From Chlorella sorokiniana (Eukaryota; Chlorophyta; Trebouxiophyceae; Chlorellales; Chlorellaceae), in contig CP084611.1 in NCBI GenBank assembly GCA_025917655.1, positions 496,001-560,000 on the forward strand: a DNA stretch of 64,000 bases. The letters are read 5' to 3'. Shown one piece after another: positions 1-64,000 of this stretch. Under the pieces are notes generated by a model. That model saw nothing but the letters and a program-made list of their open reading frames with translations, did not search any database and was not told where the DNA came from. A program made the position numbers and the translations under genes. Numbering within the stretch: position 1 is the first letter of the stretch; every line of letters begins with the position of its first letter.

Positions 1-1
1 G

Positions 2-61
2 GCAGAGGTGCACAGCAAGAGCGTGAAGAAGCGCAAGCTAGGCATGGAGTCAACTGTTTGA
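2..61 (+). CDS. C-terminal end of an unrecognised gene (cut by window edge)
   Basis: A reading frame is open from the left edge to a TGA at 59-61. The 19 visible codons include a basic patch (KKRKLG) and end in MESTV. This could be the tail of a nuclear protein, but too little is visible to name a family. The stop lies about 190 bases before the start of the next plus-strand gene, which fits the gene spacing elsewhere here. A chance frame of this length is possible. Confidence 0.35.
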   Translation, partial: AEVHSKSVKKRKLGMESTV

Positions 62-247
62 CCGGAACGCACCCAGTCCAGTCATTGTCCAGCTGGCACA
101 GGAGGAGCCTTGTGATCGTGCAGCGTTACGGCTTTCCCGTGCATTACCTGCATTCACCCTTTCCTGTCGTTTAAGCCCCCGCTTGCTTCAAAGTGTGAAA
201 CCGAGTTCTCGTTGGGATAGCTAGCTCAGCGGCCCGGCCGAGGAGCC

Positions 248-3200
248 ATGGGCAACATCGTTGGAGGAATGGTCGCTCAACCGCCGGTCCAGCCGCTGGT
301 TCTGGAGGAGCAGCCGCGGAGCGCGGACTTCCTCGTGCAGCTGAGGAGAAGGGTGAGTGTGAGCCGCCCTCGAGGCACCAGATCACTGTCTAGGTTCACG
401 AGGAAAGCAGAATGCCACGGAAGCGCCGCAAAGGTGCCGCAGCTCTGCTGCCGCTGCACTAATGGCCCGGCGCTCTCAGCTGGCGCTGTTAATATCGGCC
501 ATGATATACAGCGCAACGTTGATTGCGGGAGAGCCCACTGTGAGCTGCTGTGCCGCGGCCTCTTCGCAGCTGCGAGATCCCAAGCTGCGGCGCATCCTCA
601 GCCGCCAAGGCAGCGCCGCGGAGGTTGCGGAGGCCGTGGGCGCGCCGCCGCTCCCGAGCTGGGCAACATGGGGGCCCTCCACGTTGCGGCAGCAATCGGC
701 TGGGCTGAGCTGACGGACAAGCTTCTGGAGGTGCACACGCTGTTGCAAATGTGCATGAGCCTCGGCCCCCGTGCTTTCCTTGCCTTTTGGTGGCGGCAGC
801 TGCACTGTGTTGCCCATCTGCTCAGAGCTGATTGCAGCCGCCGGGCTCGTCCTTCCCCGCAGTCGGCGGCCCCCGGCAGCGTGGACCCCGCCTCTGGCGA
901 GGGCTACACCCCCTCCACATCGCAGCCATGTGCGGCCGCACCGCCGTTGTGCGTGCGCTGCTGGCCAAGGGAGCCAGCCTGCATGCCCGCACGCAGCGCG
1001 GCGCCACGCCGCTGCACTTTGCGGCGCAGTCGGCGGCCAATTTGGCCACGCTGCGCGCGCTGCTGGAGCACCGAGCCTGCACCACCGGCCTGGTCAACGC
1101 ACCCGGCCACCGCCAGCGCTCGCCGCTGCTGGTGGCGCTGCTTGCGCACGGCGATGGCGGCGTGGTGCGGCGCCTGCTGGCGGCGGGGGCCAACCCCAGC
1201 GAGCGGTCGCCCGCCATGGCCAACGTCTCGCTGCTGCACAGCTGCGCGCACCTCGGCAGGTAGAGAGGCCAGGGACGGATCTGCACTGTCAGGATGTTGG
1301 GCAGCAATGGGGACTAGGCCAGCCCAGCAGCGTGGCAACCGCTCGACTCAAATGGCTCGCCCGCTCCGTTCCGCCGCAGGGTGGACGCCATGCGCGCGCT
1401 GATAGCGGCAGGCGCCCGGGTGGACAGCACTGCCAACGACGGCGTCACAGCGCTGCACGAGTGCTTTGTGAGCGCCCGCTACGAGTGGCTGGGGCCGGGG
1501 GCAGCCTTCTTGGCAACGGCAAGAGGACCCCGCAGCCCTGCTGTTGAGGGCTGCCTGCTCAGCAGAGAGCGCACCGCTGTTTGCAGCCCTGCTTGTGGTG
1601 GCTGCCTCCCTATCGAGCCTCCGCCTCGCCCTGTCGCAGGTCCAGCCGCCCAGCCGGCTGCGCAGCGAGGCCTCCAAGCGCCAGATGTTCAGGATGCTTG
1701 TGGAGGCGGGGGCCGACGTGAACGCAACTGTGCCCTTGAAGCAGTACACAGGTGGGTGCTCGGCTCGCGTACCGCTGGCCCACCAGCCGCCTGCGGGCCA
1801 GCTGGCTCGGCAGCCCAAGCGTGTGGCCATGCCGCAAACAGCGCTCACAGCGTGCCCAACACGCCCAGCCCCAGCCCAGCAGACTGGGGTGCAGGCCGCC
1901 CGACACGCTGCCCTGATTCGCCCACCCGCCCCTCAACCTGCGCCCGCAGTGCTGCACTTTGCCATGGCGTCGTGCCGCGATGAGGCCACCGCGCTGCTCA
2001 TTGCTGACTCGGGCGCTGACCTGAGCATCGCCGTGAACAAGCCGGTGCTGCTTGGGGACTCCTCCGCCAAGAACAGCCTGCTGCACCTGGCGGCGATGCG
2101 GGGCTGGGCGCGCATGGCCGAGCGGCTGGTGGCGGCAGGCGAGGGAGCTGCGCCTGCGCTGCGCCTGCGCTGCGGCGGCTGCCGGGGGAGGTGTGGAGCA
2201 CGCGGAGGTCCGCCACACCTTGCTCAGGCGCTGCGGCTGCAGCCTCGGTCCCCTGCCGCAGGGGCAGCCGTGGCTCTAGCTGCTCTGCGGGCCGCCGCCA
2301 CCGGCGTGGTGCCAGCGTGCCACCCCCATCGTCCTTGCGATGCCCCCTGCAGGCGCCGACCTCACCCTGCGCAACCAGGACGGCATGCAGCCGCTGCACG
2401 TGGCTGTGCTGAACGACAATGCGGCCGCCGTGGGCGCGCTGCTGCAGCTGGGAGCCGACCCGCTGGCCGAGTGCCCCGACTGCTACCCCTCCTACGAGCG
2501 CTGGAAGCGGCAGCGCGGCCTGCAGGCCATGCAGGTGGGGGCAGCGGCAGCGGGTGACGGTCACGGTTTGCCAGATGGCTGCCCCTCCAGGCTGCCGCTG
2601 TGTCGCCCGCTTCGTGAGGGCTGGTCTGTGGAGACTGCCTGCCCTGCTGCTTCTGGCTTGCCGACGTCCAGACCACGGTCCCTCGCTTTGCCGCCCCCTT
2701 CCCCCACCAACAGGCCCTGATGAACGGCGACGGCCCGGCGCTGCTCCCCGCACTCATGCAGCTGTTCGGGTCGGAGCCTCTGGCGGTGGGGCGCCCCGCC
2801 GCACCGCGGTGGACCTGGCCTGCTGCGTGGCGCGCAGCATACCGTGCGTGGAGGAGTTTGTGGCGCGCGGGGTGCAGCCCTCGGCGGCGGCGCTGGCGCT
2901 GGGCTCACACGTGATGCCCATGATGCGGTGAGCTGGGTGCTGGGTGCTGCGTCGGCGGCAGGCTGCTCATGCCGACCGCTGGCTGACGTGACGGAGCAGC
3001 AAAAGCGCTTGGAGGGGGCAGCCGAGTGCAGGTCGCTCCCTCTTCTTTGCAGCTGCCGGCAGCACGGTTCGGCCAGCCCTGCGCAGTTTCGCCCCTTACA
3101 TTTTCTTGTGTGGCGCGCTCCGCAGGGCCGTAGTGGATCGCCCGCTGTGGACCCCCGAACTGCACCGCCGCCTGCCGCCCCGCTTCCGGCAGGCCGCCCG

Positions 3201-4632
3201 CGAGCTGGTGCGCTGCCTGCGCCGCTCACCCGTCGCCCTGGACCCCGACTGCCTGGCGGCGGTGCTGCAGCGGGCAGCCTTCCCCTTTTCCAGCTGGGCC
3301 ACCCCCAGCTGGCTGCGTGCGCAGACCACACGGCCGCCTCTGGAGGTCTTCCAGCCGCCGCAGCCCGCCGGCCAGCCTGGGTTGCAGCAGCAGGACGGCG
3401 CCGAGGGCGCGGCAGGCGGCGGCCTGCCGGGGGCGTGCCAGATGGCGAGGGCGGCGGGGAGATGCCGCCGTTTGTGCAGGCTGTGATGGAGCAAGTGCAG
3501 CAGCATGTCATGCAGCAGGTGCAGCAGCATCTGGGCGCGGCGCTGCCTGGCCAGCCCCAGTTTGTGGTCATGCACCACGGCCCGGGAGAGGGGGCCCCGC
3601 AGCAGCAGCGGCAGCGGCAGCCGCAGCCGCTGGGCGGGTGGCGGCCCGGCGGGGGCTGCTGCTGGCGCCGCCGCCGCCGCCGCCGCCGGCCTGCCCGGTG
3701 GCATCCAGATGCTGCAGCACCACCACGTGAATCAGGGAGACCAGCAGTTCCACGTCATGCAGGTGTGTGTGTGCGTGCGGTGCGCGGTGTTAGAGTTGCT
3801 GGCAAGGCGTGCAGCGCGTGCGTGTTTGGTCGGATTTTGCCAGGTCGCGGCTGCGGGGCGTGCCGTCCATGCCGGCGTTCTCATTGGCGCGTGCCTGGTG
3901 GCGGTCCTCCCACCCCGGTCCCCACTCCCCCTCACACACACGCAGTTTGCCATCGACTTGCCTCCCGGCATGGCTGTCGGCGGCGGGCCGCCCCGGGCTT
4001 TGCGCAGTTCATGCAGCACGTCATGGGGGCATGGCTGACCCCGGCCTCGTGTTTGGCATGGACGACGACGACGACGACGATGATGATGATGATGAAGAGG
4101 AGGAGGAGGAGGAGGGGAGCGATGATGACCAGGAGGCGGTCGTCTTCCCGGGGTCTGGGGAGACTTTGCCGAGGATGAGCTGGCGGGGATGACCTCCAGC
4201 GACGACGAGATGCTGGATGTGGAGGAGGAGTGGGAGGAGGCAGAAGCCCAAGACGAGGGTGCGCCGACGCCGCTGCCTGTGCGCCGGTGCTGCATGGCCA
4301 GGGAGGCCCTGGCCCGAGGTGGCCGCCAAGCTGGGGCCAGCGTGTGGCGGCAGGCGCAAGGCTGACTGCTGGCGCACTCCTCGCAACGTTTGCCGTGTCC
4401 CCGGCTTGCAGAAGGTGCCACGGCGGCCGGGCAGGCGCTTGCCGCGGACCCGCTGGCTTCCTCTCCGGCTGCAGCGGGTGCTCCTGCTGGCCAGCCCCCA
4501 TCCGCTTCCGACGGCGCAGGCACCAGCGGGCAGCGCGATGGCCAGGACCAGGAGGAGGCGCCATCGAGCAGCAAGCGCCCGGGGCCGGGCCGTTACGAGC
4601 TGCGGAGCAGCAAGCGCTCCAAACGAGAGTGA
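248..4632 (+). CDS. Ankyrin-repeat protein with glutamine-rich and acidic C-terminal regions
   Basis: The start ATG is at 248; exon 1 ends at 352 (35 codons, GTGAGT donor) and the next exon starts near 570. Later exons encode at least six ankyrin-type units: near 665-730 (GALHVAAAIGW), 900-1260 (TPLHIAAMCGR, TPLHFAAQ), 1380-1490 (TALHECF), 1680-1750 (LVEAGADVNA), 1950-2140 (LLHLAAMRGW) and 2345-2540 (QPLHVAVLND). Ankyrin repeats bind partner proteins; the partner here is unknown. After about 3470 the protein becomes Gln/Met-rich, then carries a run of Asp and Glu (4060-4120) and a basic end (SSKRSKRE) before the TGA at 4630-4632. The frame must shift by one base near 655, 2795, 3437, 3645 and 4155 to keep the conserved reading, so the sequence contains errors or the gene is decaying. 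Exon borders after exon 2 are approximate. Confidence 0.75.
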
Positions 4633-5265
4633 ACGAATGGATCAGCGAGCCAAGCGCTGCGTCATTTCGCTGCGTCGGCCGCCCAACCCAACCATATGTC
4701 CAGCACATCCAGGCCTACCCCTCGCCAACAGCTGCCGCGCAGGCATTGCTGCGCCCGCTGTTGGCTAGGGGCGATACGCATGCCACCCTCTAGCACTGTC
4801 CCTTGCGCATGTTTCATTCTGGCATTCAGCAGCCTGCGCCGCGCCACCTTGCCCATGTACTCCCAAACACTGCCCAGTGCCACAGTTATGATGCGTCCCT
4901 TCGAGCCCCCCAACTGCCCTTGACCTGTCCCATTACGCGTTCTGTACATTGCGCTCAGCTTCTCTCCCGGCTCTTCTTGCCTGCCTGCTGTGCGGTCTGT
5001 TTCCACCCTAGCCATATGGATCCTATCCTATGGATCCTATCTTCCTGCGTGCTTGCATGAATCATGCTGCCTTCACATGGCACACTGGTCTGGCAGCGGT
5101 AACAGGAATGCACCCCAGATGAGCAGGTGGAAGGAGGAATGCGGGAATGCGGGAATGACAAAGTGCATGTGACAATATTGGCCACTTGCCACGTTCACCC
5201 TGCATGTGGTGGCTGGACCAGACACCGAAGACTTGCGAGCAGCAGGGCACAGCATCTGGCCTGGC
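4633..5265. other. Convergent 3' region between two genes
   Basis: This 633-base stretch lies between the stops of the ankyrin gene (plus) and the tetraspanin-like gene (minus), so it should hold both 3' untranslated regions. It contains a 14-base unit repeated in tandem at 5015-5042 (tatggatcctatc core) and a short run of gcgggaat units near 5140-5160. I see no coding stretch with algal codon character. Confidence 0.5.
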
Positions 5266-6290
5266 CTACTGCCGACTACTTAAGCCACCGGATAGCTCTG
5301 CGGCTTCTCCACAACCAGCATCGGCGGCAGGGGCAGGCGGGGCGCAGACGGGCGGCCGGGCGACGTGTAGGGGCTCTGCAGGCGGGAGGGCGGCGTGTGG
5401 TAGCCAGCCGCACGGGGCTGCCAGCCCCAAGCTGCCCGGCGCCATCCCCCGGGGACGCCCTGTGGCAGCAGCGGCCGCCTGCCCCCGTCCTCTCCCTCCT
5501 GCCAGTAGCGGTCCCTGCAACAGGGCGCCAGTGGGGGTGAGACGAGGATCTTCCTGCTGCTGGTTGCGTATCAGCGGCAGACAACAGCGAGCTGCCTGCG
5601 CAGCGAACCCACCAGGGGTGCTTGTATCGGCGGGCCCGGGGCAGCAGGACAGGACGGCCCCCAGCACGACCGTCGCTGCCTGCAACACCAGCCAGGTAGC
5701 CGTCGTCGCCGCCGCCAACGCGGCATGGGCGTCCACCCAGTCTAGGACGGCGGTGAGGGCGTAGGTCTGGTCTCGGGCAGCAATCCACCGCAGCTGGGAC
5801 GGGTGTGCATGGGCGGCCCAGAAGAGCAGCAGTTCCAGGGGCAGTAAGATGAGAGTGGCGCCAGTCAACTGCGCCCAGCATAATAGGCTGAGGTGAGCTT
5901 GCCGTCCGCAGCTGAAAGTCCCTCAAAGCGCGACCCCAGCAGCGCCAGCAAACCCTCGTCGAGCAAGGGAGCGGAGGCGGGCGGCGGCACAGCAGCACTC
6001 ACGCTGTGCATCGACGCAGCCCCAATTCTGCACCATGATGATGTCGCAGCCAGCCCGCCGAGCACAAAGATTATGCTGCCGCCCGCTATGAGCAACCACG
6101 CCAGCCAAGCCACGCTCAGGTCAGCAGCAACGTCTAGCGGGAGGTACTTTGCTCCAAACAAGCCCACCGTCAAGCCACATATTGCTTGCAGGGCTGCAAG
6201 CCCTTTCAGCGCTTCTCTGGTAAAGCCCTGGCAGCATTCCCCGCAAGACCTGCCACTAACGGCGCACATTTTCACAAACCGTGCGCCCAT
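5266..6290 (-). CDS. Four-helix membrane protein, tetraspanin-like
   Basis: There are two exons, 6290-6003 and 5868-5266, joined in phase 0 by a GT-AG intron (6002-5869; GTGAGT donor, GCGCAG acceptor). The start is the ATG at 6290; the frame extends further upstream but only with non-ATG codons. Helix 1 falls in the stretch ALKGLAALQAICGLTVGLFG, helix 2 around LAWLLIAGGSIIFVLGGLAA, helix 3 at LILLPLELLLFWAAH right after the splice, and helix 4 at TWLVLQAATVVLGAVLSC. The two short helices, the loop between helices 3 and 4 and the cysteine-rich N-terminus resemble tetraspanin-like membrane organisers. The diagnostic CCG motif of animal tetraspanins is not clear, so the family call is tentative. 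The C-terminal 100 residues are Ala/Pro/Gly-rich and probably disordered. Confidence 0.55.
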
Positions 6291-6473
6291 GACCGTCAAT
6301 TGACGATTGAGCAGCAATGTGTGAGCTTATGGCAACCTCGAAACCGCTGAGCTGGCACCAAGCAACCAGGGTTCTCGTTCTGGCCTGAAACAGCCGGGGC
6401 GATTCAAGGTATCGTTTGAGTGTATGCTGATCATCAACAAGCGCCTGTTGGCTTACCTAGCATAAGTTTACGA

Positions 6474-7272
6474 ATGACTTCTTGCACCTTGCACAGCCCT
6501 CTGAGGCTACAGCGACTGTCCCCAACCTTCCTGCATGTATCAACAGCATCGAGGCGCTGCACAAATGCACGACGGCAACAGCCCGTTCAGGCCACTCTCA
6601 AATCGCTGTACTTGGGCGCCGTTGGAGGGGTTGTCATAAGCACTGCGGCGGTTGTGATGCTGCACCGGCAGCAGCAGCAGCAGCAACAGGCCCAGGCGGG
6701 AAGTGCGGCCCAGCAGCGGCAGCGGACAGCAGGCGGGGATGAGCGTGGCTTGCAGCTTGACGGCCTGCTTGCAGCTGCTGCTCGGCCTGGCTTTGGCCTT
6801 GGGTGGCCGTTGCACAACAAAGATCAGCAGCTGTTGAAGACGGTGCGCCCGTGCGCTTCTGGCTGGTTTGCGCGCATAGCGCGAGGCGGCCGTCGCCAGG
6901 TTGCCGTGCATCATCTTCCCCCTTGTCCCTGACGCAGTTGCATGACATTGAGCGAAGGCAGCACAAGGAAGCCGTCAGAGAGCTGCGGTGCTGGGACAAT
7001 CGCTTCTCGCTGCGGTTGAAACCGCTTGCTGAGCTCCGTGCGCTGGCGCAGTGAGCGCCCGCTGCCTCCGTCTCTGCCCCTGCTTTCCGTCTGCTGTCAA
7101 CCATCTGGCCGCACTTGCGCTCAAGGGAAGCGTGTCCCTCCCTGGCACGTACTGCAGGAAGCACAACATTGCGGGCAGGAGCAAGATGCGGAAGCCCGAG
7201 CTGATCGCCGCGCTGGAAGCGGAGCTCGGTTACGTGGCCCAGCAACGGCGGCACACTGACGCCGCCCCTTGA
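6474..7272 (+). CDS. Small plastid-type membrane protein with a SAP/Rho-N-like C-terminus
   Basis: There are three exons, 6474-6842, 6938-7050 and 7158-7272. All phases match and give 198 residues. The first 40 or so residues are rich in Ser, Thr, Leu and Arg with almost no acids, as in chloroplast transit peptides. One hydrophobic helix follows (YLGAVGGVVISTAAVVML), then a glutamine run. The C-terminus (GRSKMRKPELIAALEAEL) resembles the short helix-turn-helix of SAP or Rho N-terminal domains, which bind nucleic acid. A membrane-anchored plastid nucleoid protein is one possible reading, but that is inference. The intron donors are GTGCGC and GTGAGC, and both acceptors end in GCAG. Confidence 0.6.
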
Positions 7273-7971
7273 CAAGCTGGCACCCAGCAGCGCCAGCCGT
7301 GTACCCTGCAGAAGGACTCGAACCTTGACGTAATGCAACCTATCGGCATCACTTGATATCGACTCGCTCTTTGATGTGATCATGCACTGAGTGCAATCAG
7401 CCTCCTTAAGATTGAATTGAATTGCAAACTGACGCCGCCTGGCGGGAATCGAGTCGAGGGGCCGAGGCTCAGCCTCAGTTGAATGCTGCGCGTGAGTACT
7501 GAAAAGTGAAAAAGCTGGCACAGGCACGGCCGCCGCTGGATTCAATGGATCAACATCAATGCATCTGTGCCCTCCTGTCAGCATGTGTGCCTTGTCATGC
7601 ACAGCAATTCGCTGTCATCCTGGCATTGGGCTGCATGCACCGTGTTCCTGCCAGTTTCCTTTGAATTACAAATTGGTGTGAAATTGGCTGTATTGTAGGT
7701 TCGGCGCAGCACCCCGGCCTTTACGACAGCCGGGCATCCACTCTGAAGGTGCACATGTCAGCACCTTCCTCCTTGCCCCATCAGCCCATGGCCCAAAGCC
7801 GGCCTCCTTCTGCTCCCCCGCCATCATATGCTGTCGCTGACCTCATTCTGACGTTCTTCCTCGACATACATCGCAGTCTTCAGCCTGCCTCCCGCATTGT
7901 AGAGCTACCAAATGGCTGACACCCTGAACCGCGCCGGGCGACGGCCCGCAGCAAGCTGGACCCTCAGCTAA
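7273..7971. other. Intergenic region, no gene seen
   Basis: About 700 bases lie between the stop of the SAP-like gene and the first in-frame ATG of the LEA-like gene. The stretch is less GC-rich than its surroundings (for example 7320-7440) and has many stops in all frames. It should contain the 3' end of the upstream gene and the promoter and 5' leader of the LEA-like gene. An ATG at 7912 opens a frame of only 19 codons. Confidence 0.45.
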
Positions 7972-10748
7972 ATGAGAAGGCGCCGCCTCGCCCCTCTGAC
8001 ATGCCCTCCACCCCCTCCAAGGGTGCGCGCCAGCAGCCGCGGAGGGTGCACAGGGTTGCGGGGGTGGAGGGGTTGTCAGACCCCTGGGCGGCCCAGTCAG
8101 CACGCCAGCTTCCGCCACAGCCTCGCAGCGGCACCACGGGCGCAATGCAGCGCCTGCCCGATCAGACACTACGCTGTTCAGGCCGACGCGCCGCCGTCGG
8201 CTCTCTTCGTCAGCGCCCGCATTCCAATCTGGCGGCCAGCATGCAGCCCTTCAACGCTTTTGCCCACCCGCCCCTTGCTGCTGCGCTTCCACCTTTCCGC
8301 CGCAGGCACTGGCCGCAGCGACCGAACTGATGTGAGCATCCGCACCAACAGCCAGGAGGGCGTGCGTTTGGAGGTGGACACGCACGAGGGCGGCGCGGCA
8401 GCGGGCGGCAACAGCGGCGGCAAGCAAGGGCGGGTGAGGCGCTTCCTGGGCTGTGCTGCAGGCTGGCCACCTCCCCATGGTTGTCATTGTTGGCTCCACG
8501 AGCCCCTTCTCGTGCTTCTGATGATTGCTGCCGTGCAATGATGCCGATGCGCTGCAGGTGGCCCCGCAACGCCGAGGAGTGGAAGGCGCTGCTCTCCAAG
8601 GCCGCGCCCTGGCTGGCCGCCGCCGCCATTGTGGCTGCGATAGGCGCGGCGCAGCGGGGCGACGGCAGCACCGTGCGTGGCAAGGCACGCCGTGCGGGCG
8701 ACCGCGCTGCAGGGGCAGCCGAGGACGCTGCAGACAGCGCCCGCCGCGGCTGGTTTGGACTAAAGGTGGGTGTGGAGCTGTGATGGCTGGTCTTGATGCG
8801 CACTTGCTGGGCTGCAACCATGCTGGGAGTAAACATTGGAGCTGGCAGCCTGCTCGCTCACCAGGGTTGCCACCCCCTAGCAGCTTGGAGCGGAGGATGC
8901 CGCTGAGCGTGCTGAGGATGAGGGCAAGCGTGCGAAGCGTGCTGTTGTGAGGAAGGTGAGGCCCGCCTGCCAGCCTTCTGAAGACCGTGCTGGCACGAGA
9001 CTTCCGAGGGGTGGTGCACTCAAAAGCAGAGGGTTTAGAGAAGCAGCAGAGACCCTCCATCCCCACCCTCCCTTTCCCACGCCACACCCACCCCGTGCCG
9101 CAGGGCGAGGAGGTCAAGGGCGCGGCCCGCGACGCCGCCGACACCGTGCGCGATGCCGCCCGCAGCACCGCGGATGCCACCCGTGACGCCGCAGCGCGCG
9201 GCGCAGGCCGGGCCTCCGAGGCTGCGGGGACCGCGCGGGACAACGTGCGCAGCGCGGCCGGCTCGGCGAGGCGGGGCGCCGCTGACGTGGCGCACAGCGT
9301 GAAGGAGGGTGCCGAGGCTGCCGGCGATGCGGCGGCGGAGAAGGCTGGCGAGGGCTTCTTCATGTGGAAGGCGAGAGCGCTGCTGCTGCACGGTTATAAC
9401 ACATTGTTGTGCATGTGGCCGCTCGCATCCACGCAACATGCGCTGCAATGTAAAGGGGCGCCTGCAGCCGTCCATCTGATCTGGTACTTTACGAGCTTTG
9501 CCCTATGCCTGTCCTCCTCTCTTGCAGAAGGCGACCCACGGCGTGAAGGAGAAGTACCACCAAGCCAAGGAGGTGGGGAGGCAGGGCCGCTGCCGCTGCT
9601 CTGCTGCCACATCTACCGCCTGCCGCCTTGGCTGACGGTCTTTCCTGAACCCACCTCCCCTTGCTGCTTATGGCCACATGTGCTCACAGCCTCAGGCCAC
9701 ACAGCAGCAGCTCCCGCCACATGCTCCATCACATGCCTCACCGCCCTCCTTCCTGCCCCGACGCAGGAGGCATCCCACCTGGCAGATGAAGCCACCCACA
9801 GCGCCAAGCACGCTGCGCACAACGTGGCGGAGGGCGCCAAGCATGGCGCGCAGGCCGCGGGCGCCGCTGCGCACGACGCCAAGGAGTGGACTAAGGACAA
9901 GGCGGGGGTGAGTCATGCTGTGCCCTCTGGCATTGTGCATTTGCATCTTATCAGTGGGGGCTCCCTACCCGAGACGTAGGCCCCACAGACGTGGGCCCTG
10001 CCACAGGCGACATATGACATTCTGGATGCCTGCAAAGCTGTCCCCAAAGCTGTGCACCTACTGAGGCCCGCCCAACCCACCCAACCTCTACTGACCTCCT
10101 TCCCCACAAACAATCCCGGCAGGCCGCTGCCGACACGGCCCCGCCGCGCCGAGCATGCGGCCGAGGCTGCCGTCTACTCTACCGTGAGCAAGGGCGTGGC
10201 ACAGGCGGGCTCCGCTGAGGAGAAGGCCGGCAGGGTGAGTGCTGGGCAGGCTCGGGCAGGGGCAGGTGCGCCGCCAAGGCAGGGCTGACCCTTTCAGGCG
10301 CTTGCAAGGCGCTTGCAAGTTGCAGCGGGTCCCACGGGTGCTCAATGGCATAGGCGGTGCATTGTTGGTTCGATCCGTAGTGAACTTACCGGCCGCAGCT
10401 GAGCCACCTGCCCTCCACCTGCCCCGCCCGCCGCATGTGCAGGCCACCAAGGAGGCGGGCAGGCGCATCGAGAAGCAGGGCCGCGACACCAAGCAGTGAG
10501 TGCCGTCCTACAGAGCTGTGCACAGAGTTGCAGCCCCTGGGCGTGTGGTCCTCTGTAGCACTTGCTGCAGGTATTGGCGACACACGTTACTGAATCTCTG
10601 TCAATCATTCTGCCCAGCTTGGTCTTGTTCGTGCATCGCAGTGCACGACCATGCAAGTGGTCAACCCCTCACAACCCTCCCGTGCAGGTACTACGGTGGT
10701 GAGGCTGCTGATACCCCCAAGAAGAAGCGCTGGTTCTGGTTCTGGTGA
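7972..10748 (+). CDS. LEA-like amphipathic repeat protein with one membrane helix and an aromatic C-terminus
   Basis: The core exons are about 7972-8433, 8558-8765, 8884-8955, 9104-9370, 9528-9572, 9767-9907, 10123-10234, 10443-10495 and 10688-10748. The 5' end is uncertain; ATG 7972 is the first start in a frame that runs into the recognisable exon. A hydrophobic helix (PWLAAAAIVAAIGAA) is followed by more than 150 residues of Ala/Lys/Glu/Asp repeats such as AARDAADTVRDAARS and KHAAHNVAEGAKHG. These resemble group 3 LEA proteins, which form amphipathic helices on drying and protect membranes. The protein ends KKKRWFWFW. The intron 9371-9527 starts with GC (AAG|GCGAGA) and joins two phase-0 exons. 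One-base shifts are needed near the first splice and near 10140. Stress-linked function is inferred from composition only. Confidence 0.7.
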
Positions 10749-10923
10749 AGTGGTTGGGGGCGGGCCTTGCTGGCCAACACTTGAGCGGCACACCGGCCAG
10801 CAGCCACGCGCTGAGGAGCTGCTGGCTGGGACAAGAGAGAGTATGAAACATCTGTCCTTGAGCAATTGATTGCTTGCATGCCTGCCTTGTTTTGATCCTG
10901 TTCTCGCACTCGCAGCCGTACTT

Positions 10924-10928
10924 TGTAA
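10924..10928 (+). terminator. Probable TGTAA polyadenylation signal of the LEA-like gene
   Basis: TGTAA, the usual green-algal poly(A) signal, occurs 175 bases after the LEA-like stop codon on the same strand. Distance and orientation fit, but a five-base motif can arise by chance. Confidence 0.35.
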
Positions 10929-11000
10929 ATACGGCAGTGCCTCAGTGACAGTCCTAGTTCTCGTTGCTCGTCCAGTGTCTTTCACAGCTGCCTCATCGCA

Positions 11001-12024
11001 TGTGCGCAAGGCGGCCCCAGGTTGCCGCGCCTGCAGCACTCAAGAGTTTACAAGAAGATGCAGGTGAACCCCTTCCTCGCCGGGCAAGCACCGCTGCCGC
11101 CAGCTACTGGCAGCCTGCAGCGAAGCCCACAGCCGCTGGCCACCAGCCTCACAGTCTCTTTGCCGCCGCGGGGAGAGCACCGGCTGTGGCGAAGTCGCAG
11201 CCACCAGCGGTCACAGCGACGCGTCGACCGCGCAGCAGCCGCTGCAGCGGCTTTAGGTGTACCACGGCGGCTGAGACGGCCCCTCCCCTGTGAGCCCGCC
11301 TAGCTTCGCCGCCACGCCGCAGCCCGGCTACCTGCCCGGCCCCGCCGCCGTCTACCAGCTGTCGGCAAACACCGCACAGCCACATGTGTGCCAGCCGGCG
11401 ATTGCCCCCGCTCGGCAGCACCAGCCTGCACGGCCGCTGCGGCGCCGACACAGGTCTAACAGCCTGCACAGTCGGCTGCGGCTCGCAGCATGCAGTCCTA
11501 GGCGGAACCAGGGTGCACTCCATCCTGGCATGTGCTGCCGGCGAGGCTGCCCTTGCCCCGTGTTCTGCAAGTAACTGCCATCCTGGATCCATGGAACACC
11601 AAACATTAGCCCCGCTGCGCTCTGCCTGCAGCCCTCCCCACCATGTGCACATTTGTCACCTCTCTGCGCCTCCGTTCCACTCGCCAAGCCCCCACCGCAG
11701 CTGGGCCCCTCACACGGCCGGTCCGCAGTCTGGCCCACCCCAATCCTTATCACCGCAGGGCCGCCCTTGCCCCAGGCCCCCCGCTCCAACCTTCACCTGC
11801 AGAACGCTGAAACCTCGGCCGCGTCGGTGCACATGCAGGCCGCCGATGTCTCCCTCACCAACCTGTGCCCGGTTGACAGAGGGGGATGGGAGCGCTGCCG
11901 GGGATGCAGAGCAAGGCTGACAGCTGCGACCGAAGCCCCAGCATGCGGCTGCCAGCCAGACTATCTGCTGCAATTGACTTGCAGCTGGGGGAACAGAGTG
12001 AGCTCTGCCCTGGCGCTATTTTAA
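11001..12024 (+). CDS. Possible Pro/Gln/Ala-rich protein of unknown function
   Basis: I do not recognise this gene. The ATG at 11001 begins an exon with ordinary codon use (MCARRPQVAAPAALKSLQ) that ends at a GTGAAC donor near 11064. Downstream, open stretches at about 11120-11260 (rich in Pro, Ala, Lys), 11296-11450 (GYLPGPAAVYQLSANT) and 11760-12020 (HLQNAETSAASVHMQAAD) look coding and have plausible CAG acceptors in front. The frames do not join cleanly, so the model is only a span. Composition suggests a disordered protein. An alternative is several unrelated open frames in GC-rich spacer. Confidence 0.35.
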
Positions 12025-12263
12025 GCATACCGGAATCTTGAAGCTGATTCATGGATGCCTCTCTGTGCGCTTCCCACACTGCTGCTGCGCCCAGACCTGC
12101 GAAATAGCGGCGGGCCTGCCGCTCTGCATGAAACCGTGAAGCCTGCACACAGGTGATGGGGAAGGTGAATTTTGCTGGATTTTAATCGACCTTTGCAGGT
12201 CTTCCTCAACAGCACCATCTTTGCTGGCACAACTGGTCCGCTTAGCCTGCCGCCCTGAACCGA

Positions 12264-12626
12264 ATGATCAAGGCTTGGCAAATGACGGGCTCAAGCGGCG
12301 AAGATGCTGTGCAATTGCAACTGGCCAGCGCGGCGGCGTCCACGCAGCCCAGACAGGGTAGGCTCGTGCCGTGGCATATGCCAAATTGGCGCCTGCTGCA
12401 CATGTGCTGTACAGCCTGGCCGCGCACGCTCTGCTTTCCCATTGTTGATTTCATCCTTGCGCGGTGTCGGCAGCCGCTTGTGGCGTTTCTCGATATTGCA
12501 GACAGGAATAACTTGTATGCTCACCGAACTGGGCAAGTGCACAGGGGCTTGGGCCAAAGACGCAGGGGCAGCCAGGCGAAGGCGTGCAGAGTGGTGTGGG
12601 CCAGGGGCCCTCACCTCATGAGCTAA
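12264..12626 (+). CDS. Small hypothetical ORF
   Basis: An ATG at 12264 opens a 120-codon frame. The first 31 codons (MIKAWQMTGSSGEDAVQLQL) look coding and end at a possible GTAGGC donor at 12358. A good acceptor (GATATTGCAG) at about 12500 could join a second exon in the same frame. The minus strand is also open here, so this may not be a gene. No family is recognised. Confidence 0.25.
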   Translation: MIKAWQMTGSSGEDAVQLQLASAAASTQPRQGRLVPWHMPNWRLLHMCCTAWPRTLCFPIVDFILARCRQPLVAFLDIADRNNLYAHRTGQVHRGLGQRRRGSQAKACRVVWARGPHLMS

Positions 12627-13101
12627 AGCTGCGACTTGGATGCCTTCTCCACCACAACCATGCAGCCCTCGCCCATGGACGCTGCAAAGCGCGAGCTGCT
12701 TGGCTGCGGCGGCGCCGGCCCCGCCGCCGCAAAGGGACCGCCAGCAGCAGGCCGGGGCGGCAGCAACTGCACGTCCATTGCTGTCTTATACGATAAGTAG
12801 CCGGCTGGCAGCGCCCGCGGCGGTTGTTTGGAGGGGTATGCGTGGAAAGGCCACAGGCAGGCTGCCATGTGTGGGCATAAAGCAGGTGTCACGGGCACAC
12901 AGCAGGCATGGCCGAGGGCTGCGGCGTGTGTCAGCGCCCCGCCTGCGCCTCCAGACGCTGCAAGGCCAGGCAGCAGGCAAATGAGCATGCCGAGTTAGAT
13001 CGGGCCGCTGCTATGCCTAGAAACAGAGCAAGCTGGAATTGTGCCCATGCAGCTATGGCTAGTGGCAGTAAAGCGAATAAAGAAAGAAAGCGAGCTTGCC
13101 T
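12627..13101. other. Unassigned stretch before the coiled-coil gene
   Basis: On the minus strand a short frame, from an ATG near 12774 to a stop at 12623, reads MDVQLLPPRPAAGG and ends VVVEKASKSQL. It looks more coding-like than its surroundings and could be a small gene or a terminal exon. Nothing else is supported. The 3' untranslated region of the coiled-coil gene probably lies at 13000-13101. Confidence 0.3.
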
Positions 13102-13882
13102 TCATGGGCTATTTTTGAAGCCCTTTGCCTCATCCAGCTTCTTCTCCACAGACGCAAGAGTTCCCTTTGCTTCGCCTAGGTCATGTAAGCTCTTGATGAA
13201 CTCGTTGAATGCAATTGTAAAGATGCCAGCGGCGGGTAGGGGCAGCAGGCCTACGGCGAATGACGCTGCAGCTGCGGCAGCCTCAAGGGCAAGCCTGGCC
13301 CAGGCCGGGACAGATTCCAAGTCCGAAAGCAGCGAGTCACTTGTCCTCTGCAACCACAGATACGCACTGGTTGCCAGGACTGTGTTCGCCGCTGTTTGTG
13401 CTGCAATCTCCACCTTCTTCCCCAGCCCGTCAACTTTTGCTTCCTGCGTCCTTCTCTCTTTCTCTAGCTCCTTGACCTGCATGGATATCCATCGATGGGT
13501 CAACGACGCCATAGCTTGGTCATCATACATGCAATAAGTGTGGCAACTGGCGAACGAACTCAAGCGAGCTGGCGTTGCTCACCACTTCCATGTCAGACTT
13601 GTCGTCTGTTGGCCCCAGCGGGCCGCTGCAAAACACCTTTACTGCCCTTGGAACGTCAGGCGAGCCTGGTCCCGGTGCAAAGATGCTACGCTGGCCTGGC
13701 CGTGGCTGCTGCAGCTGCAGCTGCAGCTGCCCATGGTTGTCCTGGCGGCAGTTGAGAGCTCTTGGCGGCAGGTGATGGCGCTGGCAGGCGTTGCGCTGTG
13801 ATCGCAAGGCGGCCGTACGCTCGAGGTATGCCTCTACCAGAGACATGCTGTCCTGCACGGAAAGCAAGCACATGCACGCCAT
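13102..13882 (-). CDS. Coiled-coil protein with a hydrophobic Ala-rich segment
   Basis: There are two exons, 13882-13583 and 13476-13102, with phase-0 joining (GTGAGC donor, TGCAG acceptor), giving 224 residues. The N-terminal exon is disordered and contains a run of alternating Gln and Leu. Exon 2 opens with a charged heptad-like helix (VKELEKERRTQEAKVDGL), continues with a long Ala-rich hydrophobic stretch (LALEAAAAAASFAVGLLPLP) and ends in a second amphipathic helix (ASVEKKLDEAKGFKNSP). This suggests a membrane-associated coiled-coil protein. No family is recognised. The ATG at 13882 is the first in frame. Both exons read without frameshifts. Confidence 0.6.
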
Positions 13883-14150
13883 AGTGGTCTTGCTGGTGTG
13901 TTATTCAAGCAGCCCAAAGCAGTTTGCTGACCAGCCCCAGGACTATCCGTGGTGCCGCGCTCGAGAAGCACGATCTAAGGCATGATGTAGTGATTTAACA
14001 TCCCTAACCTCTTGAACGCGGCTGCTTGAAAGATGAAATGCTGAGACGAGTGGCCTGGTGAGGCAGTCCCTAAAATGGTTCCAGATGGAAAGTCTTCAGG
14101 AAGGCTCTGCCTGTACTCATTACCATAACTCGCATTGTAGCAATTCAACT
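13883..14150. promoter_or_regulatory. 5' region of the coiled-coil gene and left edge of the repeat block
   Basis: These 268 bases lie upstream of the minus-strand coiled-coil start and directly before the first repeat module. They should include that gene's promoter, but I see no defined motif. No coding stretch is supported. Confidence 0.3.
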
Positions 14151-14406
14151 CACGTCATGTATGGCTCGCTGCGCCTGCTGCCTGCAGTCGTGAGGGCGCC
14201 CGGGCTGGGTGGCGGGTCGGAGGTTTGGAGAGCGCGCCCGTTCTCAGGCGAGTAATGCTGTTCGCATCTGCTGGTCACGGTCTGCAGTCGCTAGAGTGCC
14301 CAACCCCATGGTGTGAGAGTTCAGTGGTCATGTCGCCTAGTGTGGCTCTGCCGCCTGCGCAGCGCTTACCTTTCGACCCTCTTTCGTCCTTTCGATGGTA
14401 TTGCAG

Positions 14407-14660
14407 GCCCTGCTTTACTCACCAGGCGTGCTGCAACTTCGGGGCGCCTGCAGCGGCGGCAGTGCAGCACCCGGGCTGGGAGCAGCCCGCCGCCGGATGG
14501 CCCACAGCCCGACAGCGACACCTCCAAGTTGGAACAAAAAGTGGCTCGTACAGCGGTGGCCGTCAGCATGCTGTTGATCTCAGCCTATTCCGGATATGAG
14601 CTCCCGAGATCGCACACTTCGGCATCTTTCTCTCGATGTGGATTACGTGGGCGTTTTAAT
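14407..14660 (+). pseudogene. Family copy A1, frameshifted last exon
   Basis: The last exon of the first copy follows the same acceptor (TATTGCAG) as its paralogues and codes the shared VQHPG stretch. A one-base shift is then needed to reach the membrane segment (VAVSMLLISAYSGYELP). A second shift, caused by one missing base relative to copy A3, destroys the conserved end. Two disruptions in 250 bases suggest a decaying copy, although consensus error is possible. Upstream parts of this copy are not resolved. Confidence 0.5.
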
Positions 14661-14789
14661 CTGTGTCATCAATCTGATCGTAGCAGGGGAATGCAGTGAG
14701 CATTTAATGACCTGATGAGCAAGGCCGTCAGTTCCGCAAGGCCGCTTGCGAGCGTGATTCAGTTGTTGCGGGGCCATTTGTGACAGCAT

Positions 14790-15190
14790 ACCAGTTGTTC
14801 CAGGGCCGATTTTTCATGCAGATCAGGCACAGGCAAGCACAGCTCAATTGTCGAGCCCTTGTGCGGCACAAAGGCATCGGAGCACAGGTGGTGGCGCAAG
14901 CGCGTGTTGCTGGGTCCGCTCTGCTGCCCGAGCCTGCTGCGCGCTGCGGCGGCCGAGCAGGCACGGCTTGCTCCGCCAGGCCGCTGCCGGCGCGCTGTGT
15001 GCGCTCCGCAGCCCCCTCGCCTTTGTGCTGTCGAGGAACCGCGGCAGCCAGGGGGAAGCTGCGGCGTGGACATGGGCAGCGCCCTTGCAGTGGAAGCCAC
15101 GCTGCTGCCCTGCGCAGTGCGGCGGAACGTGCGCGCTGCAGGGCGGCTGCTGTTGTCAGCTCCAGGAGGTTACTCTCAGGTATGGCCGGC
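14790..15190 (+). repeat. Module B, copy 1
   Basis: The stretch opens with a caggtcgatt-like sequence and a frame reading MQIRHRQAQ. It contains the conserved tract coding AVEATLLPCAVRRNVRAAG. The same order of conserved tracts recurs in copies at 23825, 26986 and 28541. It may be the 5' exon of the family gene, but splice junctions are not certain. Confidence 0.6.
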
Positions 15191-15417
15191 AGCGTCCCAG
15201 GCAGCAGCGGCAAGCCCGCTACAGCACGCCCGGCAGCGCTACTTGCTGAGCCTGACAACCCAGCTGCCCATGTTGACGCCGAGCAGCATGTGGGAGCGGC
15301 GGCATGTTAGGGTCGGCAGGCCTGAGCGCCTGCAGCAGCGCCCGGGCGGCGGGCCTGCTGCGGGGACGGGCAAGCACGGGCAGCGGCGGCAGGCGTGCGA
15401 GCGCCAGCAGGGCACGG

Positions 15418-15590
15418 TGCAGCATCTGGGGGTTTGCTCGGGGCCGTCACTGCGAAGTGAGTGCCCTGCGGTGCAGGCAGTCCCTGAAGCTTGGTGAGGC
15501 TTTACATCTTGACAGCTTACGTTCTGGCCGTTGTTTATGCTAATGTCCGCAGCCCACGCTGATGCACAAGCCGCAGGATCCCCCAAGACG
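15418..15590 (+). repeat. Module D, copy 1 (left of the inserted element)
   Basis: This stretch, from cacggtgcagcatctggg to gccgcaggatccccc, is repeated at 21773-21965 with small differences, directly beyond the right end of the inserted element. It is followed by a cytosine-rich tract. No coding function is evident. Confidence 0.65.
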
Positions 15591-15604
15591 CCGCGCCACC
15601 CCCC

Positions 15605-15735
15605 AGCCCCCACCCCCGCCTGCCCCCCCCCCCCCCCCCCCCGCCTGCCCCCCACCCCCACCCCCCACCCCCACACACAGTTTCCTACACGACCAACGCC
15701 CACTACCCCACCAATCCCACCCCACTCCTTTGCGG
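15605..15735. repeat. Low-complexity C-rich tract
   Basis: Long runs of C, broken by A and T (ccccaccccca type), fill this stretch. It could form i-motif or G-quadruplex structures on opposite strands and is a likely site of length error. The right-hand D copy is followed by a similar tract at about 21966-22025. Confidence 0.7.
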
Positions 15736-15750
15736 GCGGCGCGCTGGCGC

Positions 15751-16285
15751 CAGGAGCACCGCAGGAACGGCCAGCAGCGGCGCCGCAAGTTGTCGTTGTC
15801 AGGGGGTAAATGAGGCGGAGCCTTGGGGAGGAGGGCCTCGGGAAGTTGTTGTGCCTGTTTCTGGAGCATAAAGGGGTGGGCCTTCTTGTTGTGGTTACCG
15901 GCCACAGCAGGCAAGCAGGCTTGCTGGGGAGTGGAGACGGGTGCTGGGAGCCTGGCAGTTAGCGGCAGAAGCAGCCGGGCATCCACAGTTCATGGCCTTT
16001 CGCGTTTCTTACACCGTGCCTCAGCCCGCCAGTTCCCTTTCACGGCCACCTTGCTAGCGGCCGTCCATCTATTGTCTCAAACACGCCTGCGCCTCGCCGC
16101 TGCCGCAGAGGAGGTCGGGCCGCGCGCACCACCCTTCCGAGCAGCCACTCAGCCCGGGCACCCTCGCAACTTCACGCAGAAGGCAAGGGGAGCCGTAGAT
16201 GATCATTGGTTGAACTGTCCAACTGCACGCCCGTTGCTGTGGCCCTGCCTGCAGGCCTGGGTGCCGAGCCCGCTCTGCCCGCTGA
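15751..16285 (+). repeat. Near-identical segment E, copy 1
   Basis: The 535 bases here match 22414-22952 almost base for base. The differences I can see are mostly one-base length changes in runs of G or C (for example G5 against G6 at the start). Both copies keep an ORF that starts MGRRASGSCCACFWSIKG for about 95 codons, then diverge because of those indels. The close identity implies a recent duplication or an assembly duplication. Confidence 0.75.
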
Positions 16286-16651
16286 GGTGGAATGAGGTGG
16301 CTGAAGTTCACAATGCGCACCATACTTGGCCCCTTGTCCCGCCGCCGTCCCTGGCATCCACTTCCTTTTGGCTGTGCCTGTGGCTGGGCCGTGCGAGGTG
16401 CTGGGCAGCAGCACAGGACCCCACCTCCCTGCAGCCTCCCGCCCTGCGCTCAGCATGCTCGTTGCTGCCGCTGTGCATGCCGTGGCGCCAGCGCGCTCAG
16501 CAGCGTCGCCACAGCATGGATACTCAGCCTGTATTCATGGGCACAAGACGCGTTGCAGCAGAGTAGGTCAACTGATGATCACGTATGGCTCGCTTCGCCC
16601 TCTGCCTGCAGTCGTGAGGGCGCCCGGGCTGCGTGGCAGCTCGGAGGTGTA
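16200..16651 (+). pseudogene. Family copy A2, truncated at the inserted element
   Basis: Module C and the first 75 or so bases of module A are present, with the ATGATCACGTATGGCTCGC core at 16575. At 16652 the sequence switches to the left terminal repeat of the inserted element. The hydrophobic last exon found in the other copies is absent, so this copy cannot encode the full protein. Confidence 0.6.
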
Positions 16652-16662
16652 CCTACTATATA
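16652..16662 (+). repeat. Left terminal inverted repeat
   Basis: CCTACTATATA, the exact reverse complement of 21764-21774. It is followed by the palindromic subterminal motif GAGTTTCTGAGCTCGGAAAC. Confidence 0.65.
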
Positions 16663-17159
16663 AGCAAGAGTTTCTGAGCTCGGAAACTCGCTCAGGAAAA
16701 GTTGCACGAGTTTCTAAGCTTAGTAAAAGGTAAGAAACTTACAGGGGGAAACAGGTTACCAAGCGGTAAGGAACAGCAGCAGAAACTGGGGTTTCCAGCG
16801 GCAGAAACAGGCGGGGTACAGCAGCAGGGACAGGAGCTTCCAGCATGCTGCCGGAATGCATATGGCAGTAAGAAGCAAGAAGGCATGCAGGAACAAGAAG
16901 AATGGCATGTGAAGCGAGTGCAGGTAGACGCTGAGGCGCTTATGGTACAGGCGAGGCAGGCACGCCGCCAGTGCCCGGCTGGCGCAGCGCCGCCGCAACC
17001 ACCTCCCAGCCAGCGCCAACCTGCTCCACTGAGCGTTGCGCACCCCAGCTGCGGCGGACGAGGGACGCACAGACAACCATTCAGCATGCTGTCAGCAGAT
17101 GCACGTACACGAGAAAACGGCAGAGCAGCCACGCACATTCTACAGCAATGCGCCCACCT

Positions 17160-19030
17160 CTTTCAAGCGGCCCGCTGCCAGCACCTCCTCGTGCAGCTGC
17201 GCCACGCACAGCTAATTCCACCATGCCACGCTGACCAAGGCGTCTCTGGGCAGCCTGGGAGCACAGGGCGCAGCGCAGGCGGGCAGGTTGGCTGGAGGGG
17301 CAGTCTGGCGCTGCATGGGCTGGTCCGCCTGGAGAAGGGAAAGGAGGGAGAGGGTAGGGGAAGGACGGCCAGGGAGCTGGGAGGACGAGGCGGCGGCAAA
17401 GCGGAAGTGCGAAGGGGGAAGCGATGGTCAGGGTAAAGGAAAGGCGGCTGGGCTAAGGACGGCAAGGATCCAGCTGTGGAAGCTGGCGGCAGTGGTGGGC
17501 TTGGGCGGCGCTTACCCCAGGCTCACGCTTCAGGCTCAGCAGCTCCATGGCGGCTTCTGTCGCCGTCACCTCTCCCTCCTCCTCGAATGCAAGAGCGCAC
17601 ACGAAGGAAGGCTGGTGCGCGAGGCAGCTATGCAAGAGCTGCAACCTGGCACAGCGACCAACCGCCTGCACCAGTGCACCCATCCCTCCCCTTACCCGAC
17701 ACCTCGTAGCCGCAGCGCCTGGCAGCCAAAGGAGGCGGCACCACCCGCCGCTGCTTGGGGTTGCAACACGCAGGTGCAGTCACCTCAGCAGGGACTGGCG
17801 AGGTGCCAGCTGCGCAGTTGGGGCAGGTGGGAGGGGGGTGGGGTACAGGCTGCTGTCCGAGCTGCCGCGCTCGCTGCAGCGGCAGCAACAGACCATGCCG
17901 GGTCACAGCCGGGAACACAGTTGGCACAGGCTGCAGGCGAACAGCCAAGCTGACTTGCTACCGGCTACATGCAAGAGGGTAAAGGAAGAAAGAAAGCCAG
18001 GGATGAAAGAGGGCCCGGGGGGGAAGGGTGGGAGTTGGGGGCAACTGCAGTGGAAGTGGCAGCAGCCCCCGCACGTCGGCATCATCAGAACACCCACCTG
18101 CACCTTCCTCAGGTTGCAGAGTAGACCCTGCACTTGCCATACTTGGTGAACTTTTTTGCGATGTTGTTGCACGCCCTGCACATGGCAATTGCAGGGTAGG
18201 TGCAAGCCATGCTATGAGGTGGGTGGCAGCAGCACGCGCCACATCTCGTCAGCACCCACTTGTGCATGGCACCTGCGCAGAACGCAAGGCGATGTTCAGT
18301 GAGTACTTGAAGAAATGGCAACACACAGAGAGGGATGCCAGGCAGTTGCATGACCCCATTCTGAGCAGCACCCACATGTAAGCTGCTGACCCCAAGGCCT
18401 TGCTGCCAAGGGCCAGTCGATCACGACTCAACACAACCACCGCCTGCATTGCAAGCATCACCCACCTGATTTTCAAGGTCTGTGCGCGCTGCTCCAGGGT
18501 GCCCACAGTCTTGCAGAAGTCTGGGAAGGTCCGCCGCATCCGGTCAAAGGGGCTCCGCTCTCGACCGCCAGGCACAAGCCGTCGTGGTCTGTAGCGTGGT
18601 CAGCATCATGATCATTGCTTGATTCTGCAGAAAGGAACAATGGTTGGCCGTGAGTGATGCTCTGTAGCCGCGCAGGCAGCAGCGCAGTACCCGGGCGTCT
18701 GGCGCTGGCACCCCAAGCAAGACCGCAAGCACCCGCTTGATGTCCTGAGAAGCGCGGTGCCCCGAACCATGCTTGCCTGCAGCAGAAGGTCGCCCTCAGT
18801 CCTGGCCTTGGTGTCAGAGCTGACATGTGCCTGCTTCTTGCCGCCAGGGCGGGCCGCAGACGAAGCCACCGCCGCCGCCACCGCAGCACAACTGCCTCCA
18901 CCGGAAGGATGGCCATGGCTCCGTCCGCTTCCTTGAGCGCATCCGTCAGCAATTCTTGGTACTCACTGCACGTGCTGCTGTACAGGGCGGTGGTGAAAGC
19001 GATGTCGCGCTCGTTGACTTTGTGTAGATC
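17160..19030 (-). CDS. Unrecognised element-encoded protein, multi-exon, cysteine-rich
   Basis: On the minus strand several stretches have coding character and splice-like borders. They are about 19030-18790 (NERDIAFTTALYSSTCSEYQ, then VSSDTKARTEGDLLLQ), 18632-18480 (DHDADHATDHDGLCLAVESG, then FDRMRRTFPDFCKTVGTLEQ), 18290-18120 (Cys-rich: RCGACCCH, CRACNNIAKK), 17860-17700 (CPNCAAG, CCNPKQRR), 17620-17520 (FEEEGEVTATEAAMELLSLK) and a short exon at 17190-17150. Joining the second stretch needs one extra C in a run of four near 18562. The paired cysteines suggest zinc binding, as in many transposase-linked proteins, including the cysteine clusters of KDZ-type elements. I do not see a catalytic triad and do not claim a family. 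Confidence 0.4.
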
Positions 19031-19469
19031 GCCGCAAAGTCGCCCTTGCGTAGCGGCCGCTGCAGCAAGCAGCTGCTGCCTGCAGGTGCGCCTCTATGAT
19101 TCATCGAGGAAAGGAGAAGGGGAGGAAGGACACGAAGACGGAGACGCGCGGGGCGTATTCACGAGCACCCGCCTTGACGGGGGCGCAGAGGGGCACTTGA
19201 TGTTATACAGGCACGCGGAGAATGGGTCGCAGCTGCTCTGGCTCGCCGATAACCCACATTGTACCCGCGTACTGCATCCACCTTCATGGAGTTTCTGCTT
19301 GCAGGAGGCGACCCCAGCTGTTCAGTCTGGGTTTGAATCGTTGAGATGCTGCCATTATCACAGCCCGTCAACAGGCTTTCGCCTCGGTTGCCATGGCGAT
19401 GCGATCTGCGACAAGTTCACTGCGTGTCGCCACTTGAGAAAGCACGGCGGCCTGCACCAGACAGAAGGG

Positions 19470-21028
19470 CTACTTATTTCGCAGGAGGTGCGCGAAAGCC
19501 TTGCACTGGACCGGAAGTTGGGCCCTGCTGAAACGCCCCTGTTCGTCTGTTTGCAGGTTCATCGACAAAAGATGGAAGAGTTGATTGACAGCACGGGGTT
19601 GAGGGTCACGGAGGTCACGAGTGGACCAAGGCAGTGCCGTCGGCGGCGCCGGCGATGAGGTGCCTGCAGCCGCGAATGGGCTGCAGGAACCGGCTTGCGG
19701 GGAGGTCAGTGAGAGATTGACAAGACGAAGATGAGGCTAAGGACATGATGCAGGAGAGCAAGATGCAGGTGGGCTGCCTTGCTGGCTACACCTGCATCAG
19801 CGCCAGCCTGGAAAGCAAGCCTTGCCACTACTTGAGCTCAGGCTTCCGTAGCGCTCCGTCTGCATTCCAACCGGCCGTCTTTGTTGCAGAGCATGATGAG
19901 GGACATTGCCTTCTGGCGTTGGGGCAGCAAAGGACCAGTCAGCAGCAGAGGAGGCACCACTGCCTGGAGGCCAGGCGGGTGGTAACCTTGCCGCCTCGCT
20001 TCAACGACTTACTGAGCAGGGCCTAGCATCGCTGCATCCGTCCTTGCCAGGTATGCTGTACCCACGCCATGAAGAGGTGTGATGCTGTGTGTGTATGATG
20101 CCGGTGCGCGCTTGGTGCACTGTCATTGTGCGCAGCTGCGTGTGTGAGGCAGCGCACATTGCACATTCAGGCTGCGCTAGTTGTTTGTTGTCCCTCGCAG
20201 CGTAATCATTTGAGCAGCAGCCATTCTGGTCCCCTTCTGCCACAGCATGTACGTTGCGGATTGTGAGGCACGGCGCCGCTGCCGTCAGGCAGCCCGCACC
20301 TTTGACGCCTTTTCTGGCCAGCCTGACAGGGAGCTGCACAGCGCTCAGCGAGCCAGCCAGCCCTGGACTTCATCTTTGGGCCAGCCGCCGCCGTCCAGTT
20401 CTACACACACGTGCGGGTGCGTCGCAAGCGTGGTGGGCAGCTTGGAATGGGAAGGAGTTTGGCTGACCGCCCATGAATTCATGGGCTGCTTCCAAGCAGC
20501 TGGGCTGCCCCAGGGTCATAGTTTCGACGATTACGATATGCACACACGATCGGGCCTTGCTGCCCCATTGCAACCTGCCACGTATGCCTCATGCTGTTGC
20601 AGGTGCGCGAGATGCGGATCCGGGTGGCGCAGCGGGACGCGCTCAAGGCCACCGTCAACCGCCATGTCGCCGCCACCTTCACCTTTGCCGCCACGACAAC
20701 AACGCCGGCCTACAGCAAGCAGTACGTGGGCGCAGTGCAGGCCATCATCAATGTGCCCATCGGGAACCACGTTCGCACCATGCTGAGCGTGCTGTGGTAC
20801 CGCAACACGAAGCCCGATGACGTGCTGCCTCACGCGCTGAATGTGAAGGTCAGCGGCGGTGCCGACGCTGCCCTGTTTGAGGCAGACCACCTCATTGAGG
20901 CCGTACGCATCGACGCTTCTGTGTGGCTCACTGACCTTCCGGGCTCTCAGCACTGGAAGCGGGTGCACTTCAAGTATGGCGCTGCCCATGTCGTTCCCGA
21001 GCATCGCTTGCCTGCCAACATGGTGTGA
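19470..21028 (+). CDS. Unrecognised element-encoded protein, plus strand
   Basis: The best-supported part is the last exon, 20603-21028. It follows a TGTTGCAG acceptor and codes 141 residues, from VREMRIRVAQRDALKATVN through AIINVPIGNHVRTMLSVLWY to PEHRLPANMV, with a TGA at 21026. Upstream coding-like stretches lie at about 19485-19655 (RESLALDRKLGPAETPLF, then MEELIDSTGLRVTEVTSG), 19930-20050 (AAEEAPLPGGQAGGNLAASL) and 20360-20450 (LDFIFGPAAAVQFYTHVRV). Their junctions are not resolved. This gene diverges from the minus-strand gene of the same element. No known fold or motif is recognised. Confidence 0.45.
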
Positions 21029-21169
21029 GCACCATCCCTTGCCGTACAGAGCTTCCCTGCAAACTGAGTTTTGTGAAATCTGATTTTCTCGACCTTATTA
21101 ACATGCTGATTATGACACTGCATGCATTTTGTTTCATCCACTCCTCGTTCCTAGCAGCGTCGCCGCCCT

Positions 21170-21216
21170 CCCCGCCCCCCCCCCCCCTGCCGCTCATACC
21201 CCCCCCCCCCCCAAAA
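21170..21216. repeat. C-rich tract inside the element
   Basis: Two runs of cytosines separated by a short spacer, between the plus-strand stop and the right terminus. It is low-complexity sequence with no coding function. Confidence 0.6.
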
Positions 21217-21763
21217 GTGATGTCGCTCAATAGCAGCTGGGTTCTCCCTTGCCGCTGCATAGCTGCCGCATTATTGCTTGTGAGACCCTTTTGAGCATAA
21301 ACATGAAGCGGCAGGGCATGAGGAGCGTCGTGGTTGAGAGCGGCGCATTGCATGCCCCGTTCCTGCCTGCCAGCAGCAGCGGCGCTGCCTCGACAGCCCG
21401 GACAGCAGCACTTGGGAGCCATGGCTGCATGCACAGGAGGTGCCTGCAGCAAAATGTGTAGCCTGCATGTCTATTCCGCAGGCCTGCAATGCTGGTCGCC
21501 GCCGCTGCAGCGCGCGCTGTACCGCCAGCGGTCAAGGCCCTGCGCTCTGGCAAGAAATAAGGTCGCAGACACCCCTCGACACCTCTGCTTCATGTCCCAC
21601 TGCATAAACAGCTGTAAATGCTTAACACAGCTAAGGCTTAGAAACTTGAGTTTCTGGGCTTGCTCAGAAACTCTGCAGAGTTTCCGAGCTTAATCCAGTT
21701 TCCGACCCAGAAACTGGGTTACAAGGTCGGAAACACCCGGAAACTGCCTCAGTAACTTCCCCA

Positions 21764-21774
21764 TATATAGTAGG
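21764..21774 (-). repeat. Right terminal inverted repeat
   Basis: TATATAGTAGG, the exact reverse complement of the left end. Just inside it lie several gtttcc and gaaact subterminal motifs, also found at the left end. Confidence 0.65.
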
Positions 21775-21965
21775 CACGGTGCAGCATCTGGGGTTTGCTC
21801 CTGGCGGGGCTTGACTGCGAAGTGAGTGCCCTGCACTGCAGGCGGTCCCTGAAGCTTGGTGAGGCTGCACATCTTGACAGCTTACGTTCTGCTGTTGTTT
21901 ATGCTGAGGTCCGCAGCCCATGCTGATGCCCGCAGCCCATGCTGATGCACAAGCCGCAGGATCCC
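21773..21965 (+). repeat. Module D, copy 2 (right of the element)
   Basis: This matches 15418-15590 from cacggtgcagcatctgg to gcaggatccccc, with an extra short internal duplication of cccatgctgatg. It directly abuts the right terminal repeat of the element. Confidence 0.65.
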
Positions 21966-22413
21966 CCTTCCCCCCCACCACCACCACCCCACCCCCCACC
22001 CACCCCCCACCCACCCCCTCCACACACAATCTCCTACATCATGAAAGAGGGCGCAAATCCTTAAAATGCTACACGATCCCCGCCTACTACCCTCCAATCC
22101 ATTGCCACACCTTGCAGGCTGCGCGCTGGCTCCATGTAAGGGGCTGACCCTTACACGTACCCTGCATCCCATGCAGTGTACTTCTGTATTGCTCTTCTTG
22201 CTTTCCTCTGCTGTTTGGCTCTTATCTCTGCTTTGTGCCCCTCTCCCTCTCTCTGTTAGGTGTTAGCCAGGTGTGGCTGTAACAGGAGCAGTTGCCTGAG
22301 CAGTGTTGTTGCTGCAGTTTGGGCAGGGACTACAGCTTCTGCAGTTTTGCAGGGTGTCAGCTGTGGGCCACTCGTAGCAGGTTGGTGCAGGTCTGTGCCA
22401 GCCCGTTACACTC

Positions 22414-22952
22414 CAGGAGCACCGCAGGAACGGCCAGCAGCGGCGCCGCAAGTTGTCGTTGTCAGGGGGGTGAATGAGGCGGAGCCTTGGGGAGGAGGGC
22501 CTCGGGAAGTTGTTGTGCCTGTTTCTGGAGCATAAAGGGGTGGGCCTTCTTGTTGTGGTTACCGGCCACAGCAGGCAAGCAGGCTTGCTGGGGAGTGGAG
22601 ACGGGTGCTGGGAGCCTGGCAGTTAGCGGCAGAAGCAGCCGGGCATCCACAGTTCATGGCCTTTCGCGTTTCTTACACCGTGCCTCAGCCCGCCAGTTCC
22701 CTTTCACGGCCACCTTGCTAGCGGCCGTCCATCTATTGTCTCAAACACGCCTGCGCCTCGCCGCTGCCGCAGAGGGAGGTCGGGCCGCGCGCACCACCCT
22801 TCCGAGCAGCCACTCAGCCCGGGCACCCTCGCAACTTCACGCAGAAGGCAAGGGGAGCCGTAGATGATCATTGGTTGAACTGTCCAACTGCACGCCCCGT
22901 TGCTGTGGCCCTGCCTGCAGGCCTGGGTGCCGAGCCCGCTCTGCCCGCTGAA
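22414..22952 (+). repeat. Near-identical segment E, copy 2
   Basis: The partner of 15751-16285. Single-base homopolymer differences shorten the shared frame in this copy to 126 codons. It continues directly into module C of family copy A3. Confidence 0.75.
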
Positions 22953-23725
22953 GCGGCCCAGTACACCGTGTGCACCGTGCTTCACCTCCTCCCCGCCTCC
23001 GTCCCCGGCATCCACATCCTTTTGGCAGTGCCTGTGGCTGGGCCGTGCGAGGTGCTGGGCAGGTGCACAGGGCCGCACCTCCCTGCAGCCTCTCATCGTG
23101 TGCTCACATGCTTGTTGCTGCCGCTGTGCATGCCGCGGCGCCAGCGCGCTCAGCAGCGTCGCAACAGCATGGAGGCTCGGCCTGTATTCATGGCCACAAG
23201 ACGCGTTGCAGCAGAGGAGGTCAACAGATGATCACGTATGGCTCGCTTCGCCCTCTGCCTGCAGTCGTGAGGGCGCCTGGGCTGCGTGGCAGCTCGGGAG
23301 TGTGGGGCGCGCGGCTCGGCTCAGGCGAGGATTGCGTTTTGCATCTGCTGGTCGGGATCTGCGTTTTCGTCCGCCAGAAGTGCCCCAACAACTTAGTCGG
23401 AGACCCCGTTCCTCAACGCGCCTCCGCAGTGTTGGCTTTCGACCCTCTTTCGTCGTTTCGATGATGTTGCAGGCCCTGATGTACTCACCAGGCGGGCTGC
23501 AACTTCGTGGCGCCTGCAGCGGCGGCGGTGCAGCACGCGGGCGGGGAGCAGGCCGCCGCCGCGGGCCCACAGCGCGACTGCGACACCTCTCACTTGAAAG
23601 GAAAAGTGGCCCGTACAGTGGTGGCCGTAAGCATGCTGTTGATCTCAGCGTATACCGGATATGAGCTTCCCGAGCTCGCACGCTTCGGCATCTTTCTCTC
23701 GATGTGGATTACGTGGGCGTTTTAA
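22875..23725 (+). CDS. Family copy A3, intact C-terminal exon
   Basis: Module C codes a stretch with GIHILLAVPVAGPCEVLG in an open frame after a CCTGCAG acceptor near 22920. The last exon (about 23473-23725) follows ATGTTGCAG and reads through the shared VQHAGGEQ stretch to two hydrophobic segments (VVAVSMLLISAYTGYELP and FGIFLSMWITWAF) and TAA. The product would be a small protein anchored by its C-terminus. The splice connection between module C and the last exon is inferred. No family is recognised. Confidence 0.4.
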
Positions 23726-23824
23726 TCTGTTTCATCAATGTAATTGTGGCAAGGGAATGCAGTGAGGATTGATGACCCGATGAGCAAGGCCGTCGCTGTT
23801 TCTAGGCCGCTTGCAAGTACTATA

Positions 23825-24290
23825 AGTTGTTGCAGGGCCGATTGTTAGTGCAGATCAGGCGCATGCAAGCACAACCGATCGTCGAGCCCTTACGCCGCAC
23901 AACGGCATTGGACCACAGGTGGGCGCACAAGCGCGTGTTGCTGGGTCCGCTCGGTTGCCCGAGCCTGCTGCCCGCTACGGCGGCCGAGCAGGCACGGCTT
24001 GCTCCGCCAGGCCGCCGCAGGTGCGCTGGCGTACTCTGCGGCCCCCTCGCCTTTTTGCCGTTGAGGAACCGCGGCAGCAAAGGGCAAGCTGCGGCGCCGC
24101 CATGGACTCCAGCGGCCCCCTTGCAGTGGAAGCCACGCGCTGGCTCTGCGCCGTGCGGCGGATTGTGCCACCCACAGGGCGCCGCCGCCGCTGTTAGCAT
24201 CAGCAGACGCTGCCACCATCCGCGTGCCAGCCCGGTAGCGCCTCAGCGCGGGCCCCGCAGCCCGGCGGGCGCCGTATGAGTCGCATCAGC
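23825..24290 (+). repeat. Module B, copy 3
   Basis: It shares the gttgcagggccgattgttag start and the LAVEATRWLCAVRR tract with the other B copies. A frame of 150 codons is open through it, but an overlapping frame is open too, so the true reading is uncertain. Confidence 0.6.
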
Positions 24291-24649
24291 GCACCGCGGC
24301 AGTGCCTGCCTGCGAGCTCTTGGAGGTTGCTCTCAGCTATGGCCGGCGGCGCCGTTGCCCCAAGCGGCAGTGGCAAGCCCGCTGCAGCACCCCCTTGCAG
24401 CGCCGCTTGCTGAGCCTCACAATCGATCTGCTGCTGCTGACGCCGCGCAGCAGCAGGCGGCGGCGCGTAAGGGTCTTCACAGAGAATTGAACGAGAGCGG
24501 GCCTGATTTGCAAGGTTCTTGCCAGCTGTTAACCTGCCCGCATCGGGGAATGCGTCGCGCTTGCGCTGAGGCGGGAGCCCCACTGCTCGGAGCCAGCCAT
24601 GCGTGGTCATGCTGCAGCGCAATGACACGGAGCGCTGCTCAGCTGCGTG

Positions 24650-25487
24650 CCCCTGTTGCTGCGGCCTGCCTGCAGGCCTGGATGCCGAGCCCGCCCCGCC
24701 CGCTGAAGCGGCCTGAGGTGGCTGAAGTTCACCGTACCGTGTGCACCGCGCTTGGCCCCCTCCCCGCCCCCGTCCCCGGCATCCATTTCCTTTTGGGTGT
24801 GCCTGTGGCTGGGCCGTGCGAGGTGCTGGGCAGCAGCACAGGGCCCCACCTCCCTGCAGCCTCTCACCGTGTGCGCATGATCGTTGCTGCCGCTGTGCAT
24901 GCCGTGCATCTAATGCCGTGCACCGCATGAAAGCTCTGCGTAATTCAAGGCCACAACGGGCGTTGCAGCAGAGCAGTTCAACTCATGATCACGTATGGCT
25001 CGCTTCGCCCTCTGCCTGCAGTCGTGAGGGAGCCTGGGCCGCTTGTCAGCTCGGAGGTGTGGTGCGCGCGATCCATCTCAGGCGAGTTTTGCATTTATTT
25101 GGACGGTTTTGCGTCCCAGAAGTGCCCATCTGCTTAGCCGGGAGCCAATAACAAATTGTGCCCCTGCCGCCTGCGCATTGCTCGGCTTTCGACGTGCTTT
25201 CGTCCCTTCTCTGTTGTCGCAGGCCCAGGCCTTGTTTCACTCACCAGGCGAACTGCGACTTCGTGGCGCTTGCAGCGGCGGCGGTGCAGCACCCAGGCGG
25301 GGAGCAGGCCGCCGCGGGCCCACAGCGCGACGATGACACCTCCGAGTTGAAAGGAAAATTGACTTATTCAGTGCTGCTCGTCGGCGCCCTGCTGATCCCA
25401 TTTATTTTCAGAATTGACGCTCCCCTGCTCACACGCTTCAATACGTTCCTCATCTTCGTTGTGCTGTGGAAGACGTGGTGGCCTTGA
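24650..25487 (+). CDS. Family copy A4, intact C-terminal exon
   Basis: Module C (GIHFLLGVPVAGPCEVLG) is open. The last exon, from about 25223 after a GTCGCAG acceptor, reads VQHPGGEQAAAGPQRDDD. It then enters a hydrophobic C-terminus (LLVGALLIPFIFRI, then FLIFVVLWKTWWP) and stops at 25485-25487. The end differs from A3 and resembles A5, so the family has two C-terminal types. Function is unknown. Confidence 0.45.
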
Positions 25488-26030
25488 TGGGTCTTGCCAG
25501 TTTAAATTATAGCAGGAAATTGTTCTGCCGGCATCCACGCTTGTTAATGCAAAATTACTGACCCTGCAGGGCAGGGCAAAGCACCCGTTGCAAAGGAGCG
25601 TGAGCAGGAAAGGGGAGGGGTCACAGCCGGGGACGCCCTGCCATTGGCAGCGACAAGTGTGGGAGTCCCAGCAGAGGCCCTCCTAGCCACCGCCTCAGCA
25701 GTTATGCTGAATTCAGACCAACCGGAGCGTGGCGTTCCCGCCCGAGGCACCAGCATCAGCGCACGTGGCTTCCGTGCAATGCTGGGTTTGCCTAGAAGGA
25801 ACGGAAGGGCGGCGACGTGCCACGGATGCTCACCAGCTCGGGGCTGGCTGGCTGCTCTCAAGCCATCGAACATTGTGAACCGAGAGGTTCATTTTTTCAT
25901 CATGCCGGGGCGTGCAGCTCTCCTGCAGGGCCAGCCAGCCTCAACGGCATGCCGCCGTGGACAAATGCTTGCATTGGGCTTAGCACTGGAAGCGGCAGCC
26001 GTCCCCCATTGTACCTTGCAGGCTAGATGA
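25488..26030. other. Spacer between copies A4 and A5
   Basis: This 540-base stretch does not match the other modules. Both strands are open for about 110 codons (minus from an ATG at 25873, starting MFDGLRAASQPRAG), but neither reading has splice or family support. I assign no gene. Confidence 0.4.
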
Positions 26031-26037
26031 TGATCAG

Positions 26038-26907
26038 TTGAACTGTTCAGCTGCACGCCCCTGTTGCTGCGGCCTGCGTGCAGGCCTGGATGCCGAGCCC
26101 GCCCCGCCCGCTGAAGCGGCCCAGTACACCGTGCGCACCGTGCTTCGCCTCTTGCCCGCCGCTGTCCACGGCATCCACTTCCTTTTGGGTGTGCCTGTGG
26201 CTGGGCCGTGCGAGGTGCGGGGCAGCATTGAACCCCACCTCCCTGCAGCCTCTCATCGTGTGCTCAGCATGCTTGTTGCTGCCGCTGTGCATGCCGCGCC
26301 GCCAGCGCGCTCAGCAGCGTCGCCACGGCATGGAGGCTCGGCCTGTATTCATGGCCACAAGACGCGTTGCAGCAGAGGAGGTCGACTGATGATCACGTAT
26401 GGCTCGCTTCGCCCTCTGCCTGCAATCGTGAGGGCGCCTGGGCTGCGTGGCAGCTCGGAGGTGTGGGGGCCCCAGAGGGGCGCTCGGCTCGGCTCAGGCG
26501 AGAATTGCGCTTTGCATCTGCTGGTTAGGATCTGCGTGTGCGGCCGCTAGAAGTGCCCAACAGCTTAGCCGGAGACCCCGTTCCTCAGTGCGCCTCCGCA
26601 GTGCTTTGCTTTCGACCCTCTTTCGTCCTTTCAATGCTGTTGTAGGCCCTTATCTACTCACCGGGCGGGCTGCAACTTCGTGGCGCCTGCAGCGGCGGTG
26701 GTGCAGCACCCGGGCGGAGAGCAAGCCGCCGCGGGCCCGCGAAGCAAGGATGTCACTTTCCCGTCGTGGCTAGAGAAAGTGGTTTATTCAGTTATCATCG
26801 CCAGCACCCTGCTGATCCCATTCGTATACAAAATTAACGATCCTGCTTTCAAAGCCTTCACTGTCTTGTACGTCTCGTACTCGCTCTTGCTCATGTGGGG
26901 TCCTTGA
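26038..26907 (+). CDS. Family copy A5, intact C-terminal exon
   Basis: Module C reads EAAQYTVRTVLRLLP and GIHFLLGVPVAGPCEV in one open frame from 26038. The last exon, 26646-26907, follows a TTGTAG acceptor in phase 2, passes VQHPGGEQAAAGPRS, and ends in a hydrophobic segment (VIIASTLLIPFVYKI, then VSYSLLLMWGP) before TGA. It is closest to A4. The gene probably makes a small C-terminally anchored membrane protein of unknown role. Confidence 0.45.
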
Positions 26908-26985
26908 TAAGTCTTCCCAATTTCACTGTAGCAGGCACATGTTGAGCATTGAATCACCTGATGAGCAAACCTGTCGTTGTTGCAG

Positions 26986-27460
26986 GGACACTTGAATATG
27001 TCAACTCAGTTGTTGGCGGGCCGATCGCTTGTGCAAATCAGGCACATACATGCACAGACCCACCGCGAAGCCCTAACGGGGCACAAAGCCATTGGAGTGC
27101 AGGTGGGCGCACAAGCGCGTGTTGCTGGGTCCGCTCTGCCCAAGCCTGCTGCGCACTGCGGCGGCCGAGCAGGCACGGCTTGCTCCGCCAGGCCGCCGCA
27201 GGTGCGCTGGCGCGCTCCGCGGCCCCCGCCTTTGTGCTGTTGAGGAACCGCGGCAGCCAAGGGGAGGCTGAGACGCCGCCGTGGACACCAGCGACACCTT
27301 TGCAGTGGAAGCCACGCTGCTGGAATGGGCAGTACGGCGGAAAGTGCCCTCAACAGTGCGTCGCAGCGGCTGTCAGCATCAGCAGGCGCTGCCACCATGC
27401 GCGTGCCAGCCCGGCAGCGCCTCAGCGCGGGCTCCGCAGCCCCGAGACAAGCCGAGACGC
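26986..27460 (+). repeat. Module B, copy 5
   Basis: It carries the LVQIRHIHAQ start and the FAVEATLLEWAVRRKV tract. The 3' part (ccggcagcgcctcagcgcgggctccgcagcc) matches the copy at 28541-28790 closely. Confidence 0.6.
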
Positions 27461-27702
27461 TGAGCGCCCGCGATGGCGCTGGGCCACGTGGGCCCCTCCC
27501 CTGCCATGGCCAGCTGCAGGTGGTGCTGTATGTGTGTGTTACAGTTAAAGTCTGCCTATGGTCAATCACTGAACCGTCGCAGACTGTTGTGCATGAGGTG
27601 AGAGTGAAGGGTGAGGGTGAGGCAAGGGGACAGAAGCAAGGAGGCAGGGAGTAACGAGCGAAAGCAGGTGGACCCCGGGACTGGCAGCCAAGCAAGCGCT
27701 CC

Positions 27703-27810
27703 ATCTCCCAGGGGCCACAGGGGTTCGGAGGTGCGCACGCGGACGCCAGGGTCCTTCTGCGGGCAGGGCGGAGGCGGTCGGGGCGGGATATGGTCTGAGC
27801 TGCCTCAGCA
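27703..27810 (+). repeat. Segment F, copy 1
   Basis: About 105 bases, from the clusters around tctcccaggggccacagg to gatatggtctgagctg, recur at 28850-28968 with a few substitutions. It follows module B in both cases, so it belongs to the duplicated unit. Confidence 0.65.
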
Positions 27811-28432
27811 TGCTCGCTGCTGCCGCTGTGCATGCCGCGCGCCGCCGGCGCGCTCAGCAGGGTCGCCACAGCATGGAGGCTCGGCCTGTATTAAGGCCAC
27901 CCCACACGTTGCATCAAAGCATTCGATCGCTGATGATCACACATGGCTCGCTTCGCCTTCAGCCTACAGTCGTGAGGGCGCCCGGGCTGCGTGCCAGCTC
28001 GGAGGTGTGGGGCGCGCGGCCCGGCTCAGGCAAGGATTGCGTTGTGCATCTGCTGGACAGGATCTGCGTTTCTGACCGCCAGAAGTGCCCAACAGCTTAG
28101 CCGGAAACCCGATTCCTCAGTGCGCCTGCGCAGTGCTTGGCTTTTGACACTCTTTTCCTCCTTTCGATGCTGTCGCAGGCCCTGCTTCGCTCACCAGACG
28201 GGCTGCAACTTCATGGCGCCTGCAGCGGCGGCGGTGCAGCATCTGGGCGGGGAGCAGGCCGCCGCCGCGTGGCCCACAGCCAGACAGCGACACCTCCAAG
28301 TCCACAGAGAAAGTGTTGCTTACAGTGTTGTGCGTCAGCATGCTGCTGATCTCAGCGTATACCGGATATGAGCCTCCCGAGCTCGCACGCTTCGGCATTT
28401 TTCTCACGCTGTGGATCTTGTGGGCGATGTGA
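27810..28432 (+). pseudogene. Family copy A6, shortened and frameshifted
   Basis: Module C is reduced to its last 90 or so bases here. The last exon (from about 28179, after TGTCGCAG) codes VQHLGGEQ, but a one-base shift is needed to reach the conserved membrane end (VLCVSMLLISAYTGYEPP and FGIFLTLWILWAM, TGA at 28430). Copy A1 carries a shift in the same place, so the change may predate their split. Confidence 0.5.
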
Positions 28433-28540
28433 TGAATCCCTGAACTTGACTGTAGCAGGAATGCGTTGAGCGTTTAATCACCTGCTGAGCAAGGCTGTCC
28501 ACTCTGCAGGGCCACTTGACAGTTCAATCCCAGTTGTTGC

Positions 28541-28790
28541 AGGGCCGATTGCTAGTGCAGATCAGGCACATGCAAGCACAGCCCATTGTCGAGGCACCGT
28601 CGTGGACACCAGTGGCACCCTTGCAGTGGACGCCACGCTGCTGCTCTGCGCAGTACGGCGGAACGTGCACGCTGCAGGGCGGCTGCTGCTCTCAGCATCA
28701 GCAGGCGCTGCCACCATGCGCATACCAGCCCGGCAGCCTCAGCGCGGGCTCCGCAGCCCCACGGCGAGACAAGCCGAGACGCTAAGCGCC
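28541..28790 (+). repeat. Module B, copy 6 (short)
   Basis: It contains LVQIRHMQAQ and the LAVDATLLLCAVRRNVHAAG tract but lacks the middle third found in the other B copies. It ends where segment F begins. Confidence 0.6.
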
Positions 28791-28849
28791 CGTGATGGCG
28801 CTGGGCCATGTGGGCCCCCCCTGCCCTGGCCACCTGCAGGTGGTGCAAC

Positions 28850-28968
28850 GCTCCATCTCCCAGGGTCCACAAGGGGTCGGAGGTGTGCACGCGGCCGCCC
28901 AGGTCCTTCTGCGGGCAGGGCGGAGGCGGGCGGGGCGAGATATGGTCTGAGCTGGCCGCCAGGGGCCC
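28850..28968 (+). repeat. Segment F, copy 2 (right edge of the block)
   Basis: This matches 27703-27810. Beyond it the duplicated block ends. Confidence 0.6.
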
Positions 28969-29459
28969 AAGGCATGCTGCTGCATGGACCACAGTTCTGT
29001 GTGTCGCCAGGATGAAACAGCAGTCCCAACACTTCAGGCTGACACGATTGAAGGACAGCAGCAGCAACTCCATTGGGACCAGGATCAAGCACCGCCGCTC
29101 ACGTCCAAGCGTACGGCGACGGCCTCCGCAGGCCGACTTCAAGTGCCCCGCCTGGTTGGACACTTCCAGCTGCTCCCGCACGCCCCGCAGCACCTTGACA
29201 AACATGGGCTGACCTCGCCAAGGGAGCAACGGCCACTCATGTGACAGTGTTTCAGTTTCTTCCTGGCCTTGGGAAGTTTCGTAGCTGTGGCGCGTGAGCG
29301 CGGCCATCCACTCCAGGCACGGATGTCCTTCTTCCTCGCAGCGGGGAGCGCCGGCGCCCTCGCTGCACAGCTCATGAACACTGTTCTGTCCTGTTTCCAA
29401 CCGCATTTTGCAATCGCAACTAAGATTGAAAGCCCCAGCACTACGCGTGGCACAGCGCC
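28969..29459. other. Open but unassigned stretch between the repeat block and TXNDC9
   Basis: The minus strand is open across this region, and from an ATG near 29207 shows GC-rich third positions (MFVKVLRGVREQLEVSNQ). A second minus frame reads DPGPNGVAAAVLQSCQPEVL. The plus strand also has a plausible exon at about 29011-29244. One real gene may lie here, but I could not connect exons or recognise a family. Confidence 0.35.
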
Positions 29460-30638
29460 TCATTCAAAGTCCGAGTCTTCGTCGCTGTCCGTCCTCCGTG
29501 GGCCTCCCTTGCGCATTGTCCGCGCCTGCTGCTCCTCGGCTGCCGCTGGCCGCTGCGCCGGCAGCGCATCCTCAAAGATTGCACCTGCCGCCGCCAGCCG
29601 CGCCGCAAGCACATCTGCCGGGAACGAGCGGGGGGGGGACCCTTTCAGCAGCAAAACTCGCGGCAACAGACAGTGCTGCACCCGCCACCCACTGTTCTCT
29701 CATTAATCAGTCCCCAGCTCATGGCAATACCACCGCCTTGCGGCGAAGACCAAAAGTTTTGGCGCAGCGTAGCTGGCCCAGCCGTGCGCACCTGTGCTGA
29801 AGTCTTCCGCGCCGCCGAGCTCATCCAGGCCCACCACATAGTCCGTGGTTTTCTCGTGCTTGATGATGGCCAGCGTAGGCAGCATCCAGATCTTCAGCCG
29901 TTCTGCGTTAAAAGGCATAGGGCAGGGTGCAGGCGGCTCGATACCCCGGTCCGTTGCGTGCGGAGGGTCGGGGCTTGGGGGCGCCGAATGGCAGATGGCT
30001 GCGGCTTCAATCTGCAGGGGCCCTCCTTCCTGCAGCCACGCCGCACCTGTCAAGAAGGGCGCCTTCTCTGCGTGCACCCTGATGAACTTGGTCTCCAGGT
30101 GCTTTGCCGCCAGCACCGCCAGGTGCTTGTCCAGCACCTGGCACGGCAGCGTGTTGCGGTAGAAGTGGCACACCATGCGCTCCTCCCCCTTGATCTCCTG
30201 CACCGTCGATTGCAAAGCCATGGAAGGAAGGCGGTGAGCCGAGCAGCAGGAGGCGATGCCCGGTGGGGGCGGCAGGCGGAGACAGACGATATGTCGGTGG
30301 TCCGCACGCACCTTGAAGAACTCCTTCTCTTCGACTTCGTTGTACTCCCCATGCCCTTTTCTTGCCCATTCTTGCCGCTTCTGCTGCAGCCTGCAACACA
30401 AGCCAGGCAGGCTCTGGAGCACTGTGACAAAGGCGGGGAGCGGCCGCTAGCGGCTTGCCGCCAAGAATGATGCAGCCCAGTCCCACCGCTTCAGCTCTTC
30501 TATCCGTTTTTGTCGCAGCCTCTCAATGTCGTCATCGTCCATATTCTCCAGCTTGTGAAGCTCCGAGTCGATTTGGTTCTCTACCTCCTGCGCCGCCCGC
30601 AGCACCTGCTGCTCTATCAATTGTTGCACCTGCTGCAT
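29460..30638 (-). CDS. TXNDC9: Thioredoxin-domain protein 9 / phosducin-like protein 3 homologue
   Basis: There are five exons, 30638-30487, 30390-30312, 30197-30047, 29902-29792 and 29614-29460. All phases match, giving 215 residues, close to the animal protein. The N-terminal helix (residues 1-75) carries MDDDDIERLRQKRIEELKR and the hallmark WARKGHGEYNEV. The thioredoxin-like fold follows (VCHFYRN, HLAVLAAKHLETKFIRV, MLPTLAIIKH, DYVVGLDELGG), and the tail is acidic (TDSDEDSDFE). The redox CxxC is missing, as usual in this family. Phosducin-like proteins of this type help the chaperonin CCT fold tubulin and actin. The start is the ATG at 30638, the only one fitting the conserved N-terminus. 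No frameshifts are needed. Confidence 0.95.
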
Positions 30639-31124
30639 GATGGCCGGATGTAATGCGCAGGGTTCAGAGCGCAACAGTAGTGATCGAGCGCTGCCTTTGA
30701 CTTTCGGGAGCAACAATTTTCTACAGTCAGTGACCAAATAATTGTAGGTTCAAGTACTCGCGCAGAGTTCGCATCAAGAGCGAACTCTCGCTCATGTCGC
30801 GCGGCCGGTAATCTGACGTGGCTTCGGGCTTTGAAAGAGATGGCTTCACGCGCAAGGATCATACCCAAACATTTGCTATCGTTTAGCAAAGTTACGAAGG
30901 CAACCGCCCTGGGCACATTGTTACTGAAAGAGAACAACTCTCTGCTGCGATGCCCCGGTTCGAAGTCACCCGGGGCAGTTGGGTGGAGGGAAGCACTGAA
31001 ATAGGTACTCTGACAGAATCCTGCATAGCAACCGAGCCCAGGCGCAACCACGGTTGTCACTGGCGGCACCGACACGACTGGGGCGGTGCTCCTTAGCGCG
31101 CGTGCGCTGGCTTCACCCATGCAG
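30639..31124. promoter_or_regulatory. Divergent promoter region between TXNDC9 and the arabinokinase
   Basis: About 490 bases separate the TXNDC9 start from the first arabinokinase exon I can support. The stretch is only moderately GC-rich, has stops in all frames and includes a short region ending in a possible acceptor (CCCATGCAG at 31124). It must hold the TXNDC9 promoter and any upstream arabinokinase exon. It is too short for the missing N-terminal half of that enzyme. Confidence 0.5.
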
Positions 31125-34100
31125 GCCCCGCGGAGCTTGAGCAGCACCCAGACACCCAAGTGTTCCTGCAAGCGCTTGAGGCGCTAGATGCCCCGCCGAG
31201 CGGCGCCGCCGCCGAGCGGCCCGACCGCCAGGCGGCGCGGAGCCTCTTCTGCCGCGAGGTCAGCCCTGCTCCACGAGCCGCCCCCGGTTTGCGCATCATA
31301 TGAGGCCTTGATTGCTGAAGCGGCAGCCACTGCTGGCCCGGCGGCTGTGGTTCTCCTTGTGTGCGGCGCTCAAATCGTGAGCCGCCAAGCAACAGCACGC
31401 AGGGTTGTGCTGAAGGAAAGCTTGGCCGGCGGTGCAGGAGGAGCTGTTTGTGGCGCGCGCCCTGGCCGCCTGGATGTCATGGGCGGCATCGCCGACTACT
31501 CGGGCTCGCTGGTGCTGCAGCTGCCGCTGGCGGAGGCGTGCCACGTGGCGGTGCAGCGGCGGCGGGCGCGACGGGGCGCCCACCCTGCGCGTGGTCAGCT
31601 TCAACGACGGCGCAGCGAGCCGCGCCCCGCGTATGAAGCCCCGCTCGCGCAGCTGGTGGGCCGCGGCGGCAACGCTCAGCCTTTTCCTCTGAAACGTCTG
31701 TGACCTGGTGTGCCACCCTTCTGTGGCGCGGCGCTGCTGGGCAGCAAAAGCGATAAGCCGGGCGCACCCTTTGCCACCCGTTGGCCGCCGCCGCAGTTCC
31801 CAGGCGGCCAGCCCCTGGCGTACGCCGAAGCCCAGGCCCTGTTCAAGCGCGACCCCTCCCTCAGCTGGGCGGCGTACGTGGCGGGGGCGCTGCTGGTGCT
31901 GGCGCGCGAGAGAAGGGCGCGCTTTGAGCGCAGCCTGGCCATCCTCGTCTCCTCTGGTGCGCGTTACCCTGGTTCCATCATGCTGAGAACGGTGGCAGGG
32001 TGCAGCCGTCTTGCGTGTCCAATGCGTCATCTTCGCGGCTGCCAGCGATTCAGGGCAAGACTTGCGCCCGCGCTCAGCGCTCCTGCACACAGCCGCCCGC
32101 CCGTCCGCCCCTCTCTGGCTGCAGGCGTGCCGGAGGGGAAGGGTGTGAGCTCGTCGGCGGCGGTGGAGGTGGCGTCCATGGCGGCGCTGGTGGCGGCCCA
32201 TGGCCTGTCCTTGGACGGTCGCTCGCTCGCGCTGCTGTGCCAGAAGGTGGAAAACTGCGTTGTGGGTGAGTGAGGGGAGCGTCATTCGGAGTCAGTAGCG
32301 TGCTGCTGAGCAAGCTCTTCCCGCAGCTGTCTGCCCGCCAGGCGCCGAGCCCTTCCAGCTGACGGCAGCTGTTAGATCGATCCCCATCAGCGCTTGTGTG
32401 GTCGGGACCCAGCGCTGCGCTTGCGGCGGCCCTGGGCCCTGCCCTCAACGGCACAGCGCACATCGTCCCCGCCTGCTGTTTGCCTGTGTGCAGGCGCCCC
32501 CTGCGGCGTCATGGACCAGATGACGGCGGCTCTGGGCCGTGAGGGGCGGCTGCTGGCGCTGCGCTGCCAGCCCGCGGAGCTGCTGGGGGAGGCCGGCATC
32601 CCGCCCCACCTCCAGTTTGTGGGTATCGACTCGGGTGGGCGGCATGCTGTTAAGATCCGCTGTTTCTGCTCGCTTCACCGTCCCCAGAGCTTGCACCTTG
32701 GCCTGGGGGGCCTGCAACGCCTCTCTCGCCGCTGGAAGCCCAGCTGCAGCGGTGCGCAGCGCTGGGCCGCCCCTCAACCCCATGGAGCAGGGCCGTGCTG
32801 CCTGCTGAGCTCACCCCGCCCTGCCGCCGTCCGCTCCTGGCCCCAGGCAAGCAGCACAGCGTGGGCGGCTCCGACTACGGGCGGGTGCGGGTGGGGGCCT
32901 TCATGGGACTGCGCATCGCCAGCCAGCTGGCGGCGGAGGCGAGCGGCGGCGGCGGCGGCGGCGCCAACGGCGACGTGAAGCCTCTGGGTGCGAACCTGGG
33001 CAGCAACTTGCTGTTGGTTCCATTGCGGAGGCTGCCTCCAATGCCTGGGTATACATGCACCACGGCATCTGTGATCCCTTTGTGCAAGCAGGTGCCCCCA
33101 CTCCTCCTTCGCACAAATCACTCCACCACCAAGCCCCTGCCTGAAACCCACAGGCGGCGGCTACCTAGCCAACGTCCCCCTTCCGAGTTTGTGTGGCGCC
33201 ACGAGCAGCAGCTGCCGGAGAGCCTGACAGGGGCGGCCTTCCTGCAGCGCTACGGCAGCCACTGGGACGACGTGACACGCGTGCAGGCAGAAGAGGTGAG
33301 CAGCCGAGGGCGGCAACGGCGAGCGGCGCCTAGTTTTGGAGGATGCTACGCCCTGCCCGCGCGGCAGCCTGCCACCTGGCCATCCCCTGGCCCCGCTCAG
33401 GGAGCAGCCGCCAGGTTTCTCTCACGCCCAAAGCTGGCAAGCACGCATACAGATCCAGCACTGCGCCCTGACCCCGGCAGGTGTATGCCGTGCGCACGCC
33501 GGCGGGGCATCCTGTGCACGAGAACTTCCGAGTGCACGCCTTCCGCCAGGTGGGGCTGGGTGCTTTGTTTGCTGGGGATGGTTCTGGGGAGCTGCCATGG
33601 CCCGGGGGTAGGGGGCGGATGGGGGGAGGGGGATTTCAGCGGGAGGCAGCAGCTGTATGCGATCCAAGCTGCCGCCCTTGCTGCCCTGGTGGCGGACCTC
33701 CCATCACAAACTTGCCGTCTCTTTGGCGCGCCGCCGACTGCCCCATGCTGCTTCTTCATCTGCAGGTGCTTGCAGCCCCTGCCGCCGCCGAGCAGCTGGA
33801 AGTGCTTGGGGAGCTGATGCTGCAGTCGCACGCCAGCTACAGCCGTTGCGGGCTGGGCGCCGAGGGCACCGACCGCCTGGTGCAGCTGGTGGCGGAGGAG
33901 CGCGCGGCTGCGGTGGCTGCCGGGAGCAGCCCGCCGTGCACGGCGCCAAGATCACGGGCGGCGGGTCGGGAGGTGGGGGCAGCTGCCGGGGGCTGCTGAG
34001 ACGCAGCGTGGGCTCACCTGCTGTGTCGGCAACTTTGCCAGCTGGTGGGGTCGGAGATTCCTCTGCACGGCATGCCGGCAACCAGAATCCATCCATGCCG

Positions 34101-34459
34101 CAGCACACACTCGCTGCCGCTGCTGCCGCCGCCCCTCGCAGGCACTGTGTGCATCCTGGCGGCGGCTGGGCCGAGCGGCGACGCAGCAGTGCAGCGCATT
34201 GTGCAGGTGTGCAGGGCCCGCCTGCCCGCGCTTGCTGCCGCAGCCGTGGGCATGCTCCAGCTGCACCTTCCATCTCATGCCCACCTGGGTCAGAGACTGC
34301 CTTGTGCAGCCGCGTAAAAAACAACCTTTAACCTAGAGCTGTCCCGCTGTCCTGCAGCGGTACAGCCAGGAAACGCGGTACGAGCCAAAGGTCTTCCGCG
34401 GCTCCTCCTGCGGCGCCGCAGAATACGGTTTCCTGCGCCTCACCCCCGTTCCATCGTGA
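31125..34459 (+). CDS. ARA1: L-arabinokinase, GHMP kinase half only
   Basis: The supported exons are about 31125-31258, 31438-31956 (unresolved inside), 32125-32265, 32494-32634, 32847-32987, 33154-33295, 33481-33549, 33766-33972, 34142-34206 and 34358-34459. All three GHMP signatures are present: the sugar-binding [14 protein letters not shown], the ATP loop [15 protein letters not shown], and the C-terminal [13 protein letters not shown] (after a shift). The surrounding sequence ([53 protein letters not shown]) is typical of plant arabinokinase, which phosphorylates L-arabinose for sugar-nucleotide salvage. Plant enzymes have a glycosyltransferase-like N-terminal half of about 500 residues; the linker is visible here but there is no room for that half. 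At least five one-base shifts are needed (about 31462, 31570, 31625, 33178, 33931). Confidence 0.8.
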
Positions 34460-34710
34460 AAAGCAACACAATACCTCCGTTGCACTCGTCCTGCCCTGCT
34501 TTCGAGTTGTCTTTACTGCGAACAATCAAAACATATCTATGCAGCACTTTTTCACTGAAACATAAGATGTGACCGCAGAACATAAGATGTGACCGCATGC
34601 ACTGGTTTTCGCATAAAATGTGAGTTCAACTTGCGTACGGCTCGCACTGCCGCAAACCCATCGGGCCTTTCGGGATGCTGGGGAAGGCTGCTCTCTTCTG
34701 GGCATCAACA
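34460..34710. other. Convergent 3' region of arabinokinase and septin
   Basis: The two genes end tail to tail with 251 bases between their stop codons. The stretch is AT-richer than its surroundings and carries the 17-base duplication annotated separately. Confidence 0.55.
34561..34597 (+). repeat. 17-bp unit repeated twice
   Basis: cataagatgtgaccgca occurs at 34561-34577 and again at 34581-34597, separated by gaa. A weaker third match (gcataaaatgtga) follows at about 34610-34622. It lies in the shared 3' region of two convergent genes. Confidence 0.8.
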
Positions 34711-37700
34711 TCACCACGCGCGGCTCAGCTGCAGGGCCGCACCCTGCCGGGCGCCACCAGCCCCTGCCCCTGGTGCGCCGCTCCTCGGCCTCACGCTTGC
34801 GCGGCGTCGCAGCGAGGGCCGGCGGGCGTCTGTGTCGGCCCGCGCGGCGCCGGTGGCCGTCGGCTCACTCCCCCAGAACTGCCACCAGGGCCGCCGGCGG
34901 TACGCCGCCTCCTTGAGCAGGCGCGCCTCCTCCACCTCCCGCCTGCATCGCAGGGCGGCAGGTCGCATTTTGCATGGAACCCCTCGCTGCGAGCTCTCAT
35001 CCCCCAAGTTTTCAATGCGTCAACGTCGGCCTGGCTGCTTCTGTGGCGGATGCCGGGCTGCCCCGGGACCAGCTCAGGAGCCTGCCTCCGCCTCCCCACC
35101 AACCCCACCCCGTGCAGCCTCCCAGCCTGCCCACCAAGCCCAGCCACATCAGTTCTCACCTGCAGGCAGAGGCAGGGATGGAGCGGTACCAGTCAGACAG
35201 GTCGTACCGCTCAATCAGCCGGAACAGGCGCTCCAGCTGCACTGCCCTCCTGCCCAGGCAGGGGCAGCATTGAGCCGCGGCTGCAGACACCCGGCCAACT
35301 AGGATAGCGCCAAGGCCGGCAGCTTGCAGAGCACCGCCAGCAGCCCACCCACCTCATGCGCTGCTCCTCAGTCTCCAAGGCGCGGCTTGCCTTTTCGGCC
35401 ACCTGCCCAACGGCCTGCTTGGTCACGTCGACCACAGCGCCGCCCGTGCTTTTGGCCACAGCAGCGGCCTGCATACGTGTGTGACAGGACGGACGATGTG
35501 TCGTGCCATAATGAGGAGGCCACGGAGGCAGACTGTCATGTGCCAGGACGAACGATGTGTCGTGCCAAGAAGAGGAGGCCACAGAGGCAGACTGTCGATA
35601 TACCAACCCCCACGCAAGCAGTCGAGTGGTAAAAAGTGCACGGATCCAACTCGCCTCTTGTGCCTTGTCCCCCACATCGTTCACAGCGTCCTTAGCGTGC
35701 TCTACCACCTCGCCGACCTGCTAAGGGAGCACACACTGAGCTTCAGCAGACTGGAGCGCAGCTTGCAGCCGGTAGCGCGCCCATATGAGTCGGAGAAGCT
35801 CCACGCAGAGTGCCTGCCCAGGCCCAGTCCCCGGCGCGGCCCACCTTGTTCTTCACGCGGCGCACCGTCTCCCGCCGCTTCACCTCATCCTTGAGCACGC
35901 CGCCGCCGCCGGTCATCAGCCAGGCCGCTGCCACAAGCCCGCCTGCCAGCAGCAGCTTGCGGGAGATGCTGCCCAGGGCTCCCTGCACAAGGTGCAAGGA
36001 GGCAGCGAGTGGATGGCGTGCGGGGTTGCTGCACGGGGTTGAGCTGTGGGAACAAAGGTGCTGCCTTCAGAAAAAAAAAAAAAAAAAAAATCACTTACAA
36101 GGACGCCGCGGGGGCGCCCTCCCGCGCAGTGTGAGTGTCGGTACTCGTGGAAACGCTGCTCGGTACCGTCCTGCAGGCGGAGGGGCGGTGGGGGCACCAA
36201 ATAGTCAGGCTACTGATCAATCAGCCAGTTGCTGTCGGAGACTGCAGCCCCAGATATCACAGGTAGCAGCACAGCGCCAGCCAGCCGACCGCGGCCTGCC
36301 TTGAGCTCGCAGTATCCCGTCTCGAACAGCAGACGGCGCAGCACGGGCAAGTCTGCAGACAGGGGCATGATGGCGACAGGTCGCAACTCTTGCTTGTGCA
36401 CAACTGGGCTCACTTGTGAGTGTCAATGGTGAGAGTCGTTACGCCGACTGCTGGCACGCCCCCACCCACTCCCTACACAAAACACACACACAGCACAGAC
36501 ACAGCACAGACACACATCCGACCTCCTCCTGTTAAAGAGCCAGCAGGTTTGGTTGGTGGCAAGCGAGCAGCGCGCACCCGAGTGCTGAGTCAGCATGGCC
36601 TCCACCGAGCCCCAGGGGTACTTGCGCACAGGCCAGAACCTGCACAGGGGCAGGCGGGGTGGTCAGCTTGGCCACGAGTTTGCTGGTGATGCAGCGGCCG
36701 TGCGTGCCAGGAGCAGGCGCCCTTCGCTGCAGCACTCCACCGCGCGGAGCGGGTCTGATTGGTGTCATGGCTCAGCAACCGTTGGCAGGAGGCAGGAAGC
36801 CTCTGCTCTGTGGCAGCCTTTCAGGGTCGGATTGTGGGAGCTGCCCGGCAGCTGCTGCCGGCAGCAGCCCGCCGCGCGCCTGCCCACCTTCCAACCTCCA
36901 GGTCCATAGTGTTGGAGCAGATGACGGCAAAGGGCGGGCCGTGGCGCGCGCCCGCCTCCTCCAGCGCATCGCGCGAGAAGGGAGAGCGCACGCCGCCGCC
37001 CCGCAGCGCCTCCCGCACTCGATGGCGGAACTCCTGCGGCGGTCATAACGATACTCGAAAAACTTCAGAGCTGAATGTCAAAGTTGGGCAATCAGCAAGA
37101 TTGTGGTGCAATCAGGGAGGCCAGTAGGCACGCCTGCACAGACGCTGTTGACACCCTAATCATGCAGTAGGAAGCCCAGCGGCAGCCGCATCGCTGCTGC
37201 AGCGGCATAATGAAAATGCCTGCAGCATTAGCATCAGCAGCGCTCGCTCCCCCAGCCTCCAGCCACCTTGAGCTCCTCGGCGGTCATGGTGTCTGCCTTG
37301 GCCAGCACCGGCACTACAGGCACTACAGCCGCCAGCTCACGCATGAAGGCCAGGTCGATCTGCAGGTTGGGGCAGGAGGCAGCAAAGCAGAGAATTATGT
37401 GACCTGCAGGGTGAAACAGTCATAGAATGCTCTGAAATCTTTGAGCTGCCGTTTGTGCTCAAGCGCCCAATTAACCTGCCCTTGCTCTTGCCAGGGCTGA
37501 GCAGTACCTGAAACTTCACACCAACTCACTACCGCAACAAACTTTTGTGTGCAGACATGCACGCGGCAGGCTGAGGTGGCAACAACCCCACCCACCTGCC
37601 GCATGCGGTGCGGGGGGATGAAGTAGAGGCAGACGTCTACCCGAGTGTCGCGGATGGCATGCATGGCCGCCTTGCGGTCTGGATCCTGCTCCTGCGGCAA

Positions 37701-39731
37701 AGAAGGGATCAGACAGAGAGGATTGCCCTTTGAAAAACAGCAGGTCGTTCAATGGCCGCAAGAAAAGCTTGGGCACAGGCCAAGGAGGAGGGGAGTGCGA
37801 GCATGCGACGTTGCTGCTCGACCCCAGCTTCAGGCTGGTTGGGGACTTTTTATCAGGCAGCAGGGGGCTGTGCGGTGGTCGGCAAACCTAAGCCTGAACA
37901 CCAGTAGCTGTTCGGCCCACAAATTCGGCCCACCTGCTCTAGGTACGCGCAGCTGCAGTCCTGCACATAATTCAGGATCACGCGGCGGTCGGTCTCGAGG
38001 TCCAGGGAGTCGCCGTAGCCTGTCGATCAGGCGCAAAGTAAACGGCGGCACAGGCATGAAACGTGGCAAAAACTGTGAAAGAGGGAATGCATGTGAAGAA
38101 ACGGCAGCACAGCAGACTGATGAGGGGCAGAGAGGCGTCGCAACACGACCCACCAGGCGTGTCCTGCAGAGGGGACCGCAGGGAAGCAGCAAAGCTTACG
38201 CCGTGCAGTGCAGATGCCCGGCAGGCCGGCTGCTTGGAAGACGCTGCATCGCCGTGACCAGCCTTGACATCGGCGGCCATGCGCCAGCCCCTGGGAACCT
38301 AAGCATGGCCGCCAGTGCAGGCTCCTGGCACCTTGAGCGCACCCCGCTTGGCAGCCGGCGCTGCCGCACAGTGCAGCAGGCTCAGCGCGGGCAGCCCCGC
38401 TGTCCCGGGGCTCACCTGCACGAGGTAATGATAGTACACCTTGTTCTCGCCGTCCTGCAGCACCACCTCGGTGCACAGCGCCTCCGGGCGGTCGCAGAAG
38501 ATCTGCACCAGGGGGTGGCTCGCAGGCAAGCCTTCTGACGGGCGGGGCACACAACAGGCGGCAGCTTGAGCTGGGATGCGAGCCTGCCTTGCCGCAGGAT
38601 CACTGCAGCCACGTGGCAGCAGGTGGCAGGCGAGCAAGGCGATGCGGCCGGTGGATAGCCCACCTGCTGAGCGTGGGGCACTGAGGCGTCGTTGACGGGG
38701 AACGAGGCGTCCCGGGCGTACGCGGCAAACAGGTTGCGCACGAAGGTGGTTTTTCCCAAGCCAGACTCTCCCACCAGCAGTATCTTCATGTACCTGCATT
38801 GTAGAAGGCAGAGCCGGGAAAGACAGTGTGGATCTGACGAGCGAGATGGAATGGAGGCGCGTGTGGGGGTGTCATGGTCAAGTGTCGGGAACGGCTACCG
38901 CTGTTTGTCATGTGGCATCTCCGCTTTTAGAGGTCATGCAACACAAAGGGGTCTAGCGCTAGTGTTCATGGCAGCGCTAGTCCATGCATGAGTCCATGCA
39001 TGCTACCTCAGCAATGCAGGCTATAGCCAGGTGCTGCCGCTGCCGCCTGCGCGCCCGCGCCCCACCACCACACACACACACACACAGCTCACTTGTGAGT
39101 CCAGTGGGGCTTGATGCGCGGCAGGCCTGCAAAGGCGTTGCGCAGGTCCAGCTCTCGCACCTCCGTCAGGGACTCGCGCTTGGAGCGGGCAGAGCCCTCC
39201 ACCACAGCGGTGGCCTGCTGCGAGTGCAGCGCCCGCGGTGGGGTTGCCGGCGCCGCGGCGGCATCGGCAGCAGGCGGCAACTGCGGGCTCATGCCCAAGG
39301 ATGGCCCAGAGTTAGGGCCTTCCAGCTGGTATGGGCTGCAACATGGATGTGTTTAAAGCATCTGTCAGCAAGTCAGCCAGTCCTGGTCAGCGGCGCCCGC
39401 TCAGCGGCTTCTGAACACGCGGCGTGGCTGAGGGCATTCACCTCGCTGGAGAGCCGCTGTCATCTGCTGGCTGCTGCTTGCTGCTCCGGCTTGAGGGCGC
39501 CCACACTTTCATTTCCGGCTTTCTGGCACTATGCCCCTGGCGATCATGCTCTGGGTAGCTTCCGCCATCATACTCCTCCATCTTGCGGCCCTGGTGGCCG
39601 TTTAGGCCCTCGTAGTCTGTAGAAGAGTCGCGCACGCTGGCCGTGTGCGGCTGCGGGGACGCAGAATCGCTCAGCAGCTCCGCTGCCTCGCTCCTAGTGG
39701 CGTTGAGCAGCACTGTTGTGCTCTCAGCCAT
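34711..39731 (-). CDS. SEP1: Septin GTPase with a C-terminal membrane segment and LEA-like helical tail
   Basis: There are seventeen exons: 39731-39442, 39335-39093, 38793-38664, 38502-38416, 38163-38154, 38019-37934, 37691-37596, 37359-37267, 37033-36888, 36639-36578, 36352-36300, 36170-36099, 35982-35845, 35717-35655, 35468-35353, 35249-35160 and 34942-34711. Every phase matches, giving 668 residues. The G domain shows the P-loop GESGLGKTT (about 186-194), DTPGYGD (251-257) and AKAD (334-337), then the septin region (DLPVLRRLLFETGYCELK, HEYR). Septins form membrane-bound filaments at division sites and cell cortex. Unusually, a hydrophobic segment (LLLAGGLVAAAWLM, about 466-479) follows. 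After it comes an Ala/Lys/Glu helical tail (EHAKDAVNDVGDKAQE, AVGQVAEKASRALETEEQ) and a WWQFWG motif near 611-616. Introns 36299-36171 and 35654-35469 start with GC. An alternative stop in intron 36299-36171 (at 36210) would give a shorter protein lacking the tail. Confidence 0.9.
38154..38163 (-). other. 10-nt micro-exon of the septin gene coding DTPG
   Basis: The ten bases gacacgcctg lie between a CTCTGCAG acceptor and a GTGGGT donor. They join exon 4 (phase 0) to exon 6 (starting GCTACGGC) to give Asp-Thr-Pro-Gly-Tyr-Gly-Asp. No other source of the G3 motif exists between the flanking exons, and leaving it out breaks the frame. Confidence 0.85.
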
Positions 39732-39999
39732 TACGAAACGGGATAAAGAAGAGATGCCGGGGGCCAAGGCAGGCTTCTGCCTGCAATGGGCTTGCCGCGG
39801 CAATTGGAAAGGGCATGGCCAGTCATCGGCCTTCCTGGCTGCGCTGGCAAGAGAAGTCGATGAGCGGCGCCCTGCACGGTACTTTAAAGTGCCGATTCAG
39901 AGGTCGAGGGTCGGGGATGGCGTCTGAGGTGTGCAGCAACCGATTTGCAGACGGGAAACGCCACGCTTCCACAAACTGACCCCTCCTGCGCTGAACTTT
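39732..39999. promoter_or_regulatory. Divergent promoter region between septin and the RRM gene
   Basis: The septin ATG (39731, minus) and the RRM-protein ATG (40000, plus) are only 268 bases apart, so both promoters must lie here or overlap the 5' leaders. I see no clear TATA box. Confidence 0.5.
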
Positions 40000-42509
40000 A
40001 TGCAGGATGGGTCGCTGAGCGAGGAGGAAGGCAGCAATGGCTGCTGCTTGAGCCCCGCTGGTCAGTCCCGGCTTGCAGCGCTGGTAGCGGGTTGCAAGGG
40101 TGCACGGTTGACCCAAAGCTGAAACTGTGCTGCCACATCGATGTCTTTCCCGCACCTGTGATCACCAGTGTATGTTTCTCCTGGCGTTGGAGAGCATGGA
40201 GGCTGTGCGAAGCTGTTTATATTCAACCTTGCGCGCACAGTGCGCGATGCCGACCTCGAGCCGCTCTTCGCTCAGTTTGACCCGGTCTATGCCTTGGTGG
40301 CTGTGGGCAAGAAAGGTGGCCTGATGAGACCTGCCTGTTTCGAGCACCGTCGAGGCCATGCGCCATGAGGCGTGCGTTTGCACTGCTGCAGGCACCAGTC
40401 GCAGGTTTGGCTTTGCCAAGTTTCACACCCAGGAGGCGGCGCAGGCAGCGCTTGACGCCCTGCGCGGGACACTCCTGCACGGCAAGGAGATGGACTTGAA
40501 GTTTGCTGTGGCCGACGATCCAGATCCGGGCAATGGCGTGCTGGCCAAGAGCCGTGCTAAGATGCGGGTGTGTGGGTATTGCCTGCAGTGCTGTGCTGCG
40601 CGTCTTTTATGTGATTGGTGGGCGGGTGCAGTTCAACTGCACAGCATCCGTTTACCCCTTGCCTGCAGGCTTCTGCTGTCAACGATATGACAAGATTAGC
40701 CGCTCTGCCACCACCCACCGATGGCACGCGGACAGATGCTTCAGCAGAACAGCCGCAGTATTGCACGCCCACCCTGCCAGGTTGGCCTGCCAGGCCATCC
40801 GTTCCGCCTTACTGCATGCAAGCGCAGACAGCACAATCGCTTGTCATGCATGCCTCCCTGCCGCTGCCTTCGCCAGTGACAGCACCCAACAGTCTGCCAG
40901 CACCCAGCATGGCTGCCCAATTCATGAAGGGGTATGCTGTTCCAGCAGCGATGCCCGATTACCAGCGACCGAGCCCCAGCTTGCGTGGAGCTCCAGCTGC
41001 GGCTCCACCTTTCCACCAGCATGAACCGCTGCCTCTACAGCACATGCTGGTAGTTGCTGGCATGCCAGGTAGGTCAGGCAAGAACATGCTGCCCCTGCAC
41101 CACGAGATGTTCACAGGGTTGCGCACCGTCCTGCCTAGTATGCAGGCCTGCACCATGCGTCCATCACGCAGCTGGTGTGGAGCTTCCAGCCTCTCAGCAT
41201 CAGCACAGGCATCGACCTGGCTGGCTATGAACAGGTGGGGCTGAAGCATTCTAGTTGGCTAGCGGCCCATCCAAGTGATATGCCTGTTGAAGGTAGTGAT
41301 TGAGCAACCGCGTTCCATTTGCAGACGTCTGTGGTGTTTGCGGAGCTGCAGCAGGCGCAAGCAGCGCAGGATGCCATCCGGCGGTGCGCTGCAGAGGCAG
41401 GCTCAGGGCTTGTCACCAGCATCGTGACAATCCCTCTTCAGCACCCCAGGCCGCGGTCAGCGCTTCCCGCTATGGAAGCGCAGGCTGCTTACGCAACACT
41501 GATGCCTGCTGGAATGCAGCCTCCAGCGCCCAAGGCCACCCTGCCAGGCCTGCCACCGCTGTCACAGGCACAGCACTGTCACGCGGGGAAGCGCTTGCTG
41601 CTGGTCAGTTGCCGCCGCCCACAGTGCAGCAGCAGCGTGAGGCTGTCACCATGCGGCCCCTGTATGCGGGACCTCGCCCCCTCACATCGTAAGCTGATGC
41701 TGCCAGACTGACTCGGGCATCACATGCAATACAAACCTGGCCAACTTTGAAGCTTGCCACCAAACTCTCAATTTTCTGCTCTGTTTGCAGAGGCCTCCTG
41801 GCTACCCCTACATCTGGCCGCCCCCGCCCAACCAGTGGCCCCCACAATCTGACCCTGTGGCAGGGCCCCCTGGTCCTCCCGCTGCCTTCCCATCGCCACC
41901 TTTCCAGCATCTGAGCGGGCAGGAGCCTGATTTGGCAACAGAAGTTCATCACACACAGCAACAGCGCGCTGCCCCACCACGCTATGCTCACCTGGGCTGC
42001 GCTCTGCCAGAGGCACTTGAGGCTCCAGCCTCCCGAGACGTCTGAACCCAGCCGCCGCCCCGTTCATGCCCACAAACCTCGGTCATGCCGCTGCAGCAGC
42101 CGCCGCTGCTCCTCGGCACATCACCGCCCGCCTGCCTGCCGGACGTCGGCACCGACAGTAGCAATGCCACCCGTGGTGAGCTGGCTGGTTCAAATTATGC
42201 GTTGTGCTTGAATAGGATGCATTTCATGTGTCCAGCGCTAGTCTTTTGCCCTGCCCTCTGCCAGTGCAGATACACGCCACCTTCAGCGGAGTTGTGGCTG
42301 CTTTAGCAGACCGCCCCCACTTGCCATCACAGGAGCGGCTGCACCAGGAGGCCGCGCCCACCGGCGCTGCACCGCTGGTGGGGGCTGGATCGGCGGATTA
42401 TGTTTCCGGGACAGAAGGTGCGGAGGACATCCTGTGGGTCGTGCTCTCTGAGATTGGCCGTCACCCTTGCGCTGCTGCTGAGGGGCTGCAGCACGAATGC
42501 CGCAGATGA
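40000..42509 (+). CDS. RNA-binding protein with one clear RRM and a Pro/Gln/Met-rich C-terminus
   Basis: Exons with matching phases are 40000-40060, 40169-40315, 40392-40567, 40669-41068 and 41146-41234; another starts at 41325. The RRM spans exons 2 and 3: RNP2 is LFIFNL (in AKLFIFNLARTV) and RNP1 is RRFGFAKF. A second RRM-like half (QLVWSFQPLSISTGIDLAG, then TSVVFAELQQAQAAQDAI) lies in exons 5 and 6, separated by a long disordered Pro/Met/Gln-rich linker. RRM proteins of this build act in mRNA processing or translation control, but the targets are unknown. A one-base shift is needed near 41575. Exons after 41790 are open (PPGYPYIWPPPPNQWPP), but the true stop is unsure; 42509 is the last stop of the natural reading and would overlap the next gene's start. 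Confidence 0.7.
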
Positions 42510-44743
42510 AGGCGATGCTGCGCCAGACCCGCGAGAGGTGTATGCCGCCGTCAATGGCCAAAACCTGAAGTGAGCTGTCCCAAGCCCTGGCTTAGGGTGC
42601 CGCGCCCTGAGGGTGCATGGCGAGGTTTGGGGACTTGTGACTACAGGCGGCAGCCTGCAGAAAGTGGCCTCGCACAGAGGCAGCGCACACTCCCGCTGCA
42701 GCGGTGGCCCTGCCCTTGCATTGCCTGCCTTAAGTGCTGCCAACAGCTCCAGCCCAGACTCAGCAACATGCCCCAGCCTGCCCCTCCCCTCCCCTTGCAG
42801 CGCATGCTTTGTCACCCGCGCACTCATGCGGCAGCTCATCCCCGTGGAACTAGTGCTCAAGGCCACGGCGGTGGGCGACCCAGAGGCCACGCCCAGCGTG
42901 CTGGCTGGCGCGGTAGTCCGTGTTCTGATCGACAAGGCGCGCGCTGCTGCGACCGCATGCGCGCACGAGTGCCATGCTTGTGACGCTTGCACCCCATGCT
43001 TGTGCCGGCAAGTGCGCCTCAGATGTGCACACCTCCCTGGCCCTGCCCCCAAAACAGCCTCCAGGGAATCGCACTTTTTGCTTGGCTGCCCTGCAGACTT
43101 ACAAGCTGCGCCAGATCCAGTCCACTCGCATCAAGAGGGAGAGCGGCAGGCTCATGCTCGTACTGCATGTGAGCATCGGGTTGCCTGCGTGGAAGCATGC
43201 TTGCAAATTCCTGCAGCTCTGCATGCTCTCAAAGCCGGCTGTCTGCCGTCACCTGTTCTCCTTCCTGCGTGCCCTGCTTGCTGCTTTGCAGGACGTCAGC
43301 AACCCCATCCCCGCCGAGCACATCTCCAACACCAACCCCTTCTCGCCTGCGGCGGTGCTGAGCCCCTCGGCCATGGAGGTCGAGCTGCTGGAGCTGCAGG
43401 CCCGCATGGCGCACCGCGGGCGCCGTCTGTACCGCCACGAGGTGCGCATGTTTTGCAGGCCCGCTGGCTGCAACCTACCATGTTCCAAGGCAACCTTCAC
43501 GTTCAAGTGCACATTGCTCTCAGCATCTGCCCTGGCTCCCTCCATGCCGCACCCTGCCGCTGGCCAGCTGCCGGGCATTCCCTTGGTGTGCACGTCCTGC
43601 CACCTTGCACAGGTGGCGGCGACGGCCTGGCGCATCCAATTTGCCGAGTACTGGCAGCGCGAGCAGGGGTCCAAGACAGGGGACGACCTGCGCCTGGCCA
43701 CCGCGCAGCTGCGGGGCATGCTGGCCGACAAGGACGAGATCAAGTGGCGGCGCCGCGCCATCATTGGACTGGTATGTGTATGTGCGGGGTGGGGTGGGGT
43801 GGGGGTGTGGGGGTGTGTGGGGGGGGGGCAGCAGGCAGAGGGTGGATGCCTCTCCGCAGGGGCTGGGTCGATGCTTCACTTTGGTGTGCACTAGAACTTG
43901 GCAGCGTTTCTTTCGGCCTGGGGCGCTTGCAGGACTTGAGCCGGGAGACGGCCATGATCTGTAGCGCCTTCCGCCTGCCCTGGCCAGCCGCCGCTAGCTG
44001 GATGGCGCAGTGCAGCCCTAGCGGCAAGGCGGCCCCGTGGCAGCCGCCAGCACTCCCCTTTCTGCCGGTCGCTCGAGTGTGGCTGAGGAGGACGCATCAA
44101 AAGCGACCGAGTTTGAGGTGCTGGGGCCTGCAAACCCTGCACCGCTGCCGAACGGTGGAAACGTGCGCCGCTCCTGGATGCATGGTGCAGATAAGCCCGC
44201 GCAGCACGACCGCTGCATGGCGGCAGCCCGTGATAGCATGCTGCCGGGACAGTCAGCAATCTCGGCAGCACAGGGGCTCTTTGCACCTGCCCCTGATGCT
44301 GCTTCTGACGAGTTCGGTGTGGCAAGCAGCCTGTTCGAGCAGCTGGCGGAGGAGGAGGACCACATGCTGACAGATGCCTCCGCATTCGGCTGTGATGCTG
44401 GAGCTGAAGGGTAGGCACCTGCTGTTGCTGATTTCCCGCAGATGCCCTAGACCACTCCATCACATCAGTGAGTGTCGGTTGCCCTGTCTGCAGTGCTCCC
44501 CTGCCCGACTTCTTCAACACTGCGCTCACCCTGAAACCTCCTCCTGGCGATTCTCCCGCGTCCTCTGCTGGCCACAAGGGCGGCCATACCAGTGGAACAG
44601 AGAACAGCGCCAGCCATTGCAGCAGCCCCAGCAGGGCTGCCTCCAAGATGGTGACCGCTGCCACCGCGGCTGCCAGGCCCGTTATGATCTCCAGCCCTCG
44701 CATCGCAGCCCACATCTCCCGCCAAGGACCTGGCAGGGCGTGA
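42400..44743 (+). CDS. Unknown protein with an N-terminal hydrophobic segment
   Basis: Exons that join in phase are 42400-42569, 42801-42912, 43097-43168, 43292-43441, 43613-43771 and one from 43933. The ATG at 42400 gives an Arg-flanked hydrophobic segment (LRLAVTLALLLRGC) like a signal peptide or anchor. The middle is mixed helical sequence (TYKLRQIQSTRIKRESGRLM, AWRIQFAEYWQREQGS, LRLATAQLRGMLADKDEIKW). It continues through a Ser/Ala/Glu-rich stretch (SVAEEDASKATEFEVLG), after a one-C deletion near 44033, to an acidic end near 44410. A last open stretch at 44452-44743 (CPVCSAPLPDFF) may be the final exon, but its phase does not match. I do not recognise the family. Confidence 0.55.
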
Positions 44744-45087
44744 TTCAGCATCGCTCTAGAGAAAAAGAGCTAGACAGCAATCCAACTACACCTCATCAAA
44801 CTTTCATCCCAAGTGAAATTTCGAGCAGACTAGAGCACAGGAAAGACTTGCTCTTGATCAGCATCACATATTTAGAAGGCATGGTTTTTTTAAATTAAGA
44901 CGGTATCCATGCAAGCCACACCTCAAACGAAATCCATGCTCTCAAACGAACACACAATGCTTTGTAAACACAGATGAAATCGACATGATGGATTGGATTC
45001 TCTGCTTATCTTGCCGATGGCTCATTCCTTCGCGAGTGTGAGCCTACAACCTGCTGCCTGGGGCCCTGAGCCCGCAGCTTGTGCGCA
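44744..45087. other. Convergent 3' region, AT-richer, no gene seen
   Basis: These 344 bases separate the stop of the unknown plus-strand gene from the stop of the PsbP-domain gene. The sequence is noticeably AT-rich (44760-45000) with stops in all frames, as expected for 3' untranslated regions. Confidence 0.6.
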
Positions 45088-46548
45088 TCACAGGGCAGCT
45101 GGTGGCGGCTGGAAGCTGTCCACAATCCGGCGCAGCACCGGCCCAAACTCCGACATGTCTGCGTCGGTGCAGGTGGCGTTGACTGTGTAGAACCGGTTGT
45201 AGCGGCCGTTGTTGCCGATGGCCACGGCCTGGTACACGGTGCGCGGCGCGTCGCCCTCCTTGTCCACCGTGTAAGTGAACACGTATTGCTGCCGATCCTT
45301 GTCCCGCACATCCACCAGCTTGGCCACCTGGGCGGGGGAGGACGACAGCCAGCAGGGTTGGAAACGAGCGTGTACAAAGGCAAGCAATGGCGGGTGGATA
45401 CGTATCTCAGACACCTGTGCAGCGTGGCATCCCATGCAATCTTTCTGCACCGCAGAGCGCGATTAGCCGGCATGGGGAGGAACGGTGCGGCAGCAGAGGG
45501 CACCTGCAGCGGCCCCTCCTTGGCGCGGCGCCACTCCGGCAGGCGCAGGATGTAGCTGTTGTCCATCTTGTTCACCACGCCCTGCACTTGACGAGAGGCA
45601 CAAAGGCCACAGCGGCAGCAGCAACTATGGCTGGGAGACGCGAGCAAAGCTGCTCCTCTCCCATCAATTTGCCTCCGCGCTGCTGGCAGCAACACTGCAG
45701 CACAGGGTGGTGAGGCGCCACCCACCTCAGCAAAGTCCTGGGCGGTGCCGAAAGAGCCAAGACGCGTGTAGTCAGCACCCAGGAACCTGTGGCATCGAGG
45801 CCGCAAGGCATGCTCTGGTCAGACGGCTTCCAGTGGGATGCATCGTGTCGGTAGGCAGCAAGCTGGAGGCCGCAGCAGCAGCAGCGCGTGAACAGCAGGC
45901 CTCGCAGCATCCTCGCGATCGCTGTTGCCAGCATCCCCTGCACCTCCTACCCCTCGACTCACTGTATTGTGACGGCTACGCTCACGCCTGACCGCCCCTC
46001 TGGCAGGAAGGCCACCACCTTCCGCAGGCCGGCTGCGTTGCTGAAGCGCTCCTGGGTGGTGGTCAGAGTGCCGGCCTCACCGAAGGCCCCGCTGGCCTGC
46101 ACCCACCCTGCCGGCACCTCGATAGAAAACTTGTCCTCCGGGTCTGTGTAGATGGTGGGAGAGGCGGGGGCTGCAGCAGCAGGGGCCGCAGCGGCGGCGG
46201 GCTCCTCGTCGGCAGCCGCGGGAGCACAGCCGCCAGGCCGGCGACGGTGGGGGCCAGCAGCGCTGCCGACAGCAGCTGGCGGCGAGGCAGGCTGGATCCC
46301 GTGTCATGCTGCTGTGCTGTGTTTGCTGTCTGGCTGTGCACGCTGCCACTGTTGTTGGTTGATGCCGCAACAAAGGGCCGCCGGCGCCCTGCAGCACAGC
46401 AACGGCGGGTGAGCGGCGGACGGCAGCCAGCGGGCTGTCGAATCTCCAAGCCTGCATAATCATGTGCGAGGGTGCTTTGATGGCTACCTGCCGCACGGCA
46501 AGCCACGGGCGCCGGAGCCTTCGCCCAAAGGTGGGTGGCACTCGCCAT
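45088..46548 (-). CDS. Thylakoid-lumen PsbP-domain protein
   Basis: The five exons are 46548-46488, 46388-45963, 45786-45726, 45581-45504 and 45327-45088. Phases match once a missing base near 46220 is allowed for. The N-terminus is a plastid transit peptide followed by a twin-arginine lumen signal (LPRRQLLSAALLAPTVAGLA) and an AAA-type cleavage site just after the defect. The PsbP fold follows: DKFSIEVPAGWVQASG, TLTTTQERFSNAAGLRKVV, LGSFGTAQDFAEV, VDVRDKDRQQYVFTYTVD, and the C-terminal SEFGPVLRRIVDSFQ. PsbP-domain proteins assist assembly or function of photosystems I and II and the NDH complex. Which member this is cannot be told by eye. The defect is one fewer C in a run on the coding strand. 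Confidence 0.88.
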
Positions 46549-46769
46549 TGCTGAAGTCACGGCAAACTCTAGGTGTTGTTGGGTATTATGATGACCTCAG
46601 GTAGACCGCAAAAGCCATAGAGACAGGCCCGATCACGTCCAAAGTAGACCGCTTTCCTGCCAGGCAAGGCCCGGGAAAACTAGGGCTGTATTCATCAGAG
46701 TTCGTCACTTTCAATCCCTGGCTGAGTGCGTACGCTCTGCCGTAGGGTCTCAGACAACAACCCTTCACC

Positions 46770-51076
<4,307 letters not shown>

Positions 51077-51926
51077 AGCAGCAAACAACACACCGCTGCC
51101 GAAAACAGCCTGAACATCGTTGCTGACCCTAAGTCGCGAGCCTGTGGTTTCCACGCATGGCCTCCTGCGAGTTGTGTTTGAAAGGGACACCTGCTGTTCG
51201 CCAGCCTGCAGCATGTACTTTCTACGCCTTCCCCTTGTCTTCACCCACGTCTAAAGTCCCATGCATGCCTTTTGTGATGCGTCTGCCTGTATGCATTCCC
51301 ACCATATCCCCTTTCTGCTGGAGCTCATTTGGCTCAAACCGGCGTGCCTGCTATCCATTCCCCTCTCAAAGGGCTTGTTCCCGGCGCCAAACAACCCGGA
51401 TGCGCTTTCAGTTGCCTCGCTCTGAGCACCATTGCGCTCCATACATTCGCCCCTATGTACCATGCAAAACAGTTTAACCACTTTTTCTTGTGCAGTCACA
51501 GCAATCGAAAGCGCTATGCAGCAGTACCGCCAATGTGCGGGCTATGTGAAGTGCGTGTGGCGTGTGTGTGTCTGTGGGTTCCACTGCAGCGGACCAGCCC
51601 CTGCACGCTGCACGTGCTGCGCCACATCATCTTTCCCCTGTCCGCAGCGCGCGCCTGCCTGCTTCTGCGCCGACTCACGTGCAGGGTCGGCCACTTCCAG
51701 CCGGGCCGGAGCTGGGCGCCGAAGTGCGGCTGGAGGCGGACACGCACACGCTGAGCTGCCCGCTGCAGCAAAAGGTGTTGTTTACGTCATTGCAATGCAT
51801 TTGTAAGCAAGCAGCGCCTGTGTAGCCAAATAAATGGGGTGCAACGGATGTCAAAAAGAGGAGGTCTCTGCAACACAGCAGACTACAGACTGTGCGGAAT
51901 GACCAACACACGGCAGACCGCATCCA
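51077..51926. other. Convergent region between protease and small membrane-protein gene
   Basis: This 850-base stretch lies between two convergent stops. Most of it has no coding character. One open piece at about 51700-51772 reads ELGAEVRLEADTHTLS after a CACGTGCAG acceptor-like site and before a GTGTTG donor-like site, so a stray exon is possible. A TGTAA at 51802-51806 could be a poly(A) signal. Confidence 0.4.
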
Positions 51927-52964
51927 TCACACTGTCTTGGGAGGTTTCAACAGCTCAGCAGGCTGCTGCTGGCTGACGCTGCCGCCTGGGCCCGTGTAGG
52001 GCATCGGTGCAGCCTGCGACGACGGTTGAGGCGGCAGGGGCGGCGCAAAAGGCTGGGGGAGGCGGGCTTGGCGTAATGTCGATTTGGAGCCAGTAATCCC
52101 TGCAACAAGTGAAGAGCAGAAAGGAGGGCCGCTTTGTCTCTCCGCTCTTGACAAGGTTGAGTAGCCCATGTTTTCTCAACGGACCGGCAGCAGGGCGGGC
52201 TTGCCACGCAGCTGTCACCTGTGGCGCTGCAGCGACAGCGTGCACCCGGCTTGCTCCCATGCCGCCGCCCAGCGGCCCACCAACTGGTGGCACTCCTGCT
52301 CCCAGATTCCATAGTCGCCTGCACCGGCAACATCAGCGGATGGTTCGACCCGGGCTGCTGGCCCACACGCCTACATGCCGCGTGTCGACGGCCTATTCAC
52401 GCCTGCACACTGTAGGCCAGCGACTCTCAAGGGGCCCACAGGGATCACGTGCTGCGGCGAGCAAACCCTTGCTCAGCGCCACTCCCCGCGGCCACTCAGG
52501 CCAGAACCACCCAGCCCGAGAAAGGAGCACCCACCTGCGTCGGGTGAGATGCAGAACAGGCCCACCACCGCACCCAGGCCGAAGCATGCGGCCCAGGTGC
52601 AGTAGTTTTTGGCGGAGGGTCGCGCGACGTACGGGTGGCGCAGGCTGAGCTGCCCAACCTCCTCCATAAACTGCTGCCAGAAGCCCTGCGGCATGGAAGG
52701 TGCAGCAAGCTGAACGCGACTGCAAAAAGTCAGCTGGTGGCCTTTGGAGATCATGATGTTTGTTGCGAAGCTATTGGACGCGCAAGACAGGGCAGGAGCA
52801 AGAACCGGGCAGGAGCCGCCTGGACTTGCCGGGTGGATGCGCCCAACCAGCTGCGGCGGCACGCCGTTGGGCGCATAGTTCAGCCGGACAGTCCGGCCCT
52901 GGCCCGGCTGGTTGGCACGCAAGAACTCCACACAGACACGCCACTGCGTCTGCTGATACGCCAT
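51927..52964 (-). CDS. Small single-pass membrane protein of unknown function
   Basis: The likely exons are 52964-52806, 52685-52535 and 52099-51927, in matching phase, giving about 160 residues. The first donor (GTTCTT) is weak, so that junction is less sure. Exon 1 reads MAYQQTQWRVCVEFLRANQP. Exon 2 has an amphipathic start (GFWQQFMEEVGQLSLRHPYV) and one membrane helix (YCTWAACFGLGAVVGLFCI) ending SPDAG. Exon 3 is a Pro/Gln-rich tail (PPLPPQPSSQAAPMPYTG). No family is recognised, and the layout resembles a short tail-exposed membrane subunit. Confidence 0.6.
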
Positions 52965-53555
52965 GCTTGAGAGTGGCGGCTGAGAGTGGCGGCTGGCGGC
53001 GGGTTGGGCAAGGTGACGTGAAGACGGGGTGAGCTCAGTCCGTTGCTGGCAGGGGGCCGTAATAAGATCTCGCAGAGGATGTAACAGGCGATCAAGAGGT
53101 GTAAAGGCAGGGTCAGGAAAGGGGAGACAAAGTTACGCGGCGCGAACGACAGCAAAGGGCGACGGAGCACGCTTCAACCTCGCTCCGTTACTTGATCAGA
53201 TAGCCATCGGGTAAGCACAAGCCGACATGAAGAAGCTAGGGAAGACTTCCGCGGTACGCGTGCAGTGCAAGGCTTTTCTTCGGTGCAATTTGGCATCGTG
53301 GGGCACTTGGGAACAAAGAAATGCAACTCAGGTTCCCTAGTTTCTTCTGACGACAAACCTTGAAGGGTAGTGCAAACCCTCTTGTAAAACCGCAGCACTG
53401 CAAAACCAGCCCCTATTGCTGGGTGAGTTTGAAGGAGCAGCTTACTCACTTCTATTTGATCAAACCAACGGCGCTCTTTCAGAGGCTTGGTGAGGCACGC
53501 TGATCGGCGGCGGTGACGGTGCGTGCACTTTTCTCAGTTCAGGTTGGCCTGGCAC
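52965..53555. promoter_or_regulatory. Divergent promoter region before MED10
   Basis: The 591 bases between the small membrane-protein start (minus) and the MED10 start (plus) should hold both promoters. A minus-strand frame is open at 53174-53449 without an ATG and is probably chance. Confidence 0.45.
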
Positions 53556-54617
53556 ATGAGCGCGGTGGCTGCGACGGAATCACAAAAGCGCAAGACCGTG
53601 ACTGATGCAATAGACAAAGTGCTGTTTAAGGCAAGCCCTGAGTGTCATTGCGCCCGGAAGGGAAGGCCTGTACCAAGCCGCCCAGTGCCTGCACCAGCTC
53701 AATGCCTCTCACGCCCCTGCTTCAGATCAATGAGCTGGAGGCCATCCTGCACGAGTTTGGCGGGAACAACGAGCTGCTGCACGCGAAGCTGTGAGCAGGC
53801 TGGGTGACTGCGGGCGCCAGCCAGCCGGGCGCCTGCCTTCTTTCCCATGCCGCTGCCCTCGCCCTCGCCGCCCTCCTTTCACAGCAATGAATACATCGAC
53901 TCGCTGGCCAAGCTGGAGTCAGTGAAGGACGGCATGGTGGGCGGCGGGCAGCCTGTGGAGCTCGCTGTGGAGTTGCTCAAGTGAGTCGCCGAGGGCGGGG
54001 CGGCGCAGCTTTCGTGCCCTTGCTTCCCTGCTGCGGCGGCTTTGTGAGCGCCCAGCAGCGGGCCGCATGATGGCTATGAGAGCAGCATGCTGTGTCGCCC
54101 AAGCGTGAGCAGCTTGGCAAGACTGCCAGCCTGGCCCCCACCACCCCAGCCCGCCCACCACCACTACCCACCCCCACATAGATTCTCACATCAATCGGCA
54201 ACTGCTTGCTGCCCTGCCTGCAGGGCCGTGGACGAGGGAACCAACCCAGACACATTCACGGTGCAGCTGTTCAGGGACAGCATGGCCCAGAACCAGAGCA
54301 GGTGGGGGCTGTCATCCATACGGGACTTAGAGCAGTGGGACGCCGATGGCCTCCTCGCATACAGGTTGTGCTTGAACAGAAGTCACTGGCAGGCCCGTGA
54401 GCTTGGCTGAGCCGCTGCTGCTTGTTTCATGTGCAGCAAGGGCAAGGTGGAGGCGTTTCGTGTGCTGCAGCAGCAACTGGCAGAGAAGATGCAGGCAGCG
54501 TTTCCTGCGGTAGCTGCAGACTATCAGCATCTCAGGCAGCAGAGCGTGGCAGCACCTGAAGCGGCAGCGGCAGCGGCGGCAGCGCCAGCAGCGGCACCAA
54601 CGGAAGCAGTCACATGA
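53556..54617 (+). CDS. MED10: Mediator complex subunit 10
   Basis: The five exons are 53556-53630, 53726-53790, 53885-53980, 54224-54301 and 54437-54617. All phases match, giving 164 residues. The conserved Mediator 10 pattern is clear: the first helices (INELEAILHEFGGNNELLH, NEYIDSLAKLESVKDGM), the PVELAVELLKAVDEGTNPD motif (in most species P-x-E-V-L-x-Y-I-D-x-G-x-N-P) and the final helix (GKVEAFRVLQQQLAEKMQAA). An Ala/Pro tail ends the protein. MED10 sits in the middle module of Mediator, which links transcription factors to RNA polymerase II. The first intron, 53631-53725, begins with GC (AAG|GCAAGC). The start is the only ATG before the conserved region. Confidence 0.92.
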
Positions 54618-54797
54618 GTTGCTCGAACATGAATGAGTGCAGCAGTCCACGGTTTAATAAGCTATGAGAGAAGTACGGTCCTGGTGCACGAAATCAACCA
54701 AGCAATGAACCAAGCGTCCTAAATGCTGCTCGGCACTGACCAGCCTCATGGATGGCGCGGAGTTCACGGCAGCAGGAAACTTGCATTACATGCAAGG

Positions 54798-56004
54798 TTA
54801 TCGTACATGTGCATATGCCCCAAAGTGTTGGCTTGTGAAGGCAATCTCATGCCCCAGCGCCTTCACTGGGTCGCTGCGCGGCCCAAACACACGAACCTGC
54901 ACAGCATAGCCAAGTTCGTGTGAACACGCTGACCGGACCTTACCATCTGCTTCGCCACCAATCTGCATGCGTTCATCACACGCAAGTGCAAGTGCACTGC
55001 CAGCAAGGACACATGACGGGACTACTGCTCCCCCAAGCCAAGCTTGCTGCTTGCCTGGCGGATGTGTGTGTCTCGCCCGTTCTGATGGTTGGCCAGGACA
55101 GCAATCTGCAGCAAGAAGCCCTTCAAGTATGCCCTGCGACCAGAGGAAGACATGCTGCCTCAAAGTTAGCAAAGGACACCAGCAGCGCACAAGAACAACC
55201 AAAAGGCAGGCATGGCAGCTGCCCAGCCTCAGGAGAGACAAAACAGTAACTCACTCTGGCTCATCATCGGGCTGCAGGCTGACCACCGCCCAGCCCTGAG
55301 GCTCAGTGAGGTCAATGCTACGCACCTACAGTTGCAGAAGTACCGTGCGCACCGTTTTGGCAGTGCACGATAACCAAAACGTGAAAGACGCAAATCTGTG
55401 CATCGCCAGCCATGCACTTGCCCACCTCTCGCAGGTCGCGAAAGGTGTTCCCCACGCGAATGGAGATCTTTGTGGGCGTGTATGACTCATCCAGCTTGAA
55501 GTCAGTGTAGATGGCCACCTCGCTCAGGTACACCTGTTCAATTGCAGTAAGAACACAGCTTGTGGGTGCAGCCACGACGGACAACCAGGCGACCGCGCCA
55601 GCAAGGCTTGGCCAACAAAAAAGATGGGGTCACAGGAATGTGAAATGCTGGAGCGCTGTTGGGATTGACGCGGCACTAGGGAATTTACAAAGTACCTTCT
55701 TCTGGAAGGCAATGTTAACGAGGTGCGGCTGCGCCCCGTCCGACTGCCAGTACGTGTCGTCCCGCCCATCCCGCAGCAGCTCCACACCATTGCCCGGCTT
55801 GGCGCTCGTCACGCTCCACACAGCCAGACGCCCAATCTCGCGGCTGCTGGTGTCAGGCTGGAGCGTAGACACCACTGCATCATCAGATGGTTGGACAGGC
55901 ACCAGTGCAGTGTGGCCTGGCAGCAGGAGGTCGGGGGGGCAGGCGGGGCGGTGGCAGAGCAGCTTAAAGGCACAGAGCCCGGTGTGCCGGCGCTCACGCT
56001 TCAT
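54798..56004 (-). CDS. APC10: Anaphase-promoting complex subunit 10 (DOC domain)
   Basis: The exons are 56004-55696, 55533-55426, 55325-55255, 55133-55055 and 54896-54798, in matching phase, giving 221 residues. A possible extra intron lies inside the first (GTGAGC at 55997 to a CCAG); both versions stay in frame. The DOC domain is easily read: [91 protein letters not shown] and a basic-aromatic end. APC10 helps the APC/C ubiquitin ligase hold D-box substrates in mitosis. The last intron, 55054-54897, begins with GC (CAG|GCAAGC). The usual C-terminal Ile-Arg tail is replaced by a Val-Arg end (AHVR). Confidence 0.93.
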
Positions 56005-56752
56005 CGTTCGTCCAAGTCGATCGCAGAACTGTGTGGATGCATCTCAGGCCCTGAAGGGCGCTTGGGCCTGCCTGTCCATGTGGCGATTGTGATCAGCGAG
56101 TCTTCAGACCTAAGCCAGCAAGTGGGGAGTCAAACGACGGCTATGGGACTGAAGCAAGCACGCAGATTACGGTATATGGGCTCATTCATGCAACACCGGA
56201 TGCTGTGCTGCGCTGTCGGAGCATGGCAGCTGCTTTATAGCGAATCAGCAAAGCCGTTTTTAGACACTTTATCAAAGGCTGTTGACATGCCTGAAATCTT
56301 AGGAAAGAAGTCAAACTCTCAGCAAGCATCCCGCGGCCAGCGACCGACGGGAGCCGCTACGTCAGCCTTGCGGGGGTCTTTTCGGCTTGCCTTAGATACA
56401 CGGTCTGGCTAATACGTCAGTTTACCTTCACACAACCATGTGACCATTGATTATTGTATCCTGAGCTGCAGGAGCCATGGCTGCGCTTGCGGTGGCAACG
56501 TAGCAGGACATGAGCGGGACAGGCAGGCGACAGCCCTGATGGGAAGGGTAGCAGCTCTTGCGGTCTGTGGACACGCAGCCTGCGCTCATTCTGTGTAGAT
56601 CAGAACGCTCAGAAGATACCTAGTGCACTAGTTGTTGTGTGTCGCCGGCTGTCGGAAGTGTTTGGGTTTCAGGCAAAAGGAAGGAGAACACGATCTGACT
56701 CGCTCAGTTCATCGTGCGCTAGTGCACCGTTCCCTCCCGAGCCGCAGCAGAA
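56005..56752. promoter_or_regulatory. Divergent promoter region between APC10 and the AAA+-like gene
   Basis: These 748 bases separate two divergent starts. They are AT-richer near 56400-56640, with stops in all frames. I see no coding exon and no defined motif. Confidence 0.5.
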
Positions 56753-59700
56753 ATGGCACGCGGGGAGGCAACGCCAGCGCGCAGGAGCACGCGGGTGAGG
56801 CTGGACCCTGTTTGTGGTGCATGCGTTGTACTTGTCGTCCATCGGTGCGAGATGCGCTGCCGCCTCTCAGCCTGCTCTGCACGTTTGGCGGCGGCCTTCC
56901 TGCCCGCACAAACCAAACCTCGCAGCGGTTATTGAGCTTTGAGCAGCGTGTGTCAAGTGCCAAGAATGCTGACACAGCCTTCCAATTTAGTTCCTCTTTG
57001 CAACGACCTTCTTGCTTTCCGCTCTGTGCTTGCAGGCAGCCGCAAGCGCGCCTACACCTCGCACCACTCGGCGCGCAGCAGCGGCGTCGGCAGCAGCAGC
57101 TAGCGACGAGGAAGAGGAGCAGCCGCAGGCGGTGGCGCCACGTACAACCCGCCGCCGGGCTGCCGCTAAGAAAGCTGCTGAACCGCCGCCGGAGCCAGAG
57201 GCTTTGACGGAGCCAGAACCAGAAGCTGAGGAGCAGGCTGCTGAGACGCCCCCTCCGCCGCGCGGCACTCCGCGCCGCCGCAGCGCTGCCGCCGACAAGG
57301 CGGCGTTCAGCCGCTGCGGCGACGCCGCTCACCAAGTCTCGTGGCCCGTCGCCGGCGCCCAGGCCGCCCATCGGCGCCGTCGGCTCGCCGCTCTTCCTGC
57401 TGCTGTTGCTGGCCGCCGCCGGCAGCCTGGCCGCCTACTTTGCACGGCCCTTCTGCCAGCAGCGGGACTGCGGCGAGCTGCTGCGCAACCTGCCCGACCT
57501 GGCAGTGGAATCGGCAGCCGGATCCTACGGTGTGCTGCGAGAGCGAGCGCTGGCGGCAGCCTATGCGCTCCAAGCTCATGCGAGCACCGCGGTGAGCTGC
57601 CCGGGTGGAAATATCGCCAGAGCTTGTGGGAGCTGCGGGTCGGCACCGCCCTCTGCGTGGCTGCGCGCGCTGCATTGCTGGCATATGGCGCCAAAGCGCT
57701 GCCGTTGAAGTCTTGACACTCGGGGTTGTGGGTGCAGCGAGTCCTCGACTGGCTCAATGCTGCTGCTGTCTAAGAGCGCGCACACTTGCATGCAGGTGCA
57801 ACTCATCCGCGGCAGTGTTAAAGGCGCGGCGTCGGGCTGCCGGCTCGACGCCACTGCTGCTCTGAAGGCCATCATGCCCGCTGGCCAAGAGTTCGCCGGC
57901 CTGCAGGCTGCAGCAGTGGCGGCGCTGTCCGGCGGCGGGGCGGACGTGGACGGCGGGGTGAGGGGGCAGTGCTAAATAATGGATGGGAGCAAGAGCCCCG
58001 GGGCACGCCCAGCGCCAGCATGGCGCACGGCCAGCTGCTCTGGCGGTGTGTCTTGGCTGCAGCAGGGCGACTCAGTCGCGGTTGCTGCCCTGGTCCGTTC
58101 CCCATTTGCAGCCCGCCGTGGCGCTCCTGGTTTGCGAGGCAGCAGCCAGCTGCGGCAGCGCTTTGGAGGCTGTGGAGGCGGCGGTGCCGGATGCAGCCGC
58201 CTGCGTGCTGCAGCTGGAGGCGGCGGCGCGGGAGAGGATGTGGAGGGGCTGCACGTGAGCAGAGGGGGCCAGGAAGCTCCGCCCAACCTGCAGGAGCAGC
58301 ACACTCGCCCGTCTTGACATTCCAGCAGCGCTGGCAGCGGTGTCAGAAATTTCTGTATTGTTTCCTGCGTGCCTGCAGGCTCAAGTGGCAGCTTTCCTCA
58401 ACACATCTCCCAGCGGCGTGGTGGCGATCAATCGGGTGGACAAGGTGTGGCACAGTGGCCCAGTGGGGCCACCCCGCCTGCCACGCTGCACTGGTTGCAT
58501 TCGCTGTGCTGCTGCTTCGCTGAGCCCGTCTTGCATGTCCGGGGGAGGGATGCCTCCGTGACCCGACCTTGCCTTGCCGCCACCTCTGCAGATGCCCCCA
58601 GCCCTGCTCTCGATGCTGGTGGAGGCAACCGCCGAGGGCGGCTCCGTCATGGGGGCGGACGGCGAGCTGGTCGGGACTGCGGGTGAGTCGCAGTGCCATG
58701 TGTTGAGAAACTGTGAGCGGAGGAGGAGGTGTCAGGACACCGTAAGGGATACCGCAGGCCAGGGCGCTGAGATCTTCGCCCGCCGCTGCAGCCGTGCTTG
58801 AAGCTCAGGATACTTCAGTGAAGGAAGCGCGATGCCGTTGCTGTTGAATGAGGGGCAGCTGATTCACCGGCGCCATACTGAGGTTCTGTCACCCTTTGTG
58901 CGCGTGGCCTGCAGGAGCCACCTTCATCCTCACTGCTTGGATGCCTGCCGAAGTCTTTGCCAGCCTGGTAAGCGTGCAGCGAGCCTGCAGCTTTGTTTCA
59001 GCGTCCTGGTCCACAGGATCCTGTCCTGAAACTGTCTGGTTGCTAAGGGCTATGCATTGTTGCACTCCCTGGCTTCCTTGCAACTGACCAACTCCTTGGC
59101 AGCTTACGTTTTCCTTGGCTGCCTGAACGATTGCTCCTCCGTCCCCCATCCCTCCTGGCAGCACGAGGAGGCCAGGTTCCAGCTGGCGGCCAAGAACCAG
59201 CTTGTGGTTGACCTGGCGCTGCGGGCACCCGGGGGCGCAAGGGTGGGCCGCGCGCCGCCGCGGCCACAACGCCATGCCTGGTGGCGTCGCCTGGGTGCCG
59301 CGGCTCTGCTGCTGGCGGGTTTGCGTGCCCAGACAGCTCGCACTGGCAGCGCTGGCCCCCGTTCTAAGCTGTTTAGCCACTGCTTGCAGTTCAACCTCAG
59401 GGTTGGATTGGAAGGGCAGCTGCTCGCCAGCGGCAGGCTGGCAACGCTGTTCCCAGCCGGCACATGCTGTGATAATTTTGGTGCCTCATGGCTGCTCTGC
59501 ATGCAGACGAGGTGGCTGATCTGGCCAAGACGCTCCGGCGCCGCATCAGCGCCGTTGTCCCGCTGTCCGGCGACCCTCTGGGGGCGGGCGATGCAGCTGG
59601 CACCGAGGCTGGCGAGGTGCGGCCGGAGGCTTCAGGAGCTGCAGGCTGTCGCAGCGTTCCGTGCAGCTGCTGCCCGGATGTAGAAGCCCTCAGCGTTTGC

Positions 59701-61993
59701 ACTGCTTGCCCGTTGCGCGAAGGGAACTGTATGCAAGAAGGTTCAGGTGGTTGGTATGTGTCTTGCGCTGCCTTGCAGTGTTTGCTGGATGGCGAAGCGT
59801 TAGTCACACGCCTGCTGCCGGCGGGGCCGGCGTGGGAGGCTGTGCGGGAGGTGGCGGCGGCGGTGCTGGGACCAGAGCGGCCGCATGCGGGGCATGAGGT
59901 GCGACTTGCAGGCCAAGTTGCTGCGTGGCCTGCTGCGCCCTGCCCCAGCGCGGCTTCACGTGATTCGGGCCAGCCCACCAGCTGGTGCACGGACACCAGC
60001 CAACCGCTGACTCAAGCCGTGGGAGTTCCCGGTTGTCGCGATTGCTGTGAACCTTCCGCTCTGCGCACCCCTGCAGCCCCCGGCTTTGCTCTTCGCCTGT
60101 GACGACGACGAGGCATGCGAGGCGGCGGCACGGCAGGCGCGGCGCGCTCCACGGCCGGTGGCCGCGGGTGTGTGCTGGTGCTGGAGGGCTCGCAGATGGG
60201 GAGCCTGGGGGAGCTCCAGGTGAGGGGGCCCTGCATGTGCCTGGCAGCCGCGTTTCCCGTGGGTCAGCCACCCCACTCGCTATGCTGAACAGCTTGGCCC
60301 AAACTCACCGCCGGCTGGTCGCTGGTCCATCGCCCTGCACGCTGTCTGCCGATTGCTGGGCCTGGCCGCACCTAGATTGTTGTGCCTTTTTCAGGCTGTG
60401 CTGTGTGGCTTGGTTCTGGCTGCAGGAAGCTGTGGCTGCTTTCTTGCGGGACGCCCCCGCCGGCGTTGTGGTGGTCAGCCGGCTGGATCAGGTGGGGCTC
60501 GCTGGGGAATCAGAGGGCTTCAGCGCCGCTCCCGGCAATGCAGCACACCCTCGAGAATGCACGCAGCTCTGCCGTGGCCACCTCGCCGCGGCGAACTCCT
60601 GAGGCGGGGGCCTGGCCCATAACCACGTGTCGTTGCAAGCCCAAGCCAACCCGCCCAAACCGCTTCCCTCTCTCTGCAGCTGGAGCCCGAGCTGCTGGCT
60701 GTGCTGGTGGATGCACTCAGCTACGACGGCGAGATGTCGGCTGGCGCAGACGCCGATCCCGTGCCCACAGCGGGTGAGCGGCGAGCAGGAGGGCTGCTCG
60801 TTAATGTGTGTTGCCTGCGCCTCTCTTGCCGGTGCCGCTCCCGCCTCATCGACGAGATGAGTAACCTCTGCCCTCACGCCTGCCCACATGTACCAACCCA
60901 CCCACCCCGCAGGCGCCACCTTCCTGCTCACCATGCTCATGCCCCCGTCGGTGTTCATGCACGCGGCGAACGACGCTTTCTTCCTGCAGGACGCCCAGCT
61001 GCAGGTGCTGGCCGACTTCCGGGACCGCGCGGTGGACAAGGGTGAGCCTGGCAGTACAGCAATACCATGAGCTGGATGCAGCGGGACAGGAGGGATGGAA
61101 GGGCCGCCTGTTGAGCGGCCACTGAGCGGCTGCTGGCTGTCCTCCAGAAGGCCACAGTGCCTGCGGCTGCCCAGGGTGATGGTGTGTCCCCCACCCACGC
61201 CTGCGTCGCCGCCCGCAGGCGCCGCCGTGGCCCTGGTGGAGGCTTTGCTGGAGCGGATCGATGCGCTGCTCCCTGTGGGCTCCCTGGCAGCCGCCAGCAC
61301 TGCACGAGATGTGGCTCGCCACACGCAGCAGCCCGCTGTGGACGCTGTGGATGCAGAGGAGGCTGCCGCCGCCAGCGAGTGGGGCGACCAAGCTGAGTTT
61401 GAGGTCCACGCGGGTGAGCCTGTGGTGGGGGATCCCGCGGCCGAGGAGCAGGCAGAGGAGAGCGATGGCAGCTACGGTTCCTGGGCAGGGCAGGAGGCTG
61501 TCGAAGAGGTGACGGGCGAGACCGCCCAGCCTGCCGCCCCCGAGGAGGACCCGGAGTTTGGCAGCCTGGAGGAGGCCCTGCAGTACGCTGCTGACCTGGC
61601 GCAGCCGGGGCAGGAGCCGCACCAGGAGCCCGATCCCGCTGATGGCGACGAGGGCGACGCCGCTGCATGGGAGGAGCAGCAGGAGCAGCCCGCGGAGGGT
61701 GAGCTGGGGAAGACTTTCCTCGCCGTTAGTCCGTGCCTGCTGGGCAGCCAGGGTGTCCTCCATTCTTTGCAGCAGCATCGGCGACGCGTTTGGCCTGCAA
61801 TGCTGCAGCGTTCACAATGGCATGCAAACCTGCTGCAGCCTGAGTGCGTGTCGCGAGGGGGTGCGGCTGTTTCCCTGCAGAAGAGTGGAACGGCGAGGGG
61901 GAGGAAGCGTACGAAGAGCCCGCCCAGGGCGACGGCGGCGCCTACGCCGAGCGCGAGGACTTGGTGGCGGAGGCTGTACTGGCAGACCAGTGA
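56753..61993 (+). CDS. Single-pass membrane protein with two degenerate AAA+-like domains (LAP1/torsin-activator-like, tentative)
   Basis: The sixteen or so exons include 56753-56794, 57036-57591, 57796-57957, 58112-58254, 58379-58444, 58592-58682, 58915-58967, 59162-59242, 59507-59616, 59779-59898, 60077-60219, 60426-60491, 60680-60773, 60913-61041, 61219-61698 and 61881-61993. The N-terminus is basic then acidic (RTTRRRAAAKKA, PEPEALTEPEPEAEEQ), followed by one membrane helix (SPLFLLLLLAAAGSLAAYF). Two related domains come next. Each has an AAFL...P-G-V-V stretch ending in a Walker-B-like strand (GVVAINRVDK; GVVVVSRLDQ), a helix (PPALLSMLVEA; PELLAVLVDAL) and ATFILTAWMP or ATFLLTMLMP. No Walker A lysine is visible. 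A long acidic tail follows (to EREDLVAEAVLADQ). This layout recalls LAP1/LULL1 torsin activators; that is inference. Shifts are needed near 57306, 58228 and 60150, and the 59242-59507 junction does not match in phase. Confidence 0.65.
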
Positions 61994-63711
61994 GGGCTGC
62001 CCCCAAGCAGCAGCCCTGCGTGAGCGCAGCCCTGCAAAGGTTCGCCGCCCGAACGTGTACGCTGGCTACCGCTGCCCTGCCAAAATCGTTGACCTCTCGC
62101 CTGAAAAGGCTCCTGCCTCCTTCTGTGAGGCTCTTGTTCTTGCCCCTCACCGCGCTGCGCGCCGTTTTCTCACTTTTACGTTACATTAGCCCGCAACAGC
62201 AACTGTGCAGCACTTCATCACCATGCCTGCGCACTGTTCTGCGCCGTTCTTGGCGCCCCAGCCCCACCTACTTTTTTCCCCAACACACTTTTCCCACTTT
62301 CTCCCGCTTGACGCACTGCCTAACCCCTTCAGGTTGATTGGATGCCAATCCCATGCGGCATTCGTCGCCTCTATGTGCCTTCCTGCCCCCTTTTAAACAG
62401 AACTGTCAAATGCTGATGTGGCATAACGTGCTAAGCAACACAGGGCTGGCTCCATGTTGGGTGGCTTGTTTGGCCATGACTCCCTCTTTTAGGGTCTGGC
62501 AGCTGCAGCGACAGCCCATGCTAGCTCCCAGGCTTCTTGCCTCCAGCCTTGGGGTGAGGACCCTGCCAGGGGGCTGGGAGCCTCTTTGGTGGCGCTCTAT
62601 AGCTTGGCTGCAGATGTGGGCGCCTCCAAGGTTGGTGGTGTGACCTGGCCAGGAAAGGCAGCTGTATTCTGCACGGGGCTCAATCAAAATGCTTGGCATC
62701 TCCTTGTGAGCTTTCTACTCTTATCTAAAGGAGAACGCGACTGACTTCATTTTGGTCCACAGCCTTAAGCCTCCTGGCGCTGCAGCTCTGCCTTGCTGCC
62801 CAACTGGTGCTGGCAGCATCGTTGCGCCCTGGCTGATGAAGCGCTTGCGCCTACTCTCCCCAATGCACCCTATCCCAGCAGTCAGGCTATCAAAGCCAGG
62901 ACGAGTATTCCGAGCCGGGCGGCGAAGGAGAGTTTCGCTTTGCAGAGAGAGGGGGCAGCTGGGGCCGCCGTGGCGGATGGCTGGCTCTGGCGCAGAGAGC
63001 GATGAGGGGCCTGTGGCGCCGCAGAGTGATGCACGCTATGAGGACGAATACGCAAACAGGTAGCGCCGCTGGCTCCAGCTGACACACGAAGCAGCACTGT
63101 ATGAATCCAGCACATTCAGTTCCAACCAGCACTGAACTTGAGGCGGGCAACGCATTTCAGGTGCCCATGCGTGCACTGCTGAACGGCTGCTGTGCCCCGA
63201 CGGCGACCTTTGGTAGCAAGGATTGGGTGGAGGCGCCTGGCGGTGCCGCCTCCCTCAAGTGGTGGCGCTGGAAGTGAGTATCGCCGCTGCCATGCACACC
63301 ACTGCTGCGCTGGCACCATGAGCCACAAGCGCTCTGCTGCCGGGCCCAACAGGCTACTCCCTGTCTGCCCGCCGCAGGCAGCAAGCCGACGCCGCCATGC
63401 AAGGCGGGGAGCCGGAGCAAGGCATTGCGATGAGCTGACCTGGGAACAGGCCAGCTTATGCACATGCTTGTGGTTCTGTGACCTGAAACCCACACCTGCT
63501 CCTATTCTTACTGCATGACTGTGATGGACACGCCTGCTGTGTTTACGGATGCAAGCCTGCAAGCTGGCGCCCTTGATGTGCAGCGTGGCACACCTCTCAG
63601 CACAAGCGGGGCTCTCGATGCAACGCAACATGCTTGCACATCAGCACAGGCTCAGACGGCGCAGTCTATCTGGGCGGTACACCCAGCAGTACAGGCGTCA
63701 GCACAGCCACA
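61994..63711. other. Region without a resolved gene
   Basis: After the acidic-tail stop, about 750 bases (62000-62750) are AT-richer and stop-rich, as in 3' untranslated or intergenic sequence. At about 62752-63063 frames are open after an acceptor-like TCCACAG. One ends ESDEGPVAPQSDARYEDEYANR-type acidic sequence at 63063, and another reads QSQDEYSEPGGEGEF. These may be exons of a small gene, but I could not join them. From 63064 to 63711 I see nothing convincing. Confidence 0.4.
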
Positions 63712-64000
63712 TCAGTACAGGATGGTGTCGAACACCGAGTTCCGGGCCGGGTCCACCGCCGGCGCCAGCTGGCGCGCCGCCCCGCAGCCCCGGCGCCTCG
63801 ACCAGCTCCCGCAGCGTGCTGAGCAGGGCGCTGTACCGCGCCTGCTTGCGGCGCAGCACACGCAGGAAGGCGGTGAGGCCCAGCCACCTGCAGAAAGGGG
63901 GCGTGGACGCAACATGGGCGGCACCGCTCAGGCCACACCCGCCCTGGAGCCTCCTGCGCCAATCCAGCTGGTCTCAATCTGCGTTGCGTGCACCAGGTCG
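63712..64000 (-). CDS. C-terminal part of an unrecognised gene (cut by window edge)
   Basis: Two exons are visible on the minus strand. The upstream one runs in from the right edge (DLVHATQIETSWIGAGG) to a GTGTGG donor near 63944. The last starts at 63887 after TTCTGCAG, codes WLGLTAFLRVLRRKQARYSA and a leucine-rich helix, and ends NSVFDTILY with a stop at 63712. A one-base shift near 63790 is needed within the last exon. The family is not recognised. Confidence 0.5.

Follow-up and report, generated by a model that had tools for sequence, protein, structure and literature searches.

A single septin gene of Chlorella sorokiniana whose C-terminal extension may serve as a membrane anchor

Does the septin encoded at this locus end with its GTPase core, or does it continue into a C-terminal extension by which it could be anchored in a membrane? 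The question was raised by a sequence-only reading of the window, i.e., of the whole 64,000-nucleotide stretch of DNA analyzed here (~63% G+C), which described a septin with a membrane segment and an LEA-like tail. We examined the gene model, the tail and the possible modes of membrane attachment, and used for genome-wide comparisons the organism's own genome of 38.8 Mb in 15 contigs.

The septin gene and its GTPase core

The septin gene is real. Our model comprises 17 exons on the minus strand, which start with the ATG at 39731, close with a TGA stop whose last base is 34711, and encode a protein of 668 aa. Its parts, in window positions, are as follows.

34711..39731, minus strand: whole septin gene (model), 17 exons, 668 aa, with the Pfam Septin match at aa 180-445 and the 5irr match at aa 163-444
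39093..39731, minus strand: exons 1-2 (39731-39442 and 39335-39093), N-terminal extension, aa 1-178
36300..38793, minus strand: exons 3-11, septin GTPase core with the P-loop, DTPG, AKAD, arginine finger R311 and YPWG
38793-38664 and 37691-37596, minus strand: exons 3 and 7, to which the R311 and Ala219 observation refers
36352-36300, minus strand: exon 11, septin core
36171..36299, minus strand: intron 11, GC-AG, across which helix alpha-6 is ungapped vs. 5irr
36099..36170, minus strand: exon 12, end of alpha-6 (DGTEQRFHEYR) and first tail residues, aa 433-456; weak coding score, never whole in the splice decoder
35845..35982, minus strand: exon 13, hydrophobic run aa 466-486 and start of a basic helix, aa 457-502
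35655..35717, minus strand: exon 14, amphipathic helix, aa 503-523; followed by the GC-AG intron 14 and removable in frame
35353..35468, minus strand: exon 15, amphipathic Ala/Val-rich stretch, aa 524-562
35160..35249, minus strand: exon 16, helical stretch RAVQLERLFRLIERYDLSDWYR, aa 562-592
34711..34942, minus strand: exon 17, WWQFWG (aa 611-616), Arg-rich low-complexity end and stop TGA; weak coding score (-0.148)

The introns are 103-299 bases long; 14 of them are of the GT-AG type and two are GC-AG, with GC donors after exon 11 (36300, GCAGGC) and after exon 14 (35655, GCGAGT). Two further peculiarities of the gene were observed. A 10-base micro-exon (38163-38154), flanked by introns of 252 and 134 bases, codes for most of the G3 motif (DTPG), and intron 14 contains a 59-base tandem duplication (35480-35596; 2.0 copies, 89% matches).

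The Pfam Septin family (PF00735) was recognized in residues 180-445 with E = 8.7e-49 and a score of 166.7 bits vs. a cut-off of 26.2. The best PDB match was 5irr ('Septin-like protein'; 203.8 bits, residues 163-444), which we take to be the septin of Chlamydomonas reinhardtii, and the next among the 44 matches listed scored 125.9 bits. In a three-way alignment the core was 44% identical to 5irr and 38% identical to SEPT3, and the motifs GESGLGKT (P-loop, aa 186-193), DTPG (aa 251-254), AKAD (aa 334-337) and YPWG (aa 401-404), which represent G1, G3, G4 and part of the septin-unique element, were aligned with those of both proteins. The N-terminal extension upstream of aa 163 gave no family match.

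This is the only septin found in the genome by two own-genome searches. The search with Pfam Septin returned one match, located within the septin gene at 34711..39731, and among the 10 matches obtained with the core protein nine lay in the same gene and the tenth, with E = 0.161, in another part of the genome. Searches for relatives of the core in viral contigs yielded none among 27 pattern matches with the single protein and none among 77 with the three-sequence alignment. In prokaryote genomes, one of the 202 pattern matches, located in a Bacteroidetes MAG (L049), was 25% identical to the core over a stretch (3664-3930) that belongs to a GTPase-like ORF of 547 aa at 3496-5139, presumably AIG1-like, with the motifs GATGAGKTT and DTPGFGD.

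With regard to the neighboring genes, an RRM gene (40162-40687, plus strand) stands head-to-head with the septin gene; RRM_1 was detected with E = 8.5e-7 in 40328-40687 and with E = 0.0066, below the cut-off, in 40162-40365. On the other side, the plus-strand region 33472-34314, which converges on the septin gene, presumably encodes (judged by eye) a GHMP/arabinokinase-like C-terminal end, and three stretches of it had no Pfam match at E<=0.01.

The hydrophobic run, the amphipathic tail and possible membrane attachment

As the Pfam Septin match extends to residue 445 and that of 5irr to residue 444, the extra tail corresponds to residues 446-668, i.e., 223 residues. An addition of about 215 residues after the core had been proposed; the tail does exist, but the septin core turned out to include exon 11 and to reach halfway into exon 12.

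The most conspicuous element of the tail is a 21-residue run free of D, E, K, R, H, Q, N and P (residues 466-486, LLLAGGLVAAAWLMTGGGGVL). The next-longest such run in the protein has 10 residues, and runs of at least 21 were seen in only 32 of 20000 shuffled tails. The segment also contains the best GES-20 window of the protein (mean of 1.91). Its best Kyte-Doolittle mean over 19 residues is 1.51, against a customary threshold of 1.6; 476 of 5000 shuffles attained this value, and a core segment at 315 exceeds it (1.70). With windows of 15 and 21 residues the Kyte-Doolittle values were matched by 196 and 74 of 5000 shuffles, respectively. The sum on a crude Hessa central-position scale was unfavorable (+2.54) and the octanol mean amounted to 0.05-0.15 per residue (windows 17, 19, and 21). 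Thus, of the hydrophobic membrane segment seen earlier, the rare uncharged run stands, yet its hydrophobicity is marginal to moderate and membrane spanning is putative. The 16 residues before position 466 carry four positive and no negative charges, and the 16 after position 486 eight positive and three negative ones. As both flanks are basic, no clear orientation follows from the positive-inside rule.

Directly behind the run lies an Ala/Lys/Glu-rich amphipathic stretch, as had been noticed from the letters alone. Residues 486-560 showed the periodicity of an amphipathic helix, with a peak at 100 degrees (P = 0.019, shuffles); the signal was stronger for residues 486-530 (peak at 103.5 degrees, P = 0.0075) and weaker for residues 520-560 (P = 0.07). 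The peak was at 120.5 degrees for residues 560-592 and at 90 degrees for 486-592 overall, and no helical periodicity was found in residues 592-625 (P = 0.86). Hydrophobic autocorrelation over 486-592 was positive at lags 3, 4, 7, 11, 18, 21, and 29. Helices built of 11-residue repeats, with a periodicity of 98.2 degrees, are a synuclein-like feature; such a helix was rejected here, its signal being below that of 100 degrees for residues 486-560. The WWQFWG motif, also described before, is present at residues 611-616.

Taken as a whole, we consider it rather probable that this is a single septin of the Chlamydomonas (Group 6A) type and that its C-terminal extension represents a putative membrane anchor. 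In such a protein, the core would bind GTP, pair across the G-interface and assemble on the cytosolic face of a membrane, into which the hydrophobic run would insert; the basic helix behind the run may provide a hold on the surface or contribute to the choice of membrane. A candidate target is the division site, by the Nannochloris precedent described in the pertinent passages of Delic et al. (2024; PMC11238149); another, given the moderate hydrophobicity and the basic flank, is the outer membrane of plastids or mitochondria. As to the mode of insertion, the chances that residues 466-486 form a true single-pass span seem evenly balanced. That the run enters the membrane only shallowly, in-plane or re-entrant, and leaves the tail on the cytosolic side is tentatively entertained as a lesser possibility, and we doubt that the protein does not insert at all. 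Anchorage in the membrane, as first suggested, is therefore plausible and fits the green-algal septins in print, although the moderate hydrophobicity and the two basic flanks weaken it. The accompanying idea of a tail able to coat the membrane is in conflict with simple spanning, since a single crossing would place the tail opposite to the face on which the septin core lies and make it unable to coat that face; it becomes feasible if the run lies in-plane.

The latter arrangement is the most serious alternative, which we rate as possible but below an even chance. Here, the run and the long amphipathic helix would both lie in-plane in a membrane, or on a lipid droplet, and the whole tail would be cytosolic and able to coat the surface. 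The marginal hydrophobicity, the basic residues on both flanks and the long amphipathic stretch straight after the run all speak for such peripheral binding, as does the amphipathic helix given for 68% of Group 6A septins in the part of Delic et al. on this group (PMC11238149). On the other hand, 21 residues lacking any charged or strongly polar side chain make a long in-plane helix, and such a run is rare by chance.

An outer-membrane protein resembling Toc34 seems unlikely. According to this explanation, a septin-related GTPase would be held in the outer membrane of plastids or mitochondria by a moderately hydrophobic segment with a basic C-terminal flank. Outer-membrane anchors are characterized in the relevant portion of PMC4010795 by just this combination, and an octanol mean <0.4 together with eight K/R among the 16 residues that follow the run agrees with the rule given there. 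Yet, that rule was devised for N-terminal signal anchors, whereas here 465 residues precede the segment and ~180 follow it. Septins of ciliates are reported at mitochondria, but that of Nannochloris at the division site (both from passages of PMC11238149). The likeness to Toc34/Toc159 of the chloroplast envelope, listed as 'paraseptin' GTPases in the same source, consists in a C-terminal membrane segment that comes after a GTPase, as far as the sections of PMC11238149 and PMC4010795 on these proteins describe it; in contrast to them, the protein studied here has a septin domain, no Toc/AIG1 family among its Pfam matches and a long extension after the segment.

Coding support and family matches of the tail exons

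Membrane attachment of this kind presupposes the 3' part of the model. The septin might instead stop near 36210, or the tail exons might derive from another transcript; we regard either as quite improbable. Seven exons had been described as joining in perfect phase after the core. They do join in frame to the TGA at 34711, but only if introns 11 and 14 are of the GC-AG type. For intron 11 this is supported by homology: at the junction CELK|DGTEQRFHEYR helix alpha-6 is continuous, without any gap vs. 5irr, and vs. SEPT3 a single residue is missing, the same one that is absent in 5irr. The GC-AG reading of intron 14 is supported by frame and coding score; if exon 14 were skipped, the frame would be preserved all the same and the protein would be shorter by 21 residues. 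Termination at the stop at 36210 is unlikely because alpha-6 would be shortened and the end of the septin core lost.

Coding potential was scored with a codon table derived from 27 conserved segments of the own genome (2229 codons). The chosen frame outscored the other five in every one of exons 11-17, with weak scores for exon 12 (-0.074) and exon 17. Exons 13-17 jointly reached 0.172 bits per codon, a value attained by 0 of 5000 length-matched mock chains taken from the window and, when the best frame of each mock exon was allowed, again by 0 of 5000. This control is conservative, as the window contains other coding sequence. We also applied a splice decoder that uses no homology, only codon scores and splice-site weights from ten core introns, at 12 settings. 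Exon 13 was recovered whole in 10 and in part in two of the 12 settings; exon 14 whole in five, in part in one and not at all in six; exon 15 whole in six and by its end only in the other six. All 12 settings returned exon 16 together with the beginning of exon 17, which was ended early each time, and exon 12 was skipped in 11 settings and represented by its end only in one. The decoder chose the GC donor at 36300 in 9/12 settings (GC penalties 4 to 8) and a GT at 36290 in 3/12 (penalty 10). Hence, it supports the tail without fully reproducing the 17-exon model.

A wrong 3' model would gain from the two GC-AG introns that ours requires, from the weak scores of exons 12 and 17 and from the failure of the decoder to return exon 12 whole. 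It would also gain from the sole minus-strand TGTAA between 40000 and 33800, which sits at the exon 12 donor (36099). TGTAA is the poly(A) signal of green algae; as such a signal for the septin gene it was set aside as uninformative. Against a wrong model stand the ungapped alpha-6 through intron 11 vs. 5irr and the coding character and phase of exons 13-17. Furthermore, methionines occur after the core only at 479 and 561, and the tail introns of 103-217 bases leave little room for a promoter.

Family searches with the tail gave only weak matches. The LEA likeness attributed to it did not hold up beyond composition: no LEA family was present among the Pfam matches listed to E = 10, a range in which the HMMER filters remove most matches above ~0.1. 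Pfam Senescence (PF06911) matched the 226-aa tail with E = 0.0039 and its first 130 aa with E = 0.0022, at scores of 17.6 and 18.4 bits vs. a cut-off of 24.6. Other matches were to ISG65-75 (0.019), MCPVI and YtxH in Pfam and to the Ag473 lipoprotein (0.0035), DbpA and PRK03670 in NCBIfam, and none attained its cut-off. The variety of these families suggests a generic amphipathic helix. Among eight shuffled tails, none matched Senescence and one matched any family. A fusion of a septin with a diverged lipid-binding domain of the Senescence (spartin/ERD7-type) family as its tail, as the E-values and the shuffles would allow, is very improbable in view of the scores below cut-off, the comparable matches to unrelated families, the absence of Senescence from the whole-protein matches and a Senescence match above the cut-off elsewhere in the genome. 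A comparison of the tail with PDB gave a single match (E = 0.31), which was taken as chance, and a search for its relatives in the own genome gave seven matches, six of them the tail itself and one at E = 0.887.

Algal septins and the GTPase site

The idea of a membrane segment in green-algal septins is already in print. In the passages of Delic et al. (2024; PMC11238149) concerned with Group 6A, an R-finger is listed for 100%, an amphipathic helix for 68%, a coiled coil for 16% and a TM domain for 44% of the septins. The same paper, in the parts available, locates the TM domains of non-opisthokont septins, described as putative, in the C-terminal extension, mentions an amphipathic helix and a possible TM domain in the Chlamydomonas septin and refers to Wloga 2008, Nishihama 2011 and Perry 2023 as having reported earlier or in parallel. 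A search of the literature since 2010 for septin, transmembrane domain, C-terminal extension and algae gave nothing beyond PMC11238149, and the phrase 'transmembrane septin' was not found in the literature since 2020. Compared by description with the Group 6A/7 algal septins to which passages of that paper assign a putative TM domain, the Chlorella protein is alike in having a hydrophobic segment after the GTPase domain and an amphipathic helix. A single septin gene is found in most, not all, members of Group 6A, as it is here by our own-genome searches. The Chlorella septin and 5irr, a structure of the core only, are alike in their cores, the arginine finger and the single gene; they seem to differ in the switch-I threonine.

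The arginine finger is kept as R311 (PPHRMRQIDL vs. IPPHRLRPIDL in 5irr, in register), where SEPT3 has HS. The position of the switch-I threonine aligns to Ala219, and the only threonines in 194-250 are at 194 and 232. Of the 42 open GT/GC junctions by which exon 3 could alternatively be joined to exon 4, 12 added a threonine, each with at least 17 extra residues. The catalytic threonine thus seems to be missing, with alanine in its place; as the loop aligns with gaps, this is an indication and not a proof. The switch-I threonine is essential for hydrolysis according to the pertinent passage of PMC8640212. In the sections of Delic et al. on GTPase residues (PMC11238149), it is present in three named Group 6A species, and the order of loss proposed there is R-finger first and threonine later. 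A septin with an R-finger and apparently without the threonine would represent the reverse of this order.

Together, these features allow a bolder picture, which we regard as decidedly unlikely: a single septin with its R-finger kept and its threonine lost, perhaps held as a GTP-bound stable G-dimer, its C-terminal segment being a permanent membrane anchor that places the amphipathic tail on the opposite side. If true, it would be a constitutive integral-membrane septin scaffold, and the order of loss would be opposite to the printed proposal. A lost switch-I threonine next to a retained arginine finger would also probe the working of the finger. Returning to the putative anchor, the gene described here adds one more mapped single-septin gene to the algal septins with a predicted C-terminal membrane segment and offers an alga with one septin in which the anchor could be removed without redundancy.
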